The notes beneath the pieces are model-generated. The model was not told the DNA's origin and searched no databases. It saw only the letters and a program-made list of their open reading frames with translations. Made by a program: the position numbers and the translations under genes. A stretch of 58,400 nt of DNA. It comes from Bacteroidales bacterium. Lineage in GTDB: Bacteria; Bacteroidota; Bacteroidia; Bacteroidales; Marinilabiliaceae. Each line of letters begins with the position of its first letter. Position 1 is the first letter of the stretch. Where the stretch lies: NCBI GenBank assembly GCA_024401335.1, contig JAKSLH010000018.1:1-58400 (forward strand). The letters are read 5' to 3'. Positions 1-58,400 of this stretch are shown here, one piece after another.

Positions 1-179
1 ACATTGGTGATACTTCCCTTCATATCGCTTTTAATATATATTCTTTTAATCCGTTGGCGTAATTAATAAATAACAATTACGCAAAACGATGATTTTCAGT
101 AAATTAAAGTAATCAAAAGGATTAAAGATTCCGTTATGCACAACTTATATACAAATTTAGTCAAAAAGCTTGACGTATA
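1..179. other. Left edge, no gene recognised
   Basis: AT-rich sequence with no open frame of convincing length and no RNA signature that I can see. It lies beside the RHS fossil and may be more of the same decayed locus. Confidence 0.4.
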
Positions 180-350
180 CAAAAGGTCTCTAGCCATAGG
201 GAATAGATCCATACCCAGCGACATAGCTAGTCGCGAGGCATACACCTAGCCCCATAGTAGTACAGTCCCGTCTCCTCGTCAAACACCTTTGCGTTGAAGA
301 GGTAAGGCGAGTTCCACACGTTGTTTCGCTCAATCCGTCTCTACAGCGGG
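180..350 (-). pseudogene. RHS-repeat core domain fossil
   Basis: Reading the minus strand from about 350 down gives a phrase typical of the RHS/YD-repeat-associated core: NSPYLFNAKVFDEETGLYYY followed by GAR. In intact proteins this precedes a variable toxin tip. Here an in-frame stop lies just upstream. Downstream, the frame needs shifting to continue as a degenerate version of the usual ARYYDPR..W.GVDP segment. There is no start codon or full-length frame, so this is a relic of a large secreted or contact-dependent protein gene. The motif is seen directly; the ancestry is inferred from the well-known RHS core. Confidence 0.7.
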
Positions 351-437
351 AGGGATTTCAGCGCAGTTCGGAAATTGATTTCGTGGAGCAGAAACCAGAC
401 AGGTTTTGTTGAGTAGGTATTTAGAGGTTAAGATTTG

Positions 438-490
438 TTGTCTATAAACAATAAATTCATATCTTTGCACTGTTTGTTATTTATAGACAA
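438..490. promoter_or_regulatory. 18-bp inverted repeat around a TATCTTTG promoter box
   Basis: Arms 438-455 and 473-490 are inverted copies differing at two positions (TTGTCTATAAAYAAYAAA). The 17-bp spacer contains TATCTTTG (460-467, + strand), which matches the Bacteroidetes TAnnTTTG box. No gene of credible length follows on +. It could be an operator site for a lost gene. The spacer is too short for a typical invertible promoter. Confidence 0.4.
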
Positions 491-651
491 TGAATTTACA
501 CAAAAGAGATACATTTTTCTCGTTATGTTCTGTTTCGCGTATTCGTTGAAGCACCATAGTAGATTTGATGTGCACCATTTCTTTAATAACAGACTTTAGG
601 TAAAGGATGACACATAACGACCAATATTGCAAAATAACTTACATGACAATA

Positions 652-1062
652 TCACTTCCTTTGATTATACATTTCTTTGGTCATTATGCCTTCGATAGCT
701 TGCTCTAGATTCTCTGCTTCTTTACAGAAAATCCAGTGGACAATGACTTTGGAATCATATACAGAAGTGTAGGCTTGGAGAAATTCCCATCCTCTATCAG
801 ATAAATAATTACCAGCATCTACCATACTATTGAAAGGTATCTTTTCGCCAGATTCATCCACAAGCCTTTGCTTACCACTCAATCCGCCCCAAATATCATA
901 TACTTGTCTGTTGCCAAAGTCGAACACAATATACAAGCCTGAGTTAAATTCTTTTTCAATTCCTTTAATTTCACTGTAGTATTTCTTCTTGTTTTGGCTC
1001 AACACAAACAAAGGCATTATGAATAGAATAGAGAGAATAATAATTTTTTTCATAATCATCAT
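652..1062 (-). CDS. Small exported protein, unknown function
   Basis: A 136-residue protein with a clear Sec signal peptide: MKK start, hydrophobic stretch, cleavage probably after FVLSQ at about residue 23. The mature part is about 110 residues, mixed alpha/beta in character, with no cysteine pair or lipobox. No family is recognised. The first Met (MMIM) and the Met at residue 4 are both possible starts; the latter gives the standard MKKII opening. It is a single gene with its own promoter-like box upstream at 1091-1098 and no partner on the same strand. It lies between decayed sequence and the AAA-ATPase gene, so it may be accessory. Confidence 0.75.
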   Translation of the reverse strand: MMIMKKIIILSILFIMPLFVLSQNKKKYYSEIKGIEKEFNSGLYIVFDFGNRQVYDIWGGLSGKQRLVDESGEKIPFNSMVDAGNYLSDRGWEFLQAYTSVYDSKVIVHWIFCKEAENLEQAIEGIMTKEMYNQRK

Positions 1063-1090
1063 TTTTACTCATCTTATAGTTCTTCTTGTC

Positions 1091-1098
1091 AAAGATAA
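1091..1098 (-). promoter_or_regulatory. TATCTTTG promoter box for the exported protein at 652-1062
   Basis: On the minus strand the sequence reads TATCTTTG, a match to the Bacteroidetes -7 consensus TAnnTTTG, about 30 bp upstream of the start codon. No good -33 element was identified. Confidence 0.5.
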
Positions 1099-1296
1099 GT
1101 TTTTTTCAAGAACATACCAGCTGATATATTTTTTATAATTCAATAAATAAAGTTTCCTATACGACGCAGAGGGGGGGTTTTATTGTGCAGAGGAGAAAAC
1201 TTTTGTTTGGCAATAACACTTATTTCAGTGAATAAGTGAATCATGTAAGATTGAACAAGACTGAGTAAAAACGATTGTTATTTGAAGGGAAAAAAC

Positions 1297-1304
1297 GTAC
1301 CTTT
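1297..1304 (+). promoter_or_regulatory. TACCTTTG promoter box for the AAA-ATPase gene
   Basis: TACCTTTG fits TAnnTTTG and lies about 52 bp upstream of the 1356 start. It is followed by a small leader hairpin (CCGACA/TGTCGG). Upstream, 1217-1238 is a perfect 8-bp inverted repeat and 1171-1177 is a run of G. The rest of 1063-1296 holds nothing I recognise. Confidence 0.5.
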
Positions 1305-1355
1305 GCCGACAGATGTCGGTTAAAAGGACATTAGGGACCACTCAAAGCAGACAAA

Positions 1356-2978
1356 ATGAGCAAATACAGATACCCGATAGACAATGATCAGTTCCAAGAA
1401 ATAAGGGAACAAGGACTATTGTACGTTGACAAGACAGACATGATGTACGATCTTGCCAACAGCTATAAGTATGTCTTCCTAGCTCGTCCTCGTCGCTTTG
1501 GCAAGTCTCTGCTTTGCAACACCTTCAAGGCCTACTTTCAAGGACAGAAAGAACTGTTTGAGGGGCTAAAGGTGATGGCGTTGGAGAAACAGTGGAAAAA
1601 GTTCCCTGTACTTCATTTTATTTTGAGTGGACTGAAGGACTGCAGTCTTGCCGAAGCTAAAGGCAAATTAGAACTACTAATTTCTAAATACGAGAAAGAA
1701 TTTGGTAGAAATAAAGCAGAGAACACACCTGGTGCTCGCTTTAGTGGCTTGATACATCGTGCATACGAGCAGACAGGCGAAAAAGCCGTCGTTATTCTTG
1801 ATGAATATGACTCTGCAATAATGCGATTGATGTACAAGCCAAAAGAACTTGGTGCGATGCGCTCCATGCTTCGTGAGTTCTATCAGGTGCTGAAGAATGA
1901 AGGCGAATATCTTCGTTTTGTGTTCATCACAGGTGTCACGAAGTTCTCACAGCTAAGTATCTTCTCGGAGTTGAACAATCTCTATCAGATATCAATGCTT
2001 GACGATTATTCTGGTTTGTGTGGCATTACACAAGAAGAGTTAGAAACGACACTCCTACCTTGTGTTGTGGAGTATGCAGAAGCACTTGACATCACCACAA
2101 AAGAAGCCTATGCTTTGCTAAAGAAGAATTACGATGGTTATCATTTTTCGAAGAAATCTAAGGATATATATGCACCATTTAGCTTGCTCCGTGCATTAAA
2201 TGAAAGATCTACCGATCCTTATTGGTTTGAGTCTGGTACAACTAAAGCACTGATTGACCATCTGAAACACCACCCGGAGTTCAATCCATTGGATTTTGAT
2301 GGTGCTGAACTGTCGCTTGGTGCGTTCAATGCACCTTGTGAATCGGCAGAGACTCCTATACCGTTGCTTTACCAGAGTGGATATCTGACCATCCAGAACT
2401 ATAACAAGGAAGATGAAGTGTATAACCTTCACTTTCCGAACTATGAGGTTCGTCAAGGAATGGTAACTGGCTTGTCTAACTATCTGCTTGATACAGACAA
2501 CCTAGAACGAGATGCTATCGTTCTTGCCATGTCTAGAGCGCTCAAAAACGGAGATTTGTCGGAGGCCTTGACGCAGCTTCATTCCTACATTGCCAGTCTC
2601 CCATACGACATCATCACAAAGAAGGAATGGATGGCCAGGAAGAAGCGCGAGGCATTCTACAAACTGCTTATATACGTCATCTTCTCCATGCTCAACAGCA
2701 AGGTTGACACCGAGGTTAAGAGCATCTTGGGTCGTGCCGACGTGGTAATCAAGACCAAGACAGACATCTTTGTGCTCGAACTGAAGGTAGATGATAGCGT
2801 AGAGAATGCACTTGCACAAATTGACAGCAAAGGCTATGCTATCCCTTATGAAACCGACGGGCGCAAGATCACCAAGTGTGGCATCATCATATCGTCTGAA
2901 GTGCGAAACATCGCCCATTGGCGGGCTGTTGACGAGCAAGGTGCTATTATATGCGACCAAGAGTTGGGGCGAGCGTAA
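1356..2978 (+). CDS. AAA-ATPase-like protein with C-terminal PD-(D/E)XK nuclease-like domain
   Basis: A 540-residue member of the family pairing an AAA-ATPase-like domain (PF09820 type) with a PD-(D/E)XK-like domain (DUF1703 type), common in multiple copies in Bacteroidales. Residues 1-280 form the ATPase: Walker A RPRRFGKS at about 44-51 and Walker B VVILDE ending at about 150. Residues about 455-540 carry the nuclease-like signature GRAD (459-462) and ELK (475-477), spaced as the catalytic Asp and Glu-x-Lys of this superfamily. Full length for the family and apparently intact. The family often occurs near recombination-prone DNA, and here it is followed by a broken DUF1016 gene. The cellular role is unknown; nuclease activity is inferred from motifs. 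Confidence 0.88.
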   Translation: MSKYRYPIDNDQFQEIREQGLLYVDKTDMMYDLANSYKYVFLARPRRFGKSLLCNTFKAYFQGQKELFEGLKVMALEKQWKKFPVLHFILSGLKDCSLAEAKGKLELLISKYEKEFGRNKAENTPGARFSGLIHRAYEQTGEKAVVILDEYDSAIMRLMYKPKELGAMRSMLREFYQVLKNEGEYLRFVFITGVTKFSQLSIFSELNNLYQISMLDDYSGLCGITQEELETTLLPCVVEYAEALDITTKEAYALLKKNYDGYHFSKKSKDIYAPFSLLRALNERSTDPYWFESGTTKALIDHLKHHPEFNPLDFDGAELSLGAFNAPCESAETPIPLLYQSGYLTIQNYNKEDEVYNLHFPNYEVRQGMVTGLSNYLLDTDNLERDAIVLAMSRALKNGDLSEALTQLHSYIASLPYDIITKKEWMARKKREAFYKLLIYVIFSMLNSKVDTEVKSILGRADVVIKTKTDIFVLELKVDDSVENALAQIDSKGYAIPYETDGRKITKCGIIISSEVRNIAHWRAVDEQGAIICDQELGRA

Positions 2979-3092
2979 TCTCTTAAGATTTCTGGCGTTC
3001 TTATTGTTTGAGTTGCGAACTCAGATTTAATTCGCTTTACAGCATCATTAACATCCTTCAATAACGACTCGTCCTTTTCTATTTTAAGTATA

Positions 3093-3583
3093 TACACTTA
3101 CATCAAGTTTTATCAATTGTTTCCTCAGATTGTCGACGCAGTGAGTCGACAATTACTTCCATGGACATTATATCGTGAACTGATACGTGTGGAGGATGCC
3201 GAAGCTCGTAAGTGATATGCGCAGGAGGCTTTGCGCGAGACATGGAGCAGCAGGGTTCTTCATCGTAATATAGGCTCGCAGTACTACTATCGCCTTCTGC
3301 AATCTCAGAGCAAGGAGAGTGTTGCTTCTGAAATGAAATCACTGACAGCACCACTGCAAGATAAACTTGAGTTCATAAAGAATCCTGTCATTGCAGACTT
3401 CCTGGGATTGTCACAGAATACAGACTTCACAGAGACTGAGCTTGAGGAGAGTATCTTAACCCACATCCAAAAGTTCATTATGGAGATGGGGAAAGGTTTC
3501 GCTTTCGTGGCAGGGCAGAAGCATATTCGCACCGACATGGGAGATTTCTACATCGATCTCGTGTTCTATAACTATAATTTTTT
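3093..3583 (+). pseudogene. Broken DUF1016 (YhcG-type) PD-(D/E)XK nuclease gene
   Basis: From 3093 the + frame reads like the middle of a DUF1016 protein: KFYQLFP, then RELIRVEDAEARK, an in-frame TGA (3213-3215) where the family usually has Trp before YAQEALRE, then SSRVLHRNIGSQYYYRLL. It continues into the nuclease core (KGFAFVAGQKHIRTDMGDFY, IDLVFYNY). At 3583 the coding sequence ends in a 27-bp dispersed repeat. The second half of the core (Glu-x-Lys strand) and the C-terminus are missing. The N-terminus is also missing because the preceding 110 bp do not code for it. The stop at a Trp position (TGG to TGA) plus loss of both ends argues for a dead gene. Confidence 0.82.
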
Positions 3584-3609
3584 TGACGCCCAAGAACTGA
3601 ATGCGGCTG
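3583..3609 (+). repeat. Dispersed 27-bp repeat, copy 1
   Basis: Identical over 27 bp to 28569-28595 and 30261-30287, all in the same orientation. It begins TTGACGCCCAAG and ends ATGCGGCTG. Here it truncates the DUF1016 remnant. It is followed at once by the perfect 7-bp inverted repeat TGGCCGA/TCGGCCA. Copy 3 has a degenerate form of this flank. Confidence 0.85.
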
Positions 3610-3645
3610 GTTGGCCGACTGCATTCGGCCATAATACTTGCAGGC

Positions 3646-3672
3646 AATAAACCGCAGAATTTGCGGTTTATT
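3646..3672. terminator. Perfect hairpin after repeat copy 1
   Basis: An 11-bp perfect stem AATAAACCGCA/TGCGGTTTATT with a 5-nt loop. There is no long T-run directly after it on either strand, so termination is plausible but not certain. Confidence 0.45.
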
Positions 3673-3767
3673 GTCCGCAAATTATTATTTTTGCCAAAAA
3701 TAGAATTGTATATGTATATCTATCAAGATAGTGAGTGGCCAAACGATAGTGAATTGAATTTTTATGC

Positions 3768-3775
3768 TATATTTG
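3768..3775 (+). promoter_or_regulatory. TATATTTG promoter box for fumarase
   Basis: TATATTTG matches TAnnTTTG, with the fumarase ATG 36 bp downstream. It is the first upstream signal after the decayed zone, so it probably drives the fumarase/91-aa pair. Confidence 0.6.
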
Positions 3776-3811
3776 CGACTATTATAATGTATAATACAAA
3801 ACCAAGATACA

Positions 3812-5425
3812 ATGGCAGAATTTAAGTATGCTCCAATGTTCCAGTTGGGCAAAGACACTACTGAATATCGCCTCATTTCAAAGGAGGGCATTTCAGTAAG
3901 CGAATTCGAGGGTCAGCCTATTCTCAAGGTTGCACCTGAGGCTCTCGAACTTCTCACAACTCAGGCTTTCCACGATGTTAACTTCATGCTCCGCCGCGAA
4001 CACAACGAGAAGGTGGCTGCAATACTCAACGATCCTAAGGCCAGCGACAACGACAAGTATGTTGCTCTCACTATGCTCCGCAACGCTGAAGTGGCATGCA
4101 AGGGTCAGCTTCCATTCTGCCAGGATACCGGTACTGCCATTATCCACGGCGAGAAGGGTCAGCACGTATGGACTGGCTACTGTGATGAGGAGCCACTTGC
4201 GAAGGGTGTATATAACACATATACAACAGACAACCTCCGTTACTCTCAGAACGCGCCTCTCAACATGTATGACGAGGTGAACACTAAGTGCAACCTCCCA
4301 GCTCAGATTGACATCGAGGCTACTGAGGGTATGGAGTATAAGTTCCTCTGCGTTGTCAAGGGCGGTGGCTCTGCCAACAAGACATACCTCTATCAGGAGA
4401 CTAAGGCCCGCATCCAGAACCCTGGCACGCTCGTTCCTTTCCTCGTTGAGAAGATGAAGAGCCTCGGTACTGCAGCTTGTCCTCCTTACCACATCGCTAT
4501 CGTTGTAGGTGGTACATCGGCTGAGAAGAATCTTCTCACTGTGAAGCTTGCCTCGACTAAATACTATGATTCATTGCCTACGACAGGCGACGAGACTGGT
4601 CGTGCTTTCCGTGACATAGAGCTTGAGAAGCAGCTTCTTGAGGAGACAAAGAAGATTGGCTTCGGCGCTCAGTTTGGCGGTACTGCATTCGCTCACGACA
4701 TCCGCGTTGTTCGCTTGCCACGTCACGGTGCATCTTGCCCTATCGGTCTTGGTGTGTCATGCTCGGCTGACCGTAACATCAAGGCTAAGATCAACAAGGA
4801 CGGTATTTGGATTGAGAAGATGGACGAAAAGCCATACGAGCTTATCCCAGAAGCACTCCGCAAGGAAGGTGAGGGCGACGCTATCTCTATCAACCTCGAC
4901 CAGCCTATAGCTGACGTATGTAAGGAGCTCTCTAAGTACCCTGTTTCTACACGTGTTTCGCTCAACGGTACTATCATAGTAGCACGCGACATCGCTCACG
5001 CTAAGATCAAGGCTCGCCTCGACGCTGGTGAAGGTATGCCACAGTACTTCAAGGATCATCCTGTGCTCTACGCTGGTCCTGCGAAGACTCCTAAGGGTAT
5101 GCCTTGCGGCTCTATGGGCCCTACAACAGCTGGCCGTATGGACCCTTATGTTTATGAGTTCCAGGATAACGGCGGTTCGATGATCATGATCGCCAAGGGT
5201 AACCGTTCGCAGATCGTCACCGACGCCTGCAAAGACCACAAGGGCTTCTACCTCGGTTCTATCGGCGGTCCCGCTGCTTACCTCTCAAGTTCGAACATCA
5301 AGTCGATTGAATGCGTTGAATATCCAGAGCTCGGCATGGAGGCTATCTGGAAGATACGCGTAGAGAACTTCCCTGCATTCATCCTCGTTGATGACAAGGG
5401 TAACGACTTCTTCAAGACAATCTAA
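3812..5425 (+). CDS. fum: Fumarate hydratase, class I (Fe-S, single chain)
   Basis: Interconverts fumarate and L-malate in the cytosol. In Bacteroidales it works in the reductive branch toward succinate. The 537-residue length fits the single-polypeptide class I enzyme, with alpha and beta domains fused. Cysteines at 103 (PFCQDTGT), 223 (ACPPY) and 317 (SCSADRN) have the spacing of the three 4Fe-4S ligands in characterised class I enzymes such as the Leishmania one. The C-terminal beta-domain motif [14 protein letters not shown] is present. It has its own promoter box at 3768 and is followed after 27 bp by a 91-aa gene. Oxygen-labile class I enzymes suit an anaerobe. The C317 assignment rests on spacing. 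Confidence 0.95.
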
Positions 5426-5452
5426 TAAAAACAGAATTTAATATTAAATATT

Positions 5453-5728
5453 ATGGCAAACAAAAGACAGCTCAAGAAGGGCATAGCTTACTGGACAGAT
5501 GATATGCTCACAACTATCTGCTATAAAAATGCGGTAGAAAGCACAGACAACGAGAAGGCTTCAGAGCTCATCGTTAAGACTGTTGCTATGAAGAACGAAT
5601 TCATCGCTCGCGCTAACCACATCGACAAGAAGGCTGACAGAAAGGCTGTTAGAGCTTACTTCAGAAAGTTCGACGACGACTTCGTAGCTCAGGCTGCTGC
5701 TCTTACTGAGGAACTCAACAAGCTCTAA
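5453..5728 (+). CDS. Conserved small basic/acidic helical protein, unknown
   Basis: A 91-residue, highly charged protein predicted mostly helical. It opens MANKRQLKKGI and ends with repeating acidic/hydrophobic helix (DDDFVAQAAALTEELNKL). No signal peptide or membrane segment. The regular codon use and its position 27 bp after fumarase, before the first terminator, suggest co-transcription. No function is recognised. The strong codon bias, like that of fumarase, hints at high expression. Whether it relates to fumarase or is merely downstream cannot be told from sequence. Confidence 0.8.
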   Translation: MANKRQLKKGIAYWTDDMLTTICYKNAVESTDNEKASELIVKTVAMKNEFIARANHIDKKADRKAVRAYFRKFDDDFVAQAAALTEELNKL

Positions 5729-5781
5729 GCTTCGACGACTCTCACGAACAACATACCCGTTGTTCCTATGATATGAAGGCA

Positions 5782-5820
5782 GGAAGATTCTCGGACTCAT
5801 TATCCCGAGATCTTCCGCTT
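5782..5820 (+). terminator. Terminator after the fumarase/91-aa pair
   Basis: Stem GGAAGATTCTCGG (5782-5794) pairs with CCGAGATCTTCC (5804-5815) with one bulge, followed by a T-rich stretch. It separates the fumarase unit from the peptidase gene. Confidence 0.65.
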
Positions 5821-5872
5821 TATATTTTCCAATACTATCCTAACCTCCTACGATGCTACAGTATCTCTACGC

Positions 5873-7981
5873 ATGAAACTTCATCTCTCTATAACAGCTC
5901 TGACTATGGCTCTGGCTGCCGGAACTTTCCACTCCAGCTGCTCTGGCCCTCTTTCTTCTATGGACAATAAGAATCCTATGGACTTGAATAAGATCGACAT
6001 CACTGCCGGTCCTCTGACTCCCGAGACTATATGGAAACTCGGACGCGTGGGTGAGGCTCAGCTCTCTCCCGACAAGAAGACTCTGGCTTTCACTATAACA
6101 TATACCGACATCGCCGAAGATAAGAGCTATGCCGATATATACACCTTGCCTGTCTCTGGTGGTTCACCTAAGCGACTCACAGATACCAGGGAAAATGAAT
6201 ATCAGATCGGATGGACCAACGATGGTCTCCGCATCACATACCTCGCTGCCAAGCAGGACAATGCTCAGCTCTGGAGCATCAACCTCGACGGCAAGGACCC
6301 TAAACAGATAACTAACATCGACGGAGGCATCGACGCCTATCGCTTCTCACCTGACGAACAACGTCTCGTGGTTGTCAAGCGTGTCAAGCTCGACCAGACT
6401 GTCAATGACATATACCCCGACCTTCCTAAGGCCAACGCTCGTATCGAGACCGACTTGATGTACCGCCACTGGAACGACTGGGCCGACTTCTCATACAATC
6501 ACGTGTTCTATGTCAACCTCAAGGACATGAAGCAGCAGGGCGAACCAGTTGACATCATGGAGGGCGAACGTTTCCACTCACCTCTCATGCCTTTCGGAGG
6601 TATCGAACAGATCAACTGGACTCCCGACAGCAAGCAGATTGCATACACTTGCAAGAAACTCACTGGCAAGGCATCGGCGTTCAGTACCAACTCTGACATA
6701 TATCTCTACGACATAGAAAAGGGATCTACGAAGAATCTTACTGAGTTCAACAAGGGCTACGATATCAATCCTGCCTTTACTGCCAACGGCAGTCACATGC
6801 TCTGGCAAAGCATGGAACATGACGGCTACGAGAGCGACAAGAACCGTCTCATGATGCTCGACATGGCTAGCGGCGCGGTGACCGACCTGAGTGTCAATAC
6901 CGAAAACGACGTTATGGCATTTGCCCCAGACGCTGACGGAAAGACAATATGGGTCATCTCGGACGAACATGCTAAAGATGCCATATTCTCCATCGACATC
7001 GAGTCTAAGGCTTATTCCCGCCTTACCAACGACGTATGCGACTACACCTCGGTTGCCGATGCAGGCGACGTGCTTATCGCTTCACGCATGAGCATGAAGG
7101 CTCCTTCAGAGATCTATTCTATCGACAAGAAGACAGGCGAGGCAAGAAACATATCGAATGTCAACACTGCCGCTCTAGCGAAGGTAGAGATGGGTGACAT
7201 CGAGGAGCGATGGGTGAAGACCACTGACGGCAAGGAGATGCTCGTATGGGTGCTCTATCCTCCACAGTTCGACAAGACAAAGAAATACCCCGCTCTGCTC
7301 TACTGCCAGGGCGGACCACAGAGTACTGTAAGCCAGTTTTGGAGCACACGCTGGAACCTTGAGCTCATGGCTGCCAACGGCTATATCGTTGTAGCACCAA
7401 ACCGCAGAGGCCTCCCTGGCTTCGGTCGTGAATGGTGCGAGCAGATAAGCGGTGACTATGGCGGACAGAACATGAAGGACTACCTCGCGGCTATCGATAA
7501 TGTGGCAGCAGAACCATTTGTCGACGAGAACCGTCTCGGTGCCGTGGGCGCTAGCTACGGCGGCTTCTCAGTCTACTGGCTCGCTGGTCACCACGAGAAG
7601 CGCTTCAAGGCATTCATAGCTCATTGCGGCATTTTCAACTTCGACCAGATGAACGCGACAACAGAAGAGATGTTCTTTGTCAACTGGGACATGAAGGGTA
7701 ACTTCTACGAGAAGAACAACGCTGCTGCTATGAAATCATACAGCCAGTCGCCTCACCTCTTTGTCAACAACTGGGATACGCCTATCATGGTCATCCATGG
7801 CGAGAAGGACTTCCGCATCCCTTACACTCAGGGCATGGGCGCTTTCAACACTGCTGTGATGAAGGACATACCTGCTCAATTCCTCTATTATCCGGAAGAG
7901 TGTCACTGGGTGCAGCGACCTCAGAACAGCATCCTCTGGCACCGTGAATTCTACAAATGGCTCGACAAATGGTTGAAGTAA
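5873..7981 (+). CDS. S9 family serine peptidase (prolyl oligopeptidase type), lipoprotein
   Basis: A 702-residue exopeptidase of the dipeptidyl-peptidase/acylaminoacyl-peptidase group. The N-terminal signal ends in a lipobox-like SSCSG (Cys about 23), so a membrane-anchored periplasmic location is likely. Residues about 45-430 hold beta-propeller repeats in the WD40/TolB-like style (LSPDKKTLAF, FSPDEQRLVV, WTPDSKQIAY). The alpha/beta-hydrolase domain follows, with nucleophile Ser561 in GASYGG, Asp646 in HGEKDFRIP and His678 in ECHWV, the order expected for the family. All three catalytic residues are present. The last codons overlap a possible early start of the next gene. The substrate is unknown; it probably trims dietary or host peptides for uptake. 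Confidence 0.93.
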   Translation: MKLHLSITALTMALAAGTFHSSCSGPLSSMDNKNPMDLNKIDITAGPLTPETIWKLGRVGEAQLSPDKKTLAFTITYTDIAEDKSYADIYTLPVSGGSPKRLTDTRENEYQIGWTNDGLRITYLAAKQDNAQLWSINLDGKDPKQITNIDGGIDAYRFSPDEQRLVVVKRVKLDQTVNDIYPDLPKANARIETDLMYRHWNDWADFSYNHVFYVNLKDMKQQGEPVDIMEGERFHSPLMPFGGIEQINWTPDSKQIAYTCKKLTGKASAFSTNSDIYLYDIEKGSTKNLTEFNKGYDINPAFTANGSHMLWQSMEHDGYESDKNRLMMLDMASGAVTDLSVNTENDVMAFAPDADGKTIWVISDEHAKDAIFSIDIESKAYSRLTNDVCDYTSVADAGDVLIASRMSMKAPSEIYSIDKKTGEARNISNVNTAALAKVEMGDIEERWVKTTDGKEMLVWVLYPPQFDKTKKYPALLYCQGGPQSTVSQFWSTRWNLELMAANGYIVVAPNRRGLPGFGREWCEQISGDYGGQNMKDYLAAIDNVAAEPFVDENRLGAVGASYGGFSVYWLAGHHEKRFKAFIAHCGIFNFDQMNATTEEMFFVNWDMKGNFYEKNNAAAMKSYSQSPHLFVNNWDTPIMVIHGEKDFRIPYTQGMGAFNTAVMKDIPAQFLYYPEECHWVQRPQNSILWHREFYKWLDKWLK

Positions 7982-7983
7982 GA

Positions 7984-8754
7984 ATGATATTCCGCAACGC
8001 ACTCGTCTTTGCGGCAGCGGTTGCACTGCTATCAGCATGCACCAGGTCACAGTCATCGCCTGCCAAGATAAACGCATGTAGCCTCAACACGTTCTGTGAG
8101 ACATCGGAGAGCGACGCTGAGATGGACAGCATCATCGACGTGCGACGCGCAGAGATGCTCGACTACATGTCGATTGAGATAGGCACTACCGACACGTTCA
8201 TGATAGCTGAACGTCCAGAGAGCGACCTCATGCGCCTCCTGTCAACAGCACTCCTTGAGACGGCGCAGAAGATCAGCCGTGAACGCGACCTCCCTATGCC
8301 TATCATGAGCCTCATGAACTTCGGCGGCATACGCACCACGATGCCTCAGGGCAAGATAACCATCCGCAACATCTTTGAGATATCGCCTTTTGAAAACCAG
8401 ATAGTCATCCTCAGCGGTTCAGGCAGCATAATGAAAGCCATGCTAGAGCACGTAGCCGAACAAGGTGGTGAGGCAATAAGCGGGGCCACCATGACATTCA
8501 GGGACCATAAGATGATAGAAGCCAAGATAGCAGGCGAGGAGATAGATGAAAGCAAGACCTACGTGATAGCGGCCAACAACTACGTGGCCGAGGGTGGCGA
8601 CGGATTCCTCATGCTCTGCCAGTGCCAGCGATATGACACCAACATCATGATACGTGAGATGCTCATTGACTATATCAAAGAGACGACAGCCCGTGGCCAG
8701 CACGTGATAGCACCGACCGACGTGCGCATAACGAAACTAGACGACAATGAATAG
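7984..8754 (+). CDS. 5'-nucleotidase C-terminal domain lipoprotein
   Basis: Encodes the substrate-specificity (C-terminal) domain of the UshA-type 5'-nucleotidase/2',3'-cyclic phosphodiesterase family as a separate protein of about 256 residues. MIFRN followed by LLSACTR is a lipoprotein signal. I therefore choose the ATG at 7984 over the in-frame ATG at 7957, which would overlap the peptidase gene. Family motifs are NFGGIRTTMPQGKI, ISPFENQIVIL and YVAEGGDGF. The next gene overlaps by 8 bp and carries the metallophosphatase domain, so the two products probably associate in the periplasm. No metal-binding residues are expected here and none is seen. Confidence 0.9.
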   Translation: MIFRNALVFAAAVALLSACTRSQSSPAKINACSLNTFCETSESDAEMDSIIDVRRAEMLDYMSIEIGTTDTFMIAERPESDLMRLLSTALLETAQKISRERDLPMPIMSLMNFGGIRTTMPQGKITIRNIFEISPFENQIVILSGSGSIMKAMLEHVAEQGGEAISGATMTFRDHKMIEAKIAGEEIDESKTYVIAANNYVAEGGDGFLMLCQCQRYDTNIMIREMLIDYIKETTARGQHVIAPTDVRITKLDDNE

Positions 8755-9670
8755 AAGAGACTTCATAAAGCGCCTCGGAGCCCTAGCGCTCACCGCCATG
8801 GCAGAGCCTACGGCTATGGCCAGCAAAGCAGCTGAGAGCACACCAGTCAAGCGCCGACTTACCATATTGCACACCAACGATGTACACTCGCATATCGACC
8901 CTTTCCCTGCCGACGATCCTCGCTACCCTAACCTAGGTGGCTACTCACGCCGACATGCCTATATTAATAAGGTACGCAACGAAGGCAATGAGGTGCTGGT
9001 GTTCGAAAGCGGTGACATATTCCAAGGTACACCATACTTCAACTTCTATGGTGGCAAGCTCGAGATATCGCTGATGAATAAGATGGGCGTCGATGCAGTG
9101 ACAATAGGCAACCACGAATTCGACAACGGCCTCGAACGCCTGTGCGACAGAATGACAGAAGCCAACTTCCCGTTCATCAACAGCAACTACACGTTCACCC
9201 ATGAAAGAGCCAAGCAGCTTGTCAAGCCATACAAGATATTCGAGAAGTGCGGCATCAAGGTCGGAGTGCTCGGACTAGGAGTCGAGACCAAGGGACTCAT
9301 CACAGACGCTAACCTCATGGGCACCACCTACAACGACCCTATCGTTGCAGCGCAGCAGACAGCCGACCACCTCCGCGCCGAAGGATGTCAACTCGTCATA
9401 GCGCTAACACACATAGGCTATCAGATGCCTAACCAGGTGGACGACTGCGACTTAGCCCGTCAGACACGTGGCATCGACATGATACTTGGCGGACATACTC
9501 ACACCTTCCTCTCGGAGCCAGACTATATCAAAAATCTCGACGGCAAGAAGGTTCTTGTAAACCAGGTTGGCTATTGCGGCATCAATGTCGGACGTATCGA
9601 TATCGACATCGAAGGCGACGATGAGAAACTTGTCGCTCTCGCATCTTCACAACCTGTTCTGATGACTTAA
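8747..9670 (+). CDS. 5'-nucleotidase N-terminal metallophosphatase domain, Tat-like signal
   Basis: A 307-residue calcineurin-like phosphoesterase, the catalytic half of a UshA-like 5'-nucleotidase. It starts MNRRDFIKRLGALALTAMA, a twin-arginine-type signal. Metal-binding motifs appear in order: LHTNDVHSH (about 42-50), ESGDIFQG, GNHEFDNG, ALTHIG and GGHTHTF. It ends where the single-chain enzyme would continue into the C-terminal domain, which is encoded just upstream with an 8-bp overlap. The pair is a split version of one enzyme in reversed domain order. It probably hydrolyses extracellular nucleotides for salvage. Confidence 0.92.
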   Translation: MNRRDFIKRLGALALTAMAEPTAMASKAAESTPVKRRLTILHTNDVHSHIDPFPADDPRYPNLGGYSRRHAYINKVRNEGNEVLVFESGDIFQGTPYFNFYGGKLEISLMNKMGVDAVTIGNHEFDNGLERLCDRMTEANFPFINSNYTFTHERAKQLVKPYKIFEKCGIKVGVLGLGVETKGLITDANLMGTTYNDPIVAAQQTADHLRAEGCQLVIALTHIGYQMPNQVDDCDLARQTRGIDMILGGHTHTFLSEPDYIKNLDGKKVLVNQVGYCGINVGRIDIDIEGDDEKLVALASSQPVLMT

Positions 9671-9781
9671 CCAAAAAACATGCCCTCCGTCATTATATTA
9701 TATAGCATATTTCAGATGTAAAAAAATATGTATAAATAGGGTCGGTCGACACATCAAATGTTAAAGACCGCAAAATCACTA

Positions 9782-9818
9782 AGCCTTCAAAAATGCAAAT
9801 TTTGAGGGCTTTTTTTTG
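9782..9818 (+). terminator. Rho-independent terminator after the 5'-nucleotidase genes
   Basis: Stem AGCCTTCAAAA (9782-9792) with TTTTGAGGGCT (9800-9810), one G-T pair, followed by eight T. Before it, CGGTC and GACCG (about 9744-9771) could form another short stem. The region up to 9960 otherwise shows no gene. Confidence 0.8.
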
Positions 9819-9960
9819 ACATTTTATTTTAGTATTTATAGTACACTGATTGACTGAATAATAGCACGTTACTAACAGAGTTGTTAATAAAAAACGTTTT
9901 GCACTTGGAGGGCAAAATGCTAATTTAGCGGTACCGAAAAATACTAGAAAACCCTAAGCT

Positions 9961-12171
9961 ATGATACTAACAGTCATTAAAAGAGACGGCCGAGTTGTTG
10001 GATTCAACAAAGAAAAAATCGTTGCAGCTATAAGAAGAGCAATGCTTCACACAGAAAGAGGCGAAGATGAGAGCCTTATATATAAGATAGCTGACAAGAT
10101 CGAGATCTCAGGCAAAGAGAAAATGACTGTGGAGGCCATCCAGGACTGTGTAGAGATGGAACTCATGAAGAGCCCTCGTAAGGAGGTGGCTCAACGCTAT
10201 ATTGCATACCGCAACCAGCGTAACATAGCACGTAAAGCAAAGACACGCGACATCTTCCTCGAAATCATCGAGGCAAAGAGTAACGATATCACCCGTGAGA
10301 ATGCCAATATGAACGCCGACACGCCTGCCGGCATGATGATGAAGTTCTCTTCGGAAACAACAAAGCCATTCGTCGATGACTTCCTTCTCACCGACGACGT
10401 TCGCATGGCAGTGGAGCACAACTACATCCACATCCACGACAAGGACTACTACCCTACCAAGAGTTTGACATGCGTTCAGCATCCGCTCGACAAGATCCTC
10501 GAACACGGATTCTTTGCCGGCCACGGCGAAAGTCGCCCAGCTAAGCGCATCGAGACAGCTTCCATCCTCGGATGTATCTCTATGGAGACAGCTCAGAACG
10601 AGATGCACGGTGGACAGGCTATTCCTGCTTTCGACTTCTACCTCGCTCCTTTCGTTAGAAACAGCTACGTAGAGGAGATAAAGACACTCGAACAGCTCAC
10701 AGGCAAGGACCTTAAGCATCTCTACGATGCTCCAATCAACGACTACCTCACTGTCGACGTCACTGACATCAAGAACGACGACGAACGCTATAAACAACAC
10801 GCTATAAACAGGACTGTAGCTCGCGTTCATCAGTCGATGGAGGCATTCATACATAACATGAACACTATCCACTCACGCGGTGGTAACCAGGTGGTGTTCA
10901 GCTCTATTAACTACGGTACAGATACTTCGGCAGAAGGTCGATGCATCATACGCGAGATCCTCAAGAGTACATACGAAGGTGTAGGTAACGGCTCTACAGC
11001 TATCTTCCCTATCCAGATCTGGAAGAAGAAGAGAGGCGTAAGCTACTTGCCTGAGGACAGAAACTACGACCTTTTCGTCCTTGCCTGCAAGGTGAGCGCA
11101 CGTCGTTTCTTCCCTAACTTCCTCAACCTCGACGCTTCATTCAACCAGCACGACGAATGGAGAGCCGACGACCCTATGAGATACAACTATGAGGTGGCTA
11201 CAATGGGATGCCGTACACGTGTATTCGAAAACCGCTTCGGTCAGAAGACATCTATCGGCCGCGGTAACCTCTCGTTCACTACCATCAACATCGTTCGCAT
11301 AGCTATCGAATGCATGGGCTTCGTTGATCAGGACGAGCGCATCAAGCATTTCTTCGCACGTCTCGACGAGATACTCGACATAGCAGCTAAGCAGCTCAAC
11401 GAACGTTTCAACTTCCAGAAGACTGCCAAGGCTAAGCAGTTCCCTCTCCTCATGTCTTCATTGTGGATTGGTTCTGAAAAGCTTAAGCCAAACGATACTA
11501 TTGAAAGCGTAATCAACCAGGGTACACTTGGCATAGGTTTCATTGGTCTTGCAGAATGTCTCGTTGCTCTCATTGGCAAGCACCATGGCGAAAGCGAAGA
11601 GGCTCAGAAGCTCGGTGTGGATATCGTAAGCCATATGCGCGACAAGGCTGTAGAATACAGCGAGAAGTATCAGCACAACTATAGTATCCTCGCTACACCA
11701 GCCGAGGGCCTTAGCGGCAAGTTCACTAAGAAGGACCGCAAGAGCTTCGGTATCCTCCCTGGCATTACAGACAGAGAATACTATACTAACTCTAACCACG
11801 TACCTGTTTATTACAAGTGCTCCGCTAGCCAGAAGGCTCAGATCGAGGCTCCTTACCACGCTCTGACCGGTGGCGGACACATCTTCTATATCGAGATCGA
11901 CGGCGACGCAACTCACAACCCAGATGCTGTGATGAACTTTGTCGACCTTATCGACAAATACAACCTCGGCTATGGCTCTGTCAACCATAACCGCAACCGA
12001 TGCATGGACTGCGGCTACGAGAATGCCGACGCTAATATCGACCGCTGCCCTAAGTGCGGTAGCACAAACATCGATAAGCTTCAGCGTATCACAGGCTACC
12101 TCGTAGGTACTACTGACCGTTGGAACAGCGCTAAGCTCGCCGAGCTCCGCGACCGTGTGACACACGACTAA
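9961..12171 (+). CDS. nrdD: Anaerobic ribonucleoside-triphosphate reductase (class III)
   Basis: Reduces ribonucleotides to deoxyribonucleotides by glycyl-radical chemistry under anoxia. 736 residues. An N-terminal ATP-cone (about 1-95, VIKRDGRVVGFNKEKI) is the allosteric dATP/ATP site. The central ten-stranded barrel follows (ETASILGCISMETAQNEMHG and on). Near the C-terminus, four cysteines at 681, 684, 696 and 699 form the zinc site. RITGY places the radical glycine at about 712. All key parts are present. The activase nrdG starts 15 bp downstream, the usual operon. About 290 bp upstream hold a terminator and then a leader with no clear promoter match. Confidence 0.97.
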   Translation: MILTVIKRDGRVVGFNKEKIVAAIRRAMLHTERGEDESLIYKIADKIEISGKEKMTVEAIQDCVEMELMKSPRKEVAQRYIAYRNQRNIARKAKTRDIFLEIIEAKSNDITRENANMNADTPAGMMMKFSSETTKPFVDDFLLTDDVRMAVEHNYIHIHDKDYYPTKSLTCVQHPLDKILEHGFFAGHGESRPAKRIETASILGCISMETAQNEMHGGQAIPAFDFYLAPFVRNSYVEEIKTLEQLTGKDLKHLYDAPINDYLTVDVTDIKNDDERYKQHAINRTVARVHQSMEAFIHNMNTIHSRGGNQVVFSSINYGTDTSAEGRCIIREILKSTYEGVGNGSTAIFPIQIWKKKRGVSYLPEDRNYDLFVLACKVSARRFFPNFLNLDASFNQHDEWRADDPMRYNYEVATMGCRTRVFENRFGQKTSIGRGNLSFTTINIVRIAIECMGFVDQDERIKHFFARLDEILDIAAKQLNERFNFQKTAKAKQFPLLMSSLWIGSEKLKPNDTIESVINQGTLGIGFIGLAECLVALIGKHHGESEEAQKLGVDIVSHMRDKAVEYSEKYQHNYSILATPAEGLSGKFTKKDRKSFGILPGITDREYYTNSNHVPVYYKCSASQKAQIEAPYHALTGGGHIFYIEIDGDATHNPDAVMNFVDLIDKYNLGYGSVNHNRNRCMDCGYENADANIDRCPKCGSTNIDKLQRITGYLVGTTDRWNSAKLAELRDRVTHD

Positions 12172-12186
12172 CAGCGTATCTCACTC

Positions 12187-12714
12187 ATGCCTAAAATATC
12201 TCTGCTAAGGATAGTGGAAAGCACTAGTGTCGATGGTCCTGGCATCAGGACGTCGGTCTATTGTGCTGGTTGTGTCAACGCATGTAAGGGCTGCCACAAT
12301 CCTCAGTCATGGGCTATAGAGAACGGTGTGCGCACCGACATCGACGAGATAATCAATGCCATAAAGAAAGACGACGCTCATGGCGTGACATTTAGCGGGG
12401 GAGACCCTATGCTACAGGCCTCGTCATTTACGGAACTCGCCCGTCGCATACATAACGAACTGGGCAAGGATATATGGTGCTACACGGGCTACACTCTTGA
12501 AGAAATTCTTCATGATGAAGTAAAAAAAGGTCTTTTAGCCGAAGTCGATGTCATCGTTGATGGCCGTTTCGTGCAGGAACTGAAGGACGAAGACCTGCTC
12601 TTCCGCGGCAGCTCTAACCAGCGCATACTCGACGCCAAGAAATCACTCAAGGCAGGCAAGCCTGTCACTTTCAATTACAACCCTTATCCAGATTTTGGAC
12701 TTAAAGAACGCTAA
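12187..12714 (+). CDS. nrdG: Anaerobic ribonucleotide reductase activating protein (radical SAM)
   Basis: Generates the glycyl radical on NrdD by reductive cleavage of S-adenosylmethionine. The 175-residue size is normal for NrdG. The radical-SAM cluster motif CxxxCxxC is C29-C33-C36 within YCAGCVNACKGCHNPQ. The SAM-binding GG motif appears as TFSGGDPM. It follows nrdD by 15 bp, and its stop codon abuts the ATG of the next gene (TAA ATG), so the DedA gene is probably co-transcribed. Confidence 0.96.
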   Translation: MPKISLLRIVESTSVDGPGIRTSVYCAGCVNACKGCHNPQSWAIENGVRTDIDEIINAIKKDDAHGVTFSGGDPMLQASSFTELARRIHNELGKDIWCYTGYTLEEILHDEVKKGLLAEVDVIVDGRFVQELKDEDLLFRGSSNQRILDAKKSLKAGKPVTFNYNPYPDFGLKER

Positions 12715-13347
12715 ATGGAATCTGTAGAATTCATACAATGGTGCCTCGACCACCTCAACAACTGGACAGTAATGCTTCTGATGGCAATTGAGAGTTCATT
12801 CATTCCTTTCCCTTCTGAGATTGTCGTACCTCCTGCAGCCTACAGATGCCAAGACATAGCTGGCCTTATCGAACTCATCGTCGTGGCGACCATAGGTGCC
12901 AACATAGGCTCGCTGATCAACTATGCGCTCTCATATTTCGTCGGACGCCCTGTAATCTACAAATTCGCCAATAGCCGTCTTGGTCACATGTGCCTGCTCG
13001 ACGAGGAGAAGGTCAAGAACGCAGAAGACTATTTCGCCAAACATGGCGCTATATCTACATTCATAGGACGTCTCATACCTGCCGTTCGACAGCTTATATC
13101 TATACCTGCCGGACTGGCAAAGATGCATCTCGGCAAATTCATCCTGTTCACCACACTCGGCGCCGGCATCTGGAATGCCATTCTCGCCTCTGCAGGTTAC
13201 TATATGGCATCTATCTATCCCGAAGACCAGATGATGGCTAAAATCGAAGAATATAGTCACGAATTCAAGATAATATGCTTGGTTTTGATTATATTTGTTG
13301 TCGGCTTCTTGGCTTATAAGTTCTTCGCCAACAAAAAGAAGGCCTAA
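12715..13347 (+). CDS. DedA family inner-membrane protein
   Basis: A 210-residue polytopic membrane protein of the DedA/VTT family, thought to act as lipid (undecaprenyl phosphate or phospholipid) translocases. Hydrophobic segments lie at about 15-35, 48-75, 140-160 and 178-205. The family signature FIGRLIPAVRQLISIPAG (about 121-138) includes the conserved Arg and Gly. A charged KKKA tail is expected on the cytoplasmic side. It begins directly after the nrdG stop. The substrate cannot be assigned from sequence. Confidence 0.92.
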   Translation: MESVEFIQWCLDHLNNWTVMLLMAIESSFIPFPSEIVVPPAAYRCQDIAGLIELIVVATIGANIGSLINYALSYFVGRPVIYKFANSRLGHMCLLDEEKVKNAEDYFAKHGAISTFIGRLIPAVRQLISIPAGLAKMHLGKFILFTTLGAGIWNAILASAGYYMASIYPEDQMMAKIEEYSHEFKIICLVLIIFVVGFLAYKFFANKKKA

Positions 13348-13370
13348 TAGTTAAGTTAACTGCTCACGAC

Positions 13371-13898
13371 ATGAACAACATCACCGATCTGATTTTCCAG
13401 CGTCGCAGCATCCGTAAGTTTACGGGTGAAAAGATATCCGACACCGAAATAAAGGAACTCCAGCGTGCAGCACTCGCTGCTCCTACATCTAAGAACTGCA
13501 AGTCTTGGGAGTTCGTCTTCGTCACCGACCCTGCTTCTATCAAGGATCTATCACTCTGCAAAGAAGCTGGTGCTCAGTTCCTCGAAGGGGCTGCTCTCGC
13601 TATCGTGGTGCTCGGCAACCCAGAAAAGACCGACGTATGGGTTGAAGATGCCTCTATCGCAGCAGCCTTCATTCAGCTCCAGGCCGAAGCTCTCGGTCTC
13701 GGTTCCTGCTGGGCTCAGATCCGCGAACGTGGATTCAGCGACGGACGTAAAGCGTCTGACATCGTAAAGAACATGCTCAACGCCCCTGCCTCTCTCGAGG
13801 TGGAATGCATCATCGGCATCGGACACAAAGACCAGCAACGCTCTACTTATTCTGATGAAAAACTGCCATGGGACCAGATCCACATGGAAAAATTCTAA
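13371..13898 (+). CDS. Nitroreductase family protein
   Basis: A 175-residue FMN-dependent NAD(P)H oxidoreductase. The opening IFQRRSIRKFTGEKI is the standard FMN-phosphate-binding start (RRSIR), followed by APTSKNCKSWEFV. The C-terminal half has AFIQLQAEALGLGSCWAQI, the dimer-interface segment. The length fits the smaller nitroreductase-like group. It follows DedA by 23 bp on the same strand. The physiological substrate (nitro compounds, quinones or flavin) is not predictable. Confidence 0.93.
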   Translation: MNNITDLIFQRRSIRKFTGEKISDTEIKELQRAALAAPTSKNCKSWEFVFVTDPASIKDLSLCKEAGAQFLEGAALAIVVLGNPEKTDVWVEDASIAAAFIQLQAEALGLGSCWAQIRERGFSDGRKASDIVKNMLNAPASLEVECIIGIGHKDQQRSTYSDEKLPWDQIHMEKF

Positions 13899-13903
13899 GC
13901 ATC

Positions 13904-14941
13904 ATGCAGACTTCGGGCATAAAAAGCATCATTATGCTTGTATTGGTGTCGCTGCTGTCGTCGTGTAGCGTGACAAGCTACAGTGCATATAGCTTCGAAC
14001 AGCTCAGAGCGGCCGACTATACCCTCCCTTCTAATGTCAAGAAAATAGTCATAGCTGTCACCGATGACGCCTATACCGACGCCGACATGACCTATTATAG
14101 GGACTCTGTTACTCTGCAGTTTCCTAGTAGCCGACTGTCTTATAGCCATCACATTCCTGGCATGGTATGCAACGTCTTCAGCGAAAAGATGAACAGCAGC
14201 GACTATATGAATGCCAGCGTCTGCTCTATACCTATTCCTGCCAATCTCCCATCGGCATTGCGCGACTCCATATTAAGCGCCAACAACGCCGACGCCATGA
14301 TACTTGTCAAGAAATGCCTCTTCTCGGCCAACTATGCTATATTAGGCATGCCTACCGACTTCTCGGTAAGCGAAGAACGTGCCAACAAGCTTGTGTCTGC
14401 CATACAGGCCGACATGTCGTTTATCTTGCCTAATGGAGCTTCACGTGACTTCCAGACGATCAACGACACTATCAACTGGCAAAAGTCCTTCGACAATGAC
14501 GAGTTCCCCGATTATAAGGAGATATACTATTGCATTGCCGAACAGACGGGCCGACATGTTGCAGCTCTCCTCATCCCTACCTGGGAGAAACGTCACCGCG
14601 CTATCCTCGGCAGCAACACTAAACTGATGAAGGATGCCGTTTCTTGGACCGGCCACGACAACTGGGATAACGCTCGCAATATTTGGGCAGACGTTGTTCT
14701 TAGCGGAAAGCCAAAGGATCAGGCTCGCGCAGCTATCAACATGGGGCTCTACTACGAACGTGAAGACAATGAACTCGAGTCGGCCATGTGGTTCTCGAAG
14801 GCTCTCGATATTCTTCAGAACAATCCTAAATGCAAGAAAATGAAGAGCGAGGAGCGACTGGCTCAACGTCTCTTCGACAGGGCTATCGACAGACAACATG
14901 AGAAGGTTCGTCTGGTTAAACAAATGAACGCTACAGAATGA
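13904..14941 (+). CDS. Exported lipoprotein, DUF6340-like
   Basis: I place the start at 13904 (MQTSGIKSII), just after the nitroreductase stop. This gives about 345 residues with a lipoprotein signal ending LLSSCSV. The mature part begins with a DUF6340-like region (LPSNVKKIVIAV, then PADLPSALR-type segments). The second half is helical and TPR-like (AAINMGLYYEREDNELESAM, WFSKALDIL). The stop overlaps the next start in an ATGA arrangement, so it is coupled to the PBP4 gene. It is probably anchored in the periplasm or outer membrane. The family is common in Bacteroidales and has no known activity. The DUF number is from memory. Confidence 0.75.
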   Translation: MQTSGIKSIIMLVLVSLLSSCSVTSYSAYSFEQLRAADYTLPSNVKKIVIAVTDDAYTDADMTYYRDSVTLQFPSSRLSYSHHIPGMVCNVFSEKMNSSDYMNASVCSIPIPANLPSALRDSILSANNADAMILVKKCLFSANYAILGMPTDFSVSEERANKLVSAIQADMSFILPNGASRDFQTINDTINWQKSFDNDEFPDYKEIYYCIAEQTGRHVAALLIPTWEKRHRAILGSNTKLMKDAVSWTGHDNWDNARNIWADVVLSGKPKDQARAAINMGLYYEREDNELESAMWFSKALDILQNNPKCKKMKSEERLAQRLFDRAIDRQHEKVRLVKQMNATE

Positions 14942-16287
14942 GGCTCTTCGCTCTCTTCACCGCCCTGCTCACGGCCAACCTCTCCTGGGCTCAGCCTATA
15001 GCAACCGACTCTTTGGCTACTCAGGCGGCTATCATCATCGACTTGTCTTCTGGCAATACGCTCTATGCCTACAATGCCGACACTCGTGTCACTCCGGCAT
15101 CTCTCACTAAGCTGTTCACTACGGCAGCGGCCATCGAACTGCTCGGACCTGCTCATAAGATAACCACTTCGGTCTATCTCGACGGCAACGACATCATCGT
15201 ACGCGGGCATGCCGACCCTACAGTCAACTCACGCCATTACTCCTGGCATTCCACAGATGCTCTGGCCCAGCAGATAGCCGAAGCCCTCAAGGCTCGAGGC
15301 ATATCTTCCTTGGCCAACATACATCTCGACGCATCCTTCCTATCTGGCAGTCCACTTATCTCAAAACATCTGTGGGAAGACATAGGCAACTACTACGGAG
15401 CAACGCCTTCTGCGTTTAACATAGCAGACAACACCCAGACCATCGACCTCGCTTCGCCAGCCTCACCAGGGTTGCCTTGCTCTGTCGTAGCTATACACCC
15501 TAACATCGGCACACTTCCTAGCTGCTATGTCAAATCCTACGCCAAGCAAGCCGACAGCGTCTATGTCTATGGCAGCGGTACCGACCGCTACGTCAGCGGT
15601 TGCATGCCATGCAACAAGTCACATTTCAAGGTCAAGGCTTCGCTGCCCGACCCACATCTCTTTTTCGGACAATGCCTAGCCTCATCGCTTAAGGCATGCG
15701 GCATAACGACCAAGAAGACAGTCACGAACAACGCTGTGCCATCTTCGGCTCAGCTCATCGTCTCTTTCGCCTCTCCGTCTGTCGAGAGTATAGCCAAGAC
15801 GACGAACCACGAGAGCGACAATCTCTATGCCGAATCCCTGCTCCTCCAACTCTCTAAGGGCAACTCGTCATCGTTCGACGATGGTGTCAAGACCCTGCGC
15901 AGCTACGTCGAGGGTGTGACAGATCAGAAGGCGCTCTTTTATGACGGCTCGGGACTCTCGCCTATGAACGCCACCACACCACGCCAAGTCGTCACCCTCA
16001 TCCGCCACATGCTCTCGTCACAATATGCACAACAATATGCCAACACACTGGCCAAGGCGGGTCTCGAAGGCACTCTCAAGCGCATCGGCCGGGGAACACC
16101 TGTAGAGGGCAACGTGCGTGGCAAGAGCGGCAGCATGACAGGCGTATTGGGCTATGCAGGCACAATGACAGCAGCGTCAGGTCGTCAGCTCATATTCTGC
16201 ATCATAATAAACCATTCAGACGAGTCAAACGCCTCGATGCGACCTAAGATTGCCCATTGGCTAGAAAATTGCATATCATCATATTAA
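14938..16287 (+). CDS. dacB: D-alanyl-D-alanine carboxypeptidase/endopeptidase, PBP4 type
   Basis: A 449-residue S13-family serine DD-peptidase that trims and cleaves peptidoglycan cross-links in the periplasm. A signal peptide ends at NLSWAQ (about 19). The three penicillin-binding motifs are present in order: SLTK at 55-58 (nucleophile Ser55), SDN at 293-295 and KSG at 396-398, with DGSGLSPMN between. The long insertion between the first two motifs (about 90-270) is typical of class C PBPs. Translation is coupled to the upstream lipoprotein through ATGA. The protein appears complete. Confidence 0.95.
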   Translation: MRLFALFTALLTANLSWAQPIATDSLATQAAIIIDLSSGNTLYAYNADTRVTPASLTKLFTTAAAIELLGPAHKITTSVYLDGNDIIVRGHADPTVNSRHYSWHSTDALAQQIAEALKARGISSLANIHLDASFLSGSPLISKHLWEDIGNYYGATPSAFNIADNTQTIDLASPASPGLPCSVVAIHPNIGTLPSCYVKSYAKQADSVYVYGSGTDRYVSGCMPCNKSHFKVKASLPDPHLFFGQCLASSLKACGITTKKTVTNNAVPSSAQLIVSFASPSVESIAKTTNHESDNLYAESLLLQLSKGNSSSFDDGVKTLRSYVEGVTDQKALFYDGSGLSPMNATTPRQVVTLIRHMLSSQYAQQYANTLAKAGLEGTLKRIGRGTPVEGNVRGKSGSMTGVLGYAGTMTAASGRQLIFCIIINHSDESNASMRPKIAHWLENCISSY

Positions 16288-16296
16288 AACTTTCAT

Positions 16297-16304
16297 TACC
16301 TTTG
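16297..16304 (+). promoter_or_regulatory. TACCTTTG promoter box for yicC-gmk-nadD
   Basis: TACCTTTG matches TAnnTTTG, 41 bp upstream of the YicC start, in the short gap after PBP4. Confidence 0.6.
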
Positions 16305-16345
16305 CAGTCGATGTATTATTTATTATTTATAAAGACTGAAAGACA

Positions 16346-17221
16346 ATGATACTCTCAATGACAGGTTATGGCAAGGCCGTATGCGAATTGCCTAACAAAA
16401 AAATCACTATCGAGCTCAAATCGCTCAACAGCAAGCAGCTCGACCTCTCAACACGCATTCCTAGCATCTATCGCGAAAAAGAACTTGAAGTTCGCTCCGA
16501 CATCGCCGCCAAGATATTCCGCGGTAAGGTGGACTTCTCGCTCTTCGTCGAAAGCCAAGCTACCGACAAGGTGGCTCAGATCAACCGTGCAGCTATCGAA
16601 GCCTACTACAAGCAGCTCAAGGATATCGCCGACGAGTTCGGACAGGCTGATCGCACCGACTTCCTCCGCATCATAATGCCTCTGCCAGAGACTATCAAGG
16701 TAGAGCAGCAGCAGCTCGACGAAGAGGAATGGCAGAAGATCAATGCGACAATAGGTGAAGCCATAGACAACATCATTGCATTCCGTACACAAGAGGGCAA
16801 GTCACTCGAAGCTGACCTGCGAACACGCATCAACCTCATCGACGGCTACCTTCAGCAGGTGCCTCAGTACGAACAGGCTCGTGTTGACAAGATACGCAAC
16901 CGCATTCAGAGCCAGCTCGACGAACTCGTTGGCAAGAGCAATATCGACGAGAATCGTCTAGAGCAGGAACTCATTTTCTATATCGAGAAACTCGACATCA
17001 ACGAGGAGAAAGTGCGTTTGAAGAACCACCTCAAGTATTTCGTCGAGACAATGGAGACAGAAGACCAGCCAGGCAAGAAGCTCGGCTTCATAGCCCAGGA
17101 GATAGGTCGCGAGATCAACACACTCGGTTCCAAGGCCAATGAGGCCAACCTCCAGAAACTTGTCATCAAGATGAAGGACGAGCTCGAGAAGATCAAGGAG
17201 CAGATACTCAATGTACTCTAG
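16346..17221 (+). CDS. YicC family endoribonuclease-like protein
   Basis: A 291-residue YicC-family protein. It starts MILSMTGYGKA, the conserved opening of the family, and ends in the helical C-terminal region (EDQPGKKLGFIAQEIGREIN, then KDELEKIKEQILNVL). E. coli YicC has been described as an endoribonuclease involved in sRNA turnover. The same activity here is inference. It is the first gene of a tight yicC-gmk-nadD group, with guanylate kinase starting around its stop codon, an order common in bacteria. Confidence 0.93.
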   Translation: MILSMTGYGKAVCELPNKKITIELKSLNSKQLDLSTRIPSIYREKELEVRSDIAAKIFRGKVDFSLFVESQATDKVAQINRAAIEAYYKQLKDIADEFGQADRTDFLRIIMPLPETIKVEQQQLDEEEWQKINATIGEAIDNIIAFRTQEGKSLEADLRTRINLIDGYLQQVPQYEQARVDKIRNRIQSQLDELVGKSNIDENRLEQELIFYIEKLDINEEKVRLKNHLKYFVETMETEDQPGKKLGFIAQEIGREINTLGSKANEANLQKLVIKMKDELEKIKEQILNVL

Positions 17222-17225
17222 GCCT

Positions 17226-17786
17226 ATGGGAAAGATTCTTATTTTCTCCGCTCCATCTGGTTCGGGCAAGAGCACCCTCATCAATCATCTGATGCAGCTA
17301 GGTTTGCCACTAGGTTTTTCCATATCTGCCACCAGTCGTGCGCCACGAGGCACAGAGCAGCATGGTGTAGAGTATTACTTCCTCAGCGAAGCAGACTTCC
17401 GTGCCAAGATAGCCAACGACGAATTCGTGGAATACGAGGAGGTCTATGGAGGCAGTCTGTATGGCACGTTGCGCAGTGAGATAGACCGTATATGGTCAGA
17501 AGGCAAGACCATAGTGTTTGACATTGACGTAGCAGGAGCGCTCAACATAAAGAAGATATTTGGCCAGCAGGCCCTCAGCATATTCATCCAGCCACCATCT
17601 ATCGAGGCGTTACGCAGTCGTCTTCTTGGGCGAGGCACAGACAGTCTCGAGCGCATAGAGCAGCGTCTTGCCAAGGCGGAGAAGGAGTTAAGCTTCAGTC
17701 CGCAGTTTGACAAGATCGTCATCAACGACGACCTAGCGACAGCCAAGGCAGAAGTAGAGAAAGTAGTGCGTGAGTTCATCTTCTAA
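17226..17786 (+). CDS. gmk: Guanylate kinase
   Basis: Phosphorylates GMP to GDP. I prefer the ATG at 17226 (MGKILIFSAPSGSGKST) over the ATG at 17211, which overlaps the YicC end. This gives 186 residues, the normal size. The P-loop APSGSGKST is at about 8-16. The GMP-binding segment SRAPRGTEQHGVEYYFLS follows. The lid and C-terminal segments (RLLGRGTDS, RLAKAEKEL) fit the family. It is second in the yicC-gmk-nadD operon. Confidence 0.96.
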   Translation: MGKILIFSAPSGSGKSTLINHLMQLGLPLGFSISATSRAPRGTEQHGVEYYFLSEADFRAKIANDEFVEYEEVYGGSLYGTLRSEIDRIWSEGKTIVFDIDVAGALNIKKIFGQQALSIFIQPPSIEALRSRLLGRGTDSLERIEQRLAKAEKELSFSPQFDKIVINDDLATAKAEVEKVVREFIF

Positions 17787-17804
17787 GCCACTATCGTCAT
17801 TGCC

Positions 17805-18368
17805 ATGAACATCGGTCTATTCTTTGGTTCCTTCAACCCCATACACAACGGGCATCTCATGCTAGCCCAGTACATGGCCAACTTTGGCGGTGTAGATGAA
17901 GTATGGTTTGTTGTAAGTCCACAGAATCCGTTCAAGCAAGACATGACGTTATTGCCAGCCCAGCATCGCATAGAGATGGTCTGCAGAGCGGTAGAGCACA
18001 CGCCGCACCTCAAGGTATCCGACATAGAGCTCCATCTACCAGTGCCCTCATACACCATCAACACGTTGCGTGCCCTAGAGGCCCGTCATCCAGATGACAC
18101 GTTTACACTCATCATGGGAGGAGACAATGTCGCTGGGCTACCACGTTGGCGGGAGGCCGACCAGATAATGGCCCATCGCATACTCGTCTATCCACGTCCG
18201 GGATGTGACACGACACTTGAGGCGCCCGACATGACAGTCACCGACGCCCCTATGGTAGACATATCCTCAACCATGATACGTCGATGGGTATCACGAGGCC
18301 ATTGTATAGAGCACTATGTACCACATTCTGTAGCTCAGTATATATCAGACAACAGACTATACCTCTGA
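17805..18368 (+). CDS. nadD: Nicotinate-nucleotide adenylyltransferase
   Basis: Adenylates nicotinate mononucleotide in NAD synthesis. 187 residues. The nucleotidyltransferase motif GSFNPIHNGHL (about 8-18) and the C-terminal SSTMIRRW motif, a variant of ISSTxIR, are both present. It lies 18 bp after gmk. No terminator is obvious directly after it; the next intrinsic terminator is at 18695. Confidence 0.96.
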   Translation: MNIGLFFGSFNPIHNGHLMLAQYMANFGGVDEVWFVVSPQNPFKQDMTLLPAQHRIEMVCRAVEHTPHLKVSDIELHLPVPSYTINTLRALEARHPDDTFTLIMGGDNVAGLPRWREADQIMAHRILVYPRPGCDTTLEAPDMTVTDAPMVDISSTMIRRWVSRGHCIEHYVPHSVAQYISDNRLYL

Positions 18369-18490
18369 CAGGCGAAAAAAACTGGAGACCGAGATGAAAG
18401 AGGTAGAAGAATGAAAGAAATATTGCCAATGGCATAGCATACAAAGAGGCAATAAAAACAGATCCAGCGTAAAAGTAAAAAATCCTTAAA

Positions 18491-18551
18491 ATAGACGAAA
18501 TCGTGCATTTCGTTGCAAAATTCCGGCATTTCGTAGCAAAATTTTTTTTGA
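18491..18551 (+). repeat. 61-bp inverted repeat, left copy
   Basis: Matches the reverse complement of 23042-23102 at 59 of 61 positions. Internally it carries a tandem direct repeat, GCATTTCGTTGCAAAA then TTCCG then GCATTTCGTAGCAAAA, so it may be a multi-site operator. It ends 15 bp before a TACATTTG promoter box that faces into the module. Confidence 0.9.
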
Positions 18552-18566
18552 CACAACTGCATGATC

Positions 18567-18574
18567 TACATTTG
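18567..18574 (+). promoter_or_regulatory. TACATTTG promoter box of the left candidate RNA
   Basis: Perfect TAnnTTTG, followed by GTGAAGGTTG (18579-18588). The same pair of elements occurs in mirror orientation at 23026-23005. A transcript would start at about 18581. Confidence 0.6.
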
Positions 18575-18580
18575 TGGCGT

Positions 18581-18737
18581 GAAGGTTGAAAAACCTCCAT
18601 GTTTACGTATTACATGCGATTTGATTGTTAACAAAGTCTTTGATTATTAAGCCGGATTGACGTGAGTCATTATTCGTGCTAAAAGCGTTTCCCTAATCCG
18701 AGTTATCTGGAAATATCTAGATAACTCGGATTTTTTA
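18581..18737 (+). ncRNA. Candidate small RNA A (promoter plus terminator, no ORF)
   Basis: About 155 nt between a promoter box and a strong terminator, with no convincing reading frame. Features in order: GTGAAGGTTG at the 5' end, a TGAC-GTGA-GTCA mini-hairpin (18658-18669), AGCGTTT (18684-18690) and the terminator. The minus-strand transcript at 23012-22841 has the same elements in the same order, which suggests a family rather than chance. It could instead be an attenuated leader for the DUF4248 genes downstream. I know of no named RNA family that matches. Confidence 0.5.
18695..18737 (+). terminator. Strong terminator ending candidate RNA A
   Basis: Perfect 14-bp stem AATCCGAGTTATCT (18695-18708) with AGATAACTCGGATT (18719-18732), loop GGAAATATCT, followed by T6 overlapping the stem end. 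No protein gene lies directly upstream on +, which supports a non-coding transcript. Confidence 0.85.
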
Positions 18738-18891
18738 TGACACATAAGGACGCGGATGATAACAGAAGACCACATAGAAACACTGATGAGTATGATTAAG
18801 GAACAATATAGTACAACAATGTACACTATCTGTCACTATGTTCGAATAGCGCGGACAGGTTATGCCATCTTTGTGAAAAAAAACGAAACAC

Positions 18892-19089
18892 ATGAGAGCA
18901 ATAACCAAACAACAGTTAGCCCGCAGAGCCGAAGTATCCATGACAACCCTCTGCCGTTGGCTCAAGTCTATCGAACACAAATTGACGCCCCTGGGATACA
19001 CCCGTACTATGAGAGTCCTGCCACCCAATATCGCCAAGGTCATAATAGAGCATTTCTGTATTGACATTACAGATGAAAACAATTTATAA
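18892..19089 (+). CDS. DUF4248-like small helix-turn-helix protein
   Basis: 65 residues. KQQLARRAEVSMTTLCRWL looks like a helix-turn-helix start, followed by LGYTRTMRVLPPNIAKVI, the pattern (GY...r.l.p.q...I...) of DUF4248 proteins. These occur by the dozen in Bacteroides and Prevotella, often near DUF4373 genes. Probably DNA-binding (inference). It is followed 22 bp later by a second, divergent copy. An overlapping 102-aa frame from 18756 in another phase has no family character and was not chosen. Confidence 0.65.
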   Translation: MRAITKQQLARRAEVSMTTLCRWLKSIEHKLTPLGYTRTMRVLPPNIAKVIIEHFCIDITDENNL

Positions 19090-19111
19090 TCATATATAAA
19101 CGCAATACTTC

Positions 19112-19372
19112 ATGGGCATGAACATGATTTATCTTGCAAAATGCAAGCTTGCGCAAAAATGCGCTATCGTCACTCCACGCTATTTCTGGTCTGAGGTGCA
19201 CGCCAACGCGTCACTCATGGCTCAGCTCGAGTCGCTGGGCTATAACCGCAAAACCCGCACACTCACCGTTCGGCAGGCCGAAGTCATCGCCGCCTACTAC
19301 GGAGTAGATCTCTACGACGATGATAATAGTTCTAACACAAAAACGACTGCGTCATGGCCAGCAAGGGACTGA
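19112..19372 (+). CDS. Second DUF4248-like protein
   Basis: 86 residues, or slightly fewer if one of the Met codons at 3 or 5 is the start. It resembles the preceding protein in its C-terminal half: LESLGYNRKTRTLTVRQAEV, then IAAYYGVDLY. The stop lies inside the next gene (overlap 19 bp), so translation is probably coupled to the DUF4373 gene. A role as a DNA-binding accessory of that protein is inference from context only. Confidence 0.65.
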   Translation: MGMNMIYLAKCKLAQKCAIVTPRYFWSEVHANASLMAQLESLGYNRKTRTLTVRQAEVIAAYYGVDLYDDDNSSNTKTTASWPARD

Positions 19373-20283
19373 ACTACTACCAGGCAGAGACCAACCGCTA
19401 CTGCAACATCAGGACGAAAAAGCTGAAACGCAGATTCGGTGCACTAGGATATGTAGTATTTGACTACATCCTCAACGAGATCTTCCGCGTAGGTGGATGT
19501 TATGTGACATGGGACGAGGCGACATCATTCGACGTATCGGAATACTGGGGATGCACCGAGGAAGAAGTCAACGCCATTGTTGACTACTGCGCCGACGAAG
19601 GACTCTTCTGCCGGCGTCTGCTAGACGAACATCATGTACTCTCCTCAGTCGATATACAAGAGATGTATGTCGAGATATGCAAACGCAGCCATCGCAGACC
19701 CGACGTACCCCAGCTCTATGCCCTCACCGATGACAAGTCGACAGATGTCAAGACAAAAGGCGCTGATGTCAAGACAAACACCCCTTATGTCGATACTGAG
19801 GCGACAAATAAAAGAAAAGGAAACACTAGTTATGCTGATGCTGACGTGCTAGACCCACGCACCACCGGCATTACCTTGGCCAGCGACACGGCCTCGATGA
19901 CAGCCCGGCAGCAGATTGACCACTGGACGACAAAGCTCAAAGACAACACACAATGGCTCGTCGACACAGCCAACCAGTATATGCTACCTCACGACACGTT
20001 CATCAGAGCCCTCGACATGTTTGCCGAAGACAAAAGAACAGACTGCGCAGCGCCGATATACCTGACGGAACATGACTTCGTGCGACATTTCAAGAACTGG
20101 CTCTCAAAAAAACGTCATGAATATGCAGGAGGCAAAGCAGATCACCAAACGTCAAAGAACAACAAGAAACATGCAGACAATAGAATCGATAATAACACGG
20201 AATGTCTCCTGCGGGGACTCACTTCGGCCTACGTCGCCCTCACCAATGGTGCAGAAGCTGCTAGCCGAAATGCCCAGATATGA
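19354..20283 (+). CDS. DUF4373 (Lin1244/Lin1753-like) replisome-organiser-type protein
   Basis: 309 residues. The N-terminal about 110 residues match the DUF4373 pattern: GLNYYQAETNRYCNIR, KKLKRRFGALGYVVFDYIL, GGCYVTWDEAT, then SSVDIQEMYVE. This domain is found in phage and mobile-element proteins resembling replisome organisers (winged helix). The middle is a low-complexity, Thr/Asp-rich linker (about 125-190). The C-terminal part (HDTFIRALDMFAEDKRTDC, then HFKNWLSKKRHE) resembles a DnaB/DnaC-interacting tail. No transposase, integrase or structural genes accompany it, so this is an isolated replication-type module. The DUF is assigned by recall of the family pattern. Confidence 0.7.
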   Translation: MASKGLNYYQAETNRYCNIRTKKLKRRFGALGYVVFDYILNEIFRVGGCYVTWDEATSFDVSEYWGCTEEEVNAIVDYCADEGLFCRRLLDEHHVLSSVDIQEMYVEICKRSHRRPDVPQLYALTDDKSTDVKTKGADVKTNTPYVDTEATNKRKGNTSYADADVLDPRTTGITLASDTASMTARQQIDHWTTKLKDNTQWLVDTANQYMLPHDTFIRALDMFAEDKRTDCAAPIYLTEHDFVRHFKNWLSKKRHEYAGGKADHQTSKNNKKHADNRIDNNTECLLRGLTSAYVALTNGAEAASRNAQI

Positions 20284-20791
20284 ACTCTTCGCCCAGAAGT
20301 ATAAGTCGGACATGCAAGAACGGTGTGCTCTGCGCAGGGAGCAGTCGCTCACCTGCGATGCGCCAACCCTAAACACCCTATCGTCGGCCTATGGTGAAGA
20401 TGCCGCCACAGCATGGATAATGGCCCAGATGGCAAGCATAGTGCTTCTCACCGGCGTCGCCAAGGGTAATCAGACAACGACGATGCAGCTCACGTCGGGC
20501 GCGAGAGTAGTGCTAGCCAACTATGGGTCGCTCAAGGCCACAGAATTCATGCTCTTCTGCTCGCAGTTTAAAGCAGGCTTGTATGACCATTTCTATGGCA
20601 CGTTTGACGTACTAGTCATCACCACGTCCCTAAAAGACTTCACACAGCAGATACGCAAAGAGAAAGCCTCCATCATCGAGAGAAGACTCAAGGAGCGACG
20701 CGAAGCCGAGAGGCGAGAACGCGAGAACGACAACAGACTGCTGACGTATGAAGAATATCTAGCCATCAAGAACAAGAGTGACAGCAAATGA
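20117..20791 (+). CDS. Conserved protein following DUF4373, function unknown
   Basis: About 224 residues from the Met at 20117 (an alternative start at 20072 gives 239). It overlaps the DUF4373 gene in another frame by over 150 bp. That is a lot, so the true start may be as late as about 20275 (MPRYELFAQ). The core (AATAWIMAQMASIVLLTGVA) and a long charged C-terminal helix (RRLKERREAERRERENDNRL) resemble proteins that accompany DUF4373 in Bacteroidales, possibly DUF6633. That assignment is uncertain. The end LLTYEEYLAIKNKSD is typical of this kind of protein. No catalytic motif is seen. Confidence 0.6.
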   Translation: MNMQEAKQITKRQRTTRNMQTIESIITRNVSCGDSLRPTSPSPMVQKLLAEMPRYELFAQKYKSDMQERCALRREQSLTCDAPTLNTLSSAYGEDAATAWIMAQMASIVLLTGVAKGNQTTTMQLTSGARVVLANYGSLKATEFMLFCSQFKAGLYDHFYGTFDVLVITTSLKDFTQQIRKEKASIIERRLKERREAERRERENDNRLLTYEEYLAIKNKSDSK

Positions 20792-20895
20792 CATGCACAC
20801 GCACAGGACAAGAAGAAAGAGGCGAGACGTAATTCGTTGAAAGAAAAAAACTTGGCATTAGAGCTTTCTGTTGATGAAGGCTCTATTTTTTTTTG

Positions 20896-20903
20896 TACAT
20901 TTG
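20896..20903 (+). promoter_or_regulatory. TACATTTG promoter box for the chemoreceptor-like gene
   Basis: TACATTTG, a perfect TAnnTTTG, lies 26 bp before the ATG at 20929, with a T-rich stretch upstream. It implies the receptor gene has its own promoter within the module. Confidence 0.6.
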
Positions 20904-20928
20904 CGGTGTCCACAAACGAACCACTGAG

Positions 20929-22773
20929 ATGATATTCAATTTAGACAAGAGATTTAAAAGGCTGTTCGATCTCAAGCGTATAAGCACAAGGTTGACCCTC
21001 TTTATTACTATACTTACTACAGTTATTTGCATCATACTCACTCTTGTGGCGCAGCTGCGAGTCTATTCTCACCAGATAGCCCAGACGCAGGAGGTACTGT
21101 TGCGCGACGCAGATTTCCTTGCCCGTCAATTCCGCTCGATGCTGAACACCAGACAGTCGCAGGTCTCTTTGTTCGCTCAGTCGGGAGAGCTGAAGCGCTT
21201 GGGAAGCATTGACGTGAACGACAGAAGAATAGAGAAAATCATCGGCACTATCAATGAGATGGCCAAGGGAGACGCGATAATACGCAATTTCTTCATCGCC
21301 GACACCGAGGGCAACTGCATCTCATCTACGATGGAGCATTTCGACATCTCAGACCGCGAATATTTCCAGGCATGTATCGAGTCGCGTGCGGTTACTCAAC
21401 CCGTTTTGGTTCAGAACAGGCTATCGGAGGAAAACACACTCATCTATTCAGCCCCAATCATCAATGACAATGACGAACTCATCGGTGTCTTCGTCGAAGG
21501 AGTTGCCGCCAACGAGTTCTCATACCAGATTATGCAGATCAAATTTGGCACTCAGTCGCCATTCATCATCCGTCGCGATGGTATGGTCATTGCACATGAG
21601 GTGCCAGAACTAGTGATGATATCATGTAACATGCTGAACGACGAATACCTGCACGACTTCATCGTGGAAGCGACAGCCAATGGAAGAGGGAATGGCATGT
21701 ATAACTACCAGGGCGTAGATATCATTACAGGCTACTGTCCTATAGACGGGACAGACTGGATAGTATCCATTCAATGCGTCAAGAGCGAGATATTGGTGAA
21801 TTTCTGGGAGACGGCATTTATGCTTTTCTGGGTCTGCGTACTTATCATTGTCGTGGCTGCATTCATGGCCTATTGGATAGGCAAGTCTATTGGCCGACCA
21901 GTGAATATCGTATCACGTGCTACAGCCGCTATTCAGGCAGGTGATTTGACTGGCGCATGGCTCACTGATAAATATCGCAAATACCTCACTAAGCACGAAG
22001 ACGAGATATGTATGTTGGGCAAGTCGTTCATTGACCTGACAGAACGTCTGCATGCTGTTATACATGATATACAGGATACCTGTTCGCAGGTGCTCGATAC
22101 GGCCTCTCGCATCAATGATGCCAGCAAGAGCGTGTCGACAGGCTCTAACTCTCAGGCGGCGTCGGCCGAAGAGGTGGCTTCTACCATCGAGGAGATAGCT
22201 TCCAACATCACACAGAATGCCATGAATGCACAGCGCACATCAAAGATAGCAGAGCAGTCGGTGAAGAACAGCCAGAATGGCTTGGAGGTGGTCAACAGCA
22301 CAATAGAGAAGATGCACACCATAGCCGACAAGATATCTGTGGTAGAGAATATCGCCAAACAAACCAATATCCTAGCCCTTAACGCGTCGGTAGAGGCTGC
22401 TCGCGCCGGTCAGGCGGGCACAGGCTTTGCTGTCGTGGCGGGTGAGGTGCGTAAGTTGGCCGAGTTGAGCAAGGCGTCGGCCGATGAGATAATGATGATT
22501 GTAGATGAGAGCTCTAAGGCTTCTGAGAAATGTGGTGAGGTGATATCTTCCCTCGTGCCTGAGATAGAACAGACAGGATCGCTCGTCAACGAGATAGCCG
22601 CCGCTAGTAGAGAACAGGACCTCGGTGCTCAGCAGATAAATACCGCTATATCCGACATGAACCAGATAACGCAGCAAAACGCTGCCGCTGCCGAGAAACT
22701 GACTTATATGGCAGATAACTTGTCTTCACTGGCCGACAAGCTCGAAAAGGCCGTTGGCTACTTTAAAATCTGA
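20929..22773 (+). CDS. Methyl-accepting chemotaxis-like transducer 1 (dCache type)
   Basis: About 614 residues from ATG 20929; the frame is open upstream to a TTG that is a poor start. Architecture: TM1 at about 22-44, an extracytoplasmic region to about 285 resembling a double-Cache sensor ([20 protein letters not shown], then [15 protein letters not shown]), TM2 at about 290-315, HAMP, then the signalling coiled coil. The hairpin tip [17 protein letters not shown] is nearly canonical. There is no C-terminal CheR/CheB tether. No cheA/W/Y/R/B genes are in the window, and gut Bacteroidales normally lack flagella, so the output is unclear. It sits inside the inverted-repeat module. Confidence 0.92.
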
Positions 22774-22840
22774 TACGTCACAGGCCATTTTCAGCAGGAC
22801 CCGCCCTAATCAGGATTCTACCCGCTGCAACAAAGGAATA

Positions 22841-22872
22841 AAAAAAGAATGTCAGGCTCTCACCTGACATTC
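22841..22872 (-). terminator. Terminator of candidate RNA B
   Basis: Perfect 10-bp stem GAATGTCAGG/CCTGACATTC, loop CTCTCA. The T-run (A6 on +, 22841-22846) follows only on the minus strand, so it terminates a minus-strand transcript although no minus-strand gene is present. Confidence 0.7.
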
Positions 22873-23012
22873 CCAATGAAAAAAACTACAAACGCTAAGT
22901 GACTTCTCGTCATTACGCCTAATGTTAAACCTCTATTTATGAAAAACTATTCTTCAATCTATCCTTTAAGTAACGTGTAAGGGTCGTCCGCATCACTGTT
23001 TTCCCAACCTTC
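22841..23012 (-). ncRNA. Candidate small RNA B, mirror partner of RNA A
   Basis: On the minus strand the right inverted repeat is followed by TACATTTG (23026-23019), GTGAAGGTTG (23014-23005), a TGAC-gagaa-GTCA mini-hairpin (22912-22900), AGCGTTT (22896-22890) and a hairpin with a T-run (22872-22841). This is the same order of elements as in RNA A, although the sequence between them has diverged. No minus-strand reading frame fits. The transcript would be about 170 nt and would run toward the 3' end of the receptor gene. Confidence 0.5.
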
Positions 23013-23018
23013 ACATTA

Positions 23019-23026
23019 CAAATGTA
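23019..23026 (-). promoter_or_regulatory. TACATTTG promoter box of candidate RNA B
   Basis: Minus-strand TACATTTG, a perfect TAnnTTTG, 16 bp inside the right inverted repeat. It mirrors the box at 18567. Confidence 0.55.
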
Positions 23027-23041
23027 TGTGATGTATTTTTA

Positions 23042-23102
23042 TCAAAAAAACTTTTGCTACCAAATGCCGGAATTTTGCAACGAAATGCACGATTTCGTCT
23101 AT
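23042..23102 (-). repeat. 61-bp inverted repeat, right copy
   Basis: Reverse complement of 18491-18551 with 2 mismatches. Beyond it, 23103-23393 has no gene that I can see. The DUF4867 start follows, with only a weak promoter-like box near 23289. Confidence 0.9.
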
Positions 23103-23393
23103 ATTATGATTTGTTAACAAATGGTTTTTGCAGCCTCAGAGGGTGCTTTTTTCAAAAAAAACGTGTCTGCTGATGTCTCTCAGTGCTAATGCACTTGTAT
23201 TGTAAGACGGATTATTTGTATAGAATCTAAAATAAAGGGGAGGGAATAAGAAAAGACGGTCAACAGGTTGTGAGATTCTATGATTAACGTATCTTTACAT
23301 CGTCGGATGCCTATTTGGGGGGCGTCGAATAGAAAAGAAAACAAAAAGGCTTAGGGAAGTTCCCAATGGCCAATAATTAATGAGCATTAAAAT

Positions 23394-24017
23394 ATGGAAA
23401 TCAAGAAAATCACAGATCCCGCATTCAGAAAATACGGTCGTCTCGTAACAAATGTCGATTTTACAGAACTCATCGAGGCTCTCAAGACTAAGACTCCTAT
23501 GCCAGAGGGTGTAGGCTATGAGCCATCGGTTGCCGCTTTGGAGGCTACTGCAACAGCAAAGCAGCTTAAGACTATCACTTACGGTGAGCTCCCTATCGAA
23601 GTAGGCTACTGCAATGGTCACAACACAAAGCTTAACGCTCTCGAATATCACAGAAATTCAGAGATCAACGTTGCTGCTACTGACGCAGTGCTCCTCGTAG
23701 GCATGCAGCAGGATATTGCAGACGACTTCACATATGACACAGCAAAGGTTGAGGCATTCCTTCTTCCTGCTGGTCAGGCTGCAGAAATCTATGCGACAAC
23801 ACTCCACTATGCTCCATGCTCGTTGTCACCAGAGGGCTTCAAGGTTGGTATCGTGCTTCCTGCTGGTACAAACTACCCATTGGATGAGGCTCACAAGCCT
23901 GGCGAGGACAAGCTCATCACTGCTAAGAACAAGTGGCTCATTGGTCACAAGGAAGGCGGTCTTGACGCTAACGCATTTATCGGTCTCAAAGGAGAGAATA
24001 TCGATATAGCAAAGTAA
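23394..24017 (+). CDS. DUF4867 family cupin-like protein
   Basis: 207 residues, soluble, without a signal peptide. EIGYCNGHNTKLNALEYHRN-like and LPAGQAAEIYATTLHYAPCS segments fit DUF4867, a beta-rich family related to ureidoglycolate-lyase/cupin folds and sometimes found beside sugar-metabolism genes. The His/Glu-containing strand (YHRNSEI) could bind metal (inference). Strong codon bias suggests good expression. It is a single gene between the inverted-repeat module and a strong terminator. The reaction is unknown. Confidence 0.8.
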   Translation: MEIKKITDPAFRKYGRLVTNVDFTELIEALKTKTPMPEGVGYEPSVAALEATATAKQLKTITYGELPIEVGYCNGHNTKLNALEYHRNSEINVAATDAVLLVGMQQDIADDFTYDTAKVEAFLLPAGQAAEIYATTLHYAPCSLSPEGFKVGIVLPAGTNYPLDEAHKPGEDKLITAKNKWLIGHKEGGLDANAFIGLKGENIDIAK

Positions 24018-24041
24018 ATTTCAGATTACAATTTACATAGT

Positions 24042-24084
24042 GAGACGGATGCTCGCATTGTGCGGACATCCGTCTCTTTTTTTT
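24042..24084 (+). terminator. Terminator after the DUF4867 gene
   Basis: 10-bp stem GAGACGGATG (24042-24051) with CATCCGTCTC (24067-24076), followed by eight or more T. Confidence 0.9.
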
Positions 24085-24090
24085 GTTTTT

Positions 24091-24113
24091 TTCCGCTGCC
24101 GCGGGGGGGGGGG
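24091..24113 (+). repeat. CCGCTGCCGCGG element with an 11-G tract
   Basis: TTCCGCTGCCGCGGGGG (24091-24107) recurs exactly at 28606-28622. Here it runs into eleven consecutive G (24103-24113). It may be part of the same dispersed family as the 27-bp repeat, since copy 2 of that repeat is followed by this element. Confidence 0.7.
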
Positions 24114-24217
24114 TGAGTTGAAGATTATAAAAAAGCATTATAGAGTATTGGTTTTCAGGAAACTATTTGTAAGTTTATGGTATTATTGAAAATACTAATT
24201 ATAAACAAACAAGAATT

Positions 24218-25822
24218 ATGAAGAAACTCATTACTTTCTTTGCCGTCATGATGATGGCAATCACGGCTTCGGCAGGAAATACGGAAGACCTCATTGCCGC
24301 AATGGGCTACAAAATCTTCTATACCTCAAAGGGGGGCAGCTACCCTTCAACGATATGGGTTGAAAACGGTGTTCTGACCGAGAAATATTATATTGAGACT
24401 CGTCACCTTTCGGATAATGAGGTCACAAAAAATGGCGACGACTTTGTCATCGTGTACTCCAACACTTCATACACCTTCCAGGTGACTGACGGCAAGGTGA
24501 CCAGCATCACAAAGAGCATTATGGATGGCGACAGCTACACTCTTTCGCTGCAGAGCGACATGACAGATGAAGAAGCTGAAGTCAAAAAAGCAGCTTACGC
24601 ATATCTTGCTTCGCTGATAGGCGACAAGGTGTATACGAATCTGGCTTACGACATATCCGTTAACGACAATAGTATCATTCAAATAGGCACGAAATGGTAC
24701 GCGAATCCTACCACATTTCGTGACATATCTGTGTCGGGCAACGACTACCTGTTGACAAGTTTTTATGAACTGAAGTTTGTAGTAGAAGACGGTGCCATCG
24801 CACATGTCTTTTCTATGTATGAGGATCAAATTATCGAAGAGTTTTATGACAACGCCGGTGTGCCTGCGTCGGAATCGGAACTCGTGGCTCTCATGGGCGA
24901 TGACGTGTTCGCTAGTGACGAAGTTAAAATCTATGTCAGCGACGGACAAGTGATGCTTGAGTCGGACACGAGCGACCCTATAAACAAAATGGCAACCTTG
25001 ATAAAGATAGGCAAAAATTATGTCTTTCGCATGTCAATCGGTAACGACTTGATCTTTTTTGTCAAAGGCGGCAAAGTTGCAGGAGCAATGGTAAGGGGTT
25101 TGGATGTTGTTTTCGAAAAGCAGTCGACAACCCCTATCGCAGAGATTACTATCGGTGAGAATACAACCGGCTACTTTACTTTATCGGAGTTCCTACCAGC
25201 ACTCGATGAAATCGAAACATCCGCTAGTGTCAAGCTTCTTGATGATATGCTTATATTTGGCAACTATACATTATACAACGAAGGAGCAAACAATATCACC
25301 CTCGACCTCAATGGCCACAGCATCATAGGCTCTAATGAATGGGCGCTTTTAGTATTCTTTGTTGACCAACTAACAATCACGGGAGAGGGAACGATAGAAA
25401 GTAACAGCAATAATGTGCTTGATTGCTACGGAACTATTGTCATAAATGGCGGAACATATAAAGGCACTCAACTATTATATTATATCGAGGAAGGATCTGA
25501 TCTGACCATCAACGACGGCAAGTTCAAAGCGCCTTTATTGTATGCAGAAAGCGAACTCAACGCCAAGCCAATCGTCAAGGGCGGTCTCTTCTCGATGGAT
25601 CCATCGAATTGCGTAGCAGAGGACTATGCGGTAGTGGCAAACAACGATGGAGCTACAAAGGGTGAGTATCCATATAAGGTGGTAGAGAAGAGCCTGATAC
25701 CTACAGCTGTCGAGAGCATCGACGCAGCTAAAACCAAGAAGGCTGTCAAGACTATTGAGAACGGCCGCGTGGTGATTATCAAGAATGGCGAGAAGTTTGA
25801 CATCACAGGTCGCAAATTGTAA
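24218..25822 (+). CDS. Large exported protein with repeated beta modules and C-terminal tail
   Basis: 534 residues with a signal peptide (MKKLITFFAVMMMAITASAG). The N-terminal 300 residues look internally repetitive: DLIAAMGYKIFYTSKGGSYP, LASLIGDKVYT, LVALMGDDVFASDEVKIYVS. Each starts a module with I.VE(D)GxI/V strands, suggesting three related beta domains. Residues about 305-460 (FTLSEFLPALDEI, LDLNGHSIIG, TIVINGGTYKG) resemble a right-handed beta-helix. The C-terminus KTIENGRVVIIKNGEKFDI plus TGRKL is a tail shared with nearby proteins. Probably surface or secreted; no enzyme motif is seen. A REP-like palindrome starts at its stop codon. Confidence 0.85.
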   Translation: MKKLITFFAVMMMAITASAGNTEDLIAAMGYKIFYTSKGGSYPSTIWVENGVLTEKYYIETRHLSDNEVTKNGDDFVIVYSNTSYTFQVTDGKVTSITKSIMDGDSYTLSLQSDMTDEEAEVKKAAYAYLASLIGDKVYTNLAYDISVNDNSIIQIGTKWYANPTTFRDISVSGNDYLLTSFYELKFVVEDGAIAHVFSMYEDQIIEEFYDNAGVPASESELVALMGDDVFASDEVKIYVSDGQVMLESDTSDPINKMATLIKIGKNYVFRMSIGNDLIFFVKGGKVAGAMVRGLDVVFEKQSTTPIAEITIGENTTGYFTLSEFLPALDEIETSASVKLLDDMLIFGNYTLYNEGANNITLDLNGHSIIGSNEWALLVFFVDQLTITGEGTIESNSNNVLDCYGTIVINGGTYKGTQLLYYIEEGSDLTINDGKFKAPLLYAESELNAKPIVKGGLFSMDPSNCVAEDYAVVANNDGATKGEYPYKVVEKSLIPTAVESIDAAKTKKAVKTIENGRVVIIKNGEKFDITGRKL

Positions 25823-25876
25823 TCTGCGTTGGTGGGAGACGCGGCGTGTCATGGAGACGCGGCATGCCACGTCTCT
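25820..25876. repeat. 57-bp REP-like repeat, copy A
   Basis: Identical over 57 bp to 28339-28395. The right part is the near-perfect palindrome GAGACGCGGCATGCC/ACGTCTC, of the style of REP sequences mobilised by REP-associated tyrosine transposases. No such transposase is in the window. It overlaps the TAA of the preceding gene. Confidence 0.85.
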
Positions 25877-25912
25877 AATTTCCATAAATTATGGTTTTTT
25901 CGGCAGATGACA

Positions 25913-25920
25913 TATCTTTG
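25913..25920 (+). promoter_or_regulatory. TATCTTTG promoter box
   Basis: TATCTTTG matches TAnnTTTG, about 110 bp before the 132-aa gene at 26033. It probably drives the 132-aa and FISUMP-domain genes. Confidence 0.55.
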
Positions 25921-26032
25921 CATCTAAGAAGATACTATGTATTCAAACGTAAGTTATACGACAAATGCTCATCTGCGATGTTATTTGTATATATAACCAA
26001 ACATTTCATGTATAACTAAAACACGAAGAAAA

Positions 26033-26431
26033 ATGAAAAGACTACTTCTTTTTATTGTGACAATGTTGGCGTCGTTCGGCTTTGCTCGTGCCCAGAAATC
26101 AGTGACCGGCATCATCGTGACATATCCTGGTGCAGAGGTTAGCTATAAGCTCAATGACGTCCCGACCGTCAAGTATCTCGATGTGGATGGAGAGACGTAT
26201 GCTGCCATCTACCTTAAGGATGTAAACATACCCGTAATGGCCATTCCTCTGCACGGGAATACTCTGACCATCACCTACGGTGAATATTCCATTCCAACCT
26301 CTATCGAGAGCATCGATGCAGGCAAGGCGCAGATTACCGAGCGTGAAGGCAGGAAGTGCATCCAGGGTGGTAAGCTCATCATCATCGACAAGTATGGCAA
26401 GAAGTATTCCATTGACGGAAGGCCCCTCTGA
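26033..26431 (+). CDS. Small exported protein with shared C-terminal tail
   Basis: 132 residues with a signal peptide ending FARAQ (about 20). The mature region is short and beta-rich (KSVTGIIVTYPGAEVSYKL). It ends with the tail IESIDAGKAQITEREGRK and GGKLIIIDKYGKKYSIDGRP plus L, homologous to the ends of the 534-aa protein and of the orphan tail at 27589. About 58 bp separate it from the next exported protein gene, so the two are probably co-transcribed. It may be a minimal surface protein or secretion-tail carrier. Function unknown. Confidence 0.8.
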   Translation: MKRLLLFIVTMLASFGFARAQKSVTGIIVTYPGAEVSYKLNDVPTVKYLDVDGETYAAIYLKDVNIPVMAIPLHGNTLTITYGEYSIPTSIESIDAGKAQITEREGRKCIQGGKLIIIDKYGKKYSIDGRPL

Positions 26432-26489
26432 TTAAGAAGAAACTGAAACCTAAGAAACGAAGTTCAACGTAATATATCAAGATACTAGA

Positions 26490-27470
26490 ATGAAGAAGTT
26501 ATTTATAGCAATGGCTGCCCTCGTATGCAGTATGAGCGTCAGCGCCCAGACCATAAAGGTCATGAAGGGCGATGCAGTAGTGGCAACCTACACAGCAGCA
26601 CAGGCTGACAAGGTGGTGTTTGTGGAGTCGACACCACCTGCAGTAGCAATGTCAAAGCTGAATATCAAGGTCACATCCAGCGATATCGCCACATTGAAGG
26701 CTATCAAGGTGGTTACAGACCGGGACATAGACGACGATGGCAATGAGAAGATTGTCTCAATTGCCAAGGCACTGCGGACTCCTGCTGCTGATGGCACTGT
26801 CTATAGTATCGAAATACCATCACAGGAGTATGCTTACTACCAGATATACCTCTCTGATGATGGCACTACCTTCAAGGAGGCAATGGCAACCAAGAATCCT
26901 ACCGGTGTCGGAGAAATCTCTACAGATATAGACATCGACTACGAGAAGAATGCCGTGCAGCTCTGGGCTGACGGCCCCTACTTTGCTACGATGAACGTGG
27001 GTGAGACAACCGAGACTGGTCACACACAGAGGTATTACTGGGGCGCAACAGAAGCAGAAGGCGCTGCGAACGGCACCGCGAACAATCCTAATGATTATGA
27101 CCTTGCCCACGACACTGCCTACAAGATCTGGGGCCCTGCATGGCGCATGCCAACCTGGAGTGAGTTCTTAAGTTTGAAAAGCAACAGCACCCAGACAGTG
27201 GATCAAATATCTCAAGGTTTCTTCATTGAAAGCAACACCTCTGGCTACGGGTCTATTTTCCTTCCTGCAGTTGATTGGTATGATGATCCAGTTTCGTCAA
27301 CACAAAGCGCCCATGGCTATTATTGGTCGGCAGATAAATATGACAGTTCCAGCGTTTACTATTTCTATATTTCGTTCTCTAGTGATAAAAGTGACTATGG
27401 CATAAAAGCCTATATGATAACGGGCAGCCCTACCAAAGAAGAATATCCAGTGCGTGCGGTTCTCAGATAA
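26490..27470 (+). CDS. Exported protein with FISUMP-like (fibrobacter major paralogous) domain
   Basis: 326 residues with signal peptide MKKLFIAMAALVCSMSVSAQ. Residues about 20-45 (TIKVMKGDAVVATYTAAQAD, KVVF) are the short N-terminal strand module common in Prevotella surface proteins. Residues about 160-326 carry a FISUMP/DUF1566-like domain: LWADGPYFATMNVGE, YYWGATEAEG, GPAWRMPTWSEFLSL, IFLPAV, GYYWSAD and PVRAVLR at the end. Likely a surface adhesin or carbohydrate-binding protein. Unlike its neighbours it lacks the shared C-terminal tail. Confidence 0.85.
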   Translation: MKKLFIAMAALVCSMSVSAQTIKVMKGDAVVATYTAAQADKVVFVESTPPAVAMSKLNIKVTSSDIATLKAIKVVTDRDIDDDGNEKIVSIAKALRTPAADGTVYSIEIPSQEYAYYQIYLSDDGTTFKEAMATKNPTGVGEISTDIDIDYEKNAVQLWADGPYFATMNVGETTETGHTQRYYWGATEAEGAANGTANNPNDYDLAHDTAYKIWGPAWRMPTWSEFLSLKSNSTQTVDQISQGFFIESNTSGYGSIFLPAVDWYDDPVSSTQSAHGYYWSADKYDSSSVYYFYISFSSDKSDYGIKAYMITGSPTKEEYPVRAVLR

Positions 27471-27519
27471 GCTCCTTCCAAATAGGAGTTATTGTTCCTG
27501 GTAACTTAACGGAATCAGC

Positions 27520-27562
27520 AAGGGAGGTATTCACTCGATGACGGGTGGACGCCTCCCTTTTA
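27520..27562 (+). terminator. Terminator after the FISUMP-domain gene
   Basis: AAGGGAGG (27520-27527) pairs with CCTCCCTT (27552-27559) around a structured loop, followed by T. Confidence 0.7.
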
Positions 27563-27588
27563 GGGTGCGTAAACTTGTCTTTCCCTAA

Positions 27589-27744
27589 ATGTATGAGATA
27601 ACCTGGACCGTAGGCGCTGCCACAGCCATCAACACCATCAACGCTCCAGCCAAGGCAAACATCATCAAGACCATTGAGAATGGCAAGGTTGTGATTATTC
27701 GCGACGGAGTCAAGTATGACCTTAGCGGCTCAGTAATAAAATAA
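27589..27744 (+). pseudogene. Orphan C-terminal tail of an exported protein
   Basis: A 51-codon frame. Its last 40 residues (TAINTINAPAKANIIKTIEN, then GKVVIIRDGVKYDLSGSVIK) match the end of the 534-aa protein, with no body or signal peptide in front. A Met exists at 27589, but the first eight residues look accidental. This is best read as the 3' remnant of a deleted surface-protein gene that kept its stop and terminator. Confidence 0.7.
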
Positions 27745-27778
27745 GAGTTTTCAAGTTCATAACTGAGAACAAAACGAA

Positions 27779-27812
27779 GAAGGGGTTCAGACATCAATGT
27801 CTGAGCCCCTTC
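27779..27812 (+). terminator. Strong hairpin after the orphan tail
   Basis: GAAGGGGTTCAGACAT (27779-27794) pairs with ATGTCTGAGCCCCTTC (27797-27812) with one mismatch. It lies between convergent genes. T follows weakly on +. Confidence 0.7.
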
Positions 27813-27842
27813 ATTATTGTCATTTGCCATGACGACGCGTCG

Positions 27843-28322
27843 TTATAGGGATGACTTCTTTCTCTCAAGTTCAATTACTGTTCTGTCAACAACTTCTTGT
27901 ATCTGATAGGCAGCAACACCTAGCGGTTTGTCAATGCCATTAAATGACCATTCGACGATGGTCTTGTCGTATGACTTGCATATTATAAGACCTACAGACG
28001 GGTTATCAGTAAGAAAATCAAACGAATAAGGATCCTTCAGCATATCTTTGGCTAGCTGTCCTTGAGCAACAGGTAGCTTATCAGTATAATTGGTAATAGC
28101 CTTGCCAGATCGAGAATAAAGATTGTGCTTGATGTTGTCTTCCAATGTGCCTCGGCTCCAATTACCTTCAATAGTCTTATTGATATAGAAAAGGGCCTCT
28201 TCGAGTGTGTTGGATTTAGAGACTATGCGAATGTGATGTCCCCATGGTACAAGTTCAAATATTTGGGGCATTTTCAAAAAGCCGACAGGCTGTTGGCTTT
28301 TTTGCTCTTCATTATCAGCCAT
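27843..28322 (-). pseudogene. DUF1016 protein with the nuclease core deleted
   Basis: A 159-codon open frame. The N-terminal part matches the DUF1016 N-domain (VPWGHHIRIVSKSNTLEEAL, NWSRGTLEDNIKHNLYSRSG, KAITNY, AQGQLAKDMLKDPYSFDFL). It then jumps directly to the C-terminal end of the family (DNPSVGLIICKSYDKTIVEW, then GIDKPLGVAAYQ). The 100 to 130 residues holding the PD-(D/E)XK active site are missing, in frame. The true N-terminus is also short. A 16-bp direct repeat (28276-28291 and 28324-28339) flanks the first codons. It may be expressed as a core-less protein, but nuclease activity is not possible. An intact homologue would be about 340 residues. Confidence 0.78.
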
Positions 28323-28339
28323 GAAAAAGCCGACAGGCT
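28276..28339. repeat. 16-bp direct repeat at the start of the DUF1016 remnant
   Basis: AAAAAGCCGACAGGCT occurs at 28276-28291 and again at 28324-28339, 48 bp apart. The second copy runs into the REP-like repeat. It suggests a local duplication during the rearrangement that trimmed the gene. Confidence 0.7.
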
Positions 28340-28395
28340 AATCTGCGTTGGTGGGAGACGCGGCGTGTCATGGAGACGCGGCATGCCACGTCTCT
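28339..28395. repeat. 57-bp REP-like repeat, copy B
   Basis: Identical to 25820-25876 in the same orientation. The two copies bracket 2.46 kb carrying the small exported protein genes and the DUF1016 remnant, so recombination between them could delete or duplicate that block. Confidence 0.85.
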
Positions 28396-28684
28396 ACAAC
28401 GATGAATGATATGGGAACGGGCATCTCCGGTGGGGGAGGTGTCCATTCTTTTTTGCGTTATGTGGCGGAATGGTATGCGAATTAGTGCGGTTTTGATACA
28501 AACCCATACGGGCTTCTCTGTTTTTCTTTACCCTGCATTTGCTTAGACGCTTTTCTGAGTGCTTTTTCTTGACGCCCAAGAACTGAATGCGGCTGATGGA
28601 GTGGGTTCCGCTGCCGCGGGGGCCTTGCATTTTTTAGCTTCGCTCAGTTTCACAGTCTTCTGTCTTCCAGAAGAGAAAAACGAA
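28396..28684. repeat. Repeat-rich non-coding stretch with 27-bp repeat copy 2
   Basis: No gene is supported here. It contains the 27-bp dispersed repeat (28569-28595) followed 10 bp later by the CCGCTGCCGCGG element (28606-28622), which is also present at 24091. The minus-strand frame through this stretch is not protein-like and I treat it as a product of the repeats. Confidence 0.7.
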
Positions 28685-28721
28685 GCAAAAAAAAGGCCGG
28701 CAACTGGTGAGCTGCCGACCT
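28685..28721 (-). terminator. Terminator of the 291-aa exported protein gene
   Basis: On the minus strand GGTCGGCAGC pairs with the GTTGCCGGCC side (with wobble), followed by T8 (A8 on +). It is placed right after the stop at 28744. Confidence 0.8.
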
Positions 28722-28743
28722 GTATTGATGTCCTGATTATAGA

Positions 28744-29619
28744 CTAGTATACACCAGACTGACTGTAAGTGATTCTTATTGTAGGCGTTTCGCTGCCTAT
28801 GAATACAGGAATGTAGTACACTTTGTTATTTTTGTCGTTCTGCACGTTGCCCGAACATGTGTATACATCTTTGTATAGTGTACCATAAGTATAAACAATC
28901 TCATCTTTCACTGGGTCATAACTTGAACCTATGATAGAATTCGGAATTGCATCAACCGTATAGTTCAAGCTGCCTTGCTGTACATCATTTACAAACACAA
29001 TATATTCACCTGCACTCTTTGGATATTCGGCCGTCAGAAGGACTGTGCTGTACATTGGCACGTTCAAGCCATTAGTGGTAATTTCCGTTTTGTCCTTGCC
29101 ACAGATGGTGAAAGACAGTTCATTTGTTCCTGTGATGTTGCTTATTGTTGTGAGCTTCACGTCGCCGAATGACTGTGCACTCTCGGCGTTCTTTGCAAGT
29201 CTCGCGTACTGTGCGTAAGGTACTGAAGTGGCTAAACTTGTAGAACCTGAGATTATATAATTGCTACCGCCTTTTGGGTCTATATCAACCACAAGGATGA
29301 ATCTACTATCATAAGCTGTCAATTCGAATGGAAGGTTATCAAGATACTCTACTGTATTGTTACTAGTAGCAGTGCCCATGGTTCCGATTCTGAGATTAAG
29401 CACACCATCATCTGTCGTTGTTGCGACACCGCTTCTCTCAAGAACATATTGAGGAAAATTGCCACAATAGATTTTGTATTTGTAGCCTACAGATGCACCT
29501 TTAATAAGTTCACCATTGGCATCGCGTAGTTCTGCAGAAAAAGGCAGAATGCGAAGTCCTTGTGCCATAGCCGCAACTCCACAAACCACAAGGGCGATAA
29601 GAGTAAATATCTTCTTCAT
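28744..29619 (-). CDS. Exported protein of the Bacteroidetes VPYALYA-type surface family
   Basis: 291 residues with a signal peptide ending VAAMAQ (about 20). Residues about 20-145 follow a layout widespread in Bacteroidetes cell-surface proteins: LPFSAELRDANGELIKGASV (a usage domain with added options), then DDGVLNLRIGTMG, FILVVDIDPKGGSNY and TSVPYAQYARLAKNAESAQS. In relatives the last motif (SVPYALYAKTA) leads into a variable or tail-fibre-like region. Here about 130 residues of beta-rich sequence follow. A minus-strand pair with the T9SS-tailed gene upstream (31 bp) suggests one transcript. No T9SS tail is seen on this protein. Binding or structural role inferred. Confidence 0.78.
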   Translation of the reverse strand: MKKIFTLIALVVCGVAAMAQGLRILPFSAELRDANGELIKGASVGYKYKIYCGNFPQYVLERSGVATTTDDGVLNLRIGTMGTATSNNTVEYLDNLPFELTAYDSRFILVVDIDPKGGSNYIISGSTSLATSVPYAQYARLAKNAESAQSFGDVKLTTISNITGTNELSFTICGKDKTEITTNGLNVPMYSTVLLTAEYPKSAGEYIVFVNDVQQGSLNYTVDAIPNSIIGSSYDPVKDEIVYTYGTLYKDVYTCSGNVQNDKNNKVYYIPVFIGSETPTIRITYSQSGVY

Positions 29620-29650
29620 TGTATTCTTGTTTTAATTATTACTGATTTAG

Positions 29651-30088
29651 TTATTTAACGATAATCTTGCGAGCCATAACGACCTTGCCCTGACGTGAGA
29701 GCGAGACGACGTAGATGCCGCTGTTGAGGTTTAGAGCGATGCCCTTTGTGGCGTTCTGCATGGCCACTAGCCTACCCTGCATGTCGTAGATGTTGCAGGT
29801 ATATTCGCCTTGAGCGTCGACCTCGATGCTACCCTTGCGGATGCTGATGGCCACGTCTTCGAGGTCGTCCTCGTCGAGAGCCGTAGCCACGTCGGGTGGC
29901 AGAGCCATGATGTTGATAGGCTGCGAGGTCAACGAGCCACCTTCGCCCGTAGCCGAAAAGCTAAGAGCGCCAATAGTGGCCTTACCCGAACCACCCGTGC
30001 CACTAAGCGTCATGTAGACCGTCCCGACAGACTGTGCCCATGATGCTACGCCTATGAAGAGCGCGACGATAAGTAACAGATGTTTCAT
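29651..30088 (-). CDS. Small secreted protein with type IX secretion C-terminal domain
   Basis: 145 residues. Signal peptide MKHLLLIVALFIGVASWAQS. A Gly/Ser-rich middle (LSGTGGSGKATIGALSFSAT). The last about 75 residues form a type-A T9SS sorting domain: YTCNIYDMQGRLVAMQN, LNLNSGIYVVSLSRQGKVV, ARKIIVK. The cargo part is only about 50 residues, so it is close to a minimal T9SS substrate. It implies a functional type IX system elsewhere in the genome. It precedes the 291-aa gene by 31 bp. Confidence 0.88.
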   Translation of the reverse strand: MKHLLLIVALFIGVASWAQSVGTVYMTLSGTGGSGKATIGALSFSATGEGGSLTSQPINIMALPPDVATALDEDDLEDVAISIRKGSIEVDAQGEYTCNIYDMQGRLVAMQNATKGIALNLNSGIYVVSLSRQGKVVMARKIIVK

Positions 30089-30371
30089 GATTTCTGTATT
30101 GTTAATGATTATTTGTTTGCTGGGAAAACTGAGTATATGATATTGTTATAGCTCATGCTTGGATATAGATGATTTAGTTATAGCAAGACAAATGTAACAA
30201 ATTTTCACTAAAAACAACCACTTAGAAGTGTTAAAATGTAAAGGATTTTATTGGGGGGGCTTGACGCCCAAGAACTGAATGCGGCTGAAGGTCGACTGCG
30301 TACGGCCAAACTTATTACTTCTTAGTGCATCATAGCGCGTCATAGCGTGTCAGGGGCGATGTGGCGCTCAA
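30089..30371. repeat. Intergenic: 27-bp repeat copy 3 and TCATAG iterations
   Basis: Copy 3 of the 27-bp repeat is at 30261-30287, preceded by seven G. At 30325-30354 short units (GCATCATAGC, GCGTCATAGC, GTGTCA) repeat at a 10-bp period. A similar array precedes the paralogous gene at 34317. No gene is seen. Confidence 0.7.
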
Positions 30372-30379
30372 TAACTTTG
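30372..30379 (+). promoter_or_regulatory. TAACTTTG promoter box
   Basis: TAACTTTG followed by GTACTGTCGACAAA. Nearly the same box and initial transcribed sequence (TAACTTTGCATTGTCGACAAA-type) lies at 34259-34266 before the paralogue. Confidence 0.65.
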
Positions 30380-30427
30380 TACTGTCGACAAAAGCAAATG
30401 AGTGTTTAACCTAAAAAAAAGAAGATT

Positions 30428-30739
30428 ATGGGGAATGTAACAATTGAATATCCATTTACGGATATACGCGGCAAGGTGCACAAGAGTGACTCGGCATATT
30501 TCTGCCACCGCAACGGACGCACATTCATACGACGTCTGAAGAATGTATCGAAAAAAGAAAGCACTGAACAGCAGAAGCTGACGAGGGACAAGTTCAAACA
30601 GGTGGCAGCTCGCACTACCGAGATTTTGAAGGACACTTCATCGGATACCTACAAGGCTTATTATGAGGCATGGAAGGCTGGAGGATCGGATTCGGCTACG
30701 CTCTATGGCTATATCTTCAAGCAGGAGTATGGCAAGTAG
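30428..30739 (+). CDS. Conserved 103-aa protein, paralogue 1, unknown
   Basis: 103 residues, soluble, strongly basic in the middle. It starts MGNVTIEYPFTDIRGKVHKS, followed by an aromatic/basic strand pair (AYFCHRNGRTFIRRLKN), a helical part (TRDKFKQVAARTTEIL) and YYEAWKAGGSDSATLYGYIF. About half its residues are identical to the 104-aa protein at 34317, and the first 20 codons are almost the same at the DNA level. No known domain is recognised. The basic beta-hairpin plus helices could bind nucleic acid (speculation). It is followed by a 41-codon frame and a terminator. Confidence 0.82.
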   Translation: MGNVTIEYPFTDIRGKVHKSDSAYFCHRNGRTFIRRLKNVSKKESTEQQKLTRDKFKQVAARTTEILKDTSSDTYKAYYEAWKAGGSDSATLYGYIFKQEYGK

Positions 30740-30797
30740 AAGCGTGCATCAAGCCATCATTTAGCGAAATATAAACATTAACCTTAAACACAAAAAC

Positions 30798-30923
30798 ATG
30801 AAACATATAATAAGAGTCCTAGTCCGCATAGCGGTATTTCTGCGTCTCGTATTGGAGAAGCATGACGACAGCACGAACGGCGAAGCACGGCGACAGCATC
30901 GCGGTGAACCGCCCAAAGGGTAA
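30798..30923 (+). CDS. 41-aa small basic/hydrophobic peptide
   Basis: MKHIIRVLVRIAVFLRLVLE followed by a charged, Gly/Pro-containing tail ending RGEPPKG. The amphipathic or hydrophobic N-terminus with a hydrophilic tail resembles the small smalltalk-like peptides often encoded after short DNA-binding protein genes in Bacteroidales. That comparison is loose. It lies 58 bp after the 103-aa gene and just before a strong terminator, so it is transcribed if that gene is. No equivalent frame follows the paralogue at 34317. Confidence 0.45.
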   Translation: MKHIIRVLVRIAVFLRLVLEKHDDSTNGEARRQHRGEPPKG

Positions 30924-30931
30924 ATAAGAAA

Positions 30932-30968
30932 GAGGTTGGAGCCCGAAGGTTCCAGCCTCGTTTTTTTT
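30932..30968 (+). terminator. Terminator after the 103-aa/41-aa unit
   Basis: GAGGTTGGA and TCCAGCCTC pair (one G-U), followed by G and eight T. The T-run also contains the stop codon of the minus-strand pseudogene below. Confidence 0.85.
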
Positions 30969-31116
30969 ACCAATCTAAATTGTCGCCATCATCATAGGCA
31001 TTAAATGTTGAAAGAGCAAAACCAGAATTTGCATTAAAGGCATAGATTCTATTTTCCTATGCCATTGCCACAACACCCACAAACAGGGCAACAAAAAGAG
31101 TAAAAAGTCTATTCAT
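30967..31116 (-). pseudogene. Small exported protein gene with an amber codon at the cleavage site
   Basis: The minus frame from the ATG at 31116 reads MNRLFTLFVALFVGVVAMA, then TAG (31057-31059), then ENRIYAFNANSGFALSTFNA, YDDGDNLDW and a TAA stop. The signal peptide closely resembles that of the 291-aa protein nearby (CGVAAMAQ). The amber codon stands where Gln is expected, so a CAG to TAG change is likely. The mature peptide would be about 30 residues. Either a recently inactivated gene or a remnant of a longer one. Confidence 0.7.
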
Positions 31117-31191
31117 AAGTCCTGTTTTATATTATTTCTGCAAAGTTTGAAAAAAAACACACATCAAAGAAAGGCTACACGTTATCTTTCG

Positions 31192-31213
31192 CACACCCAA
31201 AAGAAGGGTGTGA
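31192..31213. terminator. Small hairpin downstream of the thioesterase gene
   Basis: CACACCC (31192-31198) and GGGTGTG (31207-31213) form a perfect 7-bp stem. There is no long T-run. It may end the minus-strand thioesterase transcript. Confidence 0.35.
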
Positions 31214-31293
31214 ATATCAAGATTTCACACGGGACATTGCACAATCACTTCCTCTTTGCTCCAGTCAACTTCGCAATGCACAATTGATTTCTT

Positions 31294-31776
31294 CTATTCT
31301 TCTCCTTCAACCTTACATGGGAGGAAATGCATCTCGGCTTCTGCCTTCTCGCGAGGGAAGGTGAAGTATGTGCATGTGGCTTCGGTGAAAACTGTGCCGT
31401 CGGGCGCTTCGAGCCAAGCGTCGATGATGACAATGTTACGGCGCTGCTCGCGTATGCGAGCTCTGATGGTCAGGATGCCACCCTTGGTGGATACAGGACG
31501 CTTGTAGCGTGTCTCCATCTTAGATGTTACACCGGCTGTCTGTAGCTTACGCGTCACCACCCATCCGCATATCTCGTCGAGCAAGACGGCCTGTATGCCG
31601 CCATGAAGTGTGTCGAGCCATCCCTGGTATTCTGGTGATGGGGTCCACTGGCTGACGATATCGTCGCCATCTTCATAGAAACACAGATGAAGTCCGAAAG
31701 GGTTGTCGGGTGAGCAGCCGAAGCAGTTGAACCCCTGCATGCCGCTCCACGGATTGATGATTTTCTTTATATCCAT
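31294..31776 (-). CDS. PaaI-type hotdog-fold thioesterase
   Basis: About 160 residues from the ATG at 31776 (MDIKKIINPWSGMQGFNCFG). The upstream in-frame extension to 31845 is not family-like and I exclude it. The hotdog signature is HGGIQAVLLDEICGW (Gly-Gly and the catalytic acidic residue on the central helix), preceded by QGWLDTLHGG. CFGCSPDNPFGLHLCFY at the N-terminus is typical of this Bacteroidetes subgroup. Likely hydrolyses an acyl-CoA; the substrate is unknown. It is divergent from the WYL regulator gene at 31895, which could control it. Confidence 0.88.
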   Translation of the reverse strand: MDIKKIINPWSGMQGFNCFGCSPDNPFGLHLCFYEDGDDIVSQWTPSPEYQGWLDTLHGGIQAVLLDEICGWVVTRKLQTAGVTSKMETRYKRPVSTKGGILTIRARIREQRRNIVIIDAWLEAPDGTVFTEATCTYFTFPREKAEAEMHFLPCKVEGEE

Positions 31777-31861
31777 AGTATGTATTTTACTTTTGGCCAC
31801 GCTAAAATAGCGTTTTTTTCGCAGCTCTGTCGCCATGTATGCCAACGGATAGTTTTTTTCT

Positions 31862-31869
31862 TATCTTTG
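31862..31869 (+). promoter_or_regulatory. TATCTTTG promoter box for the WYL regulator gene
   Basis: TATCTTTG fits TAnnTTTG and lies 25 bp before the ATG at 31895. Confidence 0.6.
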
Positions 31870-31894
31870 CAATGAACCTCTATTTTTCACGGCT

Positions 31895-32800
31895 ATGAAC
31901 ACCCCAAGGATACTACGCGAATATATATGGCTGATATCTAACATATACCAGGCCAAAGAGATAACGCTGGCAGAGCTGGCCAAACGTTGGAAAGAAAGCG
32001 ACATCTCGTATGGCAGCGAACTGACTCGTTCGTCGTTTAAACGTTACAAGAGTGCCATAGCTGACGCATTTGGCATTGATATTGAGTGCAACGTGAACAA
32101 CGGCTACACCTATCACATTGCCGACATGGGTTCGCTGGAGAACGACACGGTGCAGAACTGGATTATCTCTACACTGTCGATAAATTCGCTGATAAGCAAC
32201 GACATGACGATACGCGAGCGCATAGTGCTCGAGGAGATACCCTATGGCGGACGTAATCTGGAAACTATCATAGGCGCCATGAAGACGCTCAATACACTAG
32301 CTATAGTATACAGGCGCTATGAGTGTAACGAGGCGAAGACGCACAACATCGATCCTTATGCCATAAAGCTCTTCGGCAGACGATGGTATGTCGTGGCGCA
32401 CTCTGAGGAGCATGACATTGCCGTCTATTCACTCGACCGCATAGAGAGCATAGAGGTGACTCAGCATACTTTTGAGATGCCTGATAACTTCAATGCCCGC
32501 AAGCTATTTGACGAATGTTTCGGAGTGATAATAGGCGACGGCACACCGGCAGAGAAGATTGTGCTCAAGATATATGGCAAGGAGCGGCAATATGTGAAGA
32601 GCCTGCCACTACACTCGTCGCAGACGCTGGTGGAGGAGAAGAAGGACTATACGGTTTACTCATATCACCTGCGCCCTACATACGACTTCAAGCAGGCCAT
32701 ACTGTCGAATATCACCGACATTGAGGTAATAGAGCCCGTCACGCTGCGCCACGATATAAAGGAGATGCTCACCAGGAGTCTAAAGAGGTACAGGGGGTGA
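31895..32800 (+). CDS. WYL-domain transcriptional regulator
   Basis: 301 residues. An N-terminal winged-helix (about 1-70; ITLAELAKRWKESDIS...RSSFKRYKSAI) is followed by the WYL domain (about 130-230): NIDPYAIKLFGRRWYVVAHS carries the W-Y-V version of the WYL motif, with ERIESIEVT-like context (LDRIESIEV). A C-terminal WCX segment (SQTLVEEKKDYTVYSYHLRP) completes the usual layout. WYL domains sense nucleotides or nucleic acids and often regulate defence or DNA-damage genes. No such operon adjoins it here. Divergent to the thioesterase and convergent with the xylanase. Confidence 0.93.
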   Translation: MNTPRILREYIWLISNIYQAKEITLAELAKRWKESDISYGSELTRSSFKRYKSAIADAFGIDIECNVNNGYTYHIADMGSLENDTVQNWIISTLSINSLISNDMTIRERIVLEEIPYGGRNLETIIGAMKTLNTLAIVYRRYECNEAKTHNIDPYAIKLFGRRWYVVAHSEEHDIAVYSLDRIESIEVTQHTFEMPDNFNARKLFDECFGVIIGDGTPAEKIVLKIYGKERQYVKSLPLHSSQTLVEEKKDYTVYSYHLRPTYDFKQAILSNITDIEVIEPVTLRHDIKEMLTRSLKRYRG

Positions 32801-32824
32801 GAAGAACTCACGACAAAAGACATA

Positions 32825-32861
32825 AAAAATGTCGGCAACCGCAATGGCTGTCGACATTTAT
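32825..32861. terminator. Bidirectional terminator between the WYL and xylanase genes
   Basis: AAATGTCG (32827-32834) pairs with CGACATTT (32852-32859), with A-rich and T-rich flanks, between convergent genes. Confidence 0.75.
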
Positions 32862-32881
32862 TCGTTTTAAGTGGGCAAAAA

Positions 32882-34045
32882 CTAATGTGCTGCAATGCTT
32901 ACGACCTGGTCGAATGCCTTCTTCTTGCTAAGGTCGCGGTTGAAGAGCAGAGGATAGTTGACTCGGTTTGGGATAGGATAGTCGTTCTTCCACGATATGC
33001 CGTCGTGAAGGCCCCAGAATGTGACGCGTGAGATCTTGTCGCGCTTATTGTAGATAGTGCGCAGCACCTCTTCGTAGCGGTCAGCGATCTGCTGTTCGAC
33101 GTCGGCAGGCAAGCCGTCGGGGAAAGGATTGAGCCAGCGCATGAACTCCTCACGCTGAAGAGCTGGGTCGTACATGGCGCGGCCTGTCATCTGTCCCTCC
33201 TTGGAGAAAGGCAGCATGTCGATGTCGAGTTCGGTTATCATCACCTTAACACCGAGATCGTAGAGGCGGTCGATAGTAGTCTCCACATCCTTCATATCAG
33301 GGTAGTTGAGACCCCAATGAGCCTGTATGCCCACGCCGTCGATGCGTATGCCACGTTGCTGAAGCATCTTAACCAGACGCACCACCCCATCGACCTTAGT
33401 CTGGCGCCACATATTGTAGTCATTATAATAGAGTTCGGCATCAGGATCGCATCGCTGAGCTGTGCTAAAAGCCAGAGTGACGAGGTCGTCTTTATTGCCG
33501 CGGTAGTATTTCTCCCAGCCCTTATCATTGCGGTAGTCACCCTCTTCGCTCACTATCTCGTTGACCACATCCCAGGCATAGACCTTGCCAGCGAAATGAG
33601 TGGCCGTCTTCTCGACATATTCCTCAAGAGAGGCCCTCATCTCGTCGTCGGTGCGCACCGAGCCATCATCGTTGAGCCAGAAGAAGTCGGGAGTCTGGTT
33701 ATGCCACATAAGAGTATGTCCCAGAGCCTTCATTCCGTGTTGAGCAGCGAAGTCACAGTAGGCGTCACCAGGGGCAAAGTCCCACGTATCGGGAGAAGGG
33801 TGGATATATTCAGGCTTGAGGACGCTCTCGGGCGAGACAGCATTGAACTGCTGGCAGATGAGACCTATAGCGGCCGTATCGTTGAGATCGATAATAGGTT
33901 GAGCCACAGCCACACCAACAAGGAAATCGTCGGCAAACGCATCTTTGAGAGTCACGTTGGTGGCAGGATGATTTTGGGGAGCTGAGCAGGCAGCGAGAGA
34001 GCATGCGGCAGCCACAGCCAGAGTAAGAGTAGAGTATTTCTTCAT
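32882..34045 (-). CDS. Endo-1,4-beta-xylanase, GH10, lipoprotein
   Basis: About 387 residues from the internal Met that opens MKKYSTLTLAVAAACSLAAC; the frame upstream to 34177 is not protein-like. The lipobox LAAC places the protein at a membrane surface. The GH10 barrel shows SPESVLKPEY, GHTLMWHNQTPDFF, the acid/base Glu163 in DVVNEIV and the nucleophile Glu272 in ITELDID, and ends with FWGLHDGISWKNDYP. All catalytic residues are present. It hydrolyses xylan backbones, consistent with plant-fibre use. It stands alone, without a SusC/D pair nearby. Divergent from the 104-aa gene. Confidence 0.95.
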   Translation of the reverse strand: MKKYSTLTLAVAAACSLAACSAPQNHPATNVTLKDAFADDFLVGVAVAQPIIDLNDTAAIGLICQQFNAVSPESVLKPEYIHPSPDTWDFAPGDAYCDFAAQHGMKALGHTLMWHNQTPDFFWLNDDGSVRTDDEMRASLEEYVEKTATHFAGKVYAWDVVNEIVSEEGDYRNDKGWEKYYRGNKDDLVTLAFSTAQRCDPDAELYYNDYNMWRQTKVDGVVRLVKMLQQRGIRIDGVGIQAHWGLNYPDMKDVETTIDRLYDLGVKVMITELDIDMLPFSKEGQMTGRAMYDPALQREEFMRWLNPFPDGLPADVEQQIADRYEEVLRTIYNKRDKISRVTFWGLHDGISWKNDYPIPNRVNYPLLFNRDLSKKKAFDQVVSIAAH

Positions 34046-34258
34046 AATGCTAAAACAAAACATCGCAGGCGACCATAACCGAGAGAGCATGGAGGCGAGC
34101 GGATCGACAGCCGAAAGGTAGTAAAAAATTAGACTTTGCGCATAAGGAAACATCAGAAAACGCATAGCACAGCACACTATAACGTATCATAGTGCATCAT
34201 ATCATAGCGTAATAGAGCGTTGTGAGACAAAGCGCGTCACCGCCCAGGAGGAGCACCA
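34046..34258. promoter_or_regulatory. Divergent intergenic region with TCATAG-like iterations
   Basis: Between the xylanase and the 104-aa gene. 34178-34220 contains repeated ATCATAG and GCATCAT units like those upstream of the paralogue at 30428. They may be binding sites for a shared regulator. No gene is seen. Confidence 0.5.
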
Positions 34259-34266
34259 TAACTTTG
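34259..34266 (+). promoter_or_regulatory. TAACTTTG promoter box of the 104-aa gene
   Basis: Same box as at 30372, followed by a GTCGACAAA-containing leader shared with the paralogue. Confidence 0.65.
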
Positions 34267-34316
34267 CATTGTCGACAAAGAAAACAATGAATGTTTAACT
34301 TAAAAAACGAAAGATT

Positions 34317-34631
34317 ATGGGAAAAGTAACAATTGAATATCCATTTACGGATATATGCGGCAAGGTGAACAAGAGTGATTCGATCTATTTCAGTCATCTG
34401 AACGGCAAGACGTACATCAGGCGCATCAAGAAACCGTTCAAAGGCAAGCCGACAGCCAAGCAGCAAGCCATAACAGAGAAGTTCAAGACATTGCAGCAGC
34501 GCATCTCGGCGATACTCAAGGCAGGGCCAGGCAATGAGGAATACGACCTCTACCATGCACAGTGGAAGGCCAATCCGAACGACTGTGCCACACTGCGAGG
34601 ATACATCTTCAAGATGGAATTTGGCAACTAG
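34317..34631 (+). CDS. Conserved 104-aa protein, paralogue 2, unknown
   Basis: 104 residues opening MGKVTIEYPFTDICGKVNKS. It shares layout with the 103-aa protein at 30428: basic strand pair (YFSHLNGKTYIRRIKK), lysine-rich linker, helix (ITEKFKTLQQRISAIL) and a YHAQWKANPNDCATLRGYIF end. The leader and promoter are also shared, so the whole transcription unit was duplicated. No known domain. Expression probably follows the same signal for both copies. A strong terminator follows at 34658. Confidence 0.82.
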   Translation: MGKVTIEYPFTDICGKVNKSDSIYFSHLNGKTYIRRIKKPFKGKPTAKQQAITEKFKTLQQRISAILKAGPGNEEYDLYHAQWKANPNDCATLRGYIFKMEFGN

Positions 34632-34657
34632 GAGATTGTCAGAATGACGTAACGGCA

Positions 34658-34706
34658 AGCGACCGGAGGCAAGGAAGGAAGACGACCTGCTCCGGTCGCT
34701 TTTTTT
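34658..34706 (+). terminator. Terminator after the 104-aa gene
   Basis: Perfect 11-bp stem AGCGACCGGAG (34658-34668) with CTCCGGTCGCT (34690-34700), then T6. Confidence 0.92.
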
Positions 34707-34762
34707 ACTTATCAGAGAGACGAAAACGTGTTAAAAAACTTTTCCATTGTATGAGAAAGATA

Positions 34763-34863
34763 TATATTTGCGTTGAGCAACTTATCTAACAAACACAATG
34801 ATAGATGATGTAGGTTAGAGCAAGCAGAAAACAAAAAAAGCGATCGGTTTCGATTGAGCTTTT
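34763..34863 (+). promoter_or_regulatory. TATATTTG promoter and leader hairpin of transducer 2
   Basis: TATATTTG (34763-34770) fits TAnnTTTG and leaves a leader of about 145 nt. Within it, 34836-34863 can fold (AAAAGC..ATCG-gttt-CGAT..GCTTTT) into a terminator-like hairpin, so attenuation is possible. Confidence 0.4.
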
Positions 34864-34915
34864 ACAAGTGATTCAAAGTATAGAAACATAACACATTTTA
34901 GCTATAACCCCACTT

Positions 34916-36691
34916 ATGAATAAACGTTGGAATGAATTGACTATGCTGATAATGGGTCCTGTCATTGCTGCCATAGTAATCTTTTTAGGACTCCTTGTCT
35001 CCAATTATTTTGTAGTAAGATCAGACATCAAAGACTTGTCGTTAGCGGATCTGCATTCGAAGGCAGGCGTCTTTGGCAATGCGTTTTACAAGCATGGGCT
35101 AGCCCTTGCGCAGGTCAATGAAGCGTTGAACGACAACTATACAGAACTTCACGAGAAGATACGCGAAAGAGACATGGACTATCTCAAAACCGAGATGGAA
35201 TGGTATAGGATGGTATCAAAACTATATGCGTATATACTTACAGACACAGAAGGAGAGCTCATATTATCCTCTCAAGACAACATCAACACAGAGACGCTAG
35301 CAGGGATTGCAGCAGCAGTGAAAGAGCGAGGCAGGGTATCGGGCATGGATCCTATATTTGAAAACCAGTATTGTACATTCAATGCAGATTATATAAAAGA
35401 CGATGATGGTGAGCCAGTAGCCATATATGTAGCAGTAGGCATGAACACCAGCATAAAAGGCGAGATGGCATTAGGTGTTCATATCGAAGGAGCGACGTCG
35501 TTATTGTTTGACACGACACATTGCATAGCGTCGACATATATGGACGAGAGCGAGTATACGCATATTCCGACACCACAGATGATCATAGACACCTGTTTCA
35601 TAGGATGGAAGGGTCCGGTGATGGAGCTAGAGATAGACGGGGTATATGGTTATTACTATTGCACGCCAATTCCAAGTTACAAAGGGAACGTATCGGCCAC
35701 GGTGACAGTCCATGCATATATGCAGCAGACAGAAGACATAAAGACCAAGCAAGGCATTATACTAGCGATGTGTACTGTTGTTGCGATATCCGTATGTTTG
35801 ATATTGATATTCCTTTTGAGGTACCGACTGATAAAGCCGGTAAAGCAATTTGTAGGGAAGATGAAGAAACTTGCGGATGGAGATTTGACGAGAAATGTGG
35901 TAATAGACAATTCATGTACTGAGATCATCGAGATAAGCGAGAGTGCGCAGGCGATGAAAGACAACATAAGGAGTGTGTTAGTGCCGATAATCGAGAAGAC
36001 AAAAGAGACGAGCCGCAACACCAGCAAACTAGCGCAGATGTCAGTTGCAGTATCAGAAGCGGCAGGCAACCAAGCGGCAGCATTGGAGGAGATATCGAGC
36101 ACAATGGAAGAGATGAATTCTAACTCGGAGCAGAACAGCTACAATGCGAAGAATGCCAATGAGTTAGCCAAGAGCATAGGTCAGGAGATGAAGATTGTAG
36201 GAGAGTCGTCGGCAAGCAGTTCGGCGTCGATATCGCGTATAGCCAACAACATCAACGCCATAGATGACCTTGTGAAGCAGACGAACATACTGTCGCTCAA
36301 TGCGTCGGTAGAGGCAGCCAGAGCTGGAGAGCAAGGCAAAGGCTTTGCAGTTGTAGCCAAGGAAGTAGGTCGCCTAGCGGAACAGACCAGAGAGACAGCA
36401 GAAGGCATCACACAGAATGCCAGCAGCAGTATCAAGGAAGTAGACGACACCAATGAGCGTATCAAGGACATAGTACCGAAGATAGAGCAGATAGTATCTC
36501 AGATGAATGAGATCACAGCGGCCAGCATAGAGCAAAATGCAGGTGCGGCGCAAGTCAATTCGGTCATAGTCGATTTGAACCGTATAACGCAAGAGAATGC
36601 AGCTTCGGCAGAAGAGATGGCATCGCGAACAGCGGAGATTCAGAAGATGGTAGCGGAGATAGGAGATGCGATAAAGGCATTCAAGGTGTAA
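34916..36691 (+). CDS. Methyl-accepting chemotaxis-like transducer 2
   Basis: 591 residues. TM1 at about 9-31, an extracytoplasmic sensor of about 240 residues with a Cache-like core ([20 protein letters not shown]), TM2 at about 282-306, HAMP ([20 protein letters not shown]) and the methyl-accepting coiled coil with tip [20 protein letters not shown]. Ser replaces the usual Ala in the tip (ILSLNA). It ends AIKAFKV, without a CheR-binding pentapeptide. The sensor resembles that of transducer 3 (45819) more than that of transducer 1. It is a single gene with its own leader and shares a bidirectional terminator with ssrA. Ligand and downstream partner unknown. Confidence 0.92.
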
Positions 36692-36752
36692 TCACCATAG
36701 AAATGGGCTCAAGCCTAGCGGTCTATAGTAAATACCAACTGCGCAAAAAACA

Positions 36753-36790
36753 AAAACCATAAACGACAATAACAACTCGTTTATGGTTTT
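36753..36790. terminator. Bidirectional terminator (transducer 2 and ssrA)
   Basis: Perfect 14-bp stem AAAACCATAAACGA (36753-36766) with TCGTTTATGGTTTT (36777-36790). A- and T-runs on both sides serve both strands. Confidence 0.9.
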
Positions 36791-36809
36791 GGTTTTTCAT
36801 ATTAAATTG

Positions 36810-37207
36810 TGGAGCTGTGGGGGATCGAACCCCAGTCCAGACAAAGAAGCAATATGCTTTCTACATGCTTATTCTGCTGTTGGTTTTCGTGAACAGCGTG
36901 GGAGCAGACGCCCGAACTATTCCTTAGCTCTTTGGAATCTTCGCCTTTGGAGAGGAGCACCCCGCCGGCTATCCCTGATTTAGCTGCGCCCCGGGATCAG
37001 ATAGCCTCAAGGAGTGGGCATCTGCAGGACGTCTCGTCACAAGCTCTTAGCGAGTGATAAAGCTTATCTACTATTATTCGATTAAGCAGCGAGAGCATAA
37101 GAAGTTTCGCCAGTTATAGTTTGATACCCGAGATTAAAGAGCCGGCATACCGACGCTCTGCATGCTTACATACCTCTTGGCAATGCTGTCAAATCCAGGT
37201 CAACCCC
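36810..37207 (-). ncRNA. ssrA: Transfer-messenger RNA (tmRNA)
   Basis: Rescues stalled ribosomes and tags their products. On the minus strand the gene starts GGGGTTGACCTGG and ends in a T-arm (GGGGTTCGATCCCC) and acceptor strand CAGCTCC plus A. The acceptor halves pair with two G-U pairs. The terminal CCA is not encoded. The tag reading frame is GGC GAA ACT TCT TAT GCT CTC GCT GCT TAA, tag GETSYALAA, typical of Bacteroidales. A TATCTTTG promoter box lies upstream and a bidirectional terminator downstream. About 398 nt, normal length. Confidence 0.96.
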
Positions 37208-37222
37208 AATTGATATGTGCTA

Positions 37223-37230
37223 CAAAGATA
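37223..37230 (-). promoter_or_regulatory. TATCTTTG promoter box for ssrA
   Basis: A minus-strand TATCTTTG match 16 bp upstream of the mature 5' end, consistent with a short processed leader. Confidence 0.7.
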
Positions 37231-37379
37231 GTGTTTATTTTATTCCTTCACCATCATACGACTCCTTTTTTTAGTCATATAGGTTACGCCTCACTCTAAA
37301 AGACGTAGTTTAGTCATTGTTTTTTCTGACCAATAATAATTCAATAATATTTTTATTCGTGAAAAAAGATGCTGGCAGA

Positions 37380-37387
37380 TATATTTG
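37380..37387 (+). promoter_or_regulatory. TATATTTG promoter box for the peptide/GLPGLI cluster
   Basis: TATATTTG fits TAnnTTTG, about 80 bp before the 68-aa gene. It probably serves the peptide, GLPGLI and barrel genes. Confidence 0.6.
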
Positions 37388-37466
37388 CACTGTTGAATTT
37401 GATATGGCCATTTAGTTCTACAACCTAGTATTAACCGCCAGTGTTACTGGCAAAAAAACAAAGTAT

Positions 37467-37673
37467 ATGAAAAAAATTGCAGGAGCACTCATGATGTTAC
37501 TCGCCATGGCTAGCACATCGATTTCAACAAAGGCCGAAGTCAACAACGAAGCCATGCAGCAGATCAGCACAGACATCGAGGTCAGCATGGACAATGAAAT
37601 GAGGTCACAGAGAACAACTGTCATTGTAATCCAGACCGGTGACGACATCATAGTCATTATTATAAATCAATAG
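37467..37673 (+). CDS. Small exported peptide, candidate signal or precursor
   Basis: 68 residues. Signal peptide MKKIAGALMMLLAMASTSIS with cleavage around TKA. The mature part is about 44 residues: an acidic helix-prone half (NNEAMQQISTDIEVSMDNEM), then a short basic patch and a beta-branched end (TTVIVIQTGDDIIVIIINQ). There are no cysteines and no GG leader. It heads a same-strand run with the GLPGLI protein (66 bp on), barrel, kinase and regulator. I do not recognise the family. A role as a secreted signal or barrel partner is inference from position only. Confidence 0.65.
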   Translation: MKKIAGALMMLLAMASTSISTKAEVNNEAMQQISTDIEVSMDNEMRSQRTTVIVIQTGDDIIVIIINQ

Positions 37674-37739
37674 TCGACAAGTAAATCTTTTAAGGTGTAT
37701 GGGGCTGCTTAACTGCAGCTCCTTTATATAACAATCAAC

Positions 37740-38438
37740 ATGAAAAAAGCTTTTTTCTCACTCATCTGCATCATGGTGTCACTAATCGCATCGGCACAAA
37801 GCAAAAGTATTGTTGCTACATATACCAAGAATGTATCTATACCATCTGAAATAGAGGCCATACCAGATCCTGCCATACGTGAGACCGCCATCAGGAAATT
37901 GAAGGAAGCCAACTCGGGCAAATACTGCGCATATACGAACGGCAAGGAATATGCATTTACACAATCGAAGAATATCACTAACGAAAACATCAATATACAA
38001 GATGCCGGTGCCTGCTACATCGACATTACCCGCAAAGAGGAGATTCGTATCAACAACATCATCGACAAGCCTTTCACTGTGCAGTCGGACTACGAGGCTT
38101 CAAACTGGAAGATTACAAGAGACAAGCAGACAATAGGCGACTATCAGTGCCGCAAAGCTGTCAATGAAGACACGGGGTTTGAAGCATGGTTCACTACCGA
38201 CATACCTGTCGGCATAGGTCCTAATGGCATAATCAACCTGCCTGGTGCCATAATAAAGCTCAAGACACCTTCATACGAATATGTACTCGACGAAATCAAT
38301 GAGGTAGGGGACATGACTCTCAACATGCCTAAGGGAAAGGTTATCGCTAAACAGGAATTTAACGACATCAAAGAGAAACGACTGAAGCAGCTGGGCGTCA
38401 ATGAGGCGAAAGGCACTGTTCAGATAATAACATTATAG
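37740..38438 (+). CDS. GLPGLI family protein
   Basis: 232 residues with a signal peptide ending LIASAQ (about 19). The family hallmark (GLPGLI) appears in variant form as GIINLPGAIIKLK, preceded by GDYQCRKAVNEDTGFEAWFT and IPVGIGPNG, the usual order in these periplasmic proteins. They are nearly always encoded next to a large outer-membrane barrel with a carboxypeptidase-like N-terminal domain, as here 8 bp downstream. Biochemical role unknown. It probably helps assemble or works with the barrel. Confidence 0.88.
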   Translation: MKKAFFSLICIMVSLIASAQSKSIVATYTKNVSIPSEIEAIPDPAIRETAIRKLKEANSGKYCAYTNGKEYAFTQSKNITNENINIQDAGACYIDITRKEEIRINNIIDKPFTVQSDYEASNWKITRDKQTIGDYQCRKAVNEDTGFEAWFTTDIPVGIGPNGIINLPGAIIKLKTPSYEYVLDEINEVGDMTLNMPKGKVIAKQEFNDIKEKRLKQLGVNEAKGTVQIITL

Positions 38439-38446
38439 CCCATAAG

Positions 38447-40975
38447 ATGCGCGTCGCTTGTCTCGTCATTTCACTACTGTTCTTCATATCGGCGTTTGCA
38501 CAAAAGGGACCTCAAGGTAGATTGACCAACGAAAACGGAGCACCTATCCCCTACGCAACCGTTTCCCTATCGGAAGACAGCCTGAACTGTGACATCGTTG
38601 ACTATACTGTCACTAATAATGATGGACATTGGCAACTGTCTTCATCCGCGACGGAGGGGGATTACATCACCTTTGCCTGTCTGGGGTACTTCAGCAAAAC
38701 CTTGCCTGCTCGCTCTTGTGAGAACGTATGTCTGCAGACCAACAGCAGTTCTATCAATGAGATTGTTGTAAAAAGCCGACGTATAGGTATGGACTTGCGC
38801 AACGACACGCTTGTTTACAGTCCTGAGGTGTTCAAGACGGGAACTGAGAACAATCTCGGCGATGTGATACGTAAACTGCCTGGCATGGAAGTGTCTGACG
38901 GTGGCAAGGTGAGTTTTAATGGCAAGGCTGTCGACAAGCTGTTGGTCAACGGCAAGGACATATTGCAGTCGTCGGGCACTACTGCTCTCAACACACTGTC
39001 GGCCGATTTTGCACAGAGCTTCGAACTGCTGCAGAACTACTCCAACGGCAATGTAGCTGAGGCTTTTAGCACCGATAATCCTTTGGCACTGAACATCAAG
39101 ACCGACAAGAATACATCGTCTGCTCAAATAGATCTAGGTGCTGGCATTCGCAACAAATATGACGTGAAGTCATCTCTATTCGACTATGGAGACAAGATTT
39201 CGGAATCGGTCATCATCAACGCGAACAACACTGGAGAGCCTATATTCTCCATACTCGACTACCTGCGAAGCTTTGCTAACTTCGACAAGAGCGCCGGCAA
39301 AGTGCAAAACATCACACTGAACAGCGACATAAGCAGACTGCTGATGCCTTCTGACAACCAGTATGATAAGAACTGTGGACTGGCAAATGTCAACATCGAC
39401 ATATCGAAGTCGGACCTCTACTCCTCCCAACTCATGATACTGGGCAACATGTCGGGCGACAAGGCCCGCAATGAAGACGGCAACATCTATCTCGACAGTA
39501 ACATAGAGAGCCTAACACGGTCGCAAGAGACTAACAGACATCTGTTCGGCACGTCGCAACTGAGGCAGAAATGGAACAAGGATGGTAAGTTCTCTTTATT
39601 GTCGGCGACACAGTTACAAGCAAGTCACAACAAGATGAACACCAACGCTCAGGAGACGTTCAATGGAAAGACCTTGTCATTCATGCAAAAGGAACGTACG
39701 ACAGGCTTCTCGGTGAGCGAGAACTTGACTGCAAACATAATAGTAGGTGGTGGCCTGTGGCAATCGTCGCTCAGCTATGGCATAAACAAGAACTCTGATG
39801 GCGTGACATTGGACAATAAGAACAACAGGAACACGGAGAAGACCTGCATATCGGCCCAATCGAGCGTCACGCTGCCTCTATTCAAAAGCCCCTTCTTCTA
39901 TTCACTTGGCGCTATAGCTATGATGAACAGGGAAGAGCTCAACAACAGATACAAAGAGACCCTCAGATACAAATCACAAATATATCACATCTCGTTGTTG
40001 CGCAATAAGGGGCTGCTCGCCACTGAGGGACGCATAGCGTTACACAAGGCCAACATAACGGCAACAGCTGCCAACGAGGAGACGAAGAGTTCTTTGCTAA
40101 AGATAGAGCCTAAACTGTCACTCAAACTGCGTTTCTCGCAACAGCACGAATTATCCTTTTCTCTTAGCAACAGACATGACTGCATATCTGCCGACATATG
40201 CTCTAGGCAGGACTGGCAACAGTCATACAATGTAATCTACAATCCATCGAAAGTAAGCACACTCTTCGAAAAGACTAGGTCAGTGTCATCCAACTATTTC
40301 TTCATGAGTCTGTATCACAGAACCACCTTTCTAATGACGGCTAACATAACAGACAAGAGGACACCCACAACCGACACTCATTCTGATGTCACGAAAAGTT
40401 TGATTCAGTACACCGACGGTGGATACCAGAAAACGTTCTTTGTCAGTTCAAGTCTTATCAAGGGACTGCCTGCTCCCATCGACACGAAATGTTCTTTCGA
40501 CTTCACTCGTCACAAGCAAAATACGTTTGTCTATTCACAAGAGAACATCATAAAGGGTAACGAATACAGTTGGAAGCTAGCACTGACGACAAGATTCACC
40601 AACAGCCTCGTCAACTGCGAGATGTCATACTCTCAATCAAGAGACAACAACAAGATATCACCCGTCAACATTTCAACACACAATATCAAACACGACACTG
40701 AAGCAAAACTGATATTGCAAAAGGGGAAATGGAATTGCTTTGCAAGCTATGCCTACAAGACAACCGACAACGGACAGAAGACATATCTGCACGATCTATC
40801 GGCTCAATGCACATACAAACACAATTCATACAAGATACAACTCAAAGCGAACAACATTCTACATCTGTCATCATATTCATGGCGTTCCGAAAACATATCC
40901 GAGTCAAAATGCTCACACACTCTCTATAGCAGAATGCCCGGCTACGTCATGATAATAATCAGCAAAAATATATAA
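38447..40975 (+). CDS. Outer-membrane beta-barrel protein with CarboxypepD_reg-like N-terminus
   Basis: 842 residues, TonB-receptor-like. Signal peptide to FISAFAQ (about 18). Carboxypeptidase-regulatory-like fold at about 24-100 (GRLTNENGAPIPYATVSLSE). A plug-like segment at about 115-190 (LGDVIRKLPGMEVSDGGKVS, then FNGKAVDKLLVNGKDIL). Alternating beta strands then run to the C-terminus. No TonB box is recognised, and the final residue is not the usual aromatic, so energised transport is uncertain. It pairs with the GLPGLI gene (8-bp gap) and is followed by a sensor kinase and regulator. The context suggests uptake or sensing of a peptide or small ligand. Confidence 0.88.
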   Translation: MRVACLVISLLFFISAFAQKGPQGRLTNENGAPIPYATVSLSEDSLNCDIVDYTVTNNDGHWQLSSSATEGDYITFACLGYFSKTLPARSCENVCLQTNSSSINEIVVKSRRIGMDLRNDTLVYSPEVFKTGTENNLGDVIRKLPGMEVSDGGKVSFNGKAVDKLLVNGKDILQSSGTTALNTLSADFAQSFELLQNYSNGNVAEAFSTDNPLALNIKTDKNTSSAQIDLGAGIRNKYDVKSSLFDYGDKISESVIINANNTGEPIFSILDYLRSFANFDKSAGKVQNITLNSDISRLLMPSDNQYDKNCGLANVNIDISKSDLYSSQLMILGNMSGDKARNEDGNIYLDSNIESLTRSQETNRHLFGTSQLRQKWNKDGKFSLLSATQLQASHNKMNTNAQETFNGKTLSFMQKERTTGFSVSENLTANIIVGGGLWQSSLSYGINKNSDGVTLDNKNNRNTEKTCISAQSSVTLPLFKSPFFYSLGAIAMMNREELNNRYKETLRYKSQIYHISLLRNKGLLATEGRIALHKANITATAANEETKSSLLKIEPKLSLKLRFSQQHELSFSLSNRHDCISADICSRQDWQQSYNVIYNPSKVSTLFEKTRSVSSNYFFMSLYHRTTFLMTANITDKRTPTTDTHSDVTKSLIQYTDGGYQKTFFVSSSLIKGLPAPIDTKCSFDFTRHKQNTFVYSQENIIKGNEYSWKLALTTRFTNSLVNCEMSYSQSRDNNKISPVNISTHNIKHDTEAKLILQKGKWNCFASYAYKTTDNGQKTYLHDLSAQCTYKHNSYKIQLKANNILHLSSYSWRSENISESKCSHTLYSRMPGYVMIIISKNI

Positions 40976-41004
40976 TAGCTGTTTTTTTATCAGATAAAAA
41001 ATAT

Positions 41005-41012
41005 TAGATTTG
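41005..41012 (+). promoter_or_regulatory. TAGATTTG box directly before the kinase start
   Basis: TAGATTTG matches TAnnTTTG only 5 bp before the ATG. If used, it would give a nearly leaderless mRNA or a start further in. It may be coincidence in AT-rich DNA. Confidence 0.3.
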
Positions 41013-41017
41013 CATAT

Positions 41018-42358
41018 ATGAACAACGACTCAAAGTTTAACACCCACATCATAAACATGGTGTGGTTTCTGTCTATTACATCTATGTTGCTGCTTGTTGC
41101 CTTCCAGGCCTGGCATATCTATAGTATGTTCGTAGCAGAAACCACAAGACAATTCAATCAGAAGATGAATGTCATTAGCCAGGCTGTGTCCAACATACAT
41201 ACTCCCAAAGCTGTATATATTGGTTCTGCTGATGACGCCGACAACATAATATCAAAATTATCGACACCAACTAGCAAAATAGCCACCGACACTCTGTATA
41301 TCGACAACATACCGCCAGAACAACTATACACTATGATCAGCAGAATGAGTGGCGACATAAAGAACAGCCTGTCACCTGTCAAATACGACTCTATACTTGC
41401 CACTCACGACATCTACGCAACGGACTTGTCTATACAACAGGAGGATCTGCACGAAGACTACTACACATCGAGCTATTCCTGGCACCAATGCAGGATGCAT
41501 TTCCATGTGATCATCAACCCTATCCTCAAGAAATCACTTACCGGCACAGTCACTACGAAGGTTGACGATATGCTGGTCAACATACGTTACCCTATCATAT
41601 TATCTCTGCTGGTAATCTTTGTCTTGACTATCTGTTTTTGTTATACAATAAAGACTATAAAATGGCAGATGAAGATCAACGAGATGCGTAGCAACATCAT
41701 CATTACCATGATTCATGAACTCCGCAGACCATTACAATCACTAAAGACCTTCATATCGTTTTTGCGAAACAAGGAGATGAGGACGGACGAGCAGATGACG
41801 CAACAGGTTATTGACGACTCGACTTTTGAGCTCGACAACATGTCGGCCTACCTTGCCAGCACACGCGAAATGGCTTGCGGCAACATGGAATCCACTCCAC
41901 TAAACATTAGTCTGTTTGACATCAACCAGCTTGTCACAAATGTCGTGCGACTAGCAAACGAGCCTCCCAACAAGCACGTCATGATAAAGACATGCTTCAG
42001 CCAAGATGAGATAATGGTAAATGCCGACCAGGTGCATATGGCCAACTGCATACGCAACCTTGTCGAGAACTCTATCAAATACTCCAACGACACAGTGAAC
42101 ATCGATATAAATACCGCTACTGACGACAAACATTGTTTTATTACCGTCATTGACGACGGATGGGGAATACTAGCCAACGAACGTAATCTGGTTTTCGAAC
42201 CATTCACACGCTCTCCACGCTTCAACCGCAGCGAGATACCTGGACTAGGACTGGGACTTAACTATGTAAGGAACATCATACAGATGCATGGTGGCTCTGT
42301 ATGCATAAACAACGTAACTACAGGAACATCTATAACTATCAAAATTCCACTGACATAA
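41018..42358 (+). CDS. Membrane sensor histidine kinase
   Basis: 446 residues. TM1 at about 13-35, a periplasmic domain of about 155 residues with no recognised fold, TM2 at about 188-212. Then the dimerisation helix with phospho-acceptor His233 (MIHELRRPLQSLK) and the ATPase domain with N box (NCIRNLVENSIKY), G1 (DDGWGI) and G2 (GLGLGLNYV). HELRRP is a less common form of the H box (usually HELKTP or HDIRTP). The stop codon overlaps the regulator start (TAATG), the usual coupling of a two-component pair. It presumably senses the state of the barrel/GLPGLI system (inference). Confidence 0.94.
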   Translation: MNNDSKFNTHIINMVWFLSITSMLLLVAFQAWHIYSMFVAETTRQFNQKMNVISQAVSNIHTPKAVYIGSADDADNIISKLSTPTSKIATDTLYIDNIPPEQLYTMISRMSGDIKNSLSPVKYDSILATHDIYATDLSIQQEDLHEDYYTSSYSWHQCRMHFHVIINPILKKSLTGTVTTKVDDMLVNIRYPIILSLLVIFVLTICFCYTIKTIKWQMKINEMRSNIIITMIHELRRPLQSLKTFISFLRNKEMRTDEQMTQQVIDDSTFELDNMSAYLASTREMACGNMESTPLNISLFDINQLVTNVVRLANEPPNKHVMIKTCFSQDEIMVNADQVHMANCIRNLVENSIKYSNDTVNIDINTATDDKHCFITVIDDGWGILANERNLVFEPFTRSPRFNRSEIPGLGLGLNYVRNIIQMHGGSVCINNVTTGTSITIKIPLT

Positions 42359-43041
42359 TGAAGATACTATTCGCTGATGATGACATAAAATACGCTCTTG
42401 TCTTAAAGAGATTCCTCGAAGCAGAAGGATTTGAGGTGGTTTATGCCGGCAACGGCAATATCGCCCTGGAACTTTACAGGGAGACTCATCCCGACTTGGT
42501 TCTTCTCGATGTCAACATGCCAGAAAAAAACGGCTTCGAAGTTGCTCAGCAGATAAGGTCCAACGACACAAAGACGCTTATCTTCTTCCTTACCGACAGA
42601 GCGGAGATTAACGACAAGCTTCATGGCTTCGAACTAAAGGCTAACGACTATCTGACAAAGCCTTTCTATCCAGAGGAACTTGTTGCCAGAATCAACGAAC
42701 GCTTTGAACGCATAGAAACAGCCAATAAGACACAGGTTTATAGATTCGGACAGACGACGTTCGACTACGCTGCCAGCGAACTCTATACCAACTCTGAGAG
42801 ACAACTGCTAACTCCACGACAGGCCGATGTTCTCAAGGCCCTCGCCTGAAGCATCAACAAACCGGTAGAGAGAGAGACCATTCTAACAACAATATGGGGC
42901 ACCGATTCATACGCCAATTCACTAGCCCTGAATGTCCAGATTGCCCTTATCCGCAAGGCCCTTAAGACAGACACTTCAATTGAAATAAAGACAATACCCA
43001 AGAAGGGATATGTGCTGAGAGAGATAGCAACGACGCCATAG
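42358..43041 (+). pseudogene. OmpR-family response regulator interrupted by an in-frame TGA
   Basis: The frame runs 163 codons, hits TGA at 42847-42849, then continues in the same frame for 63 more codons to TAG at 43039. Residues 1-120 form a full receiver: acidic pocket DDD at 7-9, phospho-acceptor Asp51 (LLDVNMP), Lys about 101 (YLTKPF). The DNA-binding domain begins at about 130. After RQADVLKALA comes the stop, then SINKPVERETILTTIWGTDS, ANSLALNVQIALIRKAL and IPKKGYVLRE, a perfect winged-helix remainder. Total 227 codons, normal for the family. Related proteins often carry Cys near this position. I saw no convincing SECIS hairpin. Nonsense mutation is the simplest reading; readthrough cannot be excluded. 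Confidence 0.85.
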
Positions 43042-43154
43042 AAGACATATAGCAGGGACCGATATGGCAACGACGTCGGCGACACACAAAAACGGTACAA
43101 ATATGTTGACATGTCGGCAAATATGCTTTTATTTGCAATATCAATCAACATAAC

Positions 43155-45581
43155 ATGAAAAAGACTACAGTTCTATCTGCATTGGCCCTCGCAGCTTTGA
43201 CAGCATGCACTCAATCTAATGACAACCAATATGTCATTATCGAACAAGATGGTGCTACATTGGGCTATTCACCTAAATCGGGTATAAAGATTATAGAAAA
43301 GGACGGCCTCAAGTTCAAGGATCTGAACCGCAATGGTGCCCTAGATGCATACGAAGACTGGCGCCTGAGCGTCGAAGAACGCGCTACAGACCTAGCCAAG
43401 CAACTGACACGTGAAGAGATTGCCGGACTGATGCTCTATAGTAGCCATCAGGCTATACCTAACGCGAGCGGATTCAGCGCTGCGACTTGGGGTGGCAAGT
43501 CTTATGCCGAGAGCGGAGCTAATGCATGGGATCTTACTGACCAACAAATAAAATTCCTTACTGAAGACAACTTAAGACATGTGCTGATAACAACAGTAGA
43601 GAGCGCAGAAGTTGCTGCTATGTGGAACAATGCTGCCCAGGCTCTTGTAGAGGGCATGGGACATGGCATACCTAACAACAACTCTAGTGACCCTCGTAAC
43701 TCTGCCGACAACGACTCTGAGTTTAATGCCGGAGGTGGCGGGGCCATATCCATGTGGCCAAATGAACTGGGCATGGGAGCGACATTTGACGCGGGCTTGA
43801 TGCATCTGTTCGGCGAAATAGCTTCTACAGAATACCGTGCCCTCGGCTTTGCCACTTCACTGTCACCACAGATTGATATTGCTACCGACCCTCGCTGGAT
43901 GCGTTTCAATGGCACATACGGAGAGGACGAGGATCTGGTGACTGACATGGCTGTAGCCTACTGCGATGCCTTCCAGACATCAAAGGGTGAAGATGCCATA
44001 TATGGCTCTTGGGGCAAGAACAGCGTAAATGCCATGGCAAAGCACTGGCCTGGTGGCGGTGCTGGCGAAGCTGGACGTGATGCTCATTTCGGACGTGGTA
44101 AATATGCTGTTTACCCAAACAACAACATTGCTAAGCATAAGCAGGCATTCATCAAAGGAGCTCTCAACCTGAACGAAGGAACAGGTCAGGCTGCAGCGCT
44201 GATGCCATACTACACGATATCTGTAGGTCAATCAGACGAGATGGTGGCCAACAACTTCAACCGTGACTTGATAACCAACCAGCTGCGCAATGAGTTGAAC
44301 TATGATGGTGTGATATGTACCGACTGGATGGTGACCGGCGACGAGATACATCCGGGTATTCATAGTGGCAAACCTTGGGGTGTAGAGCATCTTTCTGTGG
44401 CAGAGAGACACTATAAGGCACTGATGGCTGGAGTTGACCAGTTTGGTGGCAACGACGACAAGATGCCTGTGCTCGAAGCATTCAGCATGATGGAGCGCGA
44501 CCTCGGTGAGGAGAAGATGAGAGAACGCATAGAGACATCAGCAAGAAGACTGCTCACTAACATATTCCGCACAGGTCTCTTCGAAAACCCATATCTCGAC
44601 CCTAAGGAGTCGGCCAAAATCGTAGGTAACCCAGAATACATGAAAGCTGGCTACGAGGCTCAGGTGAAGAGTGTAGTGATGCTGAAGAACCACAACCAGA
44701 CATTGCCCCTCGCCGCCGACAAGAGCATAAAGGTCTATATACCACAGCGCACCATTCCTGCACACATGAGTTTCTGGGGCGGCTTGATTGAAGAGCAAGT
44801 AGTGACACCGGTCAAGGAACAGATGGCTCAGAGATATTTCAATACAGTCTCAACGAGCCAAGAGGCTGATGTTGCTATTGTATTCATCGACTCACCTATG
44901 AGCGGATATGGCTACAAGACAAGTGAAGCCTTGAGCAACGAAGAGATGAAGAAGAATGTCATCAAGCAATATGGCGCTATGTATGGCAGGGAGATTGACG
45001 AAAACACACCACTGACCGACCTGTTCCCTGAAGATGACATATTCTTCAAACCAGACAACACAGATATTCCTTGTCCAGATAATGGATACTACCCTATCAG
45101 CCTTCAATACTCCGACTATGTAGCAACAGAAGCTCGCAAGGCCAGTCTCGCAGGAGGTGACCCAGGCGAGATAGGCACCGACCGCAGCTACAAGGGTAAG
45201 GGTGTAAAGACAATAAACAAGGGCGACATGGAACTCGTGAAGCAGATGAGACAAGAGATGGGCGACAAGAAAGTGGTTGTCGTAATCAACTGCTCAAACC
45301 CAGTCGTAATGAGCGAGATAGAACCATATTGCGATGCCATAATAGTAAGATTCGGCATACAGGCACAGGCGGTTCTCGACATCATAACAGGAGTATACGA
45401 ACCAAGCGGCATGCTTCCTTTCCAGATGCCTGCTAACATGGCAACAGTAGAACTTCAGGCGGAAGACACTCCTCGTGACATGATATGCTACAAAGATGCC
45501 GACGGCAACATATATGACTTTGCCTACGGACTAAACTGGAGCGGAGCTATCAGAGACTGGAGATGGGAGAGATATCACTGA
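43155..45581 (+). CDS. Beta-glucosidase-like glycoside hydrolase, GH3, lipoprotein
   Basis: 808 residues. The lipoprotein signal ends ALTACTQ (Cys about 18). After a short linker (FKDLNRNGALDAYEDWRLSV) comes the GH3 N-terminal barrel: LTREEIAGLMLYSS, AMAKHWPGGGAGEAGRDAHF and the nucleophile Asp390 in YDGVICTDWM. The GH3 C-terminal domain follows from about 500 (VVMLKNHNQTLPL). No fibronectin-III domain is seen at the C-terminus; it ends soon after YGLNWSG. Likely releases sugars from beta-linked oligosaccharides, and could work after the GH10 xylanase. A single gene ended by a terminator. Confidence 0.94.
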   Translation: MKKTTVLSALALAALTACTQSNDNQYVIIEQDGATLGYSPKSGIKIIEKDGLKFKDLNRNGALDAYEDWRLSVEERATDLAKQLTREEIAGLMLYSSHQAIPNASGFSAATWGGKSYAESGANAWDLTDQQIKFLTEDNLRHVLITTVESAEVAAMWNNAAQALVEGMGHGIPNNNSSDPRNSADNDSEFNAGGGGAISMWPNELGMGATFDAGLMHLFGEIASTEYRALGFATSLSPQIDIATDPRWMRFNGTYGEDEDLVTDMAVAYCDAFQTSKGEDAIYGSWGKNSVNAMAKHWPGGGAGEAGRDAHFGRGKYAVYPNNNIAKHKQAFIKGALNLNEGTGQAAALMPYYTISVGQSDEMVANNFNRDLITNQLRNELNYDGVICTDWMVTGDEIHPGIHSGKPWGVEHLSVAERHYKALMAGVDQFGGNDDKMPVLEAFSMMERDLGEEKMRERIETSARRLLTNIFRTGLFENPYLDPKESAKIVGNPEYMKAGYEAQVKSVVMLKNHNQTLPLAADKSIKVYIPQRTIPAHMSFWGGLIEEQVVTPVKEQMAQRYFNTVSTSQEADVAIVFIDSPMSGYGYKTSEALSNEEMKKNVIKQYGAMYGREIDENTPLTDLFPEDDIFFKPDNTDIPCPDNGYYPISLQYSDYVATEARKASLAGGDPGEIGTDRSYKGKGVKTINKGDMELVKQMRQEMGDKKVVVVINCSNPVVMSEIEPYCDAIIVRFGIQAQAVLDIITGVYEPSGMLPFQMPANMATVELQAEDTPRDMICYKDADGNIYDFAYGLNWSGAIRDWRWERYH

Positions 45582-45605
45582 TTCCGAAAACCAGTATATA
45601 CAAAA

Positions 45606-45638
45606 CAAAGCCCCCGCCAAACAGACGAGGGCTTTTTT
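45606..45638 (+). terminator. Terminator after the GH3 gene
   Basis: AAAGCCC and GGGCTTT pair around CCGCCAAACAGACGA, followed by T6. The 180 bp that follow (to 45818) hold only a weak promoter-like TACATTAG. Confidence 0.85.
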
Positions 45639-45818
45639 AGTTCAGCATATTTCAGAGACAACACATAAAGACATGTCACTTGTCATCTATAAAACAATCC
45701 TTCAATAACATATAGATATAATCATTGACTACACAGACAAAAAAACAAGGAAACACGCTCGCCAAGTGTTAACTTTTTTATACATTAGCGACCCGTAACT
45801 ATAAATAATACATTGTCC

Positions 45819-47591
45819 ATGAAAAAAGCATCTAGCTTACAGACCATTGTTCTAATCCCATTTATTTTTGTAATGGTCATCACTCTTGGCGCATGTTGTG
45901 CACTCTATATATGGCAATCTGACATTATCGGGGTGTTCCTCATGAACGAAATAAACACAAAGATAACCGCAACAGGTGTCGATCTCCAAGAGAAGAACGA
46001 TCGACTTGTCAAGTCTGCTAAACAGCTCAGTATCGACTATGTCGAACTCTATGATGCCATAGAAAACGGCGACGAAGCCGCTATCGCTAAAGAAATGGAA
46101 TGGACAATGGCTATGAGTGGCTTGTCTGGATATATATATACCGACCTCAACGGTAATGTTCTCGCATCAACAATCACTAATATCAACAGAGAGAAGCTCG
46201 ACGAGGTATTGGAGGCTGTGAGGGAGAGGGAAACAGTTACTGGATGTGGCTTGTTCGGCGACAAGACCGTTTGCGAATTTGTATCGTCGATAGTTACACG
46301 TAACGACACCAATGAAGATATTGGCATAGCGACACTGCTTGGCTTCAACGCTACTGACCAGAAGACTATCGAAACACTTAAACAACAGTTCAGCGTTGAT
46401 GTATATGTATTTGCTGGCATCGAATGTTATGCGACAACAAGTCAGATAGATCTTTCTATGGCTCGCCTCATTGACGATGCCCAACGCACATGTGAAGAGG
46501 GAGAGATGTGGGTCGGACCATGTCCGCACGACGGAGTAGTAGACTATTTCGCTTGCGTGCCGCTAAAGGACTGCAACGGCAAGACTGCCGCCATATTGAC
46601 TTTCCAGCTCATCGAATGGCTATCAAGCGAAATTGTCAGTTCCATGAAGACCATCGCCATATGCCTCATCGTTGCCATGACACTTTTATGCCTCTTCATG
46701 TTCTGGTATCTTCGCAGAAAATTGGTTAGCCCTATGAAGGTTCTCTCTAAGGACGTGGCACAAATGGCGACCGGCGATTTGACTATGCACATCAACGAGA
46801 CGAACTCGTGCGAGGAGATAGCCAACGTACGCAACGACATCAACGACATGAAGCACAAGATGCTCAACGTGTTGAAGCCTGCAGTCTCTACAACTAACTA
46901 CATCACTTCTTCCATTGGGCAGCTGACCAATTCGGCCATGAGCATGTCCGACGCAGCCAACCGCCAGGCTGCTTCACTTGAAGAGATTTCCAGCTCAATG
47001 GAAGAGATGGGCGCCAATATTCAGCAGAACACTGAAAATGCCGTTAATACTAACAAACTGGCAGAAGAGATAAACACTCGCGTGGGACAGCTTGGAAACT
47101 CGTCTAATGCTAGCTACTCAGCAATACAGGACATTGCCGACAATATCGTTGCTATCAACGAACTTGTGATGCAGACCAACATCCTTGCTCTCAACGCCTC
47201 TGTAGAGGCTGCCCGCGCTGGCGAACAGGGTAAGGGCTTCGCCGTTGTCGCTAAAGAGGTGGGCCGCCTAGCCGACCAGACTCATGTCACTGCAGACAGC
47301 ATCAACGAAACAGCTAATGTGGGTATCAGTGAGGTTGAGACATCCAACAAGGATGTTAAGGAATTGCTCCCTATGATCGAAAACGTGACTAGCCTCATCA
47401 AGGAGATCACAGCGGCTAGCGTTGAGCAGAATGCCGGCGTAGTACAGGTTAATTCTGCGATACTCGACCTCAACCGCGTAACACAGGAAAATGCGGCCAA
47501 CGCTGAAGAGGTAGCAGCTAACGCACAGGATCTGCAGCGTACCTTGGCTGAACTTAACCAGGCATTAGCTATTTTCAAGGTCAACGATTAA
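45819..47591 (+). CDS. Methyl-accepting chemotaxis-like transducer 3
   Basis: 590 residues from the ATG at 45819, preferred to an in-frame TTG at 45813. TM1 at about 8-32, a Cache-like sensor ([20 protein letters not shown]) of about 240 residues, TM2 at about 278-300, HAMP ([20 protein letters not shown]) and a signalling domain with tip [20 protein letters not shown]. The C-terminus is ALAIFKVND, with no tether pentapeptide. Sensor and helix bundle resemble transducer 2, suggesting a duplication. A single gene ended by a long hairpin shared with the polysaccharide operon. Output partner not visible here. Confidence 0.92.
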
Positions 47592-47615
47592 GCTTACTGT
47601 ACTACACAAAAAGAA

Positions 47616-47658
47616 CAGGCCTCTTGGAACATGATGTTCACAAGAGGCCTGATATTTT
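47616..47658. terminator. Bidirectional terminator between transducer 3 and manA
   Basis: CAGGCCTCTTG (47616-47626) and CAAGAGGCCTG (47641-47651) pair perfectly, with an inner GAACA/TGTTC stem, then ATATTTTT. It lies between convergent units. Confidence 0.9.
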
Positions 47659-47676
47659 TCTCTTATATCAATAACT

Positions 47677-48738
47677 CTATCGCTTGATGACACGCATCAC
47701 CTTGCGTAGCATACGCGACTTGAATAGAAGACGTTTGATTGTCGGACGACGATTGTCTATATAAATCTCAAGAAGCTGCGAACTTTCTTCTACAGGAACT
47801 ACATCATAGTCGGCTACCGATGCTGGAATGAGGCAGCTGTAACCGGCCTTTACAGACACTGTCTCGCCACCGTTTCTAGGGACTATGTCACATCGTCCAG
47901 ATATACATGTATAGATGAGGAACGTGTCATACTTGAACATCTTACGATGGAACTTCCTGTCAACCTGAAGCATCTTGACCTTAAAGTATGGACTGTCTAT
48001 AATGCGTTCCGGACGGTTAACACTTGTACGATAGTGAGTCAGATAATCGTCCTTCACCGAATAATCGATAGCATCAGCCGCTAGTTCTGTATGCAGTTCA
48101 CGTGGCTTGCCGTCAAGCCCTGGACGATTATAATCGAATATGCGATATGTAATGTCACTACTCTGCTGCACCTCTGCCAAAAGTATTCCGCTACCTATAG
48201 CATGCACTCGTCCAGCAGGTATATAGAACACATCTCCTCGTTGCACCTCATGACGAGCCAAGACATCACATATCGTACCATCTGCCACTCGCTGACGGTA
48301 CTCTTCTTTCGTAATAGACTGTCGAAAACCTGCATACAGATACGAGCCTGGCTTAGCATCAATGACATACCACATCTCTGTCTTGCCAAACTTACCATGT
48401 CGAGCCTTGGCCAATTCATCATTAGGATGAACCTGAATACTCAAGTCACTATTTGAATCAATGAATTTGACAAGAAGAGGAAATTTACCTCCATATCTGT
48501 TAGCCACCGCCTTACCTAGCAAAGCCTCACCATATTCAGCAACAACGCCCACCAAATCGCGACCAGCAAGAGGGCCATTGGCCACAATGCTGCTACTCGA
48601 TTCGACAGCGCTCACCTCCCAACTTTCACCTATGGGCTCATCGTTCGCCTCCATACCTTTCATAGGTCGGAGACGACTACCACCCCAGACGATGCGATGG
48701 AGATTGGCTTCAAACAATAATGGGTAAAGCATAAACAT
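47677..48738 (-). CDS. manA: Mannose-6-phosphate isomerase, class I
   Basis: Interconverts fructose-6-P and mannose-6-P. 353 residues. The zinc-site segment SIQVHPNDELA and FGKTEMWYVI are conserved, as is the active-site region EVQQSSDITYRIFDYNRPG. It opens LYPLLFEANLHRIVWGG, as in the short class I enzymes. Last gene of the minus-strand polysaccharide operon, 10 bp after ugd, so it probably feeds GDP-mannose-type precursors. Other reading: general mannose metabolism. Confidence 0.94.
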   Translation of the reverse strand: MFMLYPLLFEANLHRIVWGGSRLRPMKGMEANDEPIGESWEVSAVESSSSIVANGPLAGRDLVGVVAEYGEALLGKAVANRYGGKFPLLVKFIDSNSDLSIQVHPNDELAKARHGKFGKTEMWYVIDAKPGSYLYAGFRQSITKEEYRQRVADGTICDVLARHEVQRGDVFYIPAGRVHAIGSGILLAEVQQSSDITYRIFDYNRPGLDGKPRELHTELAADAIDYSVKDDYLTHYRTSVNRPERIIDSPYFKVKMLQVDRKFHRKMFKYDTFLIYTCISGRCDIVPRNGGETVSVKAGYSCLIPASVADYDVVPVEESSQLLEIYIDNRRPTIKRLLFKSRMLRKVMRVIKR

Positions 48739-48748
48739 GTTCTCTTAT

Positions 48749-50035
48749 TTAATCGCGGCCGAACAAATCTCGCGTATAAACCTTCTCCTTGATGTCATCT
48801 AGACAAGCATCATAACGGTTGGCAACAACAGCTTGGCTCAATTCCTTGAACTTGGCCAAGTCATTGACCACTCTTGAACCGAAGAATGTAGTGCCGTCTT
48901 CGAGTGTTGGCTCATAGATGATCACGTTGGCGCCCTTTGCCTTGATACGCTTCATCACGCCCTGAATAGAGCTCTGACGGAAATTATCGGAATTCGATTT
49001 CATGGTGAGGCGATATACTCCTATTGTACACTCTTTCTCTGCCGCCGCACTGAAGTCTCCTCGGTTATAATAGTCATAATAACCTGCCATGCGAAGCACA
49101 CGGTCGGCTATGAAATCCTTACGTGTACGGTTGCTCTCTACAATGGCCGACATCATCTGCTGTGGAACATCGGCGTAGTTGGCAAGAAGCTGCTTTGTAT
49201 CCTTTGGCAAGCAATAGCCACCATAGCCAAAAGATGGGTTGTTATAGTGTGTACCGATACGTGGATCAAGACCGACGCCATTGATTATCTGCTGTGTAGA
49301 AAGGCCCTTCATCTCTGCATATGTATCAAGCTCATTGAAATAGCTCACACGCAAAGCAAGATATGTGTTGGCAAACAGTTTCACGGCCTCCGCCTCTGTC
49401 AGACCCATGAAGAGTGTATCAACATCTGGCTTGAGCGCTCCTTCCTGTAGCAACTTAGCAAACACCTCTGCTGCCTTCTTGAGTTTCTCCGCATGGGCCT
49501 CTGTGATACCACATCTGTCGGCCTTTGGAGAACCAACGATTATGCGCGAAGGATAGAGGTTGTCATAGAGTGCCTTCGACTCTCTGAGGAACTCTGGAGA
49601 GAACAGCAAATTGAGCTCTGGACCATATTTCTTATAGAGATTCTCTGTATAGCCTACCGGTATAGTCGACTTGATAATCATCACCGCATTTGGATTGACC
49701 TTCATAACAAGTTCTATAACCTCCTCTACATGGCTAGTGTCGAAGTAGTTCTTCACCGGATCATAGTTAGTCGGAGCAGCAATCACAACAAAGTCTGCAC
49801 CAGCATATGCAGAAGCGCCATCAAGTGTGGCGGTGAGATCTAGCTGCTTCTCTGCCAGATATTTCTCGATGTAGTCATCCTGTATCGGTGACTTCTTGCT
49901 GTTGATAAGATCTACCTTCTCCTTTATGACATCTACAGCAACGACCTTATGATGCTGAGCCAACAATGTAGCTATCGACAAGCCCACATAGCCTGTACCG
50001 GCTACACCTACCTCTATTTCAGAAAAATCTCTCAT
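48749..50035 (-). CDS. ugd: UDP-glucose 6-dehydrogenase
   Basis: Oxidises UDP-glucose to UDP-glucuronate with NAD. 428 residues. Rossmann motif [11 protein letters not shown] (about 10-20), catalytic Cys275 in [12 protein letters not shown], conserved Lys221 region ([19 protein letters not shown]) and a C-terminal UDP-binding domain ([19 protein letters not shown]). It fits the shorter E. coli/Klebsiella type. It supplies uronic acid for the polysaccharide. About 70 bp separate it from glf, with a perfect AAGACGT/ACGTCTT palindrome at 50059-50074 that may mark a transcript boundary. Confidence 0.94.
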
Positions 50036-50106
50036 GCTTATTACGATTGTATGATTTTAAGACGTCAACGTCTTACTTACATTCTTTACGAATAACAAAT
50101 ATATAA

Positions 50107-51225
50107 TTAAATATCCATATTAAGCACTATCTCAATGACTGGAGCCATATCATAGTACTTGTATGTTCCAAGTCGTCCACCAAATATCACGTCCTTCTCC
50201 TTCTCCGCCAACTGACGATATGCCTCTGCCAAGGCATTGTTCTTATCGTTATTGACAGGATAGTATGGTTCCATACCGTCTTTATATTCTGTAGAATACT
50301 CCTCAGAAACGACAGTCTTCGGACAGTCATATACTGCCTGACCAAACATCTCAAAATGCTTATGCTCGATGACGCGAGTGTATGGCACCTCACGCTCGGT
50401 ATAGTTGACCACAGCATTGCCCTGGAAGTTAGGAGTATCTTCGACACGAGTCTGGAACGACACAGTTCGCCAATCCAGCTTGCCCAGCTTAAAGTCAAAA
50501 TACTCATCAACGGCACCTGTATAGACCAATTTATCCGCTATCTCACGCCAGTTATCCTTATACTCCTTAAAGAAATCAACAGAAGTCTTTGTCTCTATGC
50601 CCTCTAGCAGACCATCTATGAGCTTATTATATCCGCCCTCTGGAATGCCCTGATATTTATCGTTGAAGTAATTGTTGTCAAATATCAGACGAACAGGCAG
50701 ACGCTTGATGATGAAAGCCGGCAATTCTGTGCAGCTTCTACCCCACTGCTTCTCTGTATAGCCCTTGATAAGCTTCTCAAAGATATCTTTACCAACAAGA
50801 GTCAACGCCTGCTCCTCCAGGTTCTGAGGCTCCCGTCCGTTCAATGCAGCTACCGCCTCTGCCTTTTGCTCCTCTATCTTTGCCACAGCCTCAGCTGGGG
50901 TCTTCACTCCCCACATCTGATAAAAGGTATTCATATTGAATGGCAAATTATACAACTTGCCTTTGTAATTTGCTACCGGACAGTTAGTATAACGGTTGAA
51001 CTCTACTATCGAGTTGACAAAATCCCATACCTTCTTGTTGTTTGTATGAAAGATATGTGCACCATACTTATGCACATTTATTCCCTCTATATTCTCACAA
51101 TAGACATTACCACCCAACTGTGGACGCTTGTCTATAACAAGACATCTCTTGCCTGCTTTCTTGGCCTTGTAAGCAAATGTAGCTCCAAAAAGTCCAGAGC
51201 CAACTATCAAATAATCATATTTCAT
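50107..51225 (-). CDS. glf: UDP-galactopyranose mutase
   Basis: Converts UDP-galactopyranose to UDP-galactofuranose with reduced FAD. 372 residues. FAD motif YLIVGSGLFGATFA at the N-terminus, then KYGAHIFHTNNKKVWDF (substrate-binding His), KQWGRSCTELPAFIIKRLPV and a C-terminal FGGRLGTYKYYDM, all hallmarks. It indicates a galactofuranose-containing glycan. It follows the GT4 gene by 18 bp in the operon. Confidence 0.96.
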   Translation of the reverse strand: MKYDYLIVGSGLFGATFAYKAKKAGKRCLVIDKRPQLGGNVYCENIEGINVHKYGAHIFHTNNKKVWDFVNSIVEFNRYTNCPVANYKGKLYNLPFNMNTFYQMWGVKTPAEAVAKIEEQKAEAVAALNGREPQNLEEQALTLVGKDIFEKLIKGYTEKQWGRSCTELPAFIIKRLPVRLIFDNNYFNDKYQGIPEGGYNKLIDGLLEGIETKTSVDFFKEYKDNWREIADKLVYTGAVDEYFDFKLGKLDWRTVSFQTRVEDTPNFQGNAVVNYTEREVPYTRVIEHKHFEMFGQAVYDCPKTVVSEEYSTEYKDGMEPYYPVNNDKNNALAEAYRQLAEKEKDVIFGGRLGTYKYYDMAPVIEIVLNMDI

Positions 51226-51243
51226 ATCTAAAAATGTCTATTA

Positions 51244-52359
51244 TTAGCCTTTAAGTTTCTCTATAAAATATTCAGCTACTGCTCTACCCGAGATCGTACT
51301 CTCACTCCATTTCATTCGTTCCTCTACAGTCGCTCTAATATAGTTCTTTTTTCCCATACATATCTCTATCCTGTTCTTCAGATCTTCTGCATCATCACTC
51401 CTAAATGGCAATCCACAATAGTTGCCTAGCTCACCGCCCCATATAGCCAACTTGTTAATAAGATAACGGGCGCCAACATGGTCGCTACAAATAACAAACA
51501 ACCCCATCGACAAGGCCTCATTGACTACCGCTCCCCAACCATCATGACGTGACGGAAGCACCAGCACATCAGCCTTCATCATGTAATCTGCCACTTTATT
51601 CATCGGCTGACTGCCGTGAAACTTGACATCTACTCTTTTCTCCCTCGCATAATCTTCCAAGGTCCATCTGTCCCGCCCATGCCCTATAACATCAAGCGAC
51701 ACTCTACCCTCACGTCCCTTTATCAACGACAACGCCTTAATAAGCACCTTTACATTCTTGCGATGACACAACTCACCTACATATATGAGATGCAACTTGT
51801 CATCTTTCGGACGTTCAGCCTCTGGCAACTGTGTCTTGAGGTCCGTACAATACATGAAAGGCCATACCTTCCATCTTCTGTTCCATGCTTTATAGTATTT
51901 TACAAACCTGTCACCAGTAACAAACACATTATCTATATGCCTAGTGAGAATCCAATCTCTCAAAGCGAATCTGATACCATGCATCCATAATGGCTTCTCA
52001 TATATCATCGGAGGCTCCGTCATCACATCTCGCTTCACATTGTAACCCAACGACATATGCAACCATCTCGCCACCTGTTTGAAGGCATTTATCCCAGCAA
52101 AGACACAGTGAGTATCAGTCCCTTCATGTGTCTTTAGCAACTCTTCTACTCTGTCATCCGATGGATCTATAAGGAAATGCACCCTGTTGTCTGTCATATT
52201 GTCCGCTGCATTCCATCCCATATCAACTCGTTCGTCGATATCTATATATGGAGCAACAAAAGCAACATACTCCACATCTTCATGATGTGAAAGAGCATTT
52301 ATATATGGCATCTGGTGTGGCGACACACACAGGTTGAAGAAGATCAGCTTCATAGTCAA
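51244..52359 (-). CDS. Glycosyltransferase family 4 (GT-B)
   Basis: 371 residues, cytoplasmic or membrane-associated. The C-terminal Rossmann half is clear: LHLIYVGELCHRKNVKVLIK, VSLDVIGHGRDR, VDVKFHGSQPMNKVADYM and the nucleotide-sugar site VLVLPSRHDGWGAVVNEALS with the E-x7-E pattern. The N-terminal half is divergent. It transfers a sugar in repeat-unit assembly; donor and acceptor unknown. The start abuts the stop of the polymerase gene (52360), so translation is coupled. Confidence 0.9.
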   Translation of the reverse strand: MTMKLIFFNLCVSPHQMPYINALSHHEDVEYVAFVAPYIDIDERVDMGWNAADNMTDNRVHFLIDPSDDRVEELLKTHEGTDTHCVFAGINAFKQVARWLHMSLGYNVKRDVMTEPPMIYEKPLWMHGIRFALRDWILTRHIDNVFVTGDRFVKYYKAWNRRWKVWPFMYCTDLKTQLPEAERPKDDKLHLIYVGELCHRKNVKVLIKALSLIKGREGRVSLDVIGHGRDRWTLEDYAREKRVDVKFHGSQPMNKVADYMMKADVLVLPSRHDGWGAVVNEALSMGLFVICSDHVGARYLINKLAIWGGELGNYCGLPFRSDDAEDLKNRIEICMGKKNYIRATVEERMKWSESTISGRAVAEYFIEKLKG

Positions 52360-53568
52360 TTAACTGTTCTCGTCCATCGCGGCATCATCGGCAAGCGCAT
52401 CATCGTCGTCGATGACATCGGCTGCATACGGAGCCTGCATCAATATGCCTGCCAGCAACCAAAACAAAAGACACGGCATATAGAAGGATGTATACAGATA
52501 TCCTTCAAACATCGAATGGACACACAAAAATACGAAAACACCTAGAAACAGTTCCTTATTCTCCAGATATTTATCCCCAATCGACCTAAAAATCGAAAAA
52601 ACCACCCCTACAATACATATAAACGCGAAAATGCCCGTCTGCGATAACACTGCCAGCCACCCACTACCAGTCTCCAGTCGTCCCTCGACAAGCGCTCCAT
52701 TTACATACCCTCTTGCAAAACCGATACCGAACAATGGCGACGACAGAAACTCATCAATACGAGCTCCCCATAAGCCTGTACGCGAATTGTCATCCAGATC
52801 CTGCGTATCTACCTTCTCCTGCAACAATCCTGCGTCACTCATGAGCAACGGCAAAAAGAGATAAACCACAACAGCCGCCACAACAACATAACCAATAACC
52901 TTCGGCATGTTCTGTATATATGTCTTGAGATATACCAATAACCCTGCCACTGTTGCCAATAATCCCGCGCGCGAACCTGCCGTAATCTGCAAGAAGATAG
53001 TGAGCAATATGACTCCCACCATGACCGCCTTCACCCATTTCTCTTCGGCCTCCACAAACCTTTTCACATTCACTATATTCGCCACCCCGGCAACTACCGC
53101 CAACCACATCGGATGTGGCGTATAACCCGAGAAATAGTCTTTGAAGCCTATATATTTGCCATCATAGTAGTTCACACCTGCAAAATAGGCGTATATGTTG
53201 AATATGTTGACCACAAATATCAAATCTAATATGGCAGTAAACACATCGGCTCGCATCTCTTGGTTCTCCTCTCCCTTCAACAGCCCACAGGTGATGATGA
53301 CAACAAAGACAAACACTACGAGTCGCGCACTCAGACAGGAATTCAACACACTGCCTACCGCCAGTATGATAAGGAAAGCAACAAACAAGTTTGTCCGCTC
53401 TCTGCCTTCACTCATCCGGAGGAACTGATGCAAAGACATCAAACCTAACCCCAATATATATGGCAGCTGATTAAACGACAACGGCACAACAACCGACGAC
53501 ACGAAGCATGCCGCCAGGAAATAGACCAGCCTATTCGCTTTGATATATTCTAACAAGTCTGATATCAC
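52360..53568 (-). CDS. O-antigen/capsule polymerase (Wzy/O-antigen ligase-like)
   Basis: 402 residues with about ten hydrophobic segments spread from residue 12 to 375. A large loop at about 215-290 contains RTGLWGARIDEFLSSPLFGI and GFARGYVNG, the pattern (R-x3-W ... pL.G.G) of the Wzy_C/O-antigen ligase superfamily. It ends in an acidic tail. Likely polymerises undecaprenyl-linked repeat units in the inner membrane. Start and stop overlap its neighbours by 4 bp and 0 bp. Wzy versus ligase cannot be decided from sequence; a polymerase is expected in such an operon. Confidence 0.85.
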   Translation of the reverse strand: MISDLLEYIKANRLVYFLAACFVSSVVVPLSFNQLPYILGLGLMSLHQFLRMSEGRERTNLFVAFLIILAVGSVLNSCLSARLVVFVFVVIITCGLLKGEENQEMRADVFTAILDLIFVVNIFNIYAYFAGVNYYDGKYIGFKDYFSGYTPHPMWLAVVAGVANIVNVKRFVEAEEKWVKAVMVGVILLTIFLQITAGSRAGLLATVAGLLVYLKTYIQNMPKVIGYVVVAAVVVYLFLPLLMSDAGLLQEKVDTQDLDDNSRTGLWGARIDEFLSSPLFGIGFARGYVNGALVEGRLETGSGWLAVLSQTGIFAFICIVGVVFSIFRSIGDKYLENKELFLGVFVFLCVHSMFEGYLYTSFYMPCLLFWLLAGILMQAPYAADVIDDDDALADDAAMDENS

Positions 53569-54089
53569 GCCTTCAAACTTCTGATGAACTTAGCGGGACA
53601 ACCGCCTACCATGGCATATGGTTCTACGTCTTTTGTTATTGTCGCCCCTGCCGCTACTAGCGCCATCTCGCCTACCGTAACGCCTGGCAATACAGTGCAA
53701 TTGGTCGAGACACTGCAACCACGACCTATCCTTACAGTGCTGCATGTCCCATTCCTGCTGAGCACCCTCACTCCATCTGGTGTCACATCATGGAAACCGG
53801 TGATGACAATCGATCGGGTGCCGACTATGCTTTCATCCTCCAAGATGACCTTGCTCACCTCATCACCTTCTACATTTATCATGAATATGACGTCGTGACC
53901 TATAAACACATTATTCCCTACCTCCATCTCGCCTACTCCATGTATCTTGACTCCCTGAAATATCTCTACTCCTTCTCCTACCTTCACTCCTGCCCAACGC
54001 CACAAACGCGACTTGAACTTCTGACAACCGCTATTTGGCAAAACAGCAATCAACAGATTGGCAAAATACATTCTCCTCGTCTTTATCAT
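53565..54089 (-). CDS. Left-handed beta-helix (hexapeptide) acyltransferase
   Basis: 174 residues. Hexapeptide repeats run from about 40 to 165 (VEIFQGVKIHGVGEMEVGNN, VFIGHDVIF, VRIGRGCSVSTNCTVLPGV, AATITKDVEPYAMVGGCPAK). The end VGGCPAKFIRSL is the classic terminus of sugar O- or N-acetyltransferases (WecD/NeuD/CysE-like group). Probably acetylates the glycan or a precursor. Overlaps of 4 bp on each side couple it to the polymerase and GT2 genes. Confidence 0.9.
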   Translation of the reverse strand: MIKTRRMYFANLLIAVLPNSGCQKFKSRLWRWAGVKVGEGVEIFQGVKIHGVGEMEVGNNVFIGHDVIFMINVEGDEVSKVILEDESIVGTRSIVITGFHDVTPDGVRVLSRNGTCSTVRIGRGCSVSTNCTVLPGVTVGEMALVAAGATITKDVEPYAMVGGCPAKFIRSLKA

Positions 54090-55045
54090 AGCTTAAATGC
54101 TTTATAAGTCTTCATATATAATCCCAAAGATATATTAATCAGACGATATTTCATCTTTTCTTTTGTCGAAAGACCATCGTTTATCGACAATGGATAATAC
54201 GCCTTCTCTCTATATCTATCTAACTCTTCTGAACTGACATCACCACAGTTTCTCAACGACTGCGCAAATGCAAACGACACTTTGTTTATCATCACGTCAT
54301 ACGCCACACTGTCTCGTTCGATATTCTCCCCCACAAAGGCATACAACGAGTCGGCCACCTTTAGCAGGTCCTTGGCTTTCTTCGGATTGACCGACTTCAT
54401 TATCGACCCTTCCCTCTGATAATAGTCATACACACATCTATCTACATACGATATGCGCTTCGCTAAACAATATGCTCTTGGGGTATACTCCTGGTCCTCA
54501 TGATATATGCCTTCCATATATCTCAAACCATTGGCCGACAAGAATCCCCTTCTATATATCGCACACCATGCCGCCGGTGGCATCCCTACTTTCACTATAA
54601 ACGATGTCCCTTCATACCTCTTGCCGTCTTCTTCAAATGGTATTTCAAACACTTCCCTCTTACCGTCTTCAAACAACAGATATGGCTTGAAGCACAACAC
54701 GTCCAACTCCTCTCTCTCTGCCTTCACCAGCAACGCCGACAGACAATCTCTCTCTATATAATCATCACTGTCTACAAACCACACATACTCACCCTCTGCC
54801 GCTGCCATTCCTGCATTTCTTGCACTACTGAGCCCACCATTCTCCTGCTCAACAATCCTTATGTTGCCATACTTCAACGCATATCCACTCACAACAGCCA
54901 TCGCACCGTCCGGCGTGCCATCATTCACAACAATAATCTCATACTCCTCATGAGCTATATCTTGCTGAAGACACGACTCCAGGCATCGTCCGACCCACTT
55001 CTCTGTGTTATATACGGGTATTATTATCGATAGTCTTAATCCCAT
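54086..55045 (-). CDS. Glycosyltransferase family 2
   Basis: 319 residues, GT-A fold. SIIIPVYNTEKWVGRCLESC opens the catalytic domain, followed by IIVVNDGTPDG, NGGLSSARNAGMAAA and the DxD-type motif WFVDSDDYIE (about 90-99). A later ...EDQEYTPRAYCLA segment carries the acidic ED. About 120 C-terminal residues are helical. It adds a sugar to the lipid-linked repeat unit; donor unknown. Four bases separate it from the next GT2 gene, which is similar in design. Confidence 0.93.
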   Translation of the reverse strand: MGLRLSIIIPVYNTEKWVGRCLESCLQQDIAHEEYEIIVVNDGTPDGAMAVVSGYALKYGNIRIVEQENGGLSSARNAGMAAAEGEYVWFVDSDDYIERDCLSALLVKAEREELDVLCFKPYLLFEDGKREVFEIPFEEDGKRYEGTSFIVKVGMPPAAWCAIYRRGFLSANGLRYMEGIYHEDQEYTPRAYCLAKRISYVDRCVYDYYQREGSIMKSVNPKKAKDLLKVADSLYAFVGENIERDSVAYDVMINKVSFAFAQSLRNCGDVSSEELDRYREKAYYPLSINDGLSTKEKMKYRLINISLGLYMKTYKAFKL

Positions 55046-55049
55046 GTCT

Positions 55050-55793
55050 CTATCTGACTGCTGTTACCAATATTGTCTTGGCCATTCGCTTCAATTCGTT
55101 CATCACCCATGGCGCTAACAGCTCTCCTCTTCTCAACGCTTCCCATATTGTCTTGCACCATACCGCCCATATATCTCTCATCATCACCAGCTTCCGTCCT
55201 TTCTGGGTCACTGCCGACCCTTCTCTTACCGTATAATGATATATGCTTTCTGCTATAACACCTAACTGGCCGTAACAGCCCGTGGCTAACATATAGCTTA
55301 TAACGAACTCCTGATCCTCCGCATAACGACGTCCTTCAGCGAACCTAACACCCTTCTCCACTACTCGTTCCCTGCGAAACAAACATCGCCACGTGTTATA
55401 TGGCACACATGTAGCCTCTGCACACACCTGCACACATCGATTCGCCTCTTCCCAAACACACCCCATGACCATCATGTCCTTATCCGCCTTCTCCTCGTCT
55501 ATGTCAACATCATTCTCTATATAATCGTCACCATCAACAAACCATAGCCACTCTCCCTTAGCCTCTTCTATACCTCTGTTCCTTGCCACACTCACACCTC
55601 TATTATCCTGATGTATCACTCTAATATTGTCATATCGTCCTGCATATTCATCACATATCCTTGCACTGTTGTCTGTACTGCCATCATCCACGAGGATCAC
55701 CTCATAGTCACACTTGACATGAAGAATTATGCTATCGATGCAACGCGACAAATATCGCTCTATGTTATATGCCGTAACAACAATCGAAATCAT
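55050..55793 (-). CDS. Glycosyltransferase family 2 (short)
   Basis: 247 residues. ISIVVTAYNIERYLSRCIDS, VILVDDGSTDNSARI, NRGVSVARNRGIEEA and WLWFVDGDDYIE (DxD) are all present. The second acidic motif is RRYAEDQEFVISYM. The C-terminal helical tail is shorter than in the neighbouring GT2. Likely transfers one residue of the repeat unit. 6 bp after the 270-aa gene. Confidence 0.92.
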   Translation of the reverse strand: MISIVVTAYNIERYLSRCIDSIILHVKCDYEVILVDDGSTDNSARICDEYAGRYDNIRVIHQDNRGVSVARNRGIEEAKGEWLWFVDGDDYIENDVDIDEEKADKDMMVMGCVWEEANRCVQVCAEATCVPYNTWRCLFRRERVVEKGVRFAEGRRYAEDQEFVISYMLATGCYGQLGVIAESIYHYTVREGSAVTQKGRKLVMMRDIWAVWCKTIWEALRRGELLAPWVMNELKRMAKTILVTAVR

Positions 55794-55799
55794 GTCTTC

Positions 55800-56600
55800 T
55801 TATATTCTCCAACCTGGCAAACACCACCTGATAATCTGCCTCATGCCACATTTCACCTTCAACTGCCACGAGTCATAATCTGTCGAATGGAAAAACTTCG
55901 ACCCTTTCTCTATATCATGTCCACCCGTTCCCGACAATATGGCCTGCGTCCTGAATCTGTCATAACATCCCTCCTTGCCCCTCGTCTTTCTGCATACATC
56001 GAGCATGAGGTCCTCTGCCAGACGCGTGGGAGACACATAATCATTGAGCCACTGATAACGCGAACCGATATTCCACTCGAAGAAATCTACGTCGGAATAC
56101 CAGTAGCGGCACTCGCCGACATGTCCCCACACCTTGATATGAAGCTTCTCATAGAGAGAATGGTCCTTGCAGTCGGCCAGGAAATGGAGCGGTGCCTTAT
56201 TCATCTTCTTCTCACATTCGGCCAGCATAGAGCGGACATTGAGCAGTTTGAGGCGACCGGTAATCTTGAAGAAACAGCCTGCCTCCTTGATGAAACGAGA
56301 AGATCGTACAGCCTTAAGAATGAGCAGCACCTCGTTATAGCCCTTGCCCTTAGAGCTGTCGAAGCCATCGAGGTTGACATTGAGGTATTCTATTTTTACA
56401 TTCTCTGGCAGCGATGGCAGTTCCAGCCTAGTATTGGAATTCTCGGCAAAGACTATCCGTCCGCCGTCTTTCTGTTTCGCAAGCTCCTGAGCATAGAATG
56501 CCAAGGCCGAGCGATACATCTCAGCGCGTTCGGCAGGGTCGAACATGGCACCTTTCATGCCATTAGGGTTGACGGTGGCAGTTAGGAGGATGGGGAGCAT
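55800..56600 (-). CDS. Putative glycosyltransferase-like protein of polysaccharide loci
   Basis: About 266 residues from the ATG at 56600, whose A is shared with the upstream stop (TAATG). A TTG four codons upstream is also possible. It opens MLPILLTATVNPNGMKGAMF. Later GRIVFAENSNTR, SSKGKGYNEVLLILKAV and CFFKITGRLKLLN (KxTGR) give the feel of a GT-A-like nucleotide-sugar enzyme seen in capsule clusters, without a clear DxD (candidates YSDVDFFEWN). I cannot name a CAZy family. Position and coupling make a role in repeat-unit synthesis likely. Confidence 0.7.
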   Translation of the reverse strand: MLPILLTATVNPNGMKGAMFDPAERAEMYRSALAFYAQELAKQKDGGRIVFAENSNTRLELPSLPENVKIEYLNVNLDGFDSSKGKGYNEVLLILKAVRSSRFIKEAGCFFKITGRLKLLNVRSMLAECEKKMNKAPLHFLADCKDHSLYEKLHIKVWGHVGECRYWYSDVDFFEWNIGSRYQWLNDYVSPTRLAEDLMLDVCRKTRGKEGCYDRFRTQAILSGTGGHDIEKGSKFFHSTDYDSWQLKVKCGMRQIIRWCLPGWRI

Positions 56601-57283
56601 TACTTTTTCCAATCAATATTTATTTTGACTACTTTTGCTGGGATACCGGCAAGAAGTATTCTTTCTTCATCAAAACGTGTGTTCACCAAGGACATTTGAG
56701 CAACGACTGCCCCGTTTGGTATCTGAGCATTCTTGCCAATCCTGACATCTGACGCTATCCACACATGATTGCCAATAGTAATATCTCCATCATTTGGTCT
56801 ATCAACACCATCAATAGATATGTGATGTCCATCGCAATTGTTAATTGCAACGTTCCATCCCAAAAGGACTCCATCACCAAATGTTATGTTCTTGGTAGCT
56901 CGTATCAAACAATTCTTATTACAGTAAAAGTCTTTTCCAAAAGTTACAGTTGTCGGTTCATCTACCCATAGCCGGAACCCTTGTGCCAAGCATACATTAT
57001 CAGAGAAAACAATTTTCGCCCCCTTAGTGATATGTATAATGCTCTGCTGATGGGCTATACCGGTGAATCCTCGATGCCCAAGACATATCATAAATCTTTT
57101 TACTGCCCCATCTATTACAATAGCTCCCTTATGCAATTCATCAATCTTTACTTTATAGGAAATCAAGAAGGGTATCTTTATAGCCTGAGATAGGGGTAGA
57201 TAACGCAAACAGAATAGTAATGATGTACAGAAATCCAGTACTTTAGGAATGAACAACCTTATTTCTAATAACAACCTATTCAT
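56600..57283 (-). CDS. Hexapeptide acyltransferase (LbH type)
   Basis: 227 residues. An N-terminal segment of about 90 residues is followed by hexapeptide repeats (AKIVFSDNVCLAQGFRLWVD, NITFGDGVLLGWNVAINNCD), the active-site His region GHHISIDGV, then ITIGNHVWIASDVRIGKNAQ and NGAVVAQMSLV, ending AGIPAKVVKI. Resembles maltose/galactoside O-acetyltransferase-like enzymes of capsule operons. Coupled by ATGA to the GT2 upstream and by TAATG to the gene downstream. Confidence 0.9.
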   Translation of the reverse strand: MNRLLLEIRLFIPKVLDFCTSLLFCLRYLPLSQAIKIPFLISYKVKIDELHKGAIVIDGAVKRFMICLGHRGFTGIAHQQSIIHITKGAKIVFSDNVCLAQGFRLWVDEPTTVTFGKDFYCNKNCLIRATKNITFGDGVLLGWNVAINNCDGHHISIDGVDRPNDGDITIGNHVWIASDVRIGKNAQIPNGAVVAQMSLVNTRFDEERILLAGIPAKVVKINIDWKK

Positions 57284-57981
57284 ACTCTATGCAGTATATA
57301 TTTAATGTATTCTTTCCACCAATACCAATCTTTGTGAACAGATTGAATAGTGAGATATTCTCGCTTAGCTTTTCTCAGATTCTGAAAAGTCGTGCTATCT
57401 TCCATTCTATAGTTAGCTACAACCCGATCATACGCCTTAAAAGCCTCTATGCCATACTGCTCAAGTATATCATAGAAAACCTTATAGTCGGCTGCTATCT
57501 TAAATGCTGTTTCATATTTCCAACCATAATTACGGGTAAAGCAAGATTGGTGACAGAAAGGCAACTGGTGGCGCACATCATATACTGCAGAATAAAGGAT
57601 TTCTACTCTGTCCTTATGAACAATATTAGTATTGCCACCAACTACTTTTATTCTTTCATTAATTGGATTGACAAACATATCTGCCAACACCATATCGTCA
57701 GCAAAAATATCTCCTGCATTCATGAAGTTCACCCATTCGCCTGTGGCATGAGACAGACCTTTGTTCATAGCATCGTAGATGCCTTTGTCTGGTTCACTAA
57801 CGAAATAGGCAATGCGGTCATAGTACTTGTTGACTATATCTTGCGTTCCGTCGGTGCTGGCACCATCAATGATGATATACTCTATGTTGTCGTACTTCTG
57901 ATTGAGCACCGACAGCATCGTTGCCTCTATCAACTCAGCTGCGTTACGGCAAACTGTTATGGCGGATATCTTGGGATTCAT
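57280..57981 (-). CDS. Glycosyltransferase family 2 (WcaA/PGL-like)
   Basis: About 233 residues from the ATG at 57981 (MNPKISAITVCRNAAELIEA). The frame is open upstream to 58011, but ten further residues do not fit the family. SVLNQKYDNIEYIIIDGAST, DKGIYDAMNKGLSHATGEWV, NFMNAGDIF (DxD replaced by NAGD, normal for this subgroup) and FCHQSCFTRN are typical of the capsule GT2 type with PDB-like sialyl/N-acetylhexosaminyl activity. The exact donor is unknown. Confidence 0.92.
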   Translation of the reverse strand: MNPKISAITVCRNAAELIEATMLSVLNQKYDNIEYIIIDGASTDGTQDIVNKYYDRIAYFVSEPDKGIYDAMNKGLSHATGEWVNFMNAGDIFADDMVLADMFVNPINERIKVVGGNTNIVHKDRVEILYSAVYDVRHQLPFCHQSCFTRNYGWKYETAFKIAADYKVFYDILEQYGIEAFKAYDRVVANYRMEDSTTFQNLRKAKREYLTIQSVHKDWYWWKEYIKYILHRV

Positions 57982-58009
57982 ATTATCAGTTAAGTACACC
58001 ATATATGTC

Positions 58010-58063
58010 AAAATGCACTGTTAGAGTGCATTTTTTCGCAGAACATGCACTATCAGAGTGCAT
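58010..58063. terminator. Two similar hairpins in tandem
   Basis: AAAATGCACT-gttag-AGTGCATTTT (58010-58034) and ATGCACT-atcag-AGTGCAT (58045-58063) are perfect stems with the same core. They separate the GT4 remnant from the GT2 gene, and either could end or attenuate the polysaccharide transcript. Confidence 0.6.
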
Positions 58064-58064
58064 T

Positions 58065-58322
58065 TCAGACACATTTTATCAAATCACTAAACAACTTACA
58101 CCACTTCTGCATCACAACTTCACGGTCGAACTTATGGACGCTCTGGTAGGCGTTATCTGCAAGTCGCTTACGCTCTTCTCTTGATGTAATCAATGTAGCT
58201 AGTTTATCTGCATAGGCATCAACATCGCCAAACTTAACGATATAGCCATCTACCCCATCACTGATGATATCGTGCACACCACCAAGCTGATCCATCTGTA
58301 TGGTGAAATAGAGTAGTGTCAC
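58065..58322 (-). pseudogene. C-terminal fragment of a GT4 glycosyltransferase
   Basis: 85 codons from a GTG that overlaps the upstream stop (GTGA). From residue about 13 it reads GGVHDIISDGVDGYIVKFGD, AYADKLATLITSREERKRLA, the last quarter of a GT4 enzyme. The usual preceding Rossmann strands and E-x7-E motif are absent; the first dozen residues are unrelated. Too short to work alone. Best read as a remnant left by gene replacement in the locus. Confidence 0.75.
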
Positions 58323-58400
58323 TTGAGTGTTTTTTCTTTAATCTTCTCACTCATCCATTCCGCCCCTTGCCTATTAAGATGATTTACATCTCTCCTATAC
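58319..58400 (-). CDS. C-terminus of an SGNH/O-acetyltransferase-like protein (runs off the window)
   Basis: Partial. The minus frame from the window edge reads YRRDVNHLNRQGAEWMSEKI, then KEKTLK and TGA (58321-58319). DVNHLNRQGAE with the D-x2-H catalytic pair and following Gly is the usual C-terminal motif of SGNH-type hydrolase/acetyltransferase proteins of capsule loci. Only about 26 residues are visible. Confidence 0.55.
   Translation of the reverse strand, partial: YRRDVNHLNRQGAEWMSEKIKEKTLK

Follow-up and report, generated by a model that had tools for sequence, protein, structure and literature searches.

In enterobacteria, the sigma-E-dependent small RNAs RybB and MicA are switched on together with HtrA (degP) by envelope stress. 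If our reading of the locus described here is right, its two predicted small RNAs, L and R, would work like RybB and MicA with htrA, although the sigma factor differs and L and R have an array of DNA repeats; their stress link is one that we infer from shared DNA only.

Closer parallels come from Bacteroidota. According to the parts of the reports cited here, the FopS family of Bacteroides thetaiotaomicron (PMC11697453) resembles L and R in having several sRNA genes per genome, canonical sigma-ABfr promoters, a conserved 5' part followed by a diverged downstream part, and an intrinsic terminator. FopS expression is linked to stress and an extra regulator has been proposed, a kind of control to which that of L and R may be likened. 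However, FopS has 14 members conserved across Bacteroidaceae, whereas L and R are two members found nowhere else searched, and the FopS 5' seed is predicted to be single-stranded, whereas the shared 5' end of L and R is predicted to be paired. The sRNA GibS with its promoter motif PM2 (PMC7366714) is likewise an intergenic Bacteroidota sRNA whose promoter motif also precedes stress genes; PM2 is near-palindromic with elements at -10 and -30, while L and R have a 21-bp direct-repeat array upstream of a canonical -7 box. The SnoA locus of B. thetaiotaomicron (PMC13370916, preprint) is similar as a stress RNA locus that acts together with a transcription factor, but SnoA is antisense to the hcp promoter, and the cited part of the preprint reports neither a pair nor a repeat array. 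By description, L and R also match the sibling sRNAs, related pairs within one genome, known in general and from Neisseria (PMC4211561, PMC9973317, as excerpted).

For L and R, we consider it rather likely that they are two paralogous, stress-regulated sRNA genes of this FopS-like 'sibling sRNA' kind, under an array bound by a regulator.

The two units and the genes between them

Positions refer to the window, that is, the whole stretch of 58,400 nt that was analysed. The features are as follows.

18491-18551, +: left arm, the candidate upstream control array of RNA L (59/61 to the right arm)
18498-18518 and 18519-18539, +: 21-bp units of the left arm (repeat search), with the T-run/TTTG of the -33 region at the end of the array
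18567-18574, +: -7 box TACATTTG of the RNA L promoter (sigma-ABfr type, TAnnTTTG)
18577-18602, +: 5' hairpin of RNA L (-10.2 kcal/mol, z -3.55)
18579-18738, +: predicted small RNA L, ~160 nt, starting GTGAAGGTTG (promoter, terminator, fold z -5.3)
18650-18680, +: 3' hairpin of RNA L with TGAC-GTGA-GTCA (fold z -2.29)
18684-18690, +: AGCGTTT of RNA L, after the 3' hairpin
18695-18738, +: predicted intrinsic terminator of RNA L (17-bp stem and T-run)
18892-19089, +: DUF4248-like ORF, 65 aa, not thought to be part of the RNA unit (16.4 bits, under the Pfam cut-off of 27)
19112-19372, +: DUF4248 ORF, 86 aa (27.5 bits, cut-off 27)
19354-20283, +: Lin1244_N (DUF4373-type) phage-like replication-initiation protein, 309 aa (Pfam 2.4e-20)
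20072-20791, +: DUF6633 protein, up to 239 aa (Pfam 5.6e-16)
20929-22773, +: dCache_1-HAMP-MCPsignal chemoreceptor (Pfam)
22838-23014, -: predicted small RNA R, ~177 nt, starting GTGAAGGTTG (promoter, terminator; fold z -1.6)
22840-22874, -: predicted intrinsic terminator of RNA R, T-run on the minus strand only
22890-22896, -: AGCGTTT of RNA R
22900-22912, -: TGAC hairpin of RNA R
23019-23026, -: -7 box TACATTTG of the RNA R promoter
23042-23102, -: right arm, the candidate upstream control array of RNA R (match to the left arm)

The first-pass annotation described a 61-bp inverted repeat framing a module, and the match of its arms is confirmed: 59 of the 61 positions are identical, the repeat search prolongs the match weakly to 119 nt (18475-18593 and 23000-23118, 83%), and BLAST within the genome gives the pair an E value of 5e-31. 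The most fitting reading of the arm is a control array of 21-bp units close to the promoter, and not a separate frame. Each array consists of two 21-bp direct repeats with the core TTTsGTwGCAAAA, abutting the -33 side of the RNA promoter. Compared segment by segment, the two units are identical at 10/16 positions outside the arm, 59/61 in the arm, 8/15 in the spacer, 8/8 in the -7 box, 1/4 in the discriminator and 10/10 over the first 10 RNA nucleotides. Since the intervening stretches are much diverged, the islands point to selection, and they fit an old duplication maintained under it. The near-identity of the arms (59/61) exceeds what most regulator sites require, and the copy before an htrA-type gene (see below) shows similarity over just 38 bp; gene conversion between the arms may therefore play a part.

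As the annotation had it, TACATTTG, GTGAAGGTTG, TGAC-loop-GTCA, AGCGTTT and a terminator follow one another in mirror order at both ends, and the right-hand T-run is indeed confined to one strand. Both predicted terminators are strong. Only two copies of GTGAAGGTTG exist in the window, one at each predicted RNA start. The shared TACATTTG agrees at both RNAs with the canonical sigma-ABfr -7 consensus TAnnTTTG, as given in the cited part of PMC7366714. The chemoreceptor gene has its own TACATTTG box at 20893-20900.

RNA L is predicted to fold far better than its shuffles (z -5.3, 0/200 as good), and its 5' and 3' hairpins folded alone give z values of -3.6 and -2.3. For RNA R the result is only moderate (z -1.6, 14/200 as good; hairpins -0.4 and -0.6), and for R and its hairpins the gain over shuffled sequences is small or nil. 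BLAST similarity between the units ends at the 10th RNA base. With terminators included, the local alignment score of the bodies is reached by 523 of 1000 shuffled pairs and the global score by 19; with terminators removed, these counts are 322 and 54 of 1000. A common 4-bp hairpin arm followed by a common 7-mer is found in 4 of 2000 shuffled pairs, by a test picked after the features had been seen. The 119-nt match, its E value and the islands support common descent of the two predicted RNA genes for the promoter and RNA start, while past the first 10 nt the bodies are only marginally alike.

The consensus fold of the pair retains a 5' helix, with GTGAAGG paired with a downstream TTAC, and the TGAC hairpin is not recovered in it. 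In this fold of two sequences only, 10 of the 26 predicted pairs show two-sided changes, of which the terminator has six, a middle helix three and the 5' helix one. An Rfam search of L and R gives no family at gathering score, and relaxing the limit to E<=5 adds nothing but MIR781, which is spurious; there is no Rfam 6S RNA match in 18400-23200 at E<=5. When L and R are scanned by duplex energy against 52 gene starts of the window plus htrA and moxR, no target is outstanding (best z -2.54 of 54). A GTG frame, absent from the first-pass annotation, opens each RNA (23 and 25 codons).

Between the arms, the gene content listed earlier largely stands: the second DUF4248, the DUF4373-type gene (Lin1244_N; the DUF4373 label derives from record annotations), the 239-aa gene, which is a DUF6633 protein, and the chemoreceptor are borne out, and the first DUF4248-like ORF falls below the cut-off. 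The Lin1244_N protein matches a PHROG replication initiation protein (6e-21) and has distant matches in 16 phage records, three of them named Bacteroides phages; pattern matches to relatives of this protein were obtained, none of them confirmed and none in genus-mates. In P. gingivalis, a transcript at a DUF4248 ORF is described in the cited part of PMC6231650.

The array before htrA- and moxR-type genes, and searches in relatives

Two further copies of the array are present in the same genome (G000, contig C2): one at 70095-70132, upstream of a Trypsin_2-PDZ (HtrA-type) gene (BLAST E 1.9e-7), and one at 57483-57523, upstream of a MoxR-type AAA_3 gene (E 1.1e-6). Both have the same orientation relative to the gene as the arrays before L and R. 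The eight exact matches of CATTTNGTNGCANAA in this genome comprise the four arm units, one unit at htrA, two at moxR and one other site, which has no -7 box. The -7 box TACATTTG of either arm begins exactly 25 nt past the last unit, and at htrA a -7-like box (CATATTTG) begins at the same distance; at moxR, TAACTTTG begins 57 nt past the last unit, which is 32 nt (about three helical turns) further. With 87 occurrences of [TC]ANNTTTG among the 116,800 positions of the window, the chance of the htrA agreement is about 1 in 1300, although C at the first box base was allowed only after the htrA box had been seen.

By itself, the single core pattern is no rarity. In this genome, TTTNGTNGCAAAA gives 9 matches against 5 for the reversed control, and CATTTNGTNGCANAA with one mismatch gives 24 against 11. 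A -7-like box at 25 nt is found at 3 of the 9 TTTNGTNGCAAAA sites, namely htrA and the proximal unit of each arm. At one of the 16 one-mismatch sites (C29:70151) there is likewise a CAnnTTTG box 25 nt away, but the gene that this site faces reads the opposite way. TTTNGTNGCAAAA is present in all 15 genus genomes and is uninformative alone; outside the own genome, 1 of the 55 distinct sites with flanks examined has a -7-like box at 25 nt. That site, behind a serS-like gene in genus-mate G009, was rejected, the match following a hairpin that resembles a terminator of that gene. Among the family genomes, exact GCATTTCGTWGCAAAA is found only in the own genome, and one mismatch gives matches in 27 of 70 others, against 26 with the reversed control. 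The exact two-unit pattern gives no stretch in a collection of 84,980 species, from which near relatives of the source genome may be missing; its one stretch in viral contigs consists of repeats rich in TTGCAAAA and does not resemble the unit.

Searches of 14 genus-mates, of 70 further genomes of the family and of 392 further genomes of the order (the sets overlap) find no relative of the RNA unit, and the candidate RNAs thus rest on two sequences. At E<=0.1, BLAST of the unit against the genus-mates gives a single match, which covers 18 nt in G009 (E 0.024) and lacks the flanks of the unit. ATTTGN{1,7}GTGAAGGTTG, searched in 71 family genomes, matches in 6 of the 70 others against 10 for the reversed control, and none of the six has a TAnnTTTG box ahead of the RNA start. 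Similarly, TACATTTGN{2,5}GTGAAGGTTG gives seven stretches in viral contigs, and by eye the flanks of none resemble the unit.

Homologues in Bacteroidales, proposed earlier as a target for a covariance model, did not emerge: a model of the L and R pair finds only the two query copies with confidence in 393 order genomes, under stricter filters that lose weak matches. Five of the 392 other genomes have matches with E values of 0.002-0.1 per genome, which is chance level over 393 genomes, and both the RNA start and the array core are missing from them. The model was built on a MAFFT alignment in which the TGAC hairpins are one column out of register; a second, shorter alignment put them in worse register and was dropped. 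For synteny, nadD was located in 11 of the 14 genus-mates and DUF4867 in 5, and 15 of these stretches (10/11 nadD, 5/5 DUF4867; the G002 nadD stretch left out, and three reaching the end of their contig after no more than a few hundred bases) contain no array core and no RNA start. We found no paper with any of four 16-mers of the array, and nothing on an htrA/batI/moxR regulon.

Other readings of the locus

The transcripts could instead act in cis, with L as an attenuator, a leader of the DUF4248 operon that ends at a terminator, R as an antisense RNA of the chemoreceptor mRNA, and the shared promoter as their only likeness. RNA L ends about 150 nt upstream of the first DUF4248-like ORF on the same strand, and the end of BLAST similarity at the 10th base agrees with this reading. 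In addition, the plus-strand hairpin under R lacks a T-run, so chemoreceptor transcripts may read on across R, to which they would then be complementary along its whole length. However, the L terminator has a 17-bp stem with a T-run, the minimum-energy fold of L shows no competing structure, a CATCTTTG box just upstream of the DUF4248-like ORF could be that ORF's own promoter, and the controlled genes would be unrelated, yet both units have the same RNA start. We regard cis action as unlikely.

It is doubtful, to a greater degree, that the arms are the ends of a mobile or satellite-like element with a phage-like DUF4248-Lin1244-DUF6633 cassette. Near-perfect 61-bp inverted repeats do surround a cassette with a phage-type replication initiator, and the genes beside nadD and DUF4867 differ in the relatives examined. 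Nevertheless, no target-site duplication is seen outside the arms, the family-assigned genes between them include no recombinase, transposase or integrase, and the array stands alone before htrA and moxR. Three G009 DUF6633 genes with an overlapping upstream ORF also have no array core or RNA start in the stretches examined, although those ORFs are not Lin1244_N by Pfam and may represent a different cassette.

Each RNA might be an mRNA for a peptide of 23 or 25 residues, with GTG on the first base (VKVEKPP..., VKVGKTV...). Both frames begin at the shared GTGAAGGTT and have VKV-x-K in common, but identity over the 10 shared bases extends to wobble positions, the peptides immediately diverge, and translation would have to begin at leaderless GTG codons; this is very improbable.

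The inversion of the 4.5 kb suggested by the first-pass annotation we consider hardly credible: the inverted repeats are long, and in Bacteroides phase-variable capsule loci are driven by promoters that can invert (PMC10994844, cited in part), but here the promoters, RNAs and terminators lie inside the arms and move with the cassette, so that inversion leaves their relation to it unchanged, and no recombinase is among the family-assigned genes. In a Bacteroidota invertible element, flipping a promoter between short inverted repeats switches a gene outside; the two RNA promoters point inward, and their predicted transcripts terminate inside.

Probable sibling small RNAs and a possible stress regulon

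Under the sibling-sRNA reading, an old inverted duplication of a promoter-plus-RNA unit would have given the paralogous non-coding RNA genes L and R. Each would be transcribed from its sigma-ABfr-type promoter, with the two-unit array at the -33 side, and stop at its intrinsic terminator. The arrays, their spacing, the -7 boxes, the terminators and the islands of identity can be read directly from the DNA. The islands, together with independent reuse of the element before the htrA- and moxR-type genes, support the earlier proposal that a regulatory-RNA unit was duplicated and that its upstream element is conserved. The array would be the binding site of a putative regulator, probably an activator (rather than a repressor) contacting RNA polymerase, and the same regulator would also serve the htrA-type and moxR-type genes. 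As these genes and the RNAs have the array in common, the RNAs would be made under envelope or oxidative stress. L and R would then base-pair with mRNAs, the shared 5' end serving as a common part and the diverged bodies providing for separate targets; transcription, the stress signal and this mode of action are our suggestions from the layout.

To our knowledge, little work on stress sRNAs and the control of their transcription has been done in Bacteroidota other than B. thetaiotaomicron. Much more tentatively, the locus may belong to an envelope-stress regulon of the lineage's own, in which one putative regulator acting on the 21-bp array beside the -33 region turns on HtrA, the MoxR operon and a lineage-specific sRNA pair, in parallel with sigma-E and RybB-MicA but with other components. 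The array common to two predicted sRNA genes, an htrA-type gene and a moxR-type gene provides a handle on this putative regulator, and it predicts that four transcripts (L, R, htrA and moxR) would change together.

A repeated array upstream of the two predicted RNAs

The genome that holds the window is a draft of 33 contigs (2.7 Mb, 84.6% complete), in which the window is contig C10. Its TAnnTTTG boxes and protein families suggest that it belongs to the Bacteroidota. The first-pass annotation described an inverted repeat framing two candidate RNA genes, and the repeat is real: its arms are identical at 59 of 61 positions, and a weaker match extends to 119 nt. The arm itself contains two 21-bp direct repeats, and a BLAST search of the same genome finds this array at two further sites, both on contig C2. 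The features are as follows.

18491-18551, left arm, upstream of RNA L
18579..18738 (+), predicted small RNA L
22838..23014 (-), predicted small RNA R
23042-23102, right arm, upstream of RNA R
C2:70095-70132, array copy at htrA, oriented as before the RNAs, between an RDD-family gene and a Trypsin_2-PDZ (HtrA-type) gene
C2:57483-57523, array copy at moxR, oriented as before the RNAs, between a SPOR-domain gene and a MoxR-type AAA_3 gene

In both arms the -7 box (sigma-ABfr type, TAnnTTTG), here TACATTTG, begins exactly 25 nt past the last repeat, and at htrA a -7-like box, CATATTTG, begins at the same spacing. At moxR a perfect TAACTTTG begins 57 nt past the last repeat, about three helical turns beyond the 25-nt spacing. 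The core CATTTNGTNGCANAA has eight exact matches in the genome, seven of them in these four promoters. Single cores are not rare: when one mismatch is tolerated, the genome has 24 matches and the reversed control pattern 11. Of the 16 sites with a mismatch, one (C29:70151) also has a CAnnTTTG box at 25 nt, and both its flanking genes read the opposite way; these are two similar adjacent genes of 172 and 188 aa in the same direction.

We read the array as a putative regulator site beside RNA polymerase, common to two stress-type genes and both RNAs; this identity of the arm is the main new result. The HtrA and MoxR families serve in stress protection, and we infer that the putative regulator would sense stress.

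Other small repeats were seen. Past the RDD gene and before the htrA array lies a second array of related 21-22-bp units, in the opposite orientation and with core GCACTTTCGTAGC (about 1180-1290 of the stretch C2:69000-71200), and near the contig end the window has a different repeat, with GTGCATTT units around TGCACT (57990-58080).

Comparison of the two RNA units

Compared by segment, the left and right RNA units share 10 of 16 positions outside the arm, 59 of 61 in the arm, 8 of 15 in the -33 to -7 spacer, 8 of 8 in the -7 box, 1 of 4 in the discriminator and the first ten RNA bases in full (10/10). The islands of identity coincide with the positions that a promoter and RNA start would need. 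The strong divergence of the spacer makes a recent duplication unlikely.

Past the shared start the bodies of the two units have diverged, and both end in an intrinsic terminator whose T-run lies on the RNA strand. Beyond the ten bases the RNAs are marginally alike: the local score was reached by 523 of 1000 shuffled pairs and the global score by 19 of 1000 (322 and 54 without the terminators). Any 4-bp hairpin arm with the same following 7-mer was shared by 4 of 2000 shuffled pairs, in a post hoc test devised after the first-pass annotation had named these features. RNA L folds much better than its shuffles (z -5.3), and its two hairpins, folded singly, stand out as well (-3.6 and -2.3); RNA R folds only slightly better (z -1.6), and its two hairpins are unremarkable (-0.4 and -0.6). 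The RNAalifold consensus of the pair lacks the TGAC hairpin; it contains a 5' helix in which the shared GTGAAGG pairs, a loose helix in the middle, and the terminator. Two-sided changes occur in 10 of its 26 pairs (terminator 6, middle helix 3, 5' helix 1).

The cassette and its neighbours

The genes between the RNAs form a phage-like cassette (Lin1244_N/replication initiation, two DUF4248-like ORFs and DUF6633), followed by a chemoreceptor of dCache-HAMP type (20929-22773) with its own TACATTTG box after the terminator-like hairpin of DUF6633. On the + strand, no T-run terminator was seen from the chemoreceptor stop codon (22773) up to the right arm, and the chemoreceptor mRNA may therefore extend antisense to RNA R. 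A T-run hairpin does occur at about 23130-23152, and its fold is weak (z -0.27). We do not retain the suggestion that the 4.5 kb between the arms inverts: promoters, RNAs and terminators would move with the cassette, their mutual relations unchanged, and only outside neighbours would be altered. No recombinase is among the family-assigned genes inside the arms.

The genus-mate G009 has three DUF6633 genes. An ORF lying upstream overlaps each of them, and Pfam does not assign these ORFs to Lin1244_N; neither array core nor RNA start was found in the examined stretches around them. Two of the three lie at contig starts, where their upstream ORFs are nearly identical and the sequence beyond differs, a pattern suggestive of multiple, recombining copies. 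One stretch (L059) also has a small upstream ORF whose smalltalk-protein score of 18.4 bits falls short of the curated threshold of 24.7 bits, and a 283-aa ORF with weak helix-turn-helix matches only.

Beside the cassette, five of the 14 genus-mates have a DUF4867 (23394-24017) with 90-98% identity and the other nine have no match; nadD, recovered in 11 of the 14, reaches only 44-65%. This suggests that DUF4867 is under extreme conservation or was transferred. The neighbours beside both genes differ in the genus-mate stretches fetched.

Relatives and known kinds

BLAST against the 14 genus-mates gave one 18-nt match, without flanks. Across 71 family genomes the RNA-start pattern was not above control and single repeats were at control level; none of six matches to the RNA-start pattern in other genomes has a promoter box. 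The two-repeat array had no exact match in a collection of 84,980 species, from which close relatives of this genome may be missing. A covariance model of the L/R pair, the check proposed in the first-pass annotation, recovered nothing but the pair itself in 393 order genomes. Taken together, these searches go half way towards the chance repeat pair which that annotation had allowed for; we do not dismiss the units as such, because the array is reused with fixed spacing.

Rfam gave no match placing L or R in a listed family. By architecture, the closest known kind would be paralogous Bacteroidota sRNAs such as FopS, for which PMC11697453 describes canonical promoters, a conserved 5' part, a diverged remainder and a terminator, all in common with L and R, and proposes an unknown stress regulator. 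The point of interest in L and R is the putative regulator array that they have in common.
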